Assembly: GCA_020629835.1 (NCBI GenBank)
Contig: JAHDCO010000008.1
Span: 1-43,810 of the forward strand
Direction of reading: 5' to 3'
Length of the DNA: 43,810 bases
Origin: Granulosicoccaceae bacterium
GTDB lineage: Bacteria; Pseudomonadota; Gammaproteobacteria; Granulosicoccales; Granulosicoccaceae
The notes below the pieces were generated by a model. The model made no database searches. It saw only the letters and a list, made by a program, of their open reading frames with translations, and had not been told where the DNA came from. Below, piece after piece: positions 1 to 43,810 of the stretch; position 1 is the first letter of the stretch; each line of letters opens with the position of its first letter. Made by a program: the position numbers and the translations under genes.

Positions 1-497
1 GAACGCCCCGGGCCAACATCGCCTTGGGCTTTGCGTTGTTTCAGGGAGCGCTCCATAGCATCAAACAGGTATTGGTAGGTTAGCGGGGCTACCTCAGCAT
101 CCACACTGAAGCCGCGGAATTCAATCCGCCCTGAATCTACGCACAGACAATCGTGCAGCAAACCCACTGACGCGCCGAGCACAGACACATAAGCCGGTGT
201 AGATCGATAACCTTTGCCCACCTGACTGGTGCTGAATTCAGGCGTTTCCAAATCGGCTTCTGATACCCCAAAACGCTCCATCAGGGAGCGGCAGCGACGC
301 AGGGCTATCTCTGCCTCATGAGGCGACGCATCAGCCTCTTGGGCCATGGCATACAGTTTTCGTATGCGTTCGAGTAGTTTTTGCCGTTCCAAAACGTGAT
401 TATCGGTTGCTGTGCTAGGCGGAATCGCCTGTGCACCAAAGCCTACCTGAATCGCAAACACTTGACGTTGAACAGAATTCAGGCAAGCTAGTGCCAT
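1..497 (-). CDS. DUF2786 domain protein, 3' end beyond window
   Basis: Reading the minus strand from an ATG at 497 gives an uninterrupted frame to the window edge, so only the N-terminal 165 or so residues are visible. Residues 35-75 (LERIRKLYAMAQEAD, then SPHEAEIALRRCRSLMERFG) fit the DUF2786 motif of a helix, an HEAE-like turn and a second helix. This is followed by a longer alpha/beta region like that attached to DUF2786 in many proteobacterial proteins. The biochemical role of the family is not known to me. The gene diverges from the peptide-transporter operon with only about 50 bp between start codons. The frame stays open upstream of 497, so the start is not certain. Confidence 0.7.
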   Translation of the reverse strand, partial: MALACLNSVQRQVFAIQVGFGAQAIPPSTATDNHVLERQKLLERIRKLYAMAQEADASPHEAEIALRRCRSLMERFGVSEADLETPEFSTSQVGKGYRSTPAYVSVLGASVGLLHDCLCVDSGRIEFRGFSVDAEVAPLTYQYLFDAMERSLKQRKAQGDVGPGR

Positions 498-547
498 GGG
501 CGTATGCCCGTAACTCTCACATCCATAAGCTATAACTGGAGAAATGT

Positions 548-2137
548 ATGACCCGGAAGACTTTGTCTACCGCCGTCTTGATTGCACTCGCGTCGCAGGG
601 CGTCATGAGTGCAGCGCACGCTGAAACGCTGCGTTGGGCACGAGCGGGTGATTCGTTAACGCTGGACCCTCACTCACAAAATGAAGGTCCTACTCACACC
701 TTAGCCCACCAGATTTACGAGCCACTGTTACAACGTGACATGGCAGGTCAAGTCATCCCTGCCCTGGCTACCGAATGGGGCCCCACCGATGATCCAACGG
801 TATGGCGTTTTAAACTTCGGGAAGGCGTAACTTTCCACGGCGGTGAAGAATTCAATGCCGATGATGTTGTGTTCTCACTTGAACGCGCCATGATGCCAAC
901 CAGTGCAATGAAAGAACTGCTGTCATCGGTTGAAAGCGTAACCAAGGTAGATGACTTCACTATTGACATCACCACCACTGGCCCGAACCCTTTGATGCCA
1001 AACAACTTAACCAACCTGTTCATGATGGACTCAGGTTGGACCGTTGATAACGATTCTGCAGAGCCACAAGACATTGCTAACGGCGGTGACAACTTCGCTG
1101 CGAAAAACGCAAACGGTACCGGTGCTTACACATTAGTGTCTCGCGTTGTTGATGAGCGCACCGTCTTGCAAGCCAACGATAACTACTGGGGCAAAGGCAG
1201 CTTTCCGTTAGAAGTTACCGAAATTGTTTACACACCCATTCAATCCGCTGCAACACGAGTTGCTGCACTGCTTTCAGGTGAAGTGGATTTCATCCAGGAT
1301 GTACCTGTGCAGGATTTAGCGCGTGTTGATGAAACCGATTCGTTGAAAGTGGTGAAAGCTGCGCAAAACCGAACCATCTTTTTTGGCATGAACAGCGGTG
1401 CAGACGACATCGAATCTGATGACGTGGACGGCGCTAACCCGTTTGCGGATGTTCGCGTTCGAGAAGCCATGAACATGGCCATTAACCGCGAAGCCATCCA
1501 GCGCGTTGTTATGCGTGGCCAGTCCGAGCCAACCGGTGTCATCATGCCTCCGTTCGTTAACGGTTGGACCGAAGAGTTTGATGCCTACCCAGCCGCTGAT
1601 ATGGCTGCGGCCAAAGCTCTCATGGCGGATGCCGGCTACGGTGATGGATTCTCCGTGGTACTGAACTGCCCGAATGATCGCTACATCAACGATGAAGCCA
1701 TCTGCCAGGCCGCGGTTGGTATGTGGGCGCAGATTGGCGTAACCGTTAACCTGGATGCCAAGCCTAAGGCGCAGCACTTCCCATTGATTCAGAACAAAAC
1801 AACCGACTTCTACATGTTGGGTTGGGGTGTACCCACGTTCGATTCTGAATACATCTTCAACTTCCTCGTGCACAGCACCACAGATGATCGGGGTTCGTGG
1901 AACAACACCGGCTATTCCAATGCCGATGTAGATGCCATGATTGTTAGCCTGGCCTCTGAAACAGACCTTGACGCTCGAAACGCAACCATTCAGAGCATCT
2001 GGGAAACCGTTCAAGCTGAAACCATCTACTTGCCTATTCACAACCAGATCCTGAACTGGGGAATGAAAGACAACATCAGCTTTGACGTACAACCTGAAGA
2101 TCAGCCTCACTTCAAGTTCCTGACGTACGCAAACTAA
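548..2137 (+). CDS. dppA: Peptide/opine-type ABC transporter substrate-binding protein (SBP family 5)
   Basis: This is a periplasmic solute-binding protein of the DppA/OppA class that delivers peptides or related small molecules to the permease pair encoded downstream. It has 529 residues, the normal family length. A signal peptide covers residues 1-25, with cleavage after AHA. The mature N-terminus (LRWARAGDSLTLDPH) and the segment with VWRFKLREGVTFHGGEEFNA are typical of SBP family 5. The ATG at 548 follows a GGAG-type ribosome site. The gene heads a five-gene operon and is separated from the first permease by a strong hairpin, as is common for binding proteins made in excess. Substrate cannot be read from sequence; dipeptides, opines, nickel or glutathione are all possible, so the symbol names the family only. 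Confidence 0.88.
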   Translation: MTRKTLSTAVLIALASQGVMSAAHAETLRWARAGDSLTLDPHSQNEGPTHTLAHQIYEPLLQRDMAGQVIPALATEWGPTDDPTVWRFKLREGVTFHGGEEFNADDVVFSLERAMMPTSAMKELLSSVESVTKVDDFTIDITTTGPNPLMPNNLTNLFMMDSGWTVDNDSAEPQDIANGGDNFAAKNANGTGAYTLVSRVVDERTVLQANDNYWGKGSFPLEVTEIVYTPIQSAATRVAALLSGEVDFIQDVPVQDLARVDETDSLKVVKAAQNRTIFFGMNSGADDIESDDVDGANPFADVRVREAMNMAINREAIQRVVMRGQSEPTGVIMPPFVNGWTEEFDAYPAADMAAAKALMADAGYGDGFSVVLNCPNDRYINDEAICQAAVGMWAQIGVTVNLDAKPKAQHFPLIQNKTTDFYMLGWGVPTFDSEYIFNFLVHSTTDDRGSWNNTGYSNADVDAMIVSLASETDLDARNATIQSIWETVQAETIYLPIHNQILNWGMKDNISFDVQPEDQPHFKFLTYAN

Positions 2138-2160
2138 ATTGCAATTTGTCGCTTGAAATC

Positions 2161-2197
2161 CAACACCCCACCCCGCTTTCCGCGCGGTGGGGTGTTG
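2161..2197 (+). terminator. Hairpin between binding protein and permease
   Basis: A 12-bp perfect stem, CAACACCCCACC at 2161-2172 with its complement at 2186-2197, lies 24 bp after the stop of the binding protein. No T tract follows. It is therefore better read as an mRNA-stabilising or partially terminating hairpin that lowers expression of the downstream permease and ATPase genes relative to the binding protein. Confidence 0.7.
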
Positions 2198-2253
2198 TGT
2201 TGTAAACTGCCAGCCGTGATGCGACAGCGGTAAATGTCATGAGGCTAGATTAA

Positions 2254-3234
2254 GTGTTCGCCTACATTATTCGGCGCCTGTTTCAAGGTGCCCTAGTCCT
2301 CGCCATCGTTGGCTTCATCGCTTTCTGCATGTTCCGCTTTATTGGCGACCCCTACGAAAACATCCTCGGCCAAGACGCCACCGTTCAGGATCGCTTAGCG
2401 TTAGAGGAGCGTCTGGGGTTAAACGACCCCATACCCGTTCAATACTTCAAGTTTTTAGGTAATGCCGTTCAAGGTGAATTTGGGGTGTCCTACCGTAATG
2501 GTATTCCTGTCGCTGAAATGATTGCTCAGCGCCTGCCCGCAACGATTGAATTAGCCGTGGTGTCTGCAATCTTTGCCGTGGTACTGGGCGTACTGTTTGG
2601 TGTGTACACCGCCATCAATCGTGATGGGTTTTTGGCAAACTTCATCATGACGTCATCGCTCATCGGCGTCTCACTACCCACGTTTCTTATCGGCATATTG
2701 CTTATCTGGGTATTTGCGGTTGAATTAAAAATGCTGCCGTCCTTTGGTCGCGGTGAAACGGTAGATGTGTTCGGTTGGAAAACCGGTTTACTCACCGCCT
2801 CCGGCTTAAAGTCATTAATCCTGCCGTCCATCACTTTGGGCCTGTACCAAATGACGCTTGTTATGCGCCTGGTGCGTTCAGAGATGCTGGAAGTACTGCG
2901 AACCGACTACATTCGCTTCGCTCGCGCCCGAGGCCTGGCGCGCCGCGCAATCAACTTCGGTCATGCACTTAAGAACACTCTGTTGCCGGTGGTCACGATC
3001 ATCGGCATCCAACTCGGGCAAATCATCGCCTTCGCCATCATCACCGAAACCGTTTTTCAATGGCCAGGGGTTGGCTTGTTGTTCATCAACGCGGTAAATT
3101 TTGTTGACGTGCCCATCATGGCGACCTACCTGCTGTTAGTTGGCACCCTGTTTGTGCTGATCAACCTGGTGGTCGATTTGCTGTACGTCATTATCGACCC
3201 CAGACTGCGGCTAGACGGCACGGAGGCACGCTGA
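2254..3234 (+). CDS. dppB: ABC transporter permease, DppB type
   Basis: This is an inner-membrane permease subunit of the peptide importer, 326 residues, with about six hydrophobic segments beginning at residues 8-28. The EAA loop that contacts the ATPase is visible as EMLEVLRTDYIRFARARGL near residues 210-228. The C-terminal ETVFQWPGVG motif is diagnostic for DppB/OppB proteins. The start is a GTG at 2254 preceded by GAGG. The next permease begins on the last base of this gene's stop codon, so the two are translationally coupled. Confidence 0.9.
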   Translation: MFAYIIRRLFQGALVLAIVGFIAFCMFRFIGDPYENILGQDATVQDRLALEERLGLNDPIPVQYFKFLGNAVQGEFGVSYRNGIPVAEMIAQRLPATIELAVVSAIFAVVLGVLFGVYTAINRDGFLANFIMTSSLIGVSLPTFLIGILLIWVFAVELKMLPSFGRGETVDVFGWKTGLLTASGLKSLILPSITLGLYQMTLVMRLVRSEMLEVLRTDYIRFARARGLARRAINFGHALKNTLLPVVTIIGIQLGQIIAFAIITETVFQWPGVGLLFINAVNFVDVPIMATYLLLVGTLFVLINLVVDLLYVIIDPRLRLDGTEAR

Positions 3235-4154
3235 TGGCCAGTTCCCGTTTAGCTCGTTGGTGGCAATCGGATGTCATGTGGTCGTGGCGACGTTCACCGG
3301 TTGCGATTGTATCCACGCTGCTGTTCTTCGCCTTGGTAGCAGCCGCAGTGTTTGCCCCCTTGGTAGCGCCGTACACACCGTTTGATCCGGCCTCATTGAA
3401 TCTTATGGATGGCTTTACCGCGCCAATGCAGTCGGGTTTAGGTTCAGGCAATATGTACTGGCTGGGTACGGACGATCAGGGTAGAGATATTTTTTCTGCC
3501 ATTTTGTATGGCATGCGGCTGTCGTTGTTTATTGGTGTTATGGCTGTGGCGTTCGCTGCCTTTTTAGGTATATCCCTGGGGTTAATCGCCGGGTATTTTG
3601 GTGGTTGGATTGATGCCATCATCATGCGCATTGCCGATATTCAGCTAACGTTTCCATCCATCCTCGTTGCCATGTTGATTTTCGGCGTTGCTCGCGGTTT
3701 GACACCACCCGAGCTAAGGGATCAGATGGCCATCTATGTTTTGATTTTATCGATCGGTTTATCCGACTGGGTGCAATTTGCACGTACCGTTCGAAGTTCT
3801 GCCATGGTGGAAGCGCGCAAAGAATACGTACAAGCCGCACGACTGATCGGGCGCAGCCCATTCGTTATATTACGAAAACATCTACTGCCTAACGTGATGA
3901 GCCCCGTGCTGGTTATTGCCACCATCTCGCTAGCGTTGGCCATCATTTTAGAAGCCACGTTATCGTTCTTAGGTGTGGGCGCGCCACCTACCAAACCCTC
4001 ACTCGGCACACTCATCAGCATTGGGCAAGACTTCTTATTCGCCGGTGAATGGTGGATTATTTTATTCCCGTCTATCACCTTGTTGGTGCTGGCGCTATCG
4101 GTCAATTTATTGGGCGATTGGCTTCGCGATGTACTGAACCCTAAGTTGCGCTAG
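3234..4154 (+). CDS. dppC: ABC transporter permease, DppC type
   Basis: This second permease of the heterodimeric membrane channel has 306 residues. It shows the DppC/OppC pattern: an N-terminal transmembrane helix, the short soluble stretch containing WLGTDDQGRDIFS, then five more helices. The EAA loop is EARKEYVQAARLIGRSP near residue 190. Its ATG overlaps the upstream stop (TGATG) and the ATPase gene begins 2 bp after its own stop, so it lies inside a tight operon. Confidence 0.9.
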   Translation: MASSRLARWWQSDVMWSWRRSPVAIVSTLLFFALVAAAVFAPLVAPYTPFDPASLNLMDGFTAPMQSGLGSGNMYWLGTDDQGRDIFSAILYGMRLSLFIGVMAVAFAAFLGISLGLIAGYFGGWIDAIIMRIADIQLTFPSILVAMLIFGVARGLTPPELRDQMAIYVLILSIGLSDWVQFARTVRSSAMVEARKEYVQAARLIGRSPFVILRKHLLPNVMSPVLVIATISLALAIILEATLSFLGVGAPPTKPSLGTLISIGQDFLFAGEWWIILFPSITLLVLALSVNLLGDWLRDVLNPKLR

Positions 4155-4156
4155 CC

Positions 4157-5143
4157 ATGACTGAACACACCTTATTAGAAGTTAAAGACCTCAAAGTACA
4201 GATCCCCACACGGCGTGGTGTACTGACTCCGGTTAATGAAGTGAGCTTTACCATTGGTCGCGGAGAAATCGTTGGGGTTGTGGGTGAGTCCGGTGCCGGA
4301 AAATCCATCACAGGCTCCGCCATCATCGGTTTATTAGATCGACCAGCGCGCATCTCCAGTGGCAGCGTGACCTTACAAGGCGAAGTCATCAGTGGTCTGA
4401 ACGAAGAACAGCTTCGGCGCGTTCGAGGCAAACGCATTGGCACCGTTTTTCAAGACCCACTCACGAGCCTTGACCCACTGATGTCCATTGGCGATCAGCT
4501 CAGCGAAACAGCCATGGCGCACTTAGCCATTAGTCGCGAGGCAGCTCGCGAGAAAGCCTTACAAGCGTTAATTGATGTAGGCATACCGGCGGCAGAGTCT
4601 CGTCTGGATGCGTACCCCCACGAATTCTCTGGTGGTATGCGCCAGCGTGTGGTCATCGCGCTGGCACTGATCGGCGAACCGGACCTGATCATTGCAGATG
4701 AACCCACCACCGCGTTAGATGTATCCGTACAGGCGCAAGTGTTAATGCTACTAAAGCGCTTATGTCGTGAACGCAATACCGGCGTTATGCTCATTACGCA
4801 CGACATGGGCGTGATTGCAGAAACGACCGACCGAGTCGTTGTACTCTACGCTGGCCGTGTGGCTGAAATTGGCAACACCGAACAGGTTTTAACCTCAGCA
4901 AAACACCCGTATACACGCGGTTTGGTGGGTGCAACCCCAAACCCTGCCAACATGGACGGAGATAACGCCCGGCTAAATCAAATCCCAGGTTCCATGCCAG
5001 GGCTATTGGCACTGCCTACGGGTTGCCCGTTCCACCCGAGATGCAGTGAAGTTATGCCCGTGTGTAAAACCGAGCAACCAGCACTGACCCCGTTAGGCGA
5101 CACCACCATTGCCTGCCACTTGGCAACGGAGGCATCGGCATGA
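4157..5143 (+). CDS. dppD: ABC transporter ATP-binding protein, DppD type
   Basis: This is the first ATPase of the importer, 328 residues. It has Walker A GESGAGKS at residues 43-50, Q-loop FQDP at 99-102, signature FSGGMRQ at 158-164 and Walker B LIIADEP at 178-184. The C-terminal extension contains the GCPFHPRC...C cysteine motif found in OppD/DppD proteins, some of which bind an iron-sulfur cluster. The stop overlaps the next start as ATGA. All key nucleotide-binding residues are intact, so it should be functional. Confidence 0.92.
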   Translation: MTEHTLLEVKDLKVQIPTRRGVLTPVNEVSFTIGRGEIVGVVGESGAGKSITGSAIIGLLDRPARISSGSVTLQGEVISGLNEEQLRRVRGKRIGTVFQDPLTSLDPLMSIGDQLSETAMAHLAISREAAREKALQALIDVGIPAAESRLDAYPHEFSGGMRQRVVIALALIGEPDLIIADEPTTALDVSVQAQVLMLLKRLCRERNTGVMLITHDMGVIAETTDRVVVLYAGRVAEIGNTEQVLTSAKHPYTRGLVGATPNPANMDGDNARLNQIPGSMPGLLALPTGCPFHPRCSEVMPVCKTEQPALTPLGDTTIACHLATEASA

Positions 5144-6123
5144 ACGATTCACTGATTAGCGTGCAATCCTTATCTCGGGTATTTGATGTATCCAAGCCGT
5201 GGTTAAACCGTGTGCTATCCGGGCAGAAAAGGCAAACACTGAAAGCGGTGGATTCAGTCGACTTCACCATAGAGCGTGGCACCACCTATGCCCTGGTGGG
5301 TGAAAGCGGCTCCGGCAAATCCACCATCGCTAAAATGCTGGTTGGCTTATTAAAACCCACCTCCGGCCGCGTGCACATCGACGGGGTTGATTTAACCAAT
5401 GCCAGCGCGGCTGACATTGCCAGTACCCGGAAGCGCATTCAAATGATTTTCCAGGACCCCTACGCCAGCCTTAACCCTCGTTGGCGTGTGCGCGATATTG
5501 TGGGTGAACCGATTGACGCGTTTTTAAATGTTAGCGGCGCTGAACGCACCCGGAAGATCGATGAGCTACTTGAAAAGGTGGGCCTGTCCAGTAAAGACGG
5601 CGCAAAGTTTCCGCATGAATTCTCCGGTGGGCAAAGGCAACGCATCGGCATTGCCAGAGCGCTGGCTTCAGACCCGGAATTCATTGTGTGTGACGAACCC
5701 ACCTCTGCGTTGGATGTTTCGGTACAAGCGCAAGTATTGAACTTGATGAGAGACCTTCAAAGGGACTTAGGTTTAACCTATTTGTTTATCACACACGACT
5801 TAGCGGTGGTTCGCTACATGGCCGACCACGTCGGTGTGTTGTACCTGGGTCGCTTAATTGAATCAGCCCCCAGACAAGAGCTGTTTGATTCGCCAGCACA
5901 CCCTTACACACAAATGCTAATCAACGCAGCACCTCGCGTAGATGGCTTTGGGCGAATGCACGAAGCCGCCGATGGTGAAATACCGGACCCCATATCGCCA
6001 CCCTCTGGGTGTCACTTCCATCCGCGTTGCCCGCAACGGTTGGATGCTTGTCGTATAGAAGTGCCTGTGGTTCAACATACCGGGCGGCGTGCAGTGAGTT
6101 GTTTGTTGCATGGGCAGTCATAG
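5140..6123 (+). CDS. dppF: ABC transporter ATP-binding protein, DppF type
   Basis: This is the second ATPase of the heterodimer, 327 residues. It has Walker A GESGSGKS at 54-61, signature FSGGQRQR at 161-168, Walker B FIVCDEP at 181-187, and the C-terminal GCHFHPRC cysteine motif. It starts inside the stop codon of the previous gene and is the last gene of the operon. The following gene is on the opposite strand, and no clear terminator is visible in the 24-bp gap. Confidence 0.92.
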   Translation: MNDSLISVQSLSRVFDVSKPWLNRVLSGQKRQTLKAVDSVDFTIERGTTYALVGESGSGKSTIAKMLVGLLKPTSGRVHIDGVDLTNASAADIASTRKRIQMIFQDPYASLNPRWRVRDIVGEPIDAFLNVSGAERTRKIDELLEKVGLSSKDGAKFPHEFSGGQRQRIGIARALASDPEFIVCDEPTSALDVSVQAQVLNLMRDLQRDLGLTYLFITHDLAVVRYMADHVGVLYLGRLIESAPRQELFDSPAHPYTQMLINAAPRVDGFGRMHEAADGEIPDPISPPSGCHFHPRCPQRLDACRIEVPVVQHTGRRAVSCLLHGQS

Positions 6124-6146
6124 CGGCTAGCACCGATAAACGGACG

Positions 6147-6839
6147 TTAAGGGCTTTCTGCCTGTACGACAGTAATTAAATCAAGCACAGCGTTATCACC
6201 AACCGCTATGCGATTTTCCGTATGCCGAGTCATGTATAAGTACTCAATGCTAATTGAGTCTGGAATCATGTTTCTGATACGCTCTGTAAGCATGAATTCA
6301 CCATCATCCATAGCTCGACATACGATAGCCGTGTTTACAGAATCAGATGAATAAGCAATGCCCAGGTAAATACTCGAATGAGGGTTGTTTGAAGCAACCC
6401 ATTTATGGATCTGATCTTTCGAAACCACGGCATACGATGAATTTAGGATCTGTTGGGTACCCATACTGGTCACTATCAGTGGCTCTATATCAGGTAACGA
6501 AACTTCACGAATACCAGGGAACGCATCCCCGGGGATGTTAACCATTAAATCATCAGGTTGTTCGATGGATTCATACGAATACTGGTAATTCTCATCCGAA
6601 CCTAACTTATACATCTCTTGGAAGTATCCCTCGCTGTCAAAAACTTCAAGCACCAGCCCTGCACTGATGGGAGTGTGCTTGAAAGATAAAGCGTCAAGCA
6701 ACTCATTAGACTCAAAATACTCCCCAGTATCCAACTCGCCTCTTTCGGAAACGTAGCACGTATCAAATGGCAGGCCTATTTCAGATTTGAACTGAACATA
6801 CTCGGTAGGTGGAGATATTTCTACAAACGAGGCATACAA
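6147..6839 (-). CDS. Unrecognised protein, probably lacking its N-terminus
   Basis: A 230-codon frame with no family I recognise. The sequence is acidic and mixed alpha/beta in character and has no membrane segment. The only start that opens the full frame is a TTG at 6839, and an in-frame TAA lies a few codons upstream (6864-6866). No signal peptide or good ribosome site precedes it. Near the same point (about 6835) a plus-strand gene tail begins, so this may be a real gene whose 5' end was removed by a rearrangement. It is clearly more AT-rich than the neighbouring transporter operon. It could be a pseudogene or a short native gene. Confidence 0.4.
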   Translation of the reverse strand: MYASFVEISPPTEYVQFKSEIGLPFDTCYVSERGELDTGEYFESNELLDALSFKHTPISAGLVLEVFDSEGYFQEMYKLGSDENYQYSYESIEQPDDLMVNIPGDAFPGIREVSLPDIEPLIVTSMGTQQILNSSYAVVSKDQIHKWVASNNPHSSIYLGIAYSSDSVNTAIVCRAMDDGEFMLTERIRNMIPDSISIEYLYMTRHTENRIAVGDNAVLDLITVVQAESP

Positions 6840-7140
6840 AGAAAGAATTGAGTGGCTGTGTGATTATTTTTCGATAAGTACCCCGGCCTGGGCAATCCCA
6901 AGTAATAAGAAAACCGAAATTTCAAGATTACGTAATAGCTCTTTTCACGAAGGGCTCATCGAAGACTATCCTCTTGGATTCTCCTTCTTAACTCAAAGCT
7001 CTCCAAGCGCTGGCTCTAATCTGCTCATGCAAATGCGCAATTTGGCTTCAAGATTTGTCGTCGCTATTCTATTAGGAAATATAAATGATTATATTAAGAG
7101 TCCTTATGACGGAAGAATGCCGCATTTGATAAAAATCTAA
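6796..7140 (+). pseudogene. 3' fragment of an unidentified gene
   Basis: The plus frame is open from the TGA ending at 6795 to a TAA at 7138-7140, about 114 codons, and has no ATG in its first half. The predicted peptide has ordinary protein composition (for example FHEGLIEDYPLGFSF and GNINDYIKSPYDGRMPH). It stops one base before the stop codon of the glycerate kinase pseudogene on the other strand. Tail-to-tail packing of this kind supports a true gene end rather than chance. I cannot name the family. Confidence 0.35.
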
Positions 7141-7141
7141 A

Positions 7142-8325
7142 TCAGAAAGTAACATCGACACCTAATGGTTCCATGAACTCGACACCGATTTTAAAAGTAT
7201 CGTTATCGACAAAACCGCCTTTATCATTGGTAGGCCCGTCGGAGCCATCGGTACCACAACATAATGCCTGCCAGCGTGCGGCAACTGCTTCAGCCCCCGT
7301 GGTTCTCAATTACATTTCCTTCAACAGCTACAATGCAAATTGCTGATTACGTCCACCGCGACCGGGGGATTCGGGTAATAGCATCGCTGTCTCTCCACCC
7401 CAAATATAAATACCTTTCGATTGATTTGGGTCTGTCAGCGTCTGAGCTATCTTAAACGCCATTTTGGTGACGTCACCAGTTAGTATCCCATCGTCTTGTT
7501 GAACGACGAGACCTTTCGATTGAGCACGGTCTGCCGCTGCACTACAAGCAATTTTATTGGACGCTATAATTTGCAATTTGATCTCCGACCAGATTGGTGA
7601 ATCGCTGACAGGTGCACTGCTGCTGCCACGCTGATAATCCTTTATCCAATCCGGCAATGTACTGGTAAATTCGGTGGCATGACCACCAGTAGCTGATTGT
7701 ACCAGCAATCCCGCACCGATCGATTCCAGAACATCACCGGGAACATCAGATATCAGCAACTGCAAGGTAGCTTGAGGCCCGAGAAAATTGACCAAGCGAT
7801 CACCTTTGATCAATGACAGAGATTTTCGAACCGTATTCATCATATTGATGTCCAGCCCTACCGATAACAAATAACGATTAACTCTCTGCAGATTATTTAG
7901 TGATAAATCGGGGACCAGCTATAATACCAATGAAGAGGACCCGCCTGAAATCAAAACCAGAAGACTGCTATCATTTGGCAAGTTTTGCAAAAACTGTTGC
8001 AAGTATAAACCTGCTTCTAACGATCTACTATCCGGCACGGGATGCGCAGATTCCATGCATTTGCAGCGACCATCATTTTTAAGAGTGTCGTCGATATGTC
8101 CATATTTAAAAAAACCAGTGCTCGACTCAGCCGAGCTCCCGATGCATCAATGGCCCCATGCATCATAGAAGCAGCCGCTTTGCCGATAGCGATGACATGC
8201 ACATTTTCAGCGCTGAAGTTTTGTAGAGCTTTGAACGTCGCAATATCACCTGCTACAGCTGCAACTGCCGAATCAAACAAATCACGTAGCACTAGCAATT
8301 CGTTACTATCATCTAGGTTGCTCAT
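7142..8325 (-). pseudogene. Glycerate 2-kinase (MOFRL family), frameshifted remnant
   Basis: Pieces of one MOFRL/DUF4147 glycerate kinase lie in order in different frames. The N-terminal part from ATG 8325 carries HVIAIGKAAASMM. A middle part around 8030-7870 carries LLVLISGGSSSLV followed by an in-frame TAG. The part at 7870-7328 includes LLISDVPGD and WGGETAMLLPE...GRGGRNQQFAL. The C-terminal tail contains LCCGTDGSDGPTNDKGG, ending in TGA at 7142. At least three frame changes plus stops separate them. In the living family this enzyme phosphorylates D-glycerate to 2-phosphoglycerate. The fragment follows the LacI gene on the same strand, so it was probably the last gene of the catabolic operon and has since decayed. 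Confidence 0.85.
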
Positions 8326-8549
8326 TCCACACCAGAGCAGACAAACTCGGAAATCGTCCTTTGAGAAATCATAAAAAACATAGTGAACTGACTCGGTCTG
8401 GAAAACGAGTCGATTGGGTAAAATAGAATTATCCCACTCTCCCTTTGTTGATACTTTTTAATTAGCATCACCTGAAGATCCACCGAGCGTAGTTTCGGTA
8501 CATTAAACTTATGTTCAAACTGGTTTGCAGGCCCGATATCAAACAACGG

Positions 8550-9554
8550 CTAGCGCGCACTCGAAGCACGCCGAATGAGTGAAACAGATAGACGAGCAAT
8601 TGGGTCAGGTATCTTTCCATCATTCATCCAATCCAGCATACTTTTGGCCGCAGTTTCTGCAAATTCCGGGATGTTGCAACTTACCGACGTCAAAGATGGA
8701 AAACTATCGCGACAGTCTTCAATATCATCAAAACCGACAACTCGAATGTCATGGCCCACGCGTGGGCCATGCTCTGCACAAGACGCCAATACACCCAGAG
8801 CAACCAAATCGTTAAAGCAGAGTATTCCATCAACGCTGGGATTTCTGGAAGTTAGCTCAATGGCGGCAGATCTTCCAAACTGCCGTGTCGCTTGCCCGGT
8901 AAGAATGATTGGATCTATTTTATTTTTTCTCAATACTGATAAATAGCCACTCATTCTTTCACGAGTCACAGGCCGACCCTCTAAACCTCCAAGAAACGCA
9001 ATTCGTCTACACCCCGTTTCAATCAACTCTTTCGTCGCCAACACACTACCGAGTTCGTAGTCGGGAGCAATAAACGGAAATAGCGAACAATCCTCATTAA
9101 GTCGACGAAAGACCTGAATGGTTGGTACTGCTGCCGTCTGAAGCGCGCAGATTGTCTCTTTTTCGCAACCGTACGCTGGGGAAATGATCAATCCGGAAAC
9201 ACCATGTTCGATCAAAGAGGCAATTGTGCGCGCTTGCAATTTCGGACTTTCATCAGTGTTCGCAATGACAGTTGCATACCCTTGTTCAGCCAAACTCATT
9301 TGTAGTGATGCTGCAAACTCAGTAAAGAATGGGTTGCGCACATCGTTGATGACCAACCCAATCAAACCAGATGATGCCGACCGTAAGGTCGCAGCTGAAC
9401 GATTGTAGACGTAGCCAATCGCTGCCATGGACTTGCGCACAGCAAGACGCGTCGTATCCTTGACCGTGTCGCTATCTTGTAAGACCAAACTAACAGTCGA
9501 CTTGGACACACCAGCATGCTTAGCTACATCAACTATCGTAGGACGTCGTGCCAC
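8550..9554 (-). CDS. LacI-family transcriptional regulator
   Basis: A 334-residue repressor with the N-terminal LacI helix-turn-helix (TIVDVAKHAGVSKSTVSLVL, residues 5-24). The hinge segment follows, then a periplasmic-binding-protein-like sensor domain (GLIGLVINDVRNPFF near residue 65, and a VDGILCFNDLVALG motif). It starts at a GTG, 7 bp after the DUF993 gene. It lies inside the operon it probably controls. The two TGGAACGTTCCA palindromes at the operon promoter match the AACG/CGTT-centred sites that LacI-family proteins bind. Autoregulated repression relieved by a pathway intermediate is the likely mode, by inference. The effector is not evident. Confidence 0.9.
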   Translation of the reverse strand: MARRPTIVDVAKHAGVSKSTVSLVLQDSDTVKDTTRLAVRKSMAAIGYVYNRSAATLRSASSGLIGLVINDVRNPFFTEFAASLQMSLAEQGYATVIANTDESPKLQARTIASLIEHGVSGLIISPAYGCEKETICALQTAAVPTIQVFRRLNEDCSLFPFIAPDYELGSVLATKELIETGCRRIAFLGGLEGRPVTRERMSGYLSVLRKNKIDPIILTGQATRQFGRSAAIELTSRNPSVDGILCFNDLVALGVLASCAEHGPRVGHDIRVVGFDDIEDCRDSFPSLTSVSCNIPEFAETAAKSMLDWMNDGKIPDPIARLSVSLIRRASSAR

Positions 9555-9561
9555 GTTAAAT

Positions 9562-10728
9562 TTATTTTTCTATGCCATGGAGCGCCAATAGAGTCTTCAT
9601 TCTGTACTCAGCTAATTCTGGATTGAGTAGCAATCGCGACGCATCGGCAAGTCGGTATACATTAGCATAGTGCGTGATGTCTCGACTCGATTGAAACCCA
9701 GCGGGCATGATGAAGTGCGGCTGATAACCATTCAGCCACGCCAGAAACGCTATACCAGCTTTATAGAAGCGTGTAGGTGCCTTAAATATTTCCCGACTGA
9801 GTGGGACAGTTGGCCCCAGTAGCGCCTGGTAAGTTTTTGTGTCCCCGCTTGCGAGTGCTTCGAGTCCTTGAGACGCCGCTGGAGCGATGGCGGCGAATAT
9901 TCCTAGCAGTGCGTGACTATACTGCTCACCATTCCCCGCTATAAGGTCTGTATAATTGAAATCATCACCAGTATAAAGACGCACTCCCTCTGGTAGCCTT
10001 ACACGAAAGCTTTCTTCGTGCACCTGATCAAGAAGAGATATTTTTATGCCATCTACTTTGGACGGATTCTCTTGAATTAACGACAAGACAAATCTGTTCG
10101 CACTTTCTAGCTCTTTCGAGCCCCAATAGTCTGCTAATTCGGGATCGAACATATCTCCCAACCAATGAAGAATAACCGGTTCGGCCGCCTCATCAATCAG
10201 TCTGCGATAAACCTTATAGTAATCATCAGGGGTTGCGCTGATGGCCGTAAACGCCCGTGACGCCATCAGGATAAGCTGCCCACCTGCTGCTTCGATTGCT
10301 TCAGCCTGCTCCTGATAGGCTGCGAGTATTGCTGTTGGATCGCCAAGATCATCCAACGACTTATGATCTGTACCAGCGCCACAAGCCACACGTGGTTTAA
10401 GAGAATGCGCTTTGGCAGATAATAGAGTGCGTTCGATCAATTCCTTCGCCGTTAGCCAATCCACTCCCATTCCACGTTGTGCAGTGTCCATGGCTTCCGC
10501 CAAACCCAACCCTTGGTCCCACAGTCCATTTCGGAATGCCAACGTTGAATCCCAGTCTACCGCCGGCCGTGTATCCCAAGGGCTGCGTTCACGCAATGGA
10601 TCGCTTGCAACGTGAGCCGCAGCAAAGGCTGTGCGGGTCAGTGGCACACGAGGGGCTCTTGGCAAGAGTGGTTGCTCTTTTGTCGTATAGTTCCCGAGAG
10701 TCCCATCGTCGAGTGGAAGCCTTAGCAT
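9562..10728 (-). CDS. DUF993 family protein (DHDPS-like aldolase fold)
   Basis: A 388-residue protein recognisable as DUF993, a group placed in the dihydrodipicolinate synthase/N-acetylneuraminate lyase-like superfamily. Features seen are an early LPRAPRVPLTRTAFAAAHV segment, an internal VDGIKISLLD stretch in the position where these TIM barrels carry the Schiff-base lysine, and the GVRLYTGDDFNY segment. No reaction is established for the family as far as I know. Carbon-carbon bond cleavage of a keto acid or keto sugar is a reasonable inference from the fold. It starts 3 bp after the Dabb gene and is followed 7 bp later by the LacI gene, so it belongs to the operon. Confidence 0.82.
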   Translation of the reverse strand: MLRLPLDDGTLGNYTTKEQPLLPRAPRVPLTRTAFAAAHVASDPLRERSPWDTRPAVDWDSTLAFRNGLWDQGLGLAEAMDTAQRGMGVDWLTAKELIERTLLSAKAHSLKPRVACGAGTDHKSLDDLGDPTAILAAYQEQAEAIEAAGGQLILMASRAFTAISATPDDYYKVYRRLIDEAAEPVILHWLGDMFDPELADYWGSKELESANRFVLSLIQENPSKVDGIKISLLDQVHEESFRVRLPEGVRLYTGDDFNYTDLIAGNGEQYSHALLGIFAAIAPAASQGLEALASGDTKTYQALLGPTVPLSREIFKAPTRFYKAGIAFLAWLNGYQPHFIMPAGFQSSRDITHYANVYRLADASRLLLNPELAEYRMKTLLALHGIEK

Positions 10729-10731
10729 CGC

Positions 10732-11046
10732 TTATCCTTTTGTTTCGATATCGAGTACAAGAATTCCATCGAGCCCGCCAACTGCGTGTTCAATAAGCTG
10801 CGCGCCCAGAGCTTTGTGCTCTTTGTTTTCCGAATAAGCCTGCAATGCATCCCAGCTATCGAAATCGATAACTAAACCGTGCAAATACCCTCGCTCAATT
10901 TGTTCCGGACTTTCAGACCGGCCTGCATAAAACCCTTGCGCGTTGGCCAACTTATTAATCAAAACTGAGAAGTCTGAGTAAATTTTGTTGATACGCTCTT
11001 CGGCAATATCTGACTTAAACTTGGTGAGTACAATATGTCGAATCAT
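10732..11046 (-). CDS. Dabb (stress-responsive A/B barrel) domain protein
   Basis: A 104-residue single-domain protein. It has the opening strand IRHIVLTKFKSD, the helix with a conserved AEERINKIYSDFSVLI pattern, and the central GLVIDFDSWDALQAY strand-helix typical of the Dabb ferredoxin-like dimeric barrel. Some members act as small cyclases, dehydratases or isomerases, but many are uncharacterised. The start overlaps the stop of the GMC oxidoreductase gene by 4 bp, so the two are coupled. This suggests it may act on the product of that oxidation, by inference. Confidence 0.85.
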   Translation of the reverse strand: MIRHIVLTKFKSDIAEERINKIYSDFSVLINKLANAQGFYAGRSESPEQIERGYLHGLVIDFDSWDALQAYSENKEHKALGAQLIEHAVGGLDGILVLDIETKG

Positions 11047-12635
11047 CGAAGGATTCCTTGATCTTGTTTAATCATGTCAGCAGCTTTTTCACCGATCATA
11101 ATAGACGGAGCATTTGTGTTAGACGAATTAACTGTTGGCATAATTGAAGCATCTGCGACACGCAAGCCTTCAATACCATTAAAGCGCAAACGTGGATCAA
11201 GCACCGCTTCGGTATCAATACCCATACGACAGGTCCCAGCACAATGATGAGCAGTTTTCGAGTGCGTACAAATATAATTGAAGTAATCCTCATCTGTTTT
11301 CACGTCAGGGCCAGGCAGCCGCTCGGCAAGAATGAACGGTTTTAACGCAGGCTGCGAGAGTATCTCCTGCACTAGCTTTAAACCTCGAATCGACATTTCC
11401 CGATCATAAGGATCGGATAAATAATTTGGGTCGATCAGTGGCATATCAGCTGGGTTGTTGCTTTGGAGGCGGACGGTGCCACGAGAGTGAGGACGTAAAT
11501 GGCATGCGTTTAGTGTCACGCCACCATTGGCCATAGCCTCAACACCAGCTTCAATCCCGGTGCCCAGCCCTAGGTGCATCTGTATATCGGGCGAGCGAGC
11601 ATTCTCATCCGCGTACCAGAAACCACCAGTTTCAAAAAGGCTTGACGCAACTGGTCCCTTGCGAGTCAACAGATACTGTAAACCGGCAAGAACAGACAAG
11701 TGTGGTTTGGCATAGCGATCGTAAGTGTAGTGACCCGAGACTTCACAAATGGCGTACAAATCTAGGTGATCCTGGAGGTTTTTTCCGACGCTGGGTTGAT
11801 CAAAAACAACATTAATTCCAAGGCTCTGTAGATGTTCTGCCGGACCGATACCCGAGAGCTGCAGCAATCGTGGCGAACCTATTGCACCAGAGCAGATTAT
11901 GACCTCACGATCAGCAGTGATGCACGTGCCATCGAGCAGTTCTACACCACTAGCTCGACCATGTTCGACGATGATGCGTCGAACTGAAGCCCGTTTTTTT
12001 ATAGTCAGATTTTTACGTGCTTTAGCAGGAGCAAGAAACGCCATAGCTGAGGATGAACGCCGGACGTTTCTCTGGGTTAGCTGATAATAGCCAGCACCAT
12101 CAGGCTGTTCGCCATTAACATCTATAGTCTTTGGAATTCCATACTCACCAGCAGCTTCGATAAACGCATCACATATCGGGAGCGCTGCAGCGGGCATGGA
12201 TACACCGAGCAGACCGCCCTGACTATGAAACTCTCCATTATAAGTATCGTTATCTTCAGACTTCTTAAAATAAGGTAGCACATCATCGTAGCCCCACTCT
12301 AGGCAGCCGCTTTGGCGCCACTCGTCGTAATCCTGAGCCGCACCACGAGTATAGATCTGTGCATTAATCGCAGAGCCACCCCCAATCACCTTTGCCTGTG
12401 TGTAATTGAAGATTTTGTTTTGCATTGATTGTTGTGGGGTTGTTTGCCAACCCCAGGAACCGATGCCTTTGGTCATCTTCGCAAACCCAGCTGGCAAGTG
12501 AAACAAAGGATGCCGGTCGCTACCGCCCGCTTCAAGCAATAGTACACTGGCATCTGAAATTTCAGACAGTCTCGACGCTACAACACATCCCGCTGAACCA
12601 CCTCCAACTACAATAAAATCGTATCCACTTCTCAT
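11043..12635 (-). CDS. GMC family oxidoreductase (choline dehydrogenase-like)
   Basis: A 530-residue FAD-dependent alcohol or sugar oxidoreductase. The N-terminal FAD motif is VVGGGSAGCVVASRL (residues 8-22). The GMC signature 1 region KVIGGGSAINAQIYTRG is intact. The catalytic pair is seen in TAHHCAGTCRMG (His463/464) and in the SSNTNAPS segment (Asn506/508). No signal peptide is present, so it is cytoplasmic. It is typical of BetA-like enzymes that oxidise primary alcohols to aldehydes, but substrate cannot be inferred. It lies downstream of the SDR with a 40-bp gap and overlaps the Dabb gene. Confidence 0.92.
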   Translation of the reverse strand: MRSGYDFIVVGGGSAGCVVASRLSEISDASVLLLEAGGSDRHPLFHLPAGFAKMTKGIGSWGWQTTPQQSMQNKIFNYTQAKVIGGGSAINAQIYTRGAAQDYDEWRQSGCLEWGYDDVLPYFKKSEDNDTYNGEFHSQGGLLGVSMPAAALPICDAFIEAAGEYGIPKTIDVNGEQPDGAGYYQLTQRNVRRSSSAMAFLAPAKARKNLTIKKRASVRRIIVEHGRASGVELLDGTCITADREVIICSGAIGSPRLLQLSGIGPAEHLQSLGINVVFDQPSVGKNLQDHLDLYAICEVSGHYTYDRYAKPHLSVLAGLQYLLTRKGPVASSLFETGGFWYADENARSPDIQMHLGLGTGIEAGVEAMANGGVTLNACHLRPHSRGTVRLQSNNPADMPLIDPNYLSDPYDREMSIRGLKLVQEILSQPALKPFILAERLPGPDVKTDEDYFNYICTHSKTAHHCAGTCRMGIDTEAVLDPRLRFNGIEGLRVADASIMPTVNSSNTNAPSIMIGEKAADMIKQDQGILR

Positions 12636-12675
12636 TTTAGCTTCTCAAGAAAATGATCTTCAACGACTTGGCTCC

Positions 12676-13434
12676 TCAAAGTCTGGAGATTGACAAACCG
12701 CCATCGACAGGTATCGCTGCGCCTGTGGCAAAACGCATTTGCCCAAGAGCTAGTGGTACGACAATTTGACCAATATCACGTGGTTCGCCCCAACGCCCAG
12801 CCGGCACTAGGCCTTTCTGAATTCGATCGGTGTATTTCTCTTTAACCCCAGCCGTCATCTCCGTCGCAATCACGCCAGGCCGTAATTCGAAAACACCGAT
12901 TCCATGTGGCGCTAGACGCACCGAAAAAAGTTCGCTCATCATGGCAGCACCTGCTTTGGATATGCAGTACTCAGATCGATCAGGTGAAACCATTGCTGCG
13001 CTGACAGATGTAACGAATATTATTGATCGATAGATATCAGAATCAATCGATACCATGCGGCGCGCAACCTCTTGAGCAAGGAAAAACGCTCCGCGTAAAT
13101 TGATGTTCAATACAAGATCGAAATTATCTGGCACGACCTCCAATAGATCACCACGTTTGGGTGCGCCTACCCCTGCATTGCTGACCAAGGTCGTGATCTG
13201 CCCTACCTCAGCCTCAATTTTGTCTATTAAAGCTGGAACCCCATCTATAGCGGCGACGTCGTGTTGAAAATAATGCACTCTGCTACCCAGCAATTCGAGC
13301 ATTTCTTGCACTTTAGGATTAGACGCATCTAAACGCGATGCGATCGCTACTTGAAAACCAGCGTCTATTAGTTCTTTTACAATTCCTAACCCAATGCCTT
13401 GTTGTCCACCGGTGACCAACGCAATTTTGCTCAC
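12676..13434 (-). CDS. Short-chain dehydrogenase/reductase
   Basis: A 252-residue classical SDR using NAD(P)(H). The cofactor motif is TGGQQGIGLG (residues 8-17), with VSNAGVG near 87, a serine in the VTSVSAA strand, and the catalytic YCISK. The C-terminal GAAIPVDGGLS is standard. It resembles 3-oxoacyl-ACP reductase-type enzymes, but most operon-borne SDRs of this form oxidise sugars, polyols or hydroxy acids. It overlaps the upstream GMC gene by 4 bp. Confidence 0.9.
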   Translation of the reverse strand: MSKIALVTGGQQGIGLGIVKELIDAGFQVAIASRLDASNPKVQEMLELLGSRVHYFQHDVAAIDGVPALIDKIEAEVGQITTLVSNAGVGAPKRGDLLEVVPDNFDLVLNINLRGAFFLAQEVARRMVSIDSDIYRSIIFVTSVSAAMVSPDRSEYCISKAGAAMMSELFSVRLAPHGIGVFELRPGVIATEMTAGVKEKYTDRIQKGLVPAGRWGEPRDIGQIVVPLALGQMRFATGAAIPVDGGLSISRL

Positions 13435-14927
13435 TCCGCTAACTCCTGCTCTCGAATATGTCTGCCTGCTCTTAATGCCAAAGCTGCCACGGTTAGTGCT
13501 GGATTTACCGCTGCAGATGTCGGTAACACAGAAGCATCCACAATGAAGAGATTTTTATGATCATGTGATCGACAAAAAATATCCACCACGCTTGATCTCG
13601 GATCCGCCCCCATCTTTGCAGTACCACACTGGTGAGATGGCGTAGACCGATCAAACGCTCGAGAGAGAACAACAGGAAAACCTAACTTTCGCAGCACACA
13701 CTTCGTTTTGTGCACCAGTTTTAAATGTGTTTCCCAATTAGAGCGTCGCCAATTTAGTTTAATCTGCCCGTCTTTGAGCGTTACACGACTTTCTGGATGA
13801 GGTAAGTCTTCTGACATGGCGTAGAAATCAACACTCCTCGCTGTAATCTGCTTTGCCAGCCACACAGGTATTTTTGTGTTTGCGCTTAATATGGGCCCAG
13901 TCACTTTTCCTAGTAATTGGATATTGCCCAAAGGCGCACTTTCATTTTTTTTACCTAAATAAAAATCATTTAACACTAAGGTTTTCTGATAGACCGCTCG
14001 ATTAATTCTCATTGGATTCACGGCCAATAGCGCGGAACAATTGTGATTCATAAAATTGCGCCCAACTTGATCCGATCTATTTGCGATCCCATTTGGATAT
14101 TCAACACTTGCAGACGCCAGTAGCAAAGCAGCTGATTGAACCGCGCCCGCTGCAAGTACAATTACCGGCGCAGACAAATGTTGCATCGCTCCTCCAACAT
14201 TGCAAACAACCCTGTTCACCTGTGCATCACGACCACAAGCAAGCGCGAGAACACGACACCCGGTTTTGAGGGTTACATTGTCATATGCAAGCGCTGTTCG
14301 TAGCCCGCATGTTTCTGCGTCCATTTTTCCACCACAGGTATTCGGGTAAGCATCCCAGGTGGTTTGGCCAGCACTAAGCCAATGATCAATATCAACACCC
14401 AACGGCAATGAAGACGGGTGAAAACCAGCCGCCTTTAAACGCATGCGTAAATTAGCAATATCAGCTTCATCCGGCACTGGGCCATATGGATACGAGCCAG
14501 AGTGTCTTGGCTCTGTAGGATCTTCTGTGGCGTCACCTCTCACAGCATATAGTGCCTCAGCTGCTTGATAGTCCTTTTCAATATCTTCATACGATATTGG
14601 CCAACCTGGCGTTTTACCACCCAAGTGCTGAACCGGGTCGAAATCTTCACGCCGGTATCGAATGAGCACAGCACCATAGAACTTGGAATTACCACCTACA
14701 TTGTAGTAATTACCCGGATTAAACGATCTATTATGTGCATCGAGCCATGTTTCGTTTGATCGAAATATTCCATCTCTGAAAATGGCTATAGCATCTCGAT
14801 CATAAGAAACAGGGTGTAGACGATCTCCCCTTTCTAAAATCAGAATACGGCGGCCAGTGGGAGCTAGTGCCGCAGCAAGCGTCGCACCTCCCATACCCGA
14901 ACCAATGATGATAACGTCCGGCTCCAT
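13431..14927 (-). CDS. Second GMC family oxidoreductase
   Basis: A 498-residue FAD enzyme, clearly distinct from the other GMC in this operon. It has the motif IIGSGMGGATLAAALA at residues 6-21 and the GGNSKFYGAVLIRYR signature. The C-terminal catalytic region is HQCGTAKMG with NPALTVAALALRAGRHI. The form is closer to the sugar/aldose dehydrogenase and cholesterol-oxidase-like side of the superfamily than to BetA. No twin-arginine or Sec signal is visible. It starts on the last base of the transporter ATPase stop codon and ends overlapping the SDR, which suggests the import system and the oxidation steps are co-translated. Confidence 0.88.
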   Translation of the reverse strand: MEPDVIIIGSGMGGATLAAALAPTGRRILILERGDRLHPVSYDRDAIAIFRDGIFRSNETWLDAHNRSFNPGNYYNVGGNSKFYGAVLIRYRREDFDPVQHLGGKTPGWPISYEDIEKDYQAAEALYAVRGDATEDPTEPRHSGSYPYGPVPDEADIANLRMRLKAAGFHPSSLPLGVDIDHWLSAGQTTWDAYPNTCGGKMDAETCGLRTALAYDNVTLKTGCRVLALACGRDAQVNRVVCNVGGAMQHLSAPVIVLAAGAVQSAALLLASASVEYPNGIANRSDQVGRNFMNHNCSALLAVNPMRINRAVYQKTLVLNDFYLGKKNESAPLGNIQLLGKVTGPILSANTKIPVWLAKQITARSVDFYAMSEDLPHPESRVTLKDGQIKLNWRRSNWETHLKLVHKTKCVLRKLGFPVVLSRAFDRSTPSHQCGTAKMGADPRSSVVDIFCRSHDHKNLFIVDASVLPTSAAVNPALTVAALALRAGRHIREQELAE

Positions 14928-16042
14928 CAGCTAGCAATTCGTTCTTCGGTAGCAGGATCGAACGCAACTGCTTTTTCCATGTTCACTGCAAACTGAAAAT
15001 CGTTACCCGGCTGAACATTTGCGTCGGAGCGCATACGAGCTATTACATCTTTTCCTCCTAAACTCATCGTGACAAATGTGTCCGAGCCTGCAGGCTCAGT
15101 AACGATAATCCGATTAGTAAAATTAACCACATTCTTTGAATTCCGATCAGCACCATCTTCATCGGTTATAGTCTCAGGGCGAATGCCTAGCAGGATTTGC
15201 TTCCCTTCCCACGCGCTTAGGTTTTCTTGGCTCAGCCGTAGTGGCACAACTGTCCCATCAGGCAAAGCCACACAGGCCACAGGTTTGCCGTGCTGCACCG
15301 AAATGGTTGCTGGCAAAACGTTCATAGCTGGGGACCCCATGAACGTTGCAACAAAAAGATTGGCCGGGTTGTCATATATTTCTTGAGGCGTTCCAAGCTG
15401 CTGAACATAACCACCGTTCATAACGGCTATGCGTGTCGAGAGTGTCAGAGCCTCAATCTGATCATGAGTGACGTAAACGATCGTTGTTCCTAGTTTTTGA
15501 TGCAGTTTTTTAATCTCGGTACGCATATCGACACGCAATTTTGCGTCTAGATTTGAAAGTGGCTCATCGAAAAGGAAAACATCTGGATTGCGCACCAATG
15601 CGCGACCCATCGCTACACGTTGTCGCTGCCCACCAGAGAGAGCTCCCGGTTTACGACCAAGGAGTTGTTCTATCTGTAACAGGCTTGACACATCAGCCAT
15701 TGCCTTATCGCGTTCAGCCTTTGGAACGCCATGCATCTCTAGGCCAAAAGAAATATTTTTTGCTACCGTCATATTGGGATAGAGCGCATAGGATTGAAAC
15801 ACCATGGCTATGTTACGCCTGGATGGATGCACGCCATTCATCAATGAACCCCTGATACGAATCTCACCACTGGTGATTTCTTCAAGGCCTGCGATCATGT
15901 TGAGCAAAGTTGACTTTCCACAGCCCGAAGGACCAACAAGCACTAGAAACTCACCCTCTTCAATCGAAATATCAACCTTATGTAAAACCTCAAGTGCACC
16001 ATAAGATTTGGTTGTGTTATCAATATCCAGAAATCCCATCAC
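14927..16042 (-). CDS. Carbohydrate ABC transporter ATP-binding protein (MalK/UgpC type)
   Basis: A 371-residue ATPase with Walker A GPSGCGKS at 37-44, a FQSYALYP Q-loop, signature LSGGQRQRVAMGRAL, Walker B VFLFDEPLSNLDAKLR, and the C-terminal MalK-like regulatory OB-fold domain (LLGIRPETI segment). Proteins of this class energise sugar, polyol or glycerol-phosphate importers. A second ATG follows the first, so the start may be one codon later. The gene begins 2 bp after the permease gene. Confidence 0.93.
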   Translation of the reverse strand: MMGFLDIDNTTKSYGALEVLHKVDISIEEGEFLVLVGPSGCGKSTLLNMIAGLEEITSGEIRIRGSLMNGVHPSRRNIAMVFQSYALYPNMTVAKNISFGLEMHGVPKAERDKAMADVSSLLQIEQLLGRKPGALSGGQRQRVAMGRALVRNPDVFLFDEPLSNLDAKLRVDMRTEIKKLHQKLGTTIVYVTHDQIEALTLSTRIAVMNGGYVQQLGTPQEIYDNPANLFVATFMGSPAMNVLPATISVQHGKPVACVALPDGTVVPLRLSQENLSAWEGKQILLGIRPETITDEDGADRNSKNVVNFTNRIIVTEPAGSDTFVTMSLGGKDVIARMRSDANVQPGNDFQFAVNMEKAVAFDPATEERIAS

Positions 16043-16044
16043 TT

Positions 16045-16926
16045 CTATCCTTTAACCGAACCAGCCATGAGACCGCGAACAAAATATCGGCCTGCAACGA
16101 CGTAAACAAGTAGTGTTGGCAGCGCTGCGATTATGGCCCCTGCAAAATGTACGTTATACTCTTTCACACCATGTGAAGACTGCACCAAGTTGTTAAGTGC
16201 GACTGTCATCGGTTGGCTAGTAGCGTCAGCGAACGATGCACCAAATAAAAAATCATTCCAGATATTGGTGAATTGCCAGATAATTGAAACCACCGCAATC
16301 GGACCTGAAGATGGCAGTAGGATCCGCCAAAATATCTGAAAAAAACCTGCACCGTCGATTTGCGCTGCTCTCACTAGTTCAGTAGGAAACACAGCGTAAT
16401 AGTTTCGAAAATACAGAGTAGTAAAACCAATGCCATAGACTATATGCACCAGCGCCAGTCCACTGGTTGTTCCTGCAATGCCCATCAAACCTAACATTCG
16501 AGCCATGGGTATCAACACAATTTGAAATGGTATAAAGCATGCAAACAACATCAATCCAAACAGAATTTTGTCGTATTTAAACCGCCATTTTGTTAGCACA
16601 TAACCATTTATTGCACCAAGAATGGTTGAAATTACAACAGCAGGAACAACCACTTTTATGGAGTTCCAAAAATATGGAGACAACCCGGTGGGATCAACAC
16701 CAATTTGAGCGGATGACCATGCCTTCGCCCATGGCGCAAAGGTTAATGCTTGAGGTAAATTCATCATGCCACCACCGGTTATCTCATTAAGCGGCTTTAC
16801 CGAATTTATCAACATTACATATAATGGCAACAGGTAGAACAAACCGAATAGCAGTAGAATTAAGTAAATAAGAATGCGAACTGTGCGACTAGTACGAACA
16901 GCTGTGTCTTGCATTGCATCAGCCAT
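16045..16926 (-). CDS. Carbohydrate ABC transporter permease (MalG type)
   Basis: A 293-residue inner-membrane subunit with six predicted helices. The EAA loop (ELVRAAQIDGAGFFQIFWRILLP) lies in the C-terminal half, typical of MalG-like permeases. It ends 2 bp before the ATPase gene and overlaps the other permease by one base. It forms the translocation channel with that partner. Confidence 0.93.
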   Translation of the reverse strand: MADAMQDTAVRTSRTVRILIYLILLLFGLFYLLPLYVMLINSVKPLNEITGGGMMNLPQALTFAPWAKAWSSAQIGVDPTGLSPYFWNSIKVVVPAVVISTILGAINGYVLTKWRFKYDKILFGLMLFACFIPFQIVLIPMARMLGLMGIAGTTSGLALVHIVYGIGFTTLYFRNYYAVFPTELVRAAQIDGAGFFQIFWRILLPSSGPIAVVSIIWQFTNIWNDFLFGASFADATSQPMTVALNNLVQSSHGVKEYNVHFAGAIIAALPTLLVYVVAGRYFVRGLMAGSVKG

Positions 16927-17843
16927 CAGTTTTTCTCCCGCAATTCTGCATATAAATACGGAATCATAATGGCCGCTATAGTCATTAGCATGATCGTGGC
17001 CGAGGCCGCGCCAATACCCATTTGATTGCGTGAGAAGGTGTAGGAATACATAAAGGTTGCCGGAAGCTCAGTTGCTCTGCCCGGCCCACCACCAGTTAAT
17101 GCAATAACTAAATCGAACGTTTTAATTGCGAGATGACTGAGTATCACGAATGCGGATAAGAACGCTGGTCGTAGCTGCGGTATGATGATTCGCCGATAAA
17201 GATTCCAATTAGACGCCCCATCCATTTGTGCGGCCTTAAGGATTTCGTTGTCTATGCCGCGCAAACCGGCGAGAAACATAGCCATTACAAAACCACTAGT
17301 TTGCCAAACGGCCGCTAAAACGACCGTGTAAATTGCGTAGTCTCTATCCTTAATCCAGTCGAACTCGAAGCTTGCCCAGCCCCAACTTTGCAACACGTTT
17401 TCCAGTCCGATAGAAGGATCAAGAAACCATTTCCAAGCGGTACCTGTAACGATAAAACTCAAGGCCATAGGGTATAAATATATTGTCCTCAGCACTCCTT
17501 CAGCACGAATTTTCTGATCAAGGAAAATCGCTAAACAAAGACCAATGCATGTACAGATGCCGATATAAAGAACCGAAAATATGCCCATGTTAGTCAACGA
17601 TGTTTTCCAGTGACTAAGCCGCCAAAGTTTCGAGTAGTTCTCCCACCCCACTAGACCGTAAGAGGGTAGCAATCGACTGTCTGTAAAAGATAAATACACT
17701 GAAAACGCGATAAAACCATAGACAAATACCAACACCAATACCAGAGATGGTGACAAGACCAGCTTTGGCAACCAGTTTTGCAGTCGTGTTTTAAAATCTA
17801 CGTTTGACAACTTGTCTTTACTCCGAATATTTTTCCCAATCAC
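16926..17843 (-). CDS. Carbohydrate ABC transporter permease (MalF type)
   Basis: A 305-residue inner-membrane subunit with six helices and an EAA loop (EILKAAQMDGASNWNLYRRIIIPQL truncated here: core AAQMDGASNW). The frame opens at a GTG at 17843 that sits inside the strong hairpin preceding the gene. A TTG at 17810 with a GGAG about 10 nt upstream is an alternative start that would remove 11 residues. It pairs with the MalG-type permease. Confidence 0.9.
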   Translation of the reverse strand: MIGKNIRSKDKLSNVDFKTRLQNWLPKLVLSPSLVLVLVFVYGFIAFSVYLSFTDSRLLPSYGLVGWENYSKLWRLSHWKTSLTNMGIFSVLYIGICTCIGLCLAIFLDQKIRAEGVLRTIYLYPMALSFIVTGTAWKWFLDPSIGLENVLQSWGWASFEFDWIKDRDYAIYTVVLAAVWQTSGFVMAMFLAGLRGIDNEILKAAQMDGASNWNLYRRIIIPQLRPAFLSAFVILSHLAIKTFDLVIALTGGGPGRATELPATFMYSYTFSRNQMGIGAASATIMLMTIAAIMIPYLYAELREKN

Positions 17844-17874
17844 CGGATGAGGTGATCGAAATCACCCCATCCGG
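17843..17874 (-). terminator. Hairpin between sugar-binding protein and permease
   Basis: An inverted repeat of CCGGATG.GGTGAT (17843-17856) with its complement ATCACC.CATCCGG (17861-17874), one internal mismatch and a CGAA tetraloop, lies just after the binding-protein stop. No T run follows. It probably protects the upstream message or attenuates the downstream genes, giving excess binding protein. It also overlaps the annotated GTG start of the permease. Confidence 0.75.
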
Positions 17875-17880
17875 CTGACA

Positions 17881-19125
17881 TCACTTGGCAATAGAGACTG
17901 CGTCTACCAATTCCACCACGGCGGTTGCACTGTCATATTCACCATTAAAATGGGCTGTAACAACATCGTAAATAGCGTTCTTCACGGCAGCAGGGTTAGC
18001 ATGTCCGTGAGCCACCGAGCCATACAAGTTTCCTGACTTTGCCGCGGCGGCAAGGTCTGCAATTCCTTTTTTCCCGCAGGCATCGAACGCTTCATCGGAA
18101 ACATCTGTTCGGGCTGGAACTGATCCCTTTACAACATTAAAGGCAGATTGAAATGATGGCGACAGGATCGCAGAGGCCAAGGCCGCTTGTTCAGCCGACA
18201 CCTTGCCTCCTTGGTCGAACATCATGAATTGGTCGGCGTTGAAAATGACCTGTTCGGTAGTACCGGGAAATCGGAAGCATTCAAAGTCTTTACCAGGAAC
18301 CTTATCCGCATTCAGAAATTCACCTTTCGCCCAGTCCCCCATCATCTGAAAACCAGCTTCTCCATTGATGACCATGGCAGTCGCAAGATTCCAGTCACGG
18401 CCGGAAAAATTGTCATCAACGTTGGAACGTATAACAGCCATGCGATCGAACGCTGCTTTCATATCATCACCACCTAACACGCTCTCGTCCAAATCAATAA
18501 ATGCTGCTTTGTATCGATCAGGGCCGAGGACCGACATCGCTACGCCATCAAATACAGTTACTTCCTGCCAAGGCTGGCCACCATGTGCTATCGGAGTGAT
18601 ACCAGCCACCTTTAATTTATCCAATGCAGCTGTGAATTCTTCCCATGTACTTGGCACATTGATGTTGTTCGCATCAAGTACAGCCTTGTTAGCCCAAACC
18701 CAGTTTGTTGAATGCACGTTGACCGGGGCAGAAACCCACTTGCCGTCAACTTTCGCGAACTGCTGTAATGCTTCAGGCACAACAGCGTCCCAGTCTTCAC
18801 TTGCTGCAACGTCGTTAAGATTTGCCAATGAACCTTGCATGGCCCAGTCGATAATATCGAAGCCCAACCCTTGAACAGCGGTCGGTGCATTCCCAGCAGT
18901 AACTCGGGCTCGCAGAACAGTCATAGCCTGCTCACCACCACCGCCTGCTACCGGCATGTCTGTCCAACCGATACCTTGGCTTTCAAGATCATCTTTGAGA
19001 ACATTCAGTGCGGCTGCTTCACCACCTGATGTCCACCAGTGAAGAACCTCAACATCTTCTGCTTGAGCCGTAACTGCTGTAACCATGATAGCCATGGCAA
19101 TATTCGCTTTTAGAAATTTACGCAT
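17881..19125 (-). CDS. Extracellular solute-binding protein family 1 (sugar)
   Basis: A periplasmic binding protein of about 414 residues. The start is taken as the ATG at 19125 because GGAGGAG lies directly upstream and because [20 protein letters not shown] followed by QAED gives a clean signal peptide. A longer frame exists but adds an implausible leader. The mature start ([16 protein letters not shown]) is typical of the glucose/mannose-like binding proteins. It captures the substrate for the MalFGK-type importer encoded next. Stimulus and ligand are unknown. Confidence 0.92.
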
Positions 19126-19174
19126 TAAGAAACTCCTCCGATATGCGATTAAAATTACAACGCTTACACACGCC

Positions 19175-20695
19175 TTATGCGCGTTGTTCAACCCAAGGTG
19201 TCCGACTGCGCCCAATGCGCATTAGTATCGACTTCACCTTAAGAAACTCTTCATACCCGTAACGGCCAATTTCTCGGCCCTGACCTGACTGCTTAACTCC
19301 GCCAAAGGTAAGCTCTGGATAACCATCCATCCAGGTATTGGTCCAGACGGTTCCTGCCTCGACTTTCCGCGAAAACTCAATACATGTATGCACGTTTTCA
19401 CTCCATACCCCTGCGGACAAACCAAAAACGCTGTCGTTAACCATCGTTATGGCTTGGTTTAATGTACGAAAGGTCAATACGCTAAGCACCGGACCAAACA
19501 CCTCTTCACGAGCAATGTCCATATCTGGGGTAACGCCACTTAGCACGGTGGGTTGATAAAACTGGTTGCCAAGTCCATCGATGGGTAATCTCTCCCCACC
19601 TAACTCAAGCTTGGCTCCGGCCTCAATGGCCGCCTGAACATACTCATGGATTTTTGTATTGTGCTCATCGGTTACGATCGCACCAACCTGTGTATCGGGA
19701 TTCATCGGATCACCAAACTTAACCTGCTTAGACAGTTCGATAACACGCTGAACAAATGTGTCAGCAATATCTTCGTGCACAATGATGCGACTAGATGAAT
19801 TGCAACACTGTCCAACATTGAAATACACGCCAAACACGACCGCATCCGCCGCGCTCTCAAGGTCGGCATCTGGAAAAATCACTTGCGGATTCTTTCCACC
19901 CAGTTCCAATGCCACTTTTTTTAATGTATTCGAGCAAGCTTGTGTTATTAGCTTGCCTACAATGGTGGAACCCGTAAACGACACCATGTCGACTTCTTTG
20001 TGGGCCGCCAATAAGCTACCCACTGGTTCACCGTGCCCCAACACGATGTTGCACACCCCCGCGGGTAGCCCCGCTTCTAATAGGAGTTCACCAAGCATAA
20101 CGGTTGATGAGGGCGTCATTTCTGATGGCTTAACTATTACCGTGCAGCCTGCGGCTAGAGCAAAAGGCAGTTTCTGACTAAGAATCCAAAACGGAAAGTT
20201 CCATGGCGTGATTATCGAAACAACACCAACGGGTTCCTTCACAACGATGCCGAGCATATCTTCACCCAGACTGTTATGGCTATCACCGTGGCCAGTCCGC
20301 GCTAGGGACGCAGCGTATCGCCAAAGATCTGAGGCACCACCAACCTCACCTCGTGACTGAGCAATCGGTTTGCCACTTTCAAGGGTCTCTTGAGCAGCAA
20401 TGCGCTCAACATTGGCATCGATTAAATCGGCAACCTTCAACAGAGTAGTTGCCCGCTGCTTGCCAGACAGCCCACTCCAAGAATCACTCTCGAAAGCACT
20501 TCTTGCTGCCGCTATCGCATTTTCAGTTTCACTCGCCGTGCCCTTAGCAGAAATACTCACCACTAAGCCATGGGAAGGTGAAACACGCTCGAGTGTTTCA
20601 GAACCACTTATCCACTCACCATTAATAAGGTGTTTACCAACAAAGGGGACAGGCTCATCGATCTCGATAACATCGCTTATTGTCAGTTCAGGCAT
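19175..20695 (-). CDS. NAD(P)-dependent aldehyde dehydrogenase
   Basis: A 506-residue ALDH superfamily enzyme counted from the ATG at 20695, which is preceded by AAGGAAA. The longer frame to 20785 overlaps the hydratase gene and is less likely. It has the cofactor region [21 protein letters not shown], the catalytic glutamate motif [13 protein letters not shown], and the catalytic cysteine in [11 protein letters not shown]. Closest in style to betaine-aldehyde or gamma-aminobutyraldehyde dehydrogenases. In this operon it would oxidise an aldehyde made by a GMC enzyme to the acid used by the CoA-transferase (inference). Confidence 0.93.
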
Positions 20696-20699
20696 CAGC

Positions 20700-21467
20700 T
20701 TAATTTCCTTTAAATTCAGGTGAGCGCTTGTCAAGAAAGGCTTGCACACCCTCTTCTCGATCAATACTGTCCGCAGCAGCAGCACTGCCGAGAGCCTCTA
20801 TAGCTGCAGAGCTATCCTCACCAACCGCACCGTGAATCATCAACTTTGTCAACTCGTTAGAGCGTAATGACATACTCTCCAAGTTTGATGCAATCTGTTT
20901 TGCGGTCTCTATTGGATTGTTTGAAACTTCAGCAGCAAAACCCAATGAGTAAGCCCGCTTGGCATCTACACGACGTCCAAACAAAGCAATCTCTTTCAAA
21001 ACAGACTCCGGTAGCAAGCGACCAAGTCGTTGGGTACCGGACCAACCCGGCACGATACCCACGTTGGCTTCTGGGAGTGCAAGCGTACTGTTGTCGGAAA
21101 AAATGCGTATGTCGCAACAAGCTGCGAGTTCCAGACCGCCGCCAAACGCATGCCCATTGACTGCGCACAACGTCGGTTTATTAAAGCGAGCTAATCGATC
21201 AAAAACACGATGCCCATTACGAACCCAATAGCGCGAGAAATCGGCTGAACTTAACGAACCCCATTCTGAAATATCAGCTCCACAACAAAATGCTTTTGTT
21301 CCAGATCCAGTTACTATGAGGGCACGAACTTCGGGATTACGTTCAATCTCGACCAGACAATCGTTGATTTGGGTAAGCATTTCTGAGGTCAGTGCATTCA
21401 ACTTGCTTTCATTTGAAAGCGTAAGCACGGCGGCATTGTCTTCGTAACTACAGATGATCTGACTCAT
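20700..21467 (-). CDS. Enoyl-CoA hydratase/isomerase family protein
   Basis: A 255-residue crotonase-fold enzyme. The oxyanion-hole residues are seen around CGADISEWG and HAFGGGLELAACCDIRI. The position after GIVPGWSGTQRLGRLL matches the second catalytic region. Proteins of this superfamily hydrate, isomerise or cleave acyl-CoA thioesters. Its start overlaps the CoA-transferase stop by 4 bp (ATGA), which suggests the two act in sequence. Confidence 0.9.
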   Translation of the reverse strand: MSQIICSYEDNAAVLTLSNESKLNALTSEMLTQINDCLVEIERNPEVRALIVTGSGTKAFCCGADISEWGSLSSADFSRYWVRNGHRVFDRLARFNKPTLCAVNGHAFGGGLELAACCDIRIFSDNSTLALPEANVGIVPGWSGTQRLGRLLPESVLKEIALFGRRVDAKRAYSLGFAAEVSNNPIETAKQIASNLESMSLRSNELTKLMIHGAVGEDSSAAIEALGSAAAADSIDREEGVQAFLDKRSPEFKGN

Positions 21468-23047
21468 AACGTTAGGCCAAGTGGTGCGTTGGCCAGCAGC
21501 GATGTTGACATGAGCTTCAAATCATCAGCGAGACTAATTCGTCCATTAGATGCATCTACAATATGCTTTTGAGGATCGATACTCGGCATGACCTCAATAG
21601 CTACCAGTCCTTTTTCAGTCAACTGCATCACACAGCGCTCGGTTACATAAGTTACCCGTTGCCCTTGCTCTAATGCACGACGACCTGAGAAGGTGACATG
21701 TTCAACTTCGTCGACAACTTTTACGAATTTGCCAGGTTCGACAATAGTTAATCCATTATCATTAAATTCGACTTTGGCCCCAGCTTCAAACCAGCCCGAA
21801 AACACAATATTCCTAGCACGAGAGGTAATATCGACAAATCCACCGCACCCAGCAGTTAAATACGGCTTTTTACCTAACTTTGATACGTTCACATTGCCTT
21901 CAACATCAATCTCAAGGAAGGATAGAAATGAAACATCAAACCCTGCACCTTGAAAATAGATAAATTGCTGAGGCGCTGGTAAAAAGGCATCGGCATTCGA
22001 CGCACAGCCAAACGCAAACCCTGTCAATGGCACACCGCCAACTGCTCCTTGCTCTATGGCCCAGGTAACCGCATCCGGACAGCCCTCTTCAAGAAGAATA
22101 CGAGGCACTAAGGCACTAATTCCAAATCCCAGATTTGCCGTCATACCACGACGCAATTCAAGCGCGGCACGGCGCGCGATGATCTTTTCAACGCCATGTT
22201 CAGCTAATGTAAAGCTGTTCCATGGCCGCATAACCTCACCTGAAATTTCTGGGTCGTATTCAGTTTCAGTTGTTTGTTTTTGATGCGGATCGACTACCAC
22301 ACAGTCAATAAGATTGCCCGGAATATGCACATCTTGTGGACGCAAACTACCAGTAGCCGTGACTCTTTTTACCTGCGCAATAACCAAACCCCCATTATTG
22401 CGCACACAAATTGCTTGCTCGAGTCCGCCGAGATAAGCACCTTCATGTTCATAGGTCAGATTGCCTTTTTCATCTGCGGTGGTGGCGCGAAGGATCGCTA
22501 CATTGGGAATAATGTTTGGGAAATGCAGCCATGTTTCATCGGCAAACTCCACGCGGTTTACGATTGGTGTCTGCGCGCCCGTTTCGTTCATTGCACAGCC
22601 TTCGCGATGAGGATCAACAAATGTATCCATACCAACTTTGGTTAATACACCAGGCTTGTGCGCAGCAGCCTCACGATGCATATCGAACAAGATGCCAGAA
22701 GGTACGTTATAAGCAGCTACTCGATCTTCGACGATCATCTTCCATATTTCAGGCATTTCAACGCTAGATGGCCCGGAGGGATAGGATCCTGCGAGAATGC
22801 GTTCCAGAAGACCATCTTTGGCAATGTGATCGATTCCATCGACGCCATAAACGTCACCGGCTGCAATTGGATTCAATGACGTAATACCGCATGGATGACC
22901 CTCTTTATCGAAACGCTCGCCAATAGCCTTTAACACTGCGTCCGGGCAACCAAGCGCTGATGAAGAAGACACGGAAATGACAGCACCATCAGGAATACGT
23001 TTTACCGCATCGCTCACTTCAATTAATTTAGTCATTTGCTCATTCAT
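21464..23047 (-). CDS. Acyl-CoA:carboxylate CoA-transferase (fused, YdiF/Pct type)
   Basis: A 527-residue fused alpha-beta class I CoA-transferase. The catalytic glutamate is seen in the motif AIEQGAVGGVP, matching the E-x-G motif of acetate/propionate CoA-transferases. It transfers CoA from one thioester to a free acid through a glutamyl-CoA intermediate. It overlaps the upstream MocA-type gene by 8 bp and the hydratase by 4 bp. Having such an enzyme in a sugar-import operon is unusual and implies that a carboxylic acid intermediate is handled as a CoA ester. Confidence 0.9.
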   Translation of the reverse strand: MNEQMTKLIEVSDAVKRIPDGAVISVSSSSALGCPDAVLKAIGERFDKEGHPCGITSLNPIAAGDVYGVDGIDHIAKDGLLERILAGSYPSGPSSVEMPEIWKMIVEDRVAAYNVPSGILFDMHREAAAHKPGVLTKVGMDTFVDPHREGCAMNETGAQTPIVNRVEFADETWLHFPNIIPNVAILRATTADEKGNLTYEHEGAYLGGLEQAICVRNNGGLVIAQVKRVTATGSLRPQDVHIPGNLIDCVVVDPHQKQTTETEYDPEISGEVMRPWNSFTLAEHGVEKIIARRAALELRRGMTANLGFGISALVPRILLEEGCPDAVTWAIEQGAVGGVPLTGFAFGCASNADAFLPAPQQFIYFQGAGFDVSFLSFLEIDVEGNVNVSKLGKKPYLTAGCGGFVDITSRARNIVFSGWFEAGAKVEFNDNGLTIVEPGKFVKVVDEVEHVTFSGRRALEQGQRVTYVTERCVMQLTEKGLVAIEVMPSIDPQKHIVDASNGRISLADDLKLMSTSLLANAPLGLTL

Positions 23048-24035
23048 AATTCACACTAACCGATTGACCATTCTGTGCAGACTCACGCACTGCCAAGGAG
23101 ACGGCCAGCGACATTAAACCGTCAGAACCCGTTGCCGCAGGAGACCCTTTACCACGAGCGGCGGAAACAAAATCAGCCACACCTTGAACGTATAAGGAGT
23201 GACTACTAAACGGAATTAGCTTCTCCCCATCAGAATTGCGCAGACTTATAGACCCAACTGGTTGTTGTGTCATGACACCAGTTGCCACAATAGAACCCTG
23301 TGTGCCGTGTATTTCCAAACCTGTTCCAGCAAATGGGTGGGTAAAGCTTTCATGCGACATCACCATCGCACCTGAAGGCATACGCCAAACTGACATGCAG
23401 GAATCTTCAACCCCTACACCCATGCCTGACATTTCGCTTAGAGCTACGACCTCAACTGGGTCTTCATCTAACAGAAATCGAACAACATCAGCGTTGTGCA
23501 CGGTTATATCTGCGATAACACCTCCGCCTGCGCTGGCATCATTAATGCGCCACGCTTGAAGAGCTGTCGGAAGATGAACAGCGTGGTGCACTCGCACAGA
23601 CAAAACGCGACCAATTACACCAGTAGCAATCATTTCTCGAATCACGCGATGCGATCCTGAGCACCTCAAGTGATGGTTCGTTCCGAATACCAAATTAGCC
23701 TGATTTGCCGCGGCAACCATTTGCCGAGCTTCGCCCATAGTTAACGCAAGTGGTTTTTCGCAAAGGACATGCTTACCTGCAGCAATCGCTGCCATGGCCT
23801 GAACAAAGTGCTTTTCATTTGTAGAGGAGATGTATACACAGGACACACTATCGTCAGAGAGAGCTTCTTCGATCGATGATGTGAATCGAGGAATTTCGTA
23901 CTCACTGGAATATCGAATGGCATGCTCGGATGACCCACTCACCAACCACGTCACGTCGCAGCCCACCTGGGCGCGAACAGCGTGAATCACGTATTCGGAA
24001 GCCACCGTACTTGCACCTACTAAAACCCAATGCAT
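23040..24035 (-). CDS. Gfo/Idh/MocA family oxidoreductase
   Basis: A 331-residue NAD(P)-dependent sugar or inositol dehydrogenase-like protein. The Rossmann start is VLVGASTVASEYVIHAV, and the family motif HVLCEKPLALT lies near residue 92. The C-terminal domain has GGGVIADITVHNADVVRFLL, where the conserved Asp and His are seen. It is the first gene of the long operon, with the ATG about 30 nt downstream of the predicted transcription start. No strong ribosome site is visible. Confidence 0.92.
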   Translation of the reverse strand: MHWVLVGASTVASEYVIHAVRAQVGCDVTWLVSGSSEHAIRYSSEYEIPRFTSSIEEALSDDSVSCVYISSTNEKHFVQAMAAIAAGKHVLCEKPLALTMGEARQMVAAANQANLVFGTNHHLRCSGSHRVIREMIATGVIGRVLSVRVHHAVHLPTALQAWRINDASAGGGVIADITVHNADVVRFLLDEDPVEVVALSEMSGMGVGVEDSCMSVWRMPSGAMVMSHESFTHPFAGTGLEIHGTQGSIVATGVMTQQPVGSISLRNSDGEKLIPFSSHSLYVQGVADFVSAARGKGSPAATGSDGLMSLAVSLAVRESAQNGQSVSVNYE

Positions 24036-24056
24036 AGTTATCGAATCAACACAAAC

Positions 24057-24068
24057 TGGAACGTTCCA
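24057..24068. promoter_or_regulatory. LacI-type operator, proximal
   Basis: The 12-bp perfect palindrome TGGAACGTTCCA overlaps the predicted transcription start of the operon. It is one of two near-identical copies and has the AACGTT core common to LacI-family operators. Confidence 0.75.
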
Positions 24069-24071
24069 ATT

Positions 24072-24100
24072 AATATACTGGAACGTTCCAGTTTATGCAA
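24072..24100 (-). promoter_or_regulatory. Promoter of the catabolic operon
   Basis: On the minus strand TTGCAT (24095-24100) and TATATT (24072-24077) are separated by exactly 17 bp. The -10 is a 5/6 match to TATAAT; the -35 is weaker (TTG retained). The spacer is filled by the distal operator palindrome. Transcription would start near 24065. Confidence 0.6.
24077..24092. promoter_or_regulatory. LacI-type operator, distal
   Basis: The 16-bp perfect palindrome ACTGGAACGTTCCAGT lies between the -35 and -10 elements. Its centre is 22 bp from the centre of the proximal copy, close to two turns of the helix, so two repressor dimers could bind the same face. Confidence 0.78.
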
Positions 24101-24404
24101 CCGTTTACAAATATGATCTGAGGTGCCTGTCAAGATAATCGCAGCTTTTTACTAAGATGCTGTGTCTAGCATTTCCCTGTTCAGCGTTATCGTTTGATCC
24201 CACTGACAGTGTCTGACATGAGCAGTTACTCCACTAGGGATTGCCGATTTGCCTGCCTCTATATCTCATCTCGCTTGGCAAGATTCTGTACATCTTCACC
24301 ACGGTGTCGTTGGCTCGGTGTTACAAACTTCATCTGATTGTATATTTGCTCGTCGCCTTAAAGGTAAGGTGCCTCACGGTCAACAAACAACTAACCGTCC
24401 CATA
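24101..24404. other. Intergenic region upstream of the operon
   Basis: Besides the operon promoter at its edge, this stretch holds an imperfect dyad TGCAACCGTTTACA at 24096-24109. It also holds a plus-strand frame open from about 24218 to a TGA at 24418-24420, encoding about 66 codons without an ATG. That frame may be the tail of a lost gene; I recognise no family. The IS66 relic begins near 24404. Confidence 0.4.
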
Positions 24405-25655
24405 GCAGCCGCATTGGCGTGAGCCCCTTTTGGGCTCGCAGAATAGAGCCAGTTTCGCCCACCCAATGCGAAAGGTCTGATAGCAGATTCCACCGGGTTG
24501 TTATCTAGAGGCAGATCGGCATGCTCCATAAAACGCGCCAGCAAGTTCCAGTTATTCAGCGTGTAAAACAACGCCTTTTGCTTCATTCCTTTTTTAAATA
24601 CTTTTCTGACATAGCGGTGGCCAGCGCTTTAAATTCCTCTAGCCATGGCCCAATCAGTTCCTGCCGCGTCGCGAGCTTTTCTTCCCCATACAGCCCAGTG
24701 GTTCATTCAACCACGCGCTTAACGCTTCATAATTTCGACGTTCGTTATAATGAAACATGACCACCTGCGCGCCGGGTGGCCCGGCGCGAAGCGCCCAAAG
24801 ATAGCTTTTCTGCCTTGGCTCTCGCCCGAATTCTTGCAGCACTTGCAAGGTAGTTTCATCTAAATGCCATAGCGGTTGCTCAGCTGCATAGTCATAAAAC
24901 AAGCGTTTTAACGGCTCTAGCCGCTCGTTTAACCGTACGGGATAACCGCATATCGTGCTGTAGCCGATTGGTACGCCTTCGCGCCTCAACACCTTGCATT
25001 CTCGATTAAACGATAAAGCGTCCACGAACTTACCGGTTAAGATCTTGGCCAATAGAGACGCATCGGCTATGGCATTAGGCAACATGACCGGTGATGGCGG
25101 TGCCACCTTGATACCTTGTGTATTAATCGCCCCAGCGGTTTGATCGGTTTGGTTTTTTACGTATTTCGCTCGGCGAATCTGACGAACAAAATATTCTCGC
25201 TCTTGGCAGGCCAGCTTTTCACTGGTTTCCCAACCCACAAAAGACCTCTCATCACCCATTGCTTGCTTGTCTTCAGCGCTTACATCCACGTCAAAATGCA
25301 CGCGACGAAAGTGTTCAGGCAATGGACTTCTTTTGGGGCGATCTTCAGGTGGTTGAGCGGCAGCGCGCGCCTTATTGTTTTTTGCGCGCTGAGCGCGTTT
25401 TTGTTGTTGTTCTTTTTCGAAGCGCTCTTGTAACTCACTCATCGCCTCTTCGGTTTAAGACTCATCAAACAGCCGACCTTGCAACGATTCCAGAGTCTCG
25501 CTGCTGTGCTTAAACCGCTTGGCCTGATACAAGGCCAACATTTCCTCTAACCAGGCAATGTGCTCAATACGTTCATCTAGTTGCTCGGTGCGCTCATCCG
25601 ACTGACGCGTGAGCTGCGCCACTTGCGCGCGCAATTCACTGAGTTCATCGCTGGA
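24404..25655 (-). pseudogene. tnpC: IS66 transposase TnpC, broken
   Basis: The N-terminal helix region (IAWLEEMLALYQAKRFKHSSE, given as IAWLEEMLALYQAKRF) ends in an in-frame TAA near 25455. The next piece (25442-24654) carries HxDET (LWHLDETTL), the first catalytic Asp. The middle part with the second Asp is missing. A frameshifted piece then continues with EKLATRQELIGPWLEEFKAL. The C-terminal piece (24586 downward) has LPLDNNPVESAIRPFALGGR, the catalytic Glu region, and breaks off after GAHANAA. At least two frame changes, one stop and one internal deletion are needed to align it. Confidence 0.85.
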
Positions 25656-25744
25656 ATTGTGTACCGAAGAGATCCTAAATAACAGTATAAAGCGCTTTGC
25701 ACCATGGCGCTTTCCCGACAGTAACGCAGCGCTTAGAGCGCTAC

Positions 25745-26115
25745 GCCATCTGCCTATACGTGCGTATTATTCACCGACCTAAATTTAGGCTGCGTAGAGA
25801 CATCACACCCTTCAAGCAAAATGTGTAACTCCCGTAAACCCAGGCACAACACGCCGTGGTCATTTAGCTTCGGCCAAACAAACCGACCTTTTTCAAGCCG
25901 CTAGTAAAGCAACACGTATCCATTGTGATGCCAGTACAGTAGCTTGAGTTTATCTCGAGACCGGTTGGTGAATACAAAGAGATGGGCTCTGAATGGATCC
26001 AGCCCAAGGGTTTCTTGAACAATTAAGGCCAGTGCCGTCAATCTGCTTTCTAAAATCCACGGACTCTCGGGCAATGTACACCCGAGTTCGGGTGTCGATA
26101 TTAAACATGCAGGGC
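25745..26115 (-). pseudogene. tnpB: IS66 TnpB remnant
   Basis: Translation in shifting frames gives VYIARESVDFRKQIDG, then VQETLGLDPFRAHLFVFTNR, SRDKLKLLYWHHNGYVLLY and, after an in-frame stop, RLEKGRFVWPKL. This is the conserved TnpB order (DMRK-like, FVFxNRxRDKxKxLYW, RLExGRFxWP). One frameshift and one stop interrupt it. Confidence 0.8.
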
Positions 26116-26461
26116 GTGATTCGCCTGCAGCCAGTGTTTTATCTGCTCGCTGGTGAGATTAACCGGTAGAGCGATATCGGTGGCAGCACGTTCCACGTGT
26201 ACAAATTGCGGATCGTCGCATACGCTTGATGATGAGTCGAATTGCACGGGAAGAAACCTCCGGTGCTGAGCCCGGATCTGGCTGACTCTTGCACTCGTGG
26301 TTTTCTAACTTATTTGACCAGTGGTAGAAACTGACTGGTTCAAGGTTGTGTTCCTGGCAGTAAGCTATTTTTCTGAGTCCGCTTTGTTTCCACTGATTAG
26401 TGCGATTTAGCCAAAAACCACGGCTGCGCCTTGGCGCACGGATACTGTCGCTGGTCGTCAT
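26115..26461 (-). pseudogene. tnpA: IS66 TnpA, frameshifted
   Basis: From the ATG at 26461 the frame gives a TnpA-type helix-turn-helix start with NQWKQSGLRKIAYCQEHNLE and SFYHWSNKLE. A frame change around 26245 is needed to continue into ERAATDIALPVNLTSEQIKHW and the tail LQANHALHV. TnpA is a small accessory protein of IS66 elements. Confidence 0.75.
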
Positions 26462-26745
26462 ATTATTGCTCGCTACAGAGGTGAAGCCACAACAATGACA
26501 TGAGGTTCAAAGTGGGAAAACCCTGTTGTTGGCTGAAGGCTTACTCAGAGTATGGCTTGCGAGAAGTTCTCTTGGATTTCTTTCGATCTGTCATAGGTCA
26601 CCTAATTGATTGAGATTATCGCTTAATTAGGTGTCCGTTCCAGCCGGGGAGGATCAATCTGGACTACCAAGCTTATTCTCAAAAGAACTTCATTGAATAT
26701 TCATACTTAGAAAGTCAGTTGAATCAGGCAATTAACCGCGCGCAC
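26462..26745. other. Mosaic junction between IS66 relic and IS3 element
   Basis: This segment contains the perfect 9-bp inverted repeat CACCTAATT/AATTAGGTG (26599-26607 and 26625-26633). It also contains a solitary IS3-type terminal sequence at 26630-26656 and the 5' side of a reading frame that continues beyond the IS3 element. No complete gene is present. Confidence 0.45.
26630..26656. repeat. Solitary IS3-type terminal inverted repeat
   Basis: Read on the minus strand the segment begins TGATCCTCCCCGG and ends ACGGACACC. It matches about 18 of 26 bases of the left end of the intact IS3 element 90 bp away. It looks like the end of a different, mostly lost IS3-family element. Confidence 0.45.
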
Positions 26746-26775
26746 TGATCTTGACCCGGTCTGACGGACACATAA
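26746..26775. repeat. IS3 left terminal inverted repeat
   Basis: Begins TGATCTTGACCCGG and pairs with 27951-27980 at 25 of 30 positions. It is preceded by the target duplication CAC. Confidence 0.88.
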
Positions 26776-26776
26776 G

Positions 26777-27633
26777 TTAGGCAGCAATTGCCTTGTACAT
26801 CATTGGCGGCATTTGATCTACGTAGGAATGCCGTCGCTGACGGTTGTAAAACACTTCGATGTATTCAAATACACTGGATTTTGCGGCACTTCGCGTTGCG
26901 TACTGACGGTGGCTTGTCCATTCAGTTTTCAAAGAATGAAAAAAGCTCTCCATCGCAGCGTTGTCGTAGCAGTTTCCAGTTCCGCTCATACACACCTGAT
27001 CCCACGCTTCTCCAGCGCAGATTGGTATCCCCTTGAACAATACTGGCTACCTCGATCTGAATGCAACAGAAGCTCAGAATCAATTGAGCGAGCTTTGAGA
27101 GCCATTTCTAGTGCCGCTGAGATTAACGATGCATCCATGTGTCTGTCCATGGCCCAACCAACGATTGCTCTAGAGTACAAATCCATCACCACGGCAAGAT
27201 AAAGCCATCCTTCTTCGGTTCGCAAATACGTGATATCGCTAACCCAACGACGATTGGGTTCGGATGCTGAAAAATCTTGGCCTAGAATGTTGTCAGCGTA
27301 TGGCAATGCCGAATCCTTGATTGTTGTGCGCTTGAAAGCATTTACACATCGGGCAACCAGGTGGTTTTCTCGCATGATTCGGGCGACACGCTTTCGAGCC
27401 ACTGCAATATTTTCTTCCTGCAAATCTTTTAATATTCTTGGAGATCCATAGATGCCATGGCTTCGGCCAAAATGGTACTGAATGCGGCTCAGCAGCTTCT
27501 GATCCTCTTTGGTGTGCTCGCTGGGCGCACGGTTACGCCAATCGTAATAGCCGCTCCTAGATACGCCCATCACTCTGCACAACCGTTCGGTGCTGTGCTC
27601 GTTTGAATGTGACTGGATAAAGGCATACTTCAC
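26777..27633 (-). pseudogene. IS3 transposase OrfB (DDE), one frameshift
   Basis: The main frame (27633-26986, GTG start) has the HTH_21-like GYYDWRNRAPSEH, the first catalytic Asp in WVSDITYL and the second in LLHSDRGSQYCSRGYQ. It then runs into a stop at GIRCV. The missing end, with NCYDNAAMESFFHSLK holding the catalytic Glu, is in another frame down to 26777. A single-base deletion near 26990 explains the break, since the two parts join as IRC-x-MSGTGNCYDN. Unless bypassed by frameshifting, this copy is inactive. Confidence 0.88.
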
Positions 27634-27917
27634 CGACTGTTCTTGGCAAAGTATGCTGCGGCCTTTTTTACGATGTCGTGATCCTCCTTCAGATCACGCA
27701 ACTCGGCTTGTAAGCGGCGAATCTCGGCGTCTTTGTCATCAAAGCGACTCGCTTCAATATCTTGGGTTGCGAATTCTCTTCGCCAGCGAGCGATTAAATT
27801 CCCGCCAATACCAAGCTCTCGGCTCACGGCGGCTATGGTCTTATCAGATTCTTCGACCATCCTGACCGCTTCACGCTTAAACTCGGGCGTAAAGTCTCGA
27901 CGATTTCTCTTCTTCAT
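27630..27917 (-). CDS. IS3 OrfA (helix-turn-helix)
   Basis: A 95-residue DNA-binding protein counted from the ATG at 27917, which follows GGAGAG. A longer frame to 27947 runs over a 15-bp palindrome and is less likely. It shows RRDFTPEFKREAVRMVEES, AAVSRELGIGGNLIARWRR and a leucine-zipper-like ending DAEIRRLQAELRDLKED. Near its end lies the heptamer A AAA AAG (27663-27669), the usual site of -1 ribosomal frameshifting that makes the OrfAB transposase. Confidence 0.9.
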   Translation of the reverse strand: MKKRNRRDFTPEFKREAVRMVEESDKTIAAVSRELGIGGNLIARWRREFATQDIEASRFDDKDAEIRRLQAELRDLKEDHDIVKKAAAYFAKNSR

Positions 27918-27931
27918 AGGGCTCTCCGTCT

Positions 27932-27946
27932 TGAGACAGTGTCTCA
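27932..27946. promoter_or_regulatory. 15-bp palindrome before IS3 orfA
   Basis: TGAGACAGTGTCTCA is a perfect dyad around one central base, located just upstream of the orfA start and inside the right end of the element. It could be a control site for the transposase gene. This is inference from position only. Confidence 0.35.
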
Positions 27947-27950
27947 TGAG

Positions 27951-27980
27951 TTAAGAGTCCGTTAAACTGGGTCAAGATCA
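27951..27980. repeat. IS3 right terminal inverted repeat
   Basis: Its complement begins TGATCTTGACCCAG and pairs with 26746-26775. It is followed by the CAC duplication at 27981-27983. Confidence 0.88.
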
Positions 27981-28191
27981 CACACCATCATAAGCATTCT
28001 AACGGAGCGTATTGGTAATGACTTATGGAGCACGTATCGGGGGTACCCGTGGGACGACGTTGAGCTATAAAAACGTTAACACCGAAAACTAAGTGTGGCC
28101 GTAAACTCTGCAGTGCGAACAGCAATCAGTCAAACATATCCGATCAGCGTTTACCAGTAACCATAAATAGGGGATATTAGAAAATACGATG

Positions 28192-30186
28192 TCAATAAAG
28201 ATAAACCGCTCCAACATTGCCCCCAGAGTTATCAGTTTGATCACCGTTAATTCCCTGCGCTGAACTTCTCTCAAGCGGTGCGCCGACCACCAGCGTATCA
28301 CCATCATTACTCAAACTCAGAGAGTCACCAAAATCATCTGAGCGTTCGGCGTTACTTGCAGTCACCCTTGTGCTCTCCATCCACACATCATCCGCCCGGT
28401 CGTATACGGCTACGAACCCGATGCCATTATTGCTGGCACCTTGGGAGCTGACCATGAGTGTATTGCCATCACCCGTTAATTCGATGTCACGACCAAACGC
28501 ATCCCCCTGCCAGGTTGCGTTCAAGCGAATTTCTTGCTGCCACATACCGTCCATTTTTTGAAATACATAAGTAGCACCGATGGGGCCACTGAGCCTTGGG
28601 TCACCGAAATTAAAATATGGTGCCCCTACCGCCAAGGTATCTCCTGTGGCGTCAATTGTGATGGAAGTGCCGAACCAGTCACTAGGGTCAGCATCATTGG
28701 CCTTAAGAAATGCTTGTTGTTGCCAGCCCTCATCAGTCGGTGTAAATACGTACGCAGAGCCTGTCATCTCATGATGCATAGCCCCAACAGCCAGCGCATC
28801 ACCCTCGTAGCTGATATCTACCGAACTACCGAAGCTACCTCCTTCGCCTCGAATGAAGTGTTTCTGCTGCCAGGTGCTTTGGCTCTGTTCGAATAAGTAA
28901 ACGGCACCAATAACTTCCGTTGAGCTCGTGCCTTCCAAAGTTACGCTGGGCGCACCGACTGCTAGTAGACTTCCATCTGAACTCAAACTAATTGCCGTAC
29001 CAAACTTGTCGTGGCCAGCAATATTGTCGGATACCAGCCGAGCCTGGTAAATCCATTGCTCGTTATCCCGATAATACAAATACACCGCCCCTGCCCTTTG
29101 ATCACTGGACTGAGCCTCTTCACCTTCTGGGCGGATTAACGCCTCTTCTGAAGCACCCACAGCCAGTACATCGCCATTCCCACTTAAGCTCAGTACACCG
29201 GTAAAACCCGATGTGTAAACGCTTGCAGATTCAGTCAACACCGCTTGTTGCTGCCATACCCCATCAACCCGACTGAACACATAAACTTCATGAATACCCG
29301 CAACAGCGAACGTATTGCCATCTGCACTCAACGCTACCTCACGACCAAACCCATTAGGACTCTCAGTTGTGGCTTTAACGTACCCAACCGCAGGAACCAA
29401 TGAATCAGGGACGCTGATTTCGTTTGAATCCACACATGAATACACGTTACAAGCCTGAACAATGTACTTAGCGTTCGTTGTTCTATAAAGCGCTACTCGA
29501 TGATCATAACTACGAGAGGCACCATCGATGTTGTCACCAATCTGGATAAACCCTGAAACACCATCGATGTTTTCCAGCAAACGATAGTAAACAGCGGAAG
29601 AAGAGATCTCCCAACTAAATCGAAACGTCTTATCCTGGATTAGTTCTAAGGTCGCTTGTATCGGATTAGGCGGCTCTAACTCGGACGCAGTCGCAGACCC
29701 ATTACCATCCAACGGGTAACTTCCAGCAATTAGTTCATCGAGATTGGCAATGCCATCATTGTCATCATCCCACTGCGCGATGTTAAATTGATCAGCAGTT
29801 ATGGTCTTTATTTGCGATGCAGATCCACCCGTTTCAAAATCTGCCTGATACTGAGCTAAGGTAATCGCACCATTCTGATCGTAAAAAGTGACGATGAGCC
29901 TGCTCTCTGTATTTGTCGGAAGTTCAACTGATGCAGTCCATAACTCATCCATGCTCCAGCTAGCATTAATGTCTTTATCACCCCATTGCAGGCGCACTAC
30001 CAGAGCGTTCGATTGATAGACAGGAACGGTTATAGAGAAGTCGACGACCGTATCACCCACTCCACTTAGGTTAGACCCCTCCATGTCAGAATCGGTGATT
30101 ACTGATGCGGGTTCGCTTGAACTCGAGCAGCCAGAAATAAATAAAGCAGCGACAAACAACAAAACCAGTAAACGAACTGAGCGCAT
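28192..30186 (-). CDS. Lipoprotein with FG-GAP beta-propeller
   Basis: A 664-residue surface or periplasmic lipoprotein. The start is taken at ATG 30186, because MRSVRLLVLLFVAALFISGC is a lipoprotein signal with its lipobox cysteine at residue 20. An acidic motif WDDDNDGIANLDELIAGSYP resembles a calcium-binding type 3 repeat. A fibronectin-like segment follows, then seven repeats built on the pattern SLSGNGDVLAVGA (for example LSSDGSLLAVGAP, DATGDTLAVGAP, LSNDGDTLVVGAP), which fits a seven-bladed FG-GAP propeller. Such proteins usually bind ligands or matrix; no enzyme motif is seen. It shares its N-terminal architecture with the lipoprotein at 32530. Confidence 0.85.
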   Translation of the reverse strand: MRSVRLLVLLFVAALFISGCSSSSEPASVITDSDMEGSNLSGVGDTVVDFSITVPVYQSNALVVRLQWGDKDINASWSMDELWTASVELPTNTESRLIVTFYDQNGAITLAQYQADFETGGSASQIKTITADQFNIAQWDDDNDGIANLDELIAGSYPLDGNGSATASELEPPNPIQATLELIQDKTFRFSWEISSSAVYYRLLENIDGVSGFIQIGDNIDGASRSYDHRVALYRTTNAKYIVQACNVYSCVDSNEISVPDSLVPAVGYVKATTESPNGFGREVALSADGNTFAVAGIHEVYVFSRVDGVWQQQAVLTESASVYTSGFTGVLSLSGNGDVLAVGASEEALIRPEGEEAQSSDQRAGAVYLYYRDNEQWIYQARLVSDNIAGHDKFGTAISLSSDGSLLAVGAPSVTLEGTSSTEVIGAVYLFEQSQSTWQQKHFIRGEGGSFGSSVDISYEGDALAVGAMHHEMTGSAYVFTPTDEGWQQQAFLKANDADPSDWFGTSITIDATGDTLAVGAPYFNFGDPRLSGPIGATYVFQKMDGMWQQEIRLNATWQGDAFGRDIELTGDGNTLMVSSQGASNNGIGFVAVYDRADDVWMESTRVTASNAERSDDFGDSLSLSNDGDTLVVGAPLERSSAQGINGDQTDNSGGNVGAVYLY

Positions 30187-30439
30187 AGGTGTGCTCGCGG
30201 GTAGCCTGACAAGTGAGTTTTTATTACATCGCTGCGCAAAAAAAGAACGTTTTGAGACCAATCCGTAGCATCGGCTTCGGAACGCGCCCAAAAACAATAA
30301 CAAACGGCTTGGATTCGAGCAGGGGAAATTACCGGCTGCTACGAACGTTTACGTCCCACAACCGGTTTTGTTCACCTCGCGATAGCCACACTCTGCAGCA
30401 TTCAAACTAACTTCGATCGCGAGAAGAGAGTATCGATCA

Positions 30440-31345
30440 CTAAAGGTCCAATTCTCTCACCGCTAGGATTGCATCAACCCATTCCTCCGGGGCTTCTTGT
30501 GGCAAATTATGACCCACATTGTTAAACACCCGATGCTGGTGTTGTCCGGTGAAATAACTTGAATGGTGCGCTGTGCTGGGGCCAACTCCATCGACCTCAC
30601 CATCGATGGTGATGCAGGGAACGGTTATCTTAGGCTCACAATGAAGAGATTTCTCTAGCGCCGCTACCGCTGAATCGCCTGGCACTAACGCGTAACGATG
30701 ACGATATGAATGAATGACCACATCCACAAAATCTTCATTGTCGAACGCTGCAGCGGTACGTTCGAAATCTTCATCACTAAAGTCCCAGGTGGGGGACCAC
30801 ATTTTCCACAGTAGGCGAGTTAGGTCACGCCGATTCGCGTTGAGCCCCCGATAACCTCGCTCGCTGTGAAAGTAGTACTGATACCAAAACGCCATCTCTT
30901 CCTGTGCAGATGAGGGTTCTGCAGACCTCGCAATATTCTGAATATTGTAAGACCCGCCAGATACCAAACCTGACACTCGATCGGGATACAGCGCTGAAAC
31001 GATACAACCGGCGCGACCACCCCAATCAAAACCTGCCAACAACGCGCGATCAATCGACAAACAGTCCATTAAGTCGAGTAAATCCTGAGCCAACGCTGCC
31101 TGCTCTCCCGAACGTAAAGTTGACTTGGATAGAAATGTGGTTGGTCCATAGCCCCTTAAATAAGGAACGATGACATAGGCACCCGCATCAACCAGCGGTG
31201 TAATACAGTCCGCGTAACAGTGAGGGTCGTAAGGAAAGCCATGGCTCATGATGCAGGGCCAGCCGTCCACAGACCCTATGGCGTAGTACGCTACGCGAAG
31301 CTGTGAAGTTTCAGCAAAGTGTATAGAGTGTTTATTACCGAGCAT
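30440..31345 (-). CDS. Alpha/beta hydrolase, epoxide hydrolase-like
   Basis: A 301-residue cytoplasmic hydrolase. The nucleophile elbow is GFDWGG, with Asp rather than Ser, as in epoxide hydrolases and haloalkane/haloacetate dehalogenases. The HGFP oxyanion motif and the catalytic His in NVGHNLPQEAP are intact. A cap domain lies between residues 150 and 220. Tyrosines in the cap (FWYQYYF) would suit epoxide activation. It is transcribed in the same direction as its neighbours but with gaps of 38 and about 250 bp, so operon membership is unclear. Confidence 0.82.
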   Translation of the reverse strand: MLGNKHSIHFAETSQLRVAYYAIGSVDGWPCIMSHGFPYDPHCYADCITPLVDAGAYVIVPYLRGYGPTTFLSKSTLRSGEQAALAQDLLDLMDCLSIDRALLAGFDWGGRAGCIVSALYPDRVSGLVSGGSYNIQNIARSAEPSSAQEEMAFWYQYYFHSERGYRGLNANRRDLTRLLWKMWSPTWDFSDEDFERTAAAFDNEDFVDVVIHSYRHRYALVPGDSAVAALEKSLHCEPKITVPCITIDGEVDGVGPSTAHHSSYFTGQHQHRVFNNVGHNLPQEAPEEWVDAILAVRELDL

Positions 31346-31383
31346 TATTCACTAGAGAATCTTAGACAGTAAAGGTATTCGCT

Positions 31384-32367
31384 TCACCACAAATGATGCA
31401 CCTGCGGACGAATCTGTTCTACGTAGATGTCGTTAACCGCCTTCATGGTTGCATCATCAAACGCGCTTAATCCAGATGCTTGTGCATTACCAATGGCTTG
31501 TTCCGTATTTTTTGCACCGGGTATGGCGCAGGTTACCGCGTCATGCATTAAGATCCAGCGTAACGCAAATTGAGCCATGCTCATCTCTTCAGGTATCAAG
31601 GCTCTGAGTGCGTCTACGGCATCAAGGCCTGTGTTGTAGTCCACCCCGGCGAAGGTTTCACCTTTATCGAACGCAGCGCCCTCTCGATTGAACGCTCGAT
31701 GATCATCGTCTTCAAACTGGCTAGTACGGTTCATCTTCCCGGTTAACAAACCACTTGCTAACGGCACCCTGGCCAGTATGCCAACGTCTTTCTTCGCGGC
31801 TAAATCAAAAAATAAATCAGCTGGTCGCTGCCGGAAGATATTGAAGATAATTTGTACCGTGGCTACGCCGTCAAATTCAATCGCTTTTATCGCTTCTTCA
31901 ACTTTTTCCACACTGACACCATAGTGCCGAATTTTTCCTTTTGCTTTAAGCGTATCCATCGCTTCAAATACGCTCGGACGATAGAAAGCATCAGTAGGTG
32001 GGCAATGCAGTTGCACAAGATCGAGACAATCTGTGTCTAGATTCTTTAAATTGCGATCAACAAAAGCTTCCAGATTATCCAGCGTGTATCCATCAGAATA
32101 ATGCGGGTCCAGTCGACGCCCCACTTTCGTAGCCACTATGATGTCTTCGGAACGCTCTTTCAGCAGTTGGGCGATAAGCCGTTCACTGCGGCCATCACCA
32201 TACACATCAGCGGTATCAATGAAATTGACGCCACTATCAACCGCCGCGTGTAGTGCCGCTAACGATTGATCATCATCAACCGTGCCCCAGGTGCCACCGA
32301 TGGCCCACGCGCCAAAACTGATCTCGGAAACTCGGTATCCTGTCTTGCCAAGCGTTCTGTAATTCAC
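31384..32367 (-). CDS. Aldo/keto reductase
   Basis: A 327-residue NAD(P)-dependent TIM-barrel oxidoreductase. The catalytic tetrad region is seen as FIDTADVYGDGRSE (Asp and Tyr), IIVATKVGRR (Lys) and DLVQLHCPP (His). It resembles the YajO/Tas-like group. Likely substrates are carbonyl compounds or sugars; nothing in the context decides which. It lies 38 bp downstream of the preceding hairpin region and upstream of the hydrolase gene. Confidence 0.9.
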   Translation of the reverse strand: MNYRTLGKTGYRVSEISFGAWAIGGTWGTVDDDQSLAALHAAVDSGVNFIDTADVYGDGRSERLIAQLLKERSEDIIVATKVGRRLDPHYSDGYTLDNLEAFVDRNLKNLDTDCLDLVQLHCPPTDAFYRPSVFEAMDTLKAKGKIRHYGVSVEKVEEAIKAIEFDGVATVQIIFNIFRQRPADLFFDLAAKKDVGILARVPLASGLLTGKMNRTSQFEDDDHRAFNREGAAFDKGETFAGVDYNTGLDAVDALRALIPEEMSMAQFALRWILMHDAVTCAIPGAKNTEQAIGNAQASGLSAFDDATMKAVNDIYVEQIRPQVHHLW

Positions 32368-32416
32368 GTGTGATGTACCTCTTTGATGGTGAGTGCGGCC
32401 AGTGCGCTCTGTTAGT

Positions 32417-32435
32417 TTGAGTTCGAAGAACTCAA
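32417..32435. promoter_or_regulatory. Perfect dyad TTGAGTTC/GAACTCAA
   Basis: An 8-bp perfect inverted repeat with a 3-base loop, 50 bp upstream of the aldo/keto reductase start and 95 bp after the lipoprotein stop. It may be an operator or an intergenic hairpin. No T tract follows on the transcribed strand. Confidence 0.4.
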
Positions 32436-32529
32436 GCGTTCACTGTATACGATTATCACCACACGGCAGAAGTTTCACCCGCACAAACGAATTTTTCTTA
32501 ACTGTTCAACTGAAGGCAACAGAATCTCA

Positions 32530-33963
<1,434 letters not shown>

Positions 33964-34149
33964 TAGTTTTCCCGTTGACGCGAACACTGGTGCCAGTGAT
34001 TGTCCCCCACTTGGCCTACCCAGTACTGGCCAATCACTCACAAAATCCCATCTTAGCGCTGTCCCGTGCCGTTCAGTACCCATTGGCGTGCACTGTCAAA
34101 CTAATTCACAGCTGATCGCTGTGTAAACACATCAGAAGGATGACTCTTA

Positions 34150-35268
34150 ATGCATATTGGCGTTCCAAAAGAAATTAAAAATCACGAGTACCGGGTGGGC
34201 ATGACCCCTACAAGTGTTCGTGAACTGGTCGCAGCTGGGCACACCGTCACAGTTGAAACCCAATGCGGTGTGGGCATTGGGCGTAGCGATGATGACTACC
34301 GAACCGCGGGTGCCACAGTCGTTGACGCAGCAGCGATGTTATTCGAGCAGTGCGACATGATTGTCAAAGTCAAAGAGCCGCAAGCCTCGGAACGCGCGAT
34401 GTTACGACCAGGCCAGATTCTGTTTACGTATTTACATTTGGCTCCTGATCCTGATCAAACCAAAGACTTAGTGGATAGCGGCGCCGTATGCATCGCTTAT
34501 GAAACCGTCACAGGGCCTGGTGGTGGCCTGCCCCTTCTCGCCCCCATGTCAAAGGTAGCCGGGCGTATGGCCGTGCAAGCTGGTGCGTATGCATTAGAAC
34601 AACCACACGGCGGCCTGGGTATGTTGCTTGGTGGCGTTCCCGGCGTTGACCCTGCCAAAGTCGTCGTGATCGGTGCCGGTATGGTGGGCACCCACGCAAC
34701 ACACATCGCGGTGGGTATGGGCGCGGATGTTTGGGTACTGGATAGAAACCCCGACGTTATTGAAGCGCATTGGGAACAGTTTGGCCGCGGTACCAACACC
34801 GTGTTCTCGACTGCGGACGCACTTGAGCATCATGTGTTAACCGCTGACTTAGTGATTGGCGCGGTATTGATTCCAGGCGCTTCTGCGCCAAAACTTATTA
34901 CCGCCGATATGGTTAAACGCATGAAACCCGGTGCTGTCATTGTGGACGTGGCTATCGATCAAGGCGGTTGCAGCGAAACGTCTCGAGCCACCACACACGC
35001 TGAACCTACTTACATCGTTGACGATGTGGTGCATTACTGTGTAGCAAATATGCCAGGCGGTGTGCCTCGCACATCAACCTATGCACTGAACAATGTCACC
35101 TTACCGCACATCATGGCACTGGCGAACAAGGGTTGGAAACAAGCACTAGCTGATGATGCGCATCTGTTGGCTGGCTTAAACGTATGCGAAGGCAAAGTGA
35201 CGTACCAAGAAGTAGCGGAGACATTAGGCTACGACTACACCAGCGCACGTTCTTTAATAGGTGCGTAA
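34150..35268 (+). CDS. ald: Alanine dehydrogenase
   Basis: A 372-residue NAD-dependent enzyme that interconverts L-alanine and pyruvate plus ammonia. It has the start MHIGVPKEIKNHEYRVGMTP and the substrate-binding Lys in MIVKVKEP. The NAD motif VVVIGAGMVGTHA lies near residues 175-187, and the C-terminal HYCVANMPGGVPRTST is highly conserved. An AGAAGGATGA ribosome site precedes the ATG. It is transcribed alone; a strong hairpin with seven T residues follows. Confidence 0.96.
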   Translation: MHIGVPKEIKNHEYRVGMTPTSVRELVAAGHTVTVETQCGVGIGRSDDDYRTAGATVVDAAAMLFEQCDMIVKVKEPQASERAMLRPGQILFTYLHLAPDPDQTKDLVDSGAVCIAYETVTGPGGGLPLLAPMSKVAGRMAVQAGAYALEQPHGGLGMLLGGVPGVDPAKVVVIGAGMVGTHATHIAVGMGADVWVLDRNPDVIEAHWEQFGRGTNTVFSTADALEHHVLTADLVIGAVLIPGASAPKLITADMVKRMKPGAVIVDVAIDQGGCSETSRATTHAEPTYIVDDVVHYCVANMPGGVPRTSTYALNNVTLPHIMALANKGWKQALADDAHLLAGLNVCEGKVTYQEVAETLGYDYTSARSLIGA

Positions 35269-35319
35269 AGTATTAAGCGGGTAACGTTATTTATTCAAAG
35301 CCGGCTGTGATCTAATAGA

Positions 35320-35355
35320 GGCGTAAACGGGAGACAACCGTTTGCGCCTTTTTTT
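35320..35355 (+). terminator. Rho-independent terminator after ald
   Basis: Stem GGCGTAAACGG (35320-35330) with CCGTTTGCGCC (35338-35348), one G-T pair and a 7-base loop, followed directly by seven T residues. Confidence 0.92.
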
Positions 35356-35370
35356 CATTAGGGGTACAGC

Positions 35371-36399
35371 ATGGTTCGGTTTGGCGTTCTTTCCACCGCG
35401 AAAATTGGCAGACAGCATGTGCTGCCCGCTATCCAGCAGTCATCACACGCACGAGTCACTGCGATTGCATCGCGTAGCTTAGCTAAAGCAAAGAAACTTG
35501 CCGACTCACTCAATGCGCCACAGGCGTTTGGAAGCTACGAGGACATGCTCGCCAGCCCCGATATTGATGCGGTGTACATTCCCCTGCCCACCTCACACCA
35601 CGTGGAGTGGAGCGTAAAGGCGGCAGCCGCAGGCAAACATGTGTTGTGCGAAAAGCCCATCGCCTTGAAAGCTCGTGACATAAGCAAACTCATCAAAGCC
35701 AGAGATAAGCACCAAGTGATCATCTCAGAGGCGTTTATGGTGGTGCACCACCCACAGTGGTTAAAGGTGCGAGAACTGATACAGAAGGGTCAAATCGGTG
35801 ACTTAAAACACGTACAAGGTTCGTTCAGTTACTTCAACGTTGATGATAAAAACATGCGTAATCAGCCGGAACTGGGCGGCGGCGCGTTACCCGATATTGG
35901 CGTATACCCCACCGTAGTCACACGGTTTGTTTCTGGCGCCGAGCCTACTCGTTTACAAGCCACCGTCGAGCGCGATCCGACGTTCAAAACTGATTCCTAC
36001 GCCAGCGTAAAGGCTGATTTCAGCAGTTTTGAATTGTCGTTCTACGTCTCCACGCAGATGGCCTTACGGCAAAACATGGTGTTCCATGGCACCAAAGGCT
36101 TCATTGAGGTTAATGCCCCGTTCAACAGCAATTTGTACGAAGGATCAGAAGTGCGATTGCATAACGTAAACCATAGCGAAGTGCGAAGCTTTAACTTTGT
36201 GGGTATCAATCAATATGTGTTACAAGCCGATGCGTTCGCACGTGCGGTTATGAACACACAAGCTGCGCCGAAAAAAAGCAAAAAGAAATCCAGTAATACA
36301 GATATCTTTACGCTTGAAGATTCAGTACGTAACCAAAATCTTATCGATGCCGTTTATCGTTCAGGTGATAAGACGGGTAACTGGGTGAAAGTGGGCTAG
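35371..36399 (+). CDS. Gfo/Idh/MocA family oxidoreductase
   Basis: A 342-residue NAD(P)-dependent dehydrogenase of sugars or related cyclic polyols. It has Rossmann motif GVLSTAKIGRQHVLPAI, the catalytic HVLCEKPIALKA near residue 93, and the C-terminal-domain GGGALPDIGVYPTV, as in dimeric dihydrodiol or xylose dehydrogenases. It begins only 16 bp after the ald terminator, so its promoter must overlap the end of ald or the hairpin region (TCTAAT at 35311 is a possible -10). It overlaps by 4 bp, tail to tail, with the SDR gene. Confidence 0.9.
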   Translation: MVRFGVLSTAKIGRQHVLPAIQQSSHARVTAIASRSLAKAKKLADSLNAPQAFGSYEDMLASPDIDAVYIPLPTSHHVEWSVKAAAAGKHVLCEKPIALKARDISKLIKARDKHQVIISEAFMVVHHPQWLKVRELIQKGQIGDLKHVQGSFSYFNVDDKNMRNQPELGGGALPDIGVYPTVVTRFVSGAEPTRLQATVERDPTFKTDSYASVKADFSSFELSFYVSTQMALRQNMVFHGTKGFIEVNAPFNSNLYEGSEVRLHNVNHSEVRSFNFVGINQYVLQADAFARAVMNTQAAPKKSKKKSSNTDIFTLEDSVRNQNLIDAVYRSGDKTGNWVKVG

Positions 36400-37145
36400 C
36401 GAAGGTAGTTCAACCCTAAGCGGCCACCATCCACGTAGATGGTTTCGCCGGTTACGTAACTGGCTTTACTTGAACACAGAAACGCAACCACATCAGCGAT
36501 CTCTTCAGCGCTGCCGATTCGCCCCAACGGGGTTCTGGAAATAGCCACTTTTAGCGCTTCAGGGTTTGAATTTACAGCAGCCATCATCTCAGTGTCGATA
36601 GAGCCTGGCCCCACGGCGTTCACCCGAATGTTATGACCAGCCAGGGCTAACGCAGCTACTTTTGTCAGCTGCATCAATCCGCCTTTTGATGCGCAGTAGG
36701 CCGGTGCGGACGGAATAGCAACCTGTGCATTAATCGACGACATATTCACAATCGCGCCTTCAACCCCGTTCTCCACCATAGATCGCCCGGCTAACTGAGT
36801 GGCCAAAAACGCCCCACGAAGGTTCACGTTTAGCACACGATCAAAATCATCCAGGGAGTAGCTTAGAAAATCACCCGGTGCAGCAATGCCAGCATTGTTC
36901 ACAAGCGCTGTCAGTGTTCCATTGCTTGCCGCGACTTGTTCAAACAAAGCCCGGACGTCATCGGGGTTTCCCATATCGCAGGTAATGGCCCCTGCAGCGC
37001 CAAGTTCGCTTTGCGCATCGCTTAGACCCTCGGCGTTGATATCGGCTAGCACCACATCATAGCCATCGTTTATCAAGGCTTTCGCACACGCAAAGCCAAT
37101 GCCCTGCGCGGCACCGGTTACTAACGCTAAGGGAGCTTGTGTCAT
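36396..37145 (-). CDS. Short-chain dehydrogenase/reductase
   Basis: A 249-residue classical SDR with cofactor motif VTGAAQGIGFAC (residues 9-20), NNAGIA, catalytic Ser in NMSSINAQ, YCASK, and C-terminal ETIYVDGGRLG. Its convergent 4-bp overlap with the Gfo/Idh/MocA gene is compact but does not show joint regulation. The substrate is unknown. Confidence 0.92.
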   Translation of the reverse strand: MTQAPLALVTGAAQGIGFACAKALINDGYDVVLADINAEGLSDAQSELGAAGAITCDMGNPDDVRALFEQVAASNGTLTALVNNAGIAAPGDFLSYSLDDFDRVLNVNLRGAFLATQLAGRSMVENGVEGAIVNMSSINAQVAIPSAPAYCASKGGLMQLTKVAALALAGHNIRVNAVGPGSIDTEMMAAVNSNPEALKVAISRTPLGRIGSAEEIADVVAFLCSSKASYVTGETIYVDGGRLGLNYLR

Positions 37146-37262
37146 GGTGATCTGGCCTCTCGCCGATTGGTTTTCGTTTGCGCGATAAGGTACCTTACAG
37201 ACTCCGTAAAGGCTATCGTTAAGCCTGATTTACTAACCACTCAAACCAGCTAAGCAAACCAC

Positions 37263-37658
37263 ATGAAATTAAAGACATCTGCAGCACAAATGGTTGAAGC
37301 AGCCCGTGCGCGAATTGAAGAGATTGAAACGCAAGACCTCATCAACTCGCTGGATGACGCCAACACCGTCATTGTGGATATTCGCGATGTGCGTGAACGT
37401 CAGCGCACCGGATCTATCCCCGGCAGTGTGCATGCGCCACGCGGCATGATTGAATTTTGGGTTGACCCGGACAGCCCGTACCACAAAGACGTGTTTGCTC
37501 AGGAAGGCAAGAAGTACGTGTTCCATTGCGCATCAGGCTGGCGTTCGGCATTGACGGTAGCCACCCTGCAGGACATGGGGTTCGAGGCGGCACACTTAAA
37601 AGACGGGTTTTCCTCTTGGGAAAAACTTGGCGGGCCTATTGAAAAAACGGATAAATAA
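37263..37658 (+). CDS. Rhodanese-like domain protein
   Basis: A 131-residue single rhodanese domain. The active-site Cys is at about residue 89 in VFHCASGWRSALT, with the upstream VIVDIRDVRERQRTGSIPGSVHAPRG (core DIRDVRERQRTGSIPG) typical of single-domain sulfurtransferases. It probably carries persulfide sulfur in the cytoplasm. Confidence 0.92.
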   Translation: MKLKTSAAQMVEAARARIEEIETQDLINSLDDANTVIVDIRDVRERQRTGSIPGSVHAPRGMIEFWVDPDSPYHKDVFAQEGKKYVFHCASGWRSALTVATLQDMGFEAAHLKDGFSSWEKLGGPIEKTDK

Positions 37659-37705
37659 CGCCGTAACGATCTACGCACTCACCCTGCTGGGAGGAAGTGT
37701 CCAGT

Positions 37706-38305
37706 TTACGGCTTCACGACCCTGGCCCCAACGTTCATCAATAAATCGATTAAAGCATCTCGCTGGGTTTCTGGGTAAGCCAGCCGCAATTCAACCGAGT
37801 CGGTAAAGGCGCGAGAGGTAATATCGACGTTTAGAGCCACCAGGCGATGTTCCAGTTCGGCTAATCGCGAATAGTCCAGCGTGGCCGTCAATTTAGCTCG
37901 AATCTGCACAAGGACCGTTTCGGTTTGAGCCAACGCCTCACTTACCGACTGGCTGTAAGCGCGCACAAGGCCGCCAGCCCCCAATTTCACACCACCAAAA
38001 TAGCGCGTGACAACCGTTAAGGTATTGCCAAAACCTGAATGCGCCAATACGTTCAACATGGGTTTACCCGCGGTACCTTTAGGCTCCCCATCATCGCTTT
38101 GGTCTTGCTGGAACACATCATTCGGATGCCCTGCCACCATAGCCCAGCAGTGATGGTTGGCATCGGGGTACTGGCTTCTCAGGCGGTGCAGTGCGTCTTT
38201 GGCGGCTGCTTTGTCCGCCACCGGCACAACGCTTGTCATAAAGCGGCTGCGCTTGATCTCCAGATGGAACACTTGTTCCTTTGCGGGTGCGGGGTACTGG
38301 TCCAT
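37706..38305 (-). CDS. YigZ/IMPACT family protein
   Basis: A protein of about 199 residues counted from ATG 38305 (MDQYPAPAKEQ). A longer frame to 38359 would overlap the next gene. It has the UPF0029/IMPACT N-terminal segment with SRFMTSVVPV, DANHHCWAM, DDGEPKGTAGKPML and VTRYFGGVKLGAGGLVRAY, followed by the DUF1949 C-terminal domain. The family is linked to translation-related regulation in eukaryotes; the bacterial role is unclear. Confidence 0.92.
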   Translation of the reverse strand: MDQYPAPAKEQVFHLEIKRSRFMTSVVPVADKAAAKDALHRLRSQYPDANHHCWAMVAGHPNDVFQQDQSDDGEPKGTAGKPMLNVLAHSGFGNTLTVVTRYFGGVKLGAGGLVRAYSQSVSEALAQTETVLVQIRAKLTATLDYSRLAELEHRLVALNVDITSRAFTDSVELRLAYPETQRDALIDLLMNVGARVVKP

Positions 38306-38343
38306 TACACTGATTGTATGCCACCAATGAGGGCTGAAAAGCT

Positions 38344-39030
38344 GTGTTGTTAATTCCAATTATCCTGGTCGTGCTGCTACTCACCGGGCCCAGCCTGTGG
38401 GTACGGTGGGTCATGTTTCGTTACAGCGCTAACCTGCCCGGCATTCCGGGTACCGGTGCTGAGCTGGTCAAACACCTCGCTGGCCGCTTCGATATAAAAG
38501 GCTTAACGGTAGAGCCCACCGGCAAAATGCAGGATCACTTCGACCCCAGCGCACCCGCCATTCGATTATCTGAAAACAATTTCAATGGTCGTTCATTAAC
38601 AGCGGTGGCAGTGGCAGCACACGAAGTCGGACACGCCATCCAGTGGTCGAAAAAAGAACCGGTTTTCCGATTGCGCACTCGCTGGGTGCCCTTAGCCATG
38701 CGCTTACAACGTGTGGGTATTTTCCTGGTGTCGGTGTCACCCATCATTGGGCTGATCACGCGCCATCCGGTTGGGCTGGCTGGCCCTGTACTGGGCGGGG
38801 TAGTTGCCGCTATCGCTGGGGCGGCCACGTACCTCATCGTGCTACCCGAAGAATGGGATGCCAGTTTTAATAAAGCCCTACCGCTACTGCGAGACGGTGA
38901 CTACATCACGGCCGAGCAAGAACCGGCTGTGCGGCGCATTCTAAAGGCGGCGGCGTTAACCTATGCGGCCAGTGCGCTGTTTTCTGTGTTGGCCATTTGG
39001 CGATGGTTGCCGCTGCTGCTGCGACGGTGA
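38344..39030 (+). CDS. Neutral zinc metallopeptidase (YugP type)
   Basis: A 228-residue membrane protein starting at GTG 38344 (a TTG follows). The N-terminal helix covers residues 2-24. The zinc motif HEVGH is at residues 93-97, within VAAHEVGHAIQW, and two more helices follow near residues 125-165. This matches the Zn_peptidase_2 family. It may take part in membrane protein quality control, by inference. It converges on the LysR gene with a 2-bp gap. Confidence 0.9.
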   Translation: MLLIPIILVVLLLTGPSLWVRWVMFRYSANLPGIPGTGAELVKHLAGRFDIKGLTVEPTGKMQDHFDPSAPAIRLSENNFNGRSLTAVAVAAHEVGHAIQWSKKEPVFRLRTRWVPLAMRLQRVGIFLVSVSPIIGLITRHPVGLAGPVLGGVVAAIAGAATYLIVLPEEWDASFNKALPLLRDGDYITAEQEPAVRRILKAAALTYAASALFSVLAIWRWLPLLLRR

Positions 39031-39032
39031 CG

Positions 39033-39995
39033 TCAACAGTCGTCGGCTGGGTGGTCATCCGCGGCGTTCAATTCGCTCCACATCCAATCCCGAAACGCCT
39101 TGATTTCCGGGTTGTCCTTAGCTGAACTTAGCGTCACAAGGTGATAGGCGTGCTCCACCTCGGAGCGGCCCTCGAAAACAGGGATTAAGCTGCCGTCCTT
39201 AATGTCCTCATCAGCTAGCTGTTCCAGGGTGAGTACAACCCCTTGTCCAGCAACTGCTGCTGACAACGCCAACAAGACACTGTTGAAGTAAATATTGTGT
39301 GCAGCTTCAACTTCTTTTTCGCCCTGGCTTCGAAACCAATCAGACCATTTCGGCCGCCCTTCGTAAGGTGACTCATCGTGCAACAACGTGTGCAGCGCCA
39401 AATCGCTCGGTTTTTTTAGTGGGGGCGTACTGGCAGCGCGCAGGTAGTTCGGGCTGCACAATGGGATAGCGTCCACATCGAGTATTTTTTCTACATTACA
39501 ACCTGGGTAGTTCCCACTACCGAAACGAATGGCCAGGTCGATGTTATTGGACTGCAAAATCTCCGCGCTTAGCGATGGTGCGGTGGAGTCAGAGTCAATC
39601 AGTGATGCGCTGCCTGAAATTCGCAAATCAATGGTTGGATGCGCCGCAACAAACCGGTGCATTCGAACCATGAGCCATTTCGATGCAAACGATGGCGATG
39701 TCCAAATGTTTAACTCTTTGCGACTGTCAGCCGTTTGCATGCGGCGAACCGCTTTTTGAATGCTGGAGAAACCGGATTGCAAATCGGCAAGCCCGGCTTG
39801 CCCGGCTTCAGTTAGCGCCAGACCGCGGTTTAAACGGTGAAATAGCGCAACTTCCAGCACATCTTCCAACTGCCTTATTTGCTGACTAACCGCTGCCGGG
39901 GTGACGTGCAGCTCTTCAGCAGCTTTGCTGAAACTACCCATGCGAGCCGCTACAACAAAGGCGTTCAGAGCGTTTAAAGGTAGGTGGGTTGCCAC
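39033..39995 (-). CDS. LysR-family transcriptional regulator (GcvA-like)
   Basis: A 320-residue LysR protein with helix-turn-helix at residues 8-65 (LNALNAFVVAARMGSFSKAA, VTPAAVSQQIRQLE) followed by the periplasmic-binding-protein-like effector domain. The opening PLNALNAFVVAARMGSF is typical of the GcvA group. It diverges from the tandem DUF1127 gene 155 bp away, which it may control, but no binding site could be assigned. Confidence 0.93.
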   Translation of the reverse strand: MATHLPLNALNAFVVAARMGSFSKAAEELHVTPAAVSQQIRQLEDVLEVALFHRLNRGLALTEAGQAGLADLQSGFSSIQKAVRRMQTADSRKELNIWTSPSFASKWLMVRMHRFVAAHPTIDLRISGSASLIDSDSTAPSLSAEILQSNNIDLAIRFGSGNYPGCNVEKILDVDAIPLCSPNYLRAASTPPLKKPSDLALHTLLHDESPYEGRPKWSDWFRSQGEKEVEAAHNIYFNSVLLALSAAVAGQGVVLTLEQLADEDIKDGSLIPVFEGRSEVEHAYHLVTLSSAKDNPEIKAFRDWMWSELNAADDHPADDC

Positions 39996-40045
39996 GGTGT
40001 TGTCTGCTTATAGTTTTACTTACGAGACCTGCAAAAAACTATCGT

Positions 40046-40074
40046 TTGAGATATGCCTGTGAGGGTCGTAAATT
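40046..40074 (+). promoter_or_regulatory. Sigma-70-type promoter for the DUF1127 gene
   Basis: TTGAGA (40046-40051) and TAAATT (40069-40074) are separated by 17 bp, about 75 bp ahead of the ATG at 40151. A GGAG ribosome site lies just before the start. Confidence 0.55.
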
Positions 40075-40150
40075 ACTGGGTAAGAGATAACGACTGACCA
40101 GTTCAGCGCAGTCTCACTTAACACTAACCTTATAGGATCAGGAGCCACAC

Positions 40151-40549
40151 ATGTTCCAACTTTTTAAGAACTTCTCAGAAAACTTCGAGCGTTACATGAC
40201 TAACGCAGGCCGCAGTGAAGCACGTCGCGTACTGCTGACTCAGAGCGATCGCCAATTAGAAGATATGGGTATATCTCGCCACTTACTAGTGCAAGGTATC
40301 CACACTTGGCCATGGCGTGAAGGCGAAGTTGTTGCTACGAGTGCAGCGGTTGAAGAAACTGTGACAGCAGCTCAAAAGCGCAAAGCAGAAAAGCGAGCGA
40401 TTCGCGAACTGCGTTCTATGTCTAACGCTGAATTGCACGACATGGGCATCACTCGCGGTTCAATCGTAGACGCGGTACGTTACGGCCGTCGTGATGACGA
40501 ATACCGTGTGCCACGCCGCTTCCAGAAAGACAGCGAAGCAGCCGCATGA
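40151..40549 (+). CDS. Protein with two DUF1127 motifs
   Basis: A 132-residue basic protein. The first DUF1127/YjiS-like motif is at residues 22-50 (ARRVLLTQSDRQLEDMGISR) and the second at 80-112 (AIRELRSMSNAELHDMGITR, then GSIVDAVRYG). A short Ala/Glu linker joins them. Usual family members are 45-70 residues with a single motif; several small single-motif proteins are known to bind RNA or affect phosphate and C1 metabolism. A double version is uncommon. It stands alone, with its own promoter and following hairpins. Confidence 0.85.
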   Translation: MFQLFKNFSENFERYMTNAGRSEARRVLLTQSDRQLEDMGISRHLLVQGIHTWPWREGEVVATSAAVEETVTAAQKRKAEKRAIRELRSMSNAELHDMGITRGSIVDAVRYGRRDDEYRVPRRFQKDSEAAA

Positions 40550-40565
40550 GAGCAGTAACTCTGAT

Positions 40566-40596
40566 TGGTGCCACCTTTCCTCCTCAGGTGGCACCA
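40566..40596 (+). terminator. Hairpin after the DUF1127 gene
   Basis: Perfect 11-bp stem TGGTGCCACCT (40566-40576) with AGGTGGCACCA (40586-40596) and a 9-base loop. A second smaller hairpin AGCCTC-agac-GAGGCT follows at 40608-40623. No long T tract is present, yet the pair probably ends or protects the message. Confidence 0.7.
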
Positions 40597-40718
40597 GTCT
40601 AGAGCTTAGCCTCAGACGAGGCTTTAGTAGTAGCCCGCGCAGTACCTTCCCCTAAGGCGTGACATCACCCGCCATAGCTTGTAGCTTATGCATTCACACG
40701 GTCATCTGAGTGAATGAA

Positions 40719-41141
40719 ATGAGCGACAGCAACCCCTTCAAAGGCCCACAGCTGCAAAAGCAGACCTACGAATGGGCCGACATGACCGGCTCACAATTCA
40801 AAGCGGTCAATCTTCATAATTCAAGTTTTTATGCGGTGCTCACCGAATGCACCTATTCAGACTGCAACCTCTCTAAGTCTCACTACGACGACGTTAACCT
40901 CTCCCAGTCTCAGTACTCCAATGTGAATTTATCTGGGAGCACGTTTTATGACGCCAACTTATCGGCCATCAGCATCTCGTCAGCAAACGTTTCTAACTTA
41001 AGTATCAAAGATGCTAATGCTAGTGAGCTCTCCATAGAAAACGCGGACTTGTCATCCGCTTCGATTCAAAATTGCAACACCGACGGTATGCGCATTAATG
41101 GAGTTTTAGTATCTGATCTTTTTGCTGCCTACGAAAAATAA
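40719..41141 (+). CDS. Pentapeptide-repeat protein
   Basis: A 140-residue protein counted from the ATG at 40719; a GTG three codons earlier is possible. From residue 15 onward it repeats a five-residue pattern with a hydrophobic or aromatic centre (for example CNLSKSHYDDVNLSQSQYSN, and VNLSGSTFYDANLS), giving a right-handed quadrilateral beta-helix. The repeats are degenerate and rich in Ser and Asn. The function of most such proteins is unknown; some mimic DNA and protect gyrase. It is 5 bp upstream of the enolase-superfamily gene, so the two are likely co-transcribed. Confidence 0.85.
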   Translation: MSDSNPFKGPQLQKQTYEWADMTGSQFKAVNLHNSSFYAVLTECTYSDCNLSKSHYDDVNLSQSQYSNVNLSGSTFYDANLSAISISSANVSNLSIKDANASELSIENADLSSASIQNCNTDGMRINGVLVSDLFAAYEK

Positions 41142-41146
41142 AACCA

Positions 41147-42307
41147 ATGAAAATTAGCCGCATCGAGACATTCGTACTGAAGTCGCCTTTGGCCGAACCG
41201 TTTGCCTTCTCGCAAGGTTGGGTTCACCAACGCTCAGCCACGCTGGTACGAATCACTACCAGTGATGGCATTGAAGGTTGGGGAGAAGCATTTACACAGG
41301 GTCTTGAGTCTCCTGAAATTGCTGCCACCGCTATTGAAAAAGCATTCAAGCCTGCACTCATCGGGTTATCGGCATTGGATACCGCCGTGCATTGGTATTC
41401 GATGTACAACAAAAGCCGAGACTTTGGACGTAAAGGCTCGGTAGTTGCCGCCATCAGTGCCATTGATATGGCTTTATGGGACATCACCGGCAAGGTGCTC
41501 AACCAACCCATCTATCAATTATTGGGTGGCGCGGTTCGAACCTCAGTTACACCCTATGCCACGGGCTTTTACCGCCTTGAAGGTCAAGGTGAAGCCTCGC
41601 GTTTAGCCGACGAAGCGCGTGCGCATACTGAAGCGGGCTTCACCGCCATGAAAGTTAAGCTCGGATTTGGCGTGCAGGATGATAAGCGTGTGATGCACGC
41701 CATTACCAAAGAGCTCAGTACTGAGTTAGCCAACGGTACGACCGAATTAATGGTGGACGCCAATCATGCCTACGGACGTAATGACGCACTTATGTTAGGA
41801 CGCACACTGGAAGACTACCCAATACGTTGGTATGAAGAACCCATCGCCCCCGAGGATATCGATGGATACCGATGGCTACGGGATCGATTGGATGTGCCAA
41901 TCGCCGCCGGTGAAAACGAACATACCGTCTACGGTTTTAACGCGCTATTTAAAAACCAAGCCGTTGATATCGCGCAGCCAGATATTGGTTCTTGTGGCGG
42001 CTTCACCGCAGCCAGGGACATCACCGCACTGGCACAAGCAAACGGTATCGCTGTTAACCCGCATGTTTGGGGCAGTGCCGTAGCACAAGCAGCATCGTTG
42101 CAATGGATAGCCACACTTCCCATCACCCACCACAACTTATTTCCACAACAACCCATTCTGGAATTCGATCGATCCAGTCATCCATTTCGTCAGCAACTGA
42201 TTAAAAATCCCTGGCAGTTAGAGAATGGCACCGTCGCGATACCGTCAGGACCGGGCTTGGGTATTGAAGTGGATATGTCCGTTGTGAATGAATTTAAGCA
42301 AGGTTAA
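41147..42307 (+). CDS. Mandelate racemase/muconate lactonizing enzyme family protein
   Basis: A 386-residue enolase-superfamily enzyme. The catalytic KxK is at residues 169-171 (AMKVKLG). Metal ligands fit Asp204 (MVDANHAYG), Glu230 (WYEEPI) and Glu256 (AAGENEHT), and a catalytic His is seen at 306 (NPHVWGS). The KxK plus His arrangement is the mandelate-racemase subgroup, whose members include sugar-acid dehydratases and lactone cycloisomerases. It lies between the pentapeptide and VOC genes. The exact substrate is not evident. Confidence 0.9.
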   Translation: MKISRIETFVLKSPLAEPFAFSQGWVHQRSATLVRITTSDGIEGWGEAFTQGLESPEIAATAIEKAFKPALIGLSALDTAVHWYSMYNKSRDFGRKGSVVAAISAIDMALWDITGKVLNQPIYQLLGGAVRTSVTPYATGFYRLEGQGEASRLADEARAHTEAGFTAMKVKLGFGVQDDKRVMHAITKELSTELANGTTELMVDANHAYGRNDALMLGRTLEDYPIRWYEEPIAPEDIDGYRWLRDRLDVPIAAGENEHTVYGFNALFKNQAVDIAQPDIGSCGGFTAARDITALAQANGIAVNPHVWGSAVAQAASLQWIATLPITHHNLFPQQPILEFDRSSHPFRQQLIKNPWQLENGTVAIPSGPGLGIEVDMSVVNEFKQG

Positions 42308-42312
42308 TAACG

Positions 42313-42729
42313 ATGAAACCCACTGCCATTACACCCATTTTGAATGTATCCGATTTTGATGAATCGGTCGCCTGGTTCAAGAAGCTGGGTTGGGAGAACG
42401 GTTTTCGATGGGGTGAACCGAACCCCACCTTTGGTGCGGTGAACGCAGGCGATGTTCGAATCTTCTTGTGTTTAGACGGGCAAGGTGGGCGTGGTAAAGG
42501 CGATAACGCCACGACCTTTTCAACGCCTACCGATGAAAACAGCGATGCCGGAGTTTGGATGTCGGTATGGGTAGAGGATGTTGATGCCGTTCATGCCCTC
42601 TGTGTCGAGCAGGACATCGACATCACTCACGCACCTCAAAACATGCCATGGGGCGTTCGTGAAATGCACATACGCCACCCGGATGGGCATGTGTTTCGAA
42701 TCAGTGCCTCAGTGGAGGCTAACGATTAA
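42313..42729 (+). CDS. VOC-superfamily (glyoxalase/bleomycin-resistance-like) protein
   Basis: A 138-residue protein with two beta-alpha-beta-beta-beta modules. It has ITPILNVSDFDESVAWFKKLG at the start and MPWGVREMHIRHPDGHVFRI near the end, as in bleomycin-binding-type VOC proteins. It begins 5 bp after the enolase-superfamily gene. Many members of this subgroup act as antibiotic-sequestering or metal-dependent enzymes; no metal-ligand set is obvious. Confidence 0.88.
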   Translation: MKPTAITPILNVSDFDESVAWFKKLGWENGFRWGEPNPTFGAVNAGDVRIFLCLDGQGGRGKGDNATTFSTPTDENSDAGVWMSVWVEDVDAVHALCVEQDIDITHAPQNMPWGVREMHIRHPDGHVFRISASVEAND

Positions 42730-42732
42730 TAC

Positions 42733-42764
42733 ACTCGCACCATGGCATTCACCATGGCGCGAGT
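42733..42764. terminator. Bidirectional hairpin between convergent genes
   Basis: ACTCGCACCATGG (42733-42745) pairs with CCATGGCGCGAGT (42752-42764) with one mismatch and a 6-base loop. It lies in the 52-bp gap between two converging genes and can serve both. Confidence 0.75.
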
Positions 42765-42781
42765 ATATCGATTCTGCGTTC

Positions 42782-43810
42782 TTACCGAGCGATACCCTGA
42801 ACCCCTAAAGCTCCGCGGCGACGCCAACCTAAGCACACACAAGACAATGTGATCAGTAACGGTAGGGTCGGATCAACAGTACCTTGAGTACCTTTACCAA
42901 CTGAACAGCCCGAACCCGACAAACCAGTCAGCACGATGCCATCGGCATTGGCCTCCTGCACATCCGGCACACCGTTCTGATCGACATCAGGCAGAGCAGC
43001 CTGCAATCCGAATGCACCCGTACCGTCGTTCAAAAAGTTCGCTAAGCCATCGCCATCGATATCCGGATCACGAGTATCGATGATGCCGTCACCGTCTGTG
43101 TCAGTTGCACCCATGACAAAATCACTGTCGGCACTGTCATCGATACCATCCCCGTCAGCGTCCGCACCCGCAGTTAGATCAACGTCCACACTGTCCGGAA
43201 TACCATCGTTATCGCTATCAGCCATGCTATCTACGATGCCGTCGTTATTGATGTCGATACCACCGGCTTCCACCAGGTCAAGAATGCCATCACCATCCGT
43301 ATCGATATCTAAGTAATCGGGCAAGCCATCGCTATCAATATCTTCTGGCACAACACGAGTCAGCATACTTTCCAGTGAATCATCCAGACCATTACGGTTC
43401 TCGTCCATAAAGCCGTCCACTTCACCATCTCGATCCCTATCCGCACTGGCACCTTGCGTTTCCATGGTGTCAGTCAATCCGTCGTTGTCCGAGTCCTGAT
43501 CGCGGAAGTCGCGCACACCATCACCATCAAAGTCTTCCACTGGCAACGGTTCATCGTGCGCTCCGTCGTCCATACCATCGCCATTAAGATCAGTAAAGCC
43601 ATCAATCACACCATCACCATTGCTGTCTTCACCATCGGCCTCAATCGTATCGGTGAGCCCATCGTTGTCACTATCAAGATCCAACGCATCAATTAAGCCG
43701 TCGTTGTCACTGTCTATCGGAGACTCAGGATTATCGCCAGCTTCTATAGCGTCAGAAATACCGTCGTTATCACTGTCGATATCGAGCGCATCGATAATGC
43801 CGTCACCGTC
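42782..43810 (-). CDS. Thrombospondin type 3 repeat protein, 5' part beyond window
   Basis: The visible part is about 340 residues, open to the window edge, so the N-terminus is missing. It is a run of calcium-binding DxDxDG repeats (for example DSDNDGLTDTIEADGEDSNG and DGDGIIDTRDPDIDGDG). It ends with GCSVGKGTQGTVDPTLPLL followed by a hydrophobic stretch and WRRRG. That last tail (Cys, DPTLPLL, transmembrane segment, Arg cluster) resembles the CTERM-type sorting signals cut by dedicated proteases. The protein is probably large, exported and calcium-stabilised. Confidence 0.8.
   Translation of the reverse strand, partial: DGDGIIDALDIDSDNDGISDAIEAGDNPESPIDSDNDGLIDALDLDSDNDGLTDTIEADGEDSNGDGVIDGFTDLNGDGMDDGAHDEPLPVEDFDGDGVRDFRDQDSDNDGLTDTMETQGASADRDRDGEVDGFMDENRNGLDDSLESMLTRVVPEDIDSDGLPDYLDIDTDGDGILDLVEAGGIDINNDGIVDSMADSDNDGIPDSVDVDLTAGADADGDGIDDSADSDFVMGATDTDGDGIIDTRDPDIDGDGLANFLNDGTGAFGLQAALPDVDQNGVPDVQEANADGIVLTGLSGSGCSVGKGTQGTVDPTLPLLITLSCVCLGWRRRGALGVQGIAR

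Follow-up and report, generated by a model that had tools for sequence, protein, structure and literature searches.

A conserved pair of predicted LacI-family operators over the promoter of a 14-gene catabolic cluster in a Granulosicoccaceae bacterium

The predicted promoter of a 14-gene cluster in a Granulosicoccaceae bacterium carries two copies of the palindrome TGGAACGTTCCA, one between the -35 and -10 elements and one over the predicted transcription start. We regard it as very probable that both are operators of the LacI-family protein encoded by the cluster's own last gene (8550-9554, - strand), which would repress the cluster until an inducer releases it. The window, by which we mean the whole stretch of DNA analysed, comprises 43,810 nucleotides of contig JAHDCO010000008.1. 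The first-pass annotation of this DNA had proposed such a two-operator design, and the proposal is strengthened by the pair, its placing over -35, -10 and +1, and the regulator all being conserved together across genera, as well as by the co-occurrence of pair and regulator within the window's taxonomic family. Recurrence of the arrangement in dozens of other bacteria points to a real and well-conserved switch of an ordinary LacI kind.

Site pair and promoter layout

Both copies of TGGAACGTTCCA in the window are exact and lie at 24057-24068 and 24079-24090, with a centre-to-centre distance of 22 bp, just as the first-pass annotation had described. Each is an even palindrome with a central CG (TGGAAC.GTTCCA), a trait of LacI-family operators. 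On the - strand, the predicted distal operator (24079-24090) lies within the 17-bp spacer (24094-24078) that separates a -35-like hexamer, TTGCAT (24095-24100), from a -10-like hexamer, TATATT (24072-24077). The predicted proximal operator (24057-24068) covers the predicted transcription start, placed at about 24065 from the position of the -10 hexamer, and the ATG of the first gene follows downstream at 24035. The earlier claim that the distal copy, extended to 16 bp, fits exactly inside the spacer holds for the 12-bp core and for its 14-bp extension; the 16-bp palindrome ACTGGAACGTTCCAGT (24092-24077) runs one base too far and takes in the first position of the -10 hexamer.

The -35-like hexamer is weak, matching TTGACA at 3/6 positions, while the -10-like hexamer matches TATAAT at 5/6, and the promoter is absent from the output of a generic promoter scan. 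As a result, it is conservation that supports the promoter call: in relatives, the TTG of the -35 hexamer and the TA of the -10 hexamer are retained. A third operator-like palindrome, the imperfect TGCAACCGTTTACA over the -35 hexamer (24096-24109, + strand), was considered and dropped; its columns are poorly conserved except for the -35 TTG.

The first-pass annotation had looked to a genome scan for the 12-mer to define a regulon. In that scan, the 4,337,836-base genome (4.34 Mb) contained exact copies at 24057-24068 and 24079-24090 only, both at the promoter, and a reversed control pattern had no exact copy across the same 4,337,836 bases. When one mismatch was allowed, 14 places were found genome-wide (the 2 exact copies included) against 7 for the reversed control, and within the window a search allowing two mismatches found 3 sites against a shuffle mean of 1.91, with 33/100 shuffles reaching 3. 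Thus only the exact pair stands out here. A wider regulon in this genome was looked for and found no support: allowing one mismatch added 12 places to the exact pair, where the control gave 7, and the regulon appears from these counts to be a single operon.

Conservation of the pair among relatives of the regulator

A scan with the regulator yielded 269 relatives, of which the best 80 (55-71% identity) were used, and 50 of the 80 were picked for searches of genome sites and upstream regions. Because the relatives were found via the regulator, 50 of the 80 were chosen, and ancestry is shared, they are not independent trials. In the 80 loci, cluster genes flank the regulator up to the limits of the contigs; lacI is preceded by a hit to one of the cluster's dabb, gmc or duf993 genes, and in two loci (L051 and L076) a gmc1 gene lies beyond lacI. 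An orthologue of the CoA-transferase gene was present in 50/50 chosen relatives, and the region read in each was that upstream of this gene, or of the mocA gene preceding it.

A pair of sites, with up to two mismatches and 18-26 bp apart, was found in 44/51 upstream regions (the window's and those of 50 relatives) and in 0/200 dinucleotide-shuffled region sets. One contig (L137) ends before the promoter and was excluded from the 50 usable regions, 6 of which have no pair at 18-26 bp: three have one clear site (L111, L138 and L144), and three have two sites at other distances, namely 53 bp (L141), 32 bp (L142) and 13 bp (L143). In a test of all 4096 palindromic 12-mers, TGGAACGTTCCA with up to one mismatch occurred in 50/50 usable regions; the variants TGGATCGATCCA and AGGAACGTTCCT occurred in 19 and 8 of the 50, and any other palindromic 12-mer in at most 2. 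In the relatives the site is mostly TGGAWCGWTCCA.

Across the genomes of the 50 relatives the exact 12-mer has 73 copies, compared with 3 for the reversed control. These copies belong to 35/50 relatives; the other 15 have none anywhere and carry variants only. Fifty of the 73 copies are at the orthologous promoter, 17 are on the same contig within 25 kb, and 6 are elsewhere, 2 of which (both in G042) may represent the missing promoter of a broken contig. In some relatives a second unit close to lacI is directly preceded by an additional copy (e.g., L018:11055-14375). Five second-unit proteins, from four loci, proved to be either MocA-like oxidoreductases or FAD oxidoreductases some 680-700 residues long; the frames tested next to lacI in the window included no second-unit gene.

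The position of the distal site relative to the promoter was assessed in 42 aligned promoters, a set that excludes L133 and L139, in which the pair finder took a third, upstream site. A TTG starts 9-12 bases before the distal site in 41/42 of these promoters, compared with 1-8/42 for TTG in six other intervals of equal width, and a TA starts 1-3 bases after the distal site, again in 41/42. The columns farther upstream are near random, and the remainder of the -10 hexamer is poorly conserved, with a T at the sixth base in 6/44. Since TTG and TA are kept around the distal site, the placing of the operator in the spacer is itself conserved. One regulator-bearing genome of the window's family (G072) has just one site, which occupies the spacer and is flanked by TTGTAT and TATAGT, and this suggests that a site in the spacer can be enough by itself; L144, which retains just a site near the start codon, counts against the spacer site sufficing alone. 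In three relatives (L133, L135 and L139) a third, weaker site lies directly upstream of the -35 element, 24 bp from the spacer site.

The first-pass annotation had also called the two sites in-phase, a description that is apt only as an approximation: the spacing is 22 bp in the window and varies among relatives from 19 to 24 bp. With the three-site promoters L133 and L139 counted by their 21-bp pair, the spacings were 19 bp (1), 20 bp (5), 21 bp (16), 22 bp (10), 23 bp (9) and 24 bp (3), with a mean of 21.7 bp. At 10.5 bp per turn, this range corresponds to deviations of as much as roughly 70 degrees in one direction and 100 degrees in the other, so that exact helical phase is not required and the sites would share one face of the DNA only roughly. 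Their distance may be dictated by the intervening -10 box no less than by contact between dimers. Two outlier spacings, 32 bp and 53 bp, come near to integral numbers of helical turns. Distances between sites of LacI-family regulators have been reported to peak at 13, 22 and 32 bp (PMC4052901), and the spacings in L143 (13 bp) and L142 (32 bp) match the two peaks other than 22 bp.

The gene cluster, its regulator and the proposed switch

All 14 genes of the cluster (8550-24035) are on the - strand and were assigned from Pfam matches. Starting from the promoter, they encode a GFO/IDH/MocA oxidoreductase (23040-24035), a CoA-transferase family protein (21464-23047), an enoyl-CoA hydratase/isomerase family protein, or crotonase (20700-21467), and an aldehyde dehydrogenase (19175-20785) whose listed start may be too far upstream. 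These are followed by the genes of an ABC transporter, comprising a sugar-type solute-binding protein (17881-19215), two permeases (16926-17843 and 16045-16926) and a MalK-type ATPase (14927-16042). The remaining genes encode a GMC-type oxidoreductase (13431-14927), a short-chain dehydrogenase (12676-13434), a second GMC oxidoreductase (11043-12635), a Dabb-domain protein (10732-11046), a DUF993 protein (9562-10728) and finally the LacI-family regulator (8550-9554), which thus ends the cluster that it would control. Among the NCBIfam matches listed for ten cluster proteins, only the short-chain dehydrogenase had one above cut-off, to a broadly named reductase. The gene content is consistent with a sugar-type catabolic operon, presumably transcribed from end to end as one transcript, and from the domain types our guess is that the substrate is a sugar, glycoside or cyclitol. 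Between a permease gene and malK, some relatives carry another gene for a solute-binding protein (e.g., L020:4173-5375), with products 45-49% identical to the one encoded in the window. At 7328-7870 there is a short frame with a DUF4147 piece above cut-off and an MOFRL piece below it; we take both to be domains of glycerate-kinase-type proteins, and the frame looks like a broken gene.

The regulator is a 334-aa protein with a LacI helix-turn-helix domain (PF00356, 50.5 bits) and a periplasmic-binding-protein-like sensor domain (PF13377, 99.6 bits), both above cut-off. Its recognition helix reads SKSTVSLV, and these residues, S17-V24, are invariant in 81/81 LacI proteins (those of the 80 loci and the window). 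Published work on LacI-family recognition derived its code for proteins with TVSR (PMC2978694); the window's regulator has TVSL instead, so the code was used as a guide only. In the alignment to E. coli LacI, residues 5-331 of the regulator match residues 4-328 and just 3 residues lie beyond, and no tetramerisation tail of the E. coli LacI kind, which in that protein is C-terminal, was found. Two dimers are therefore likelier than a single looping tetramer.

With no inducer present, a LacI dimer bound to the distal site would fill the spacer between the -35 and -10 elements, and a second, adjacent dimer would cover the start site, so that RNA polymerase would be kept off the promoter. The protein would be released on binding an inducer, probably either the sugar-like compound that the transporter imports or a pathway intermediate. 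As the regulator's gene would be transcribed from the very promoter that its product blocks, the regulator would limit its own level.

It is conceivable, and in our judgement quite improbable, that the sites are used by another LacI-family protein or another palindrome-binding regulator and that the gene at 8550-9554 merely rides along. The genome provides candidates, with 12 LacI domains found, but the K-S pair at the two specificity positions of the recognition helix occurs in the 8550-9554 protein only among the 12. Moreover, the site tracks the orthologue of this protein across genera, and in several relatives it is present near the orthologue, before the second unit.

An equally poor prospect, in our estimation, is that the protein is an activator, or that it binds like PurR with a ligand acting as co-repressor, which would reverse the logic of induction. 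As a matter of general knowledge, proteins bound within the spacer and across the start site would obstruct polymerase, making activation unlikely. Binding of DNA together with a ligand is known for PurR (PMC4052901), a precedent for the reversed arrangement, and nothing found here counts against co-repression. A hairpin or terminator formed by the inverted repeats at the start of the transcript is hardly credible: 24092-24077 does appear in a terminator scan, as a terminator-like stem followed by an A+T tail, but shuffles of the region average 0.6 such sites, the distal repeat, which is short, palindromic and gapless, precedes the predicted start, and the conservation of both sequence and position relative to -35 and -10 is explained by a DNA-binding site and not by a hairpin. 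Repression by the cluster's own LacI protein at both sites remains the reading that we prefer.

Known systems, distribution and origin

Double operators of LacI-family regulators at 22 bp have been documented (Ravcheev et al. 2014, PMC4052901), the 22 and 32 bp spacings being read there as cooperative binding of two dimers, and RafR and ScrR are given as groups with double sites at 21-22 bp only (PMC4052901). The pair described here resembles those double-operator regulons in its even palindrome with a central CG, its association with a local operon and its agreement with the 22-bp peak (PMC4052901), with a spacing of 22 bp in the window and of 19-24 bp in 44/51 regions. The window's orthologous group, its motif and the placing of an operator in the spacer are neither named nor described in the available parts of that study's main text (PMC4052901).

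A second point of comparison is TreR of E. coli. The gap between treR and treB contains GGGAACGTTCCC, which has the same 10-bp core as the window's site and which we take to be the TreR operator. The two regulators share the K-S residues of the recognition helix and the GGAACGTTCC core; they differ in that TreR has TVSR where the window's protein has TVSL, and in the operon concerned. Within the 7001 bases of E. coli sequence scanned, there was one site with up to one mismatch to the core. A literature search for TreR with the 10-base core returned one unrelated Streptomyces paper only, and a search for TGGAACGTTCCA or DUF993 found no paper, RegPrecise and supplements being outside its scope.

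Operators in the spacer are familiar from engineered promoters of the PA1lacO type. Engineered promoters carrying a LacI or TetR operator between -35 and -10 have been described, and some designs add a downstream operator (PMC5754348), as in the window. Those promoters were built, whereas the layout in the window is natural and conserved across genera.

Of 48 genomes in the window's family, 3 have the pair (W variants accepted, otherwise zero mismatches) and 4 have the regulator (E <=1e-75), with the 3 contained in the 4; Fisher's test gives p 0.0002 for the co-occurrence, with shared ancestry ignored. In one of these genomes (G057) pair and regulator are on separate contigs, the pair standing just before mocA and coaT, and in another (G082) the end of the contig truncates the regulator. 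In a class-wide sample of 369 genomes, regulator and pair were found together in one, the window's own, which establishes rarity and little else.

A 16S gene was not found in the window's genome (2/6 genomes searched had one), and so RpoB was chosen for placing the host. Over 1137 residues the host's RpoB shares 69.8% identity with the E. coli protein, compared with 59.1% and 60.1% with those of two alphaproteobacteria, and on account of its being closer to E. coli the host was taken as gammaproteobacterial. In contrast, the closest regulators (the best 80 of 269) are alphaproteobacterial where a family is named: many are from Paracoccaceae and Roseobacteraceae and some from Rhizobiaceae and others, with these three named families presumed by us to belong to Alphaproteobacteria. 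Given a gammaproteobacterial host and alphaproteobacterial closest regulators, the operon and its switch were probably transferred together. A quick tree, which is provisional and in which one of the four bearers from the window's family is represented by a 196-residue piece, places the window's lacI among alphaproteobacterial ones and the four family bearers in three places. Transfer of the whole cassette is likely, and probably happened more than once. We lean slightly towards a pre-wired cassette of operon, promoter and repressor having entered this gammaproteobacterial family from Alphaproteobacteria, perhaps three times, with its geometry kept. Just upstream of the promoter, a 262-aa open frame at 24654-25442 matches part of an IS66 transposase; it is possibly a trace of the operon's arrival.

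With these results the operon gains a defined, if predicted, switch, together with a motif, TGGAWCGWTCCA, for recognising its regulon in other genomes. The natural layout, with one site in the spacer and one over the start, is kept across genera while the flanking sequence diverges, and it resembles the designs that engineers use for tight repression. The findings further suggest that an operon, when transferred, can carry its own working promoter and repressor with it.
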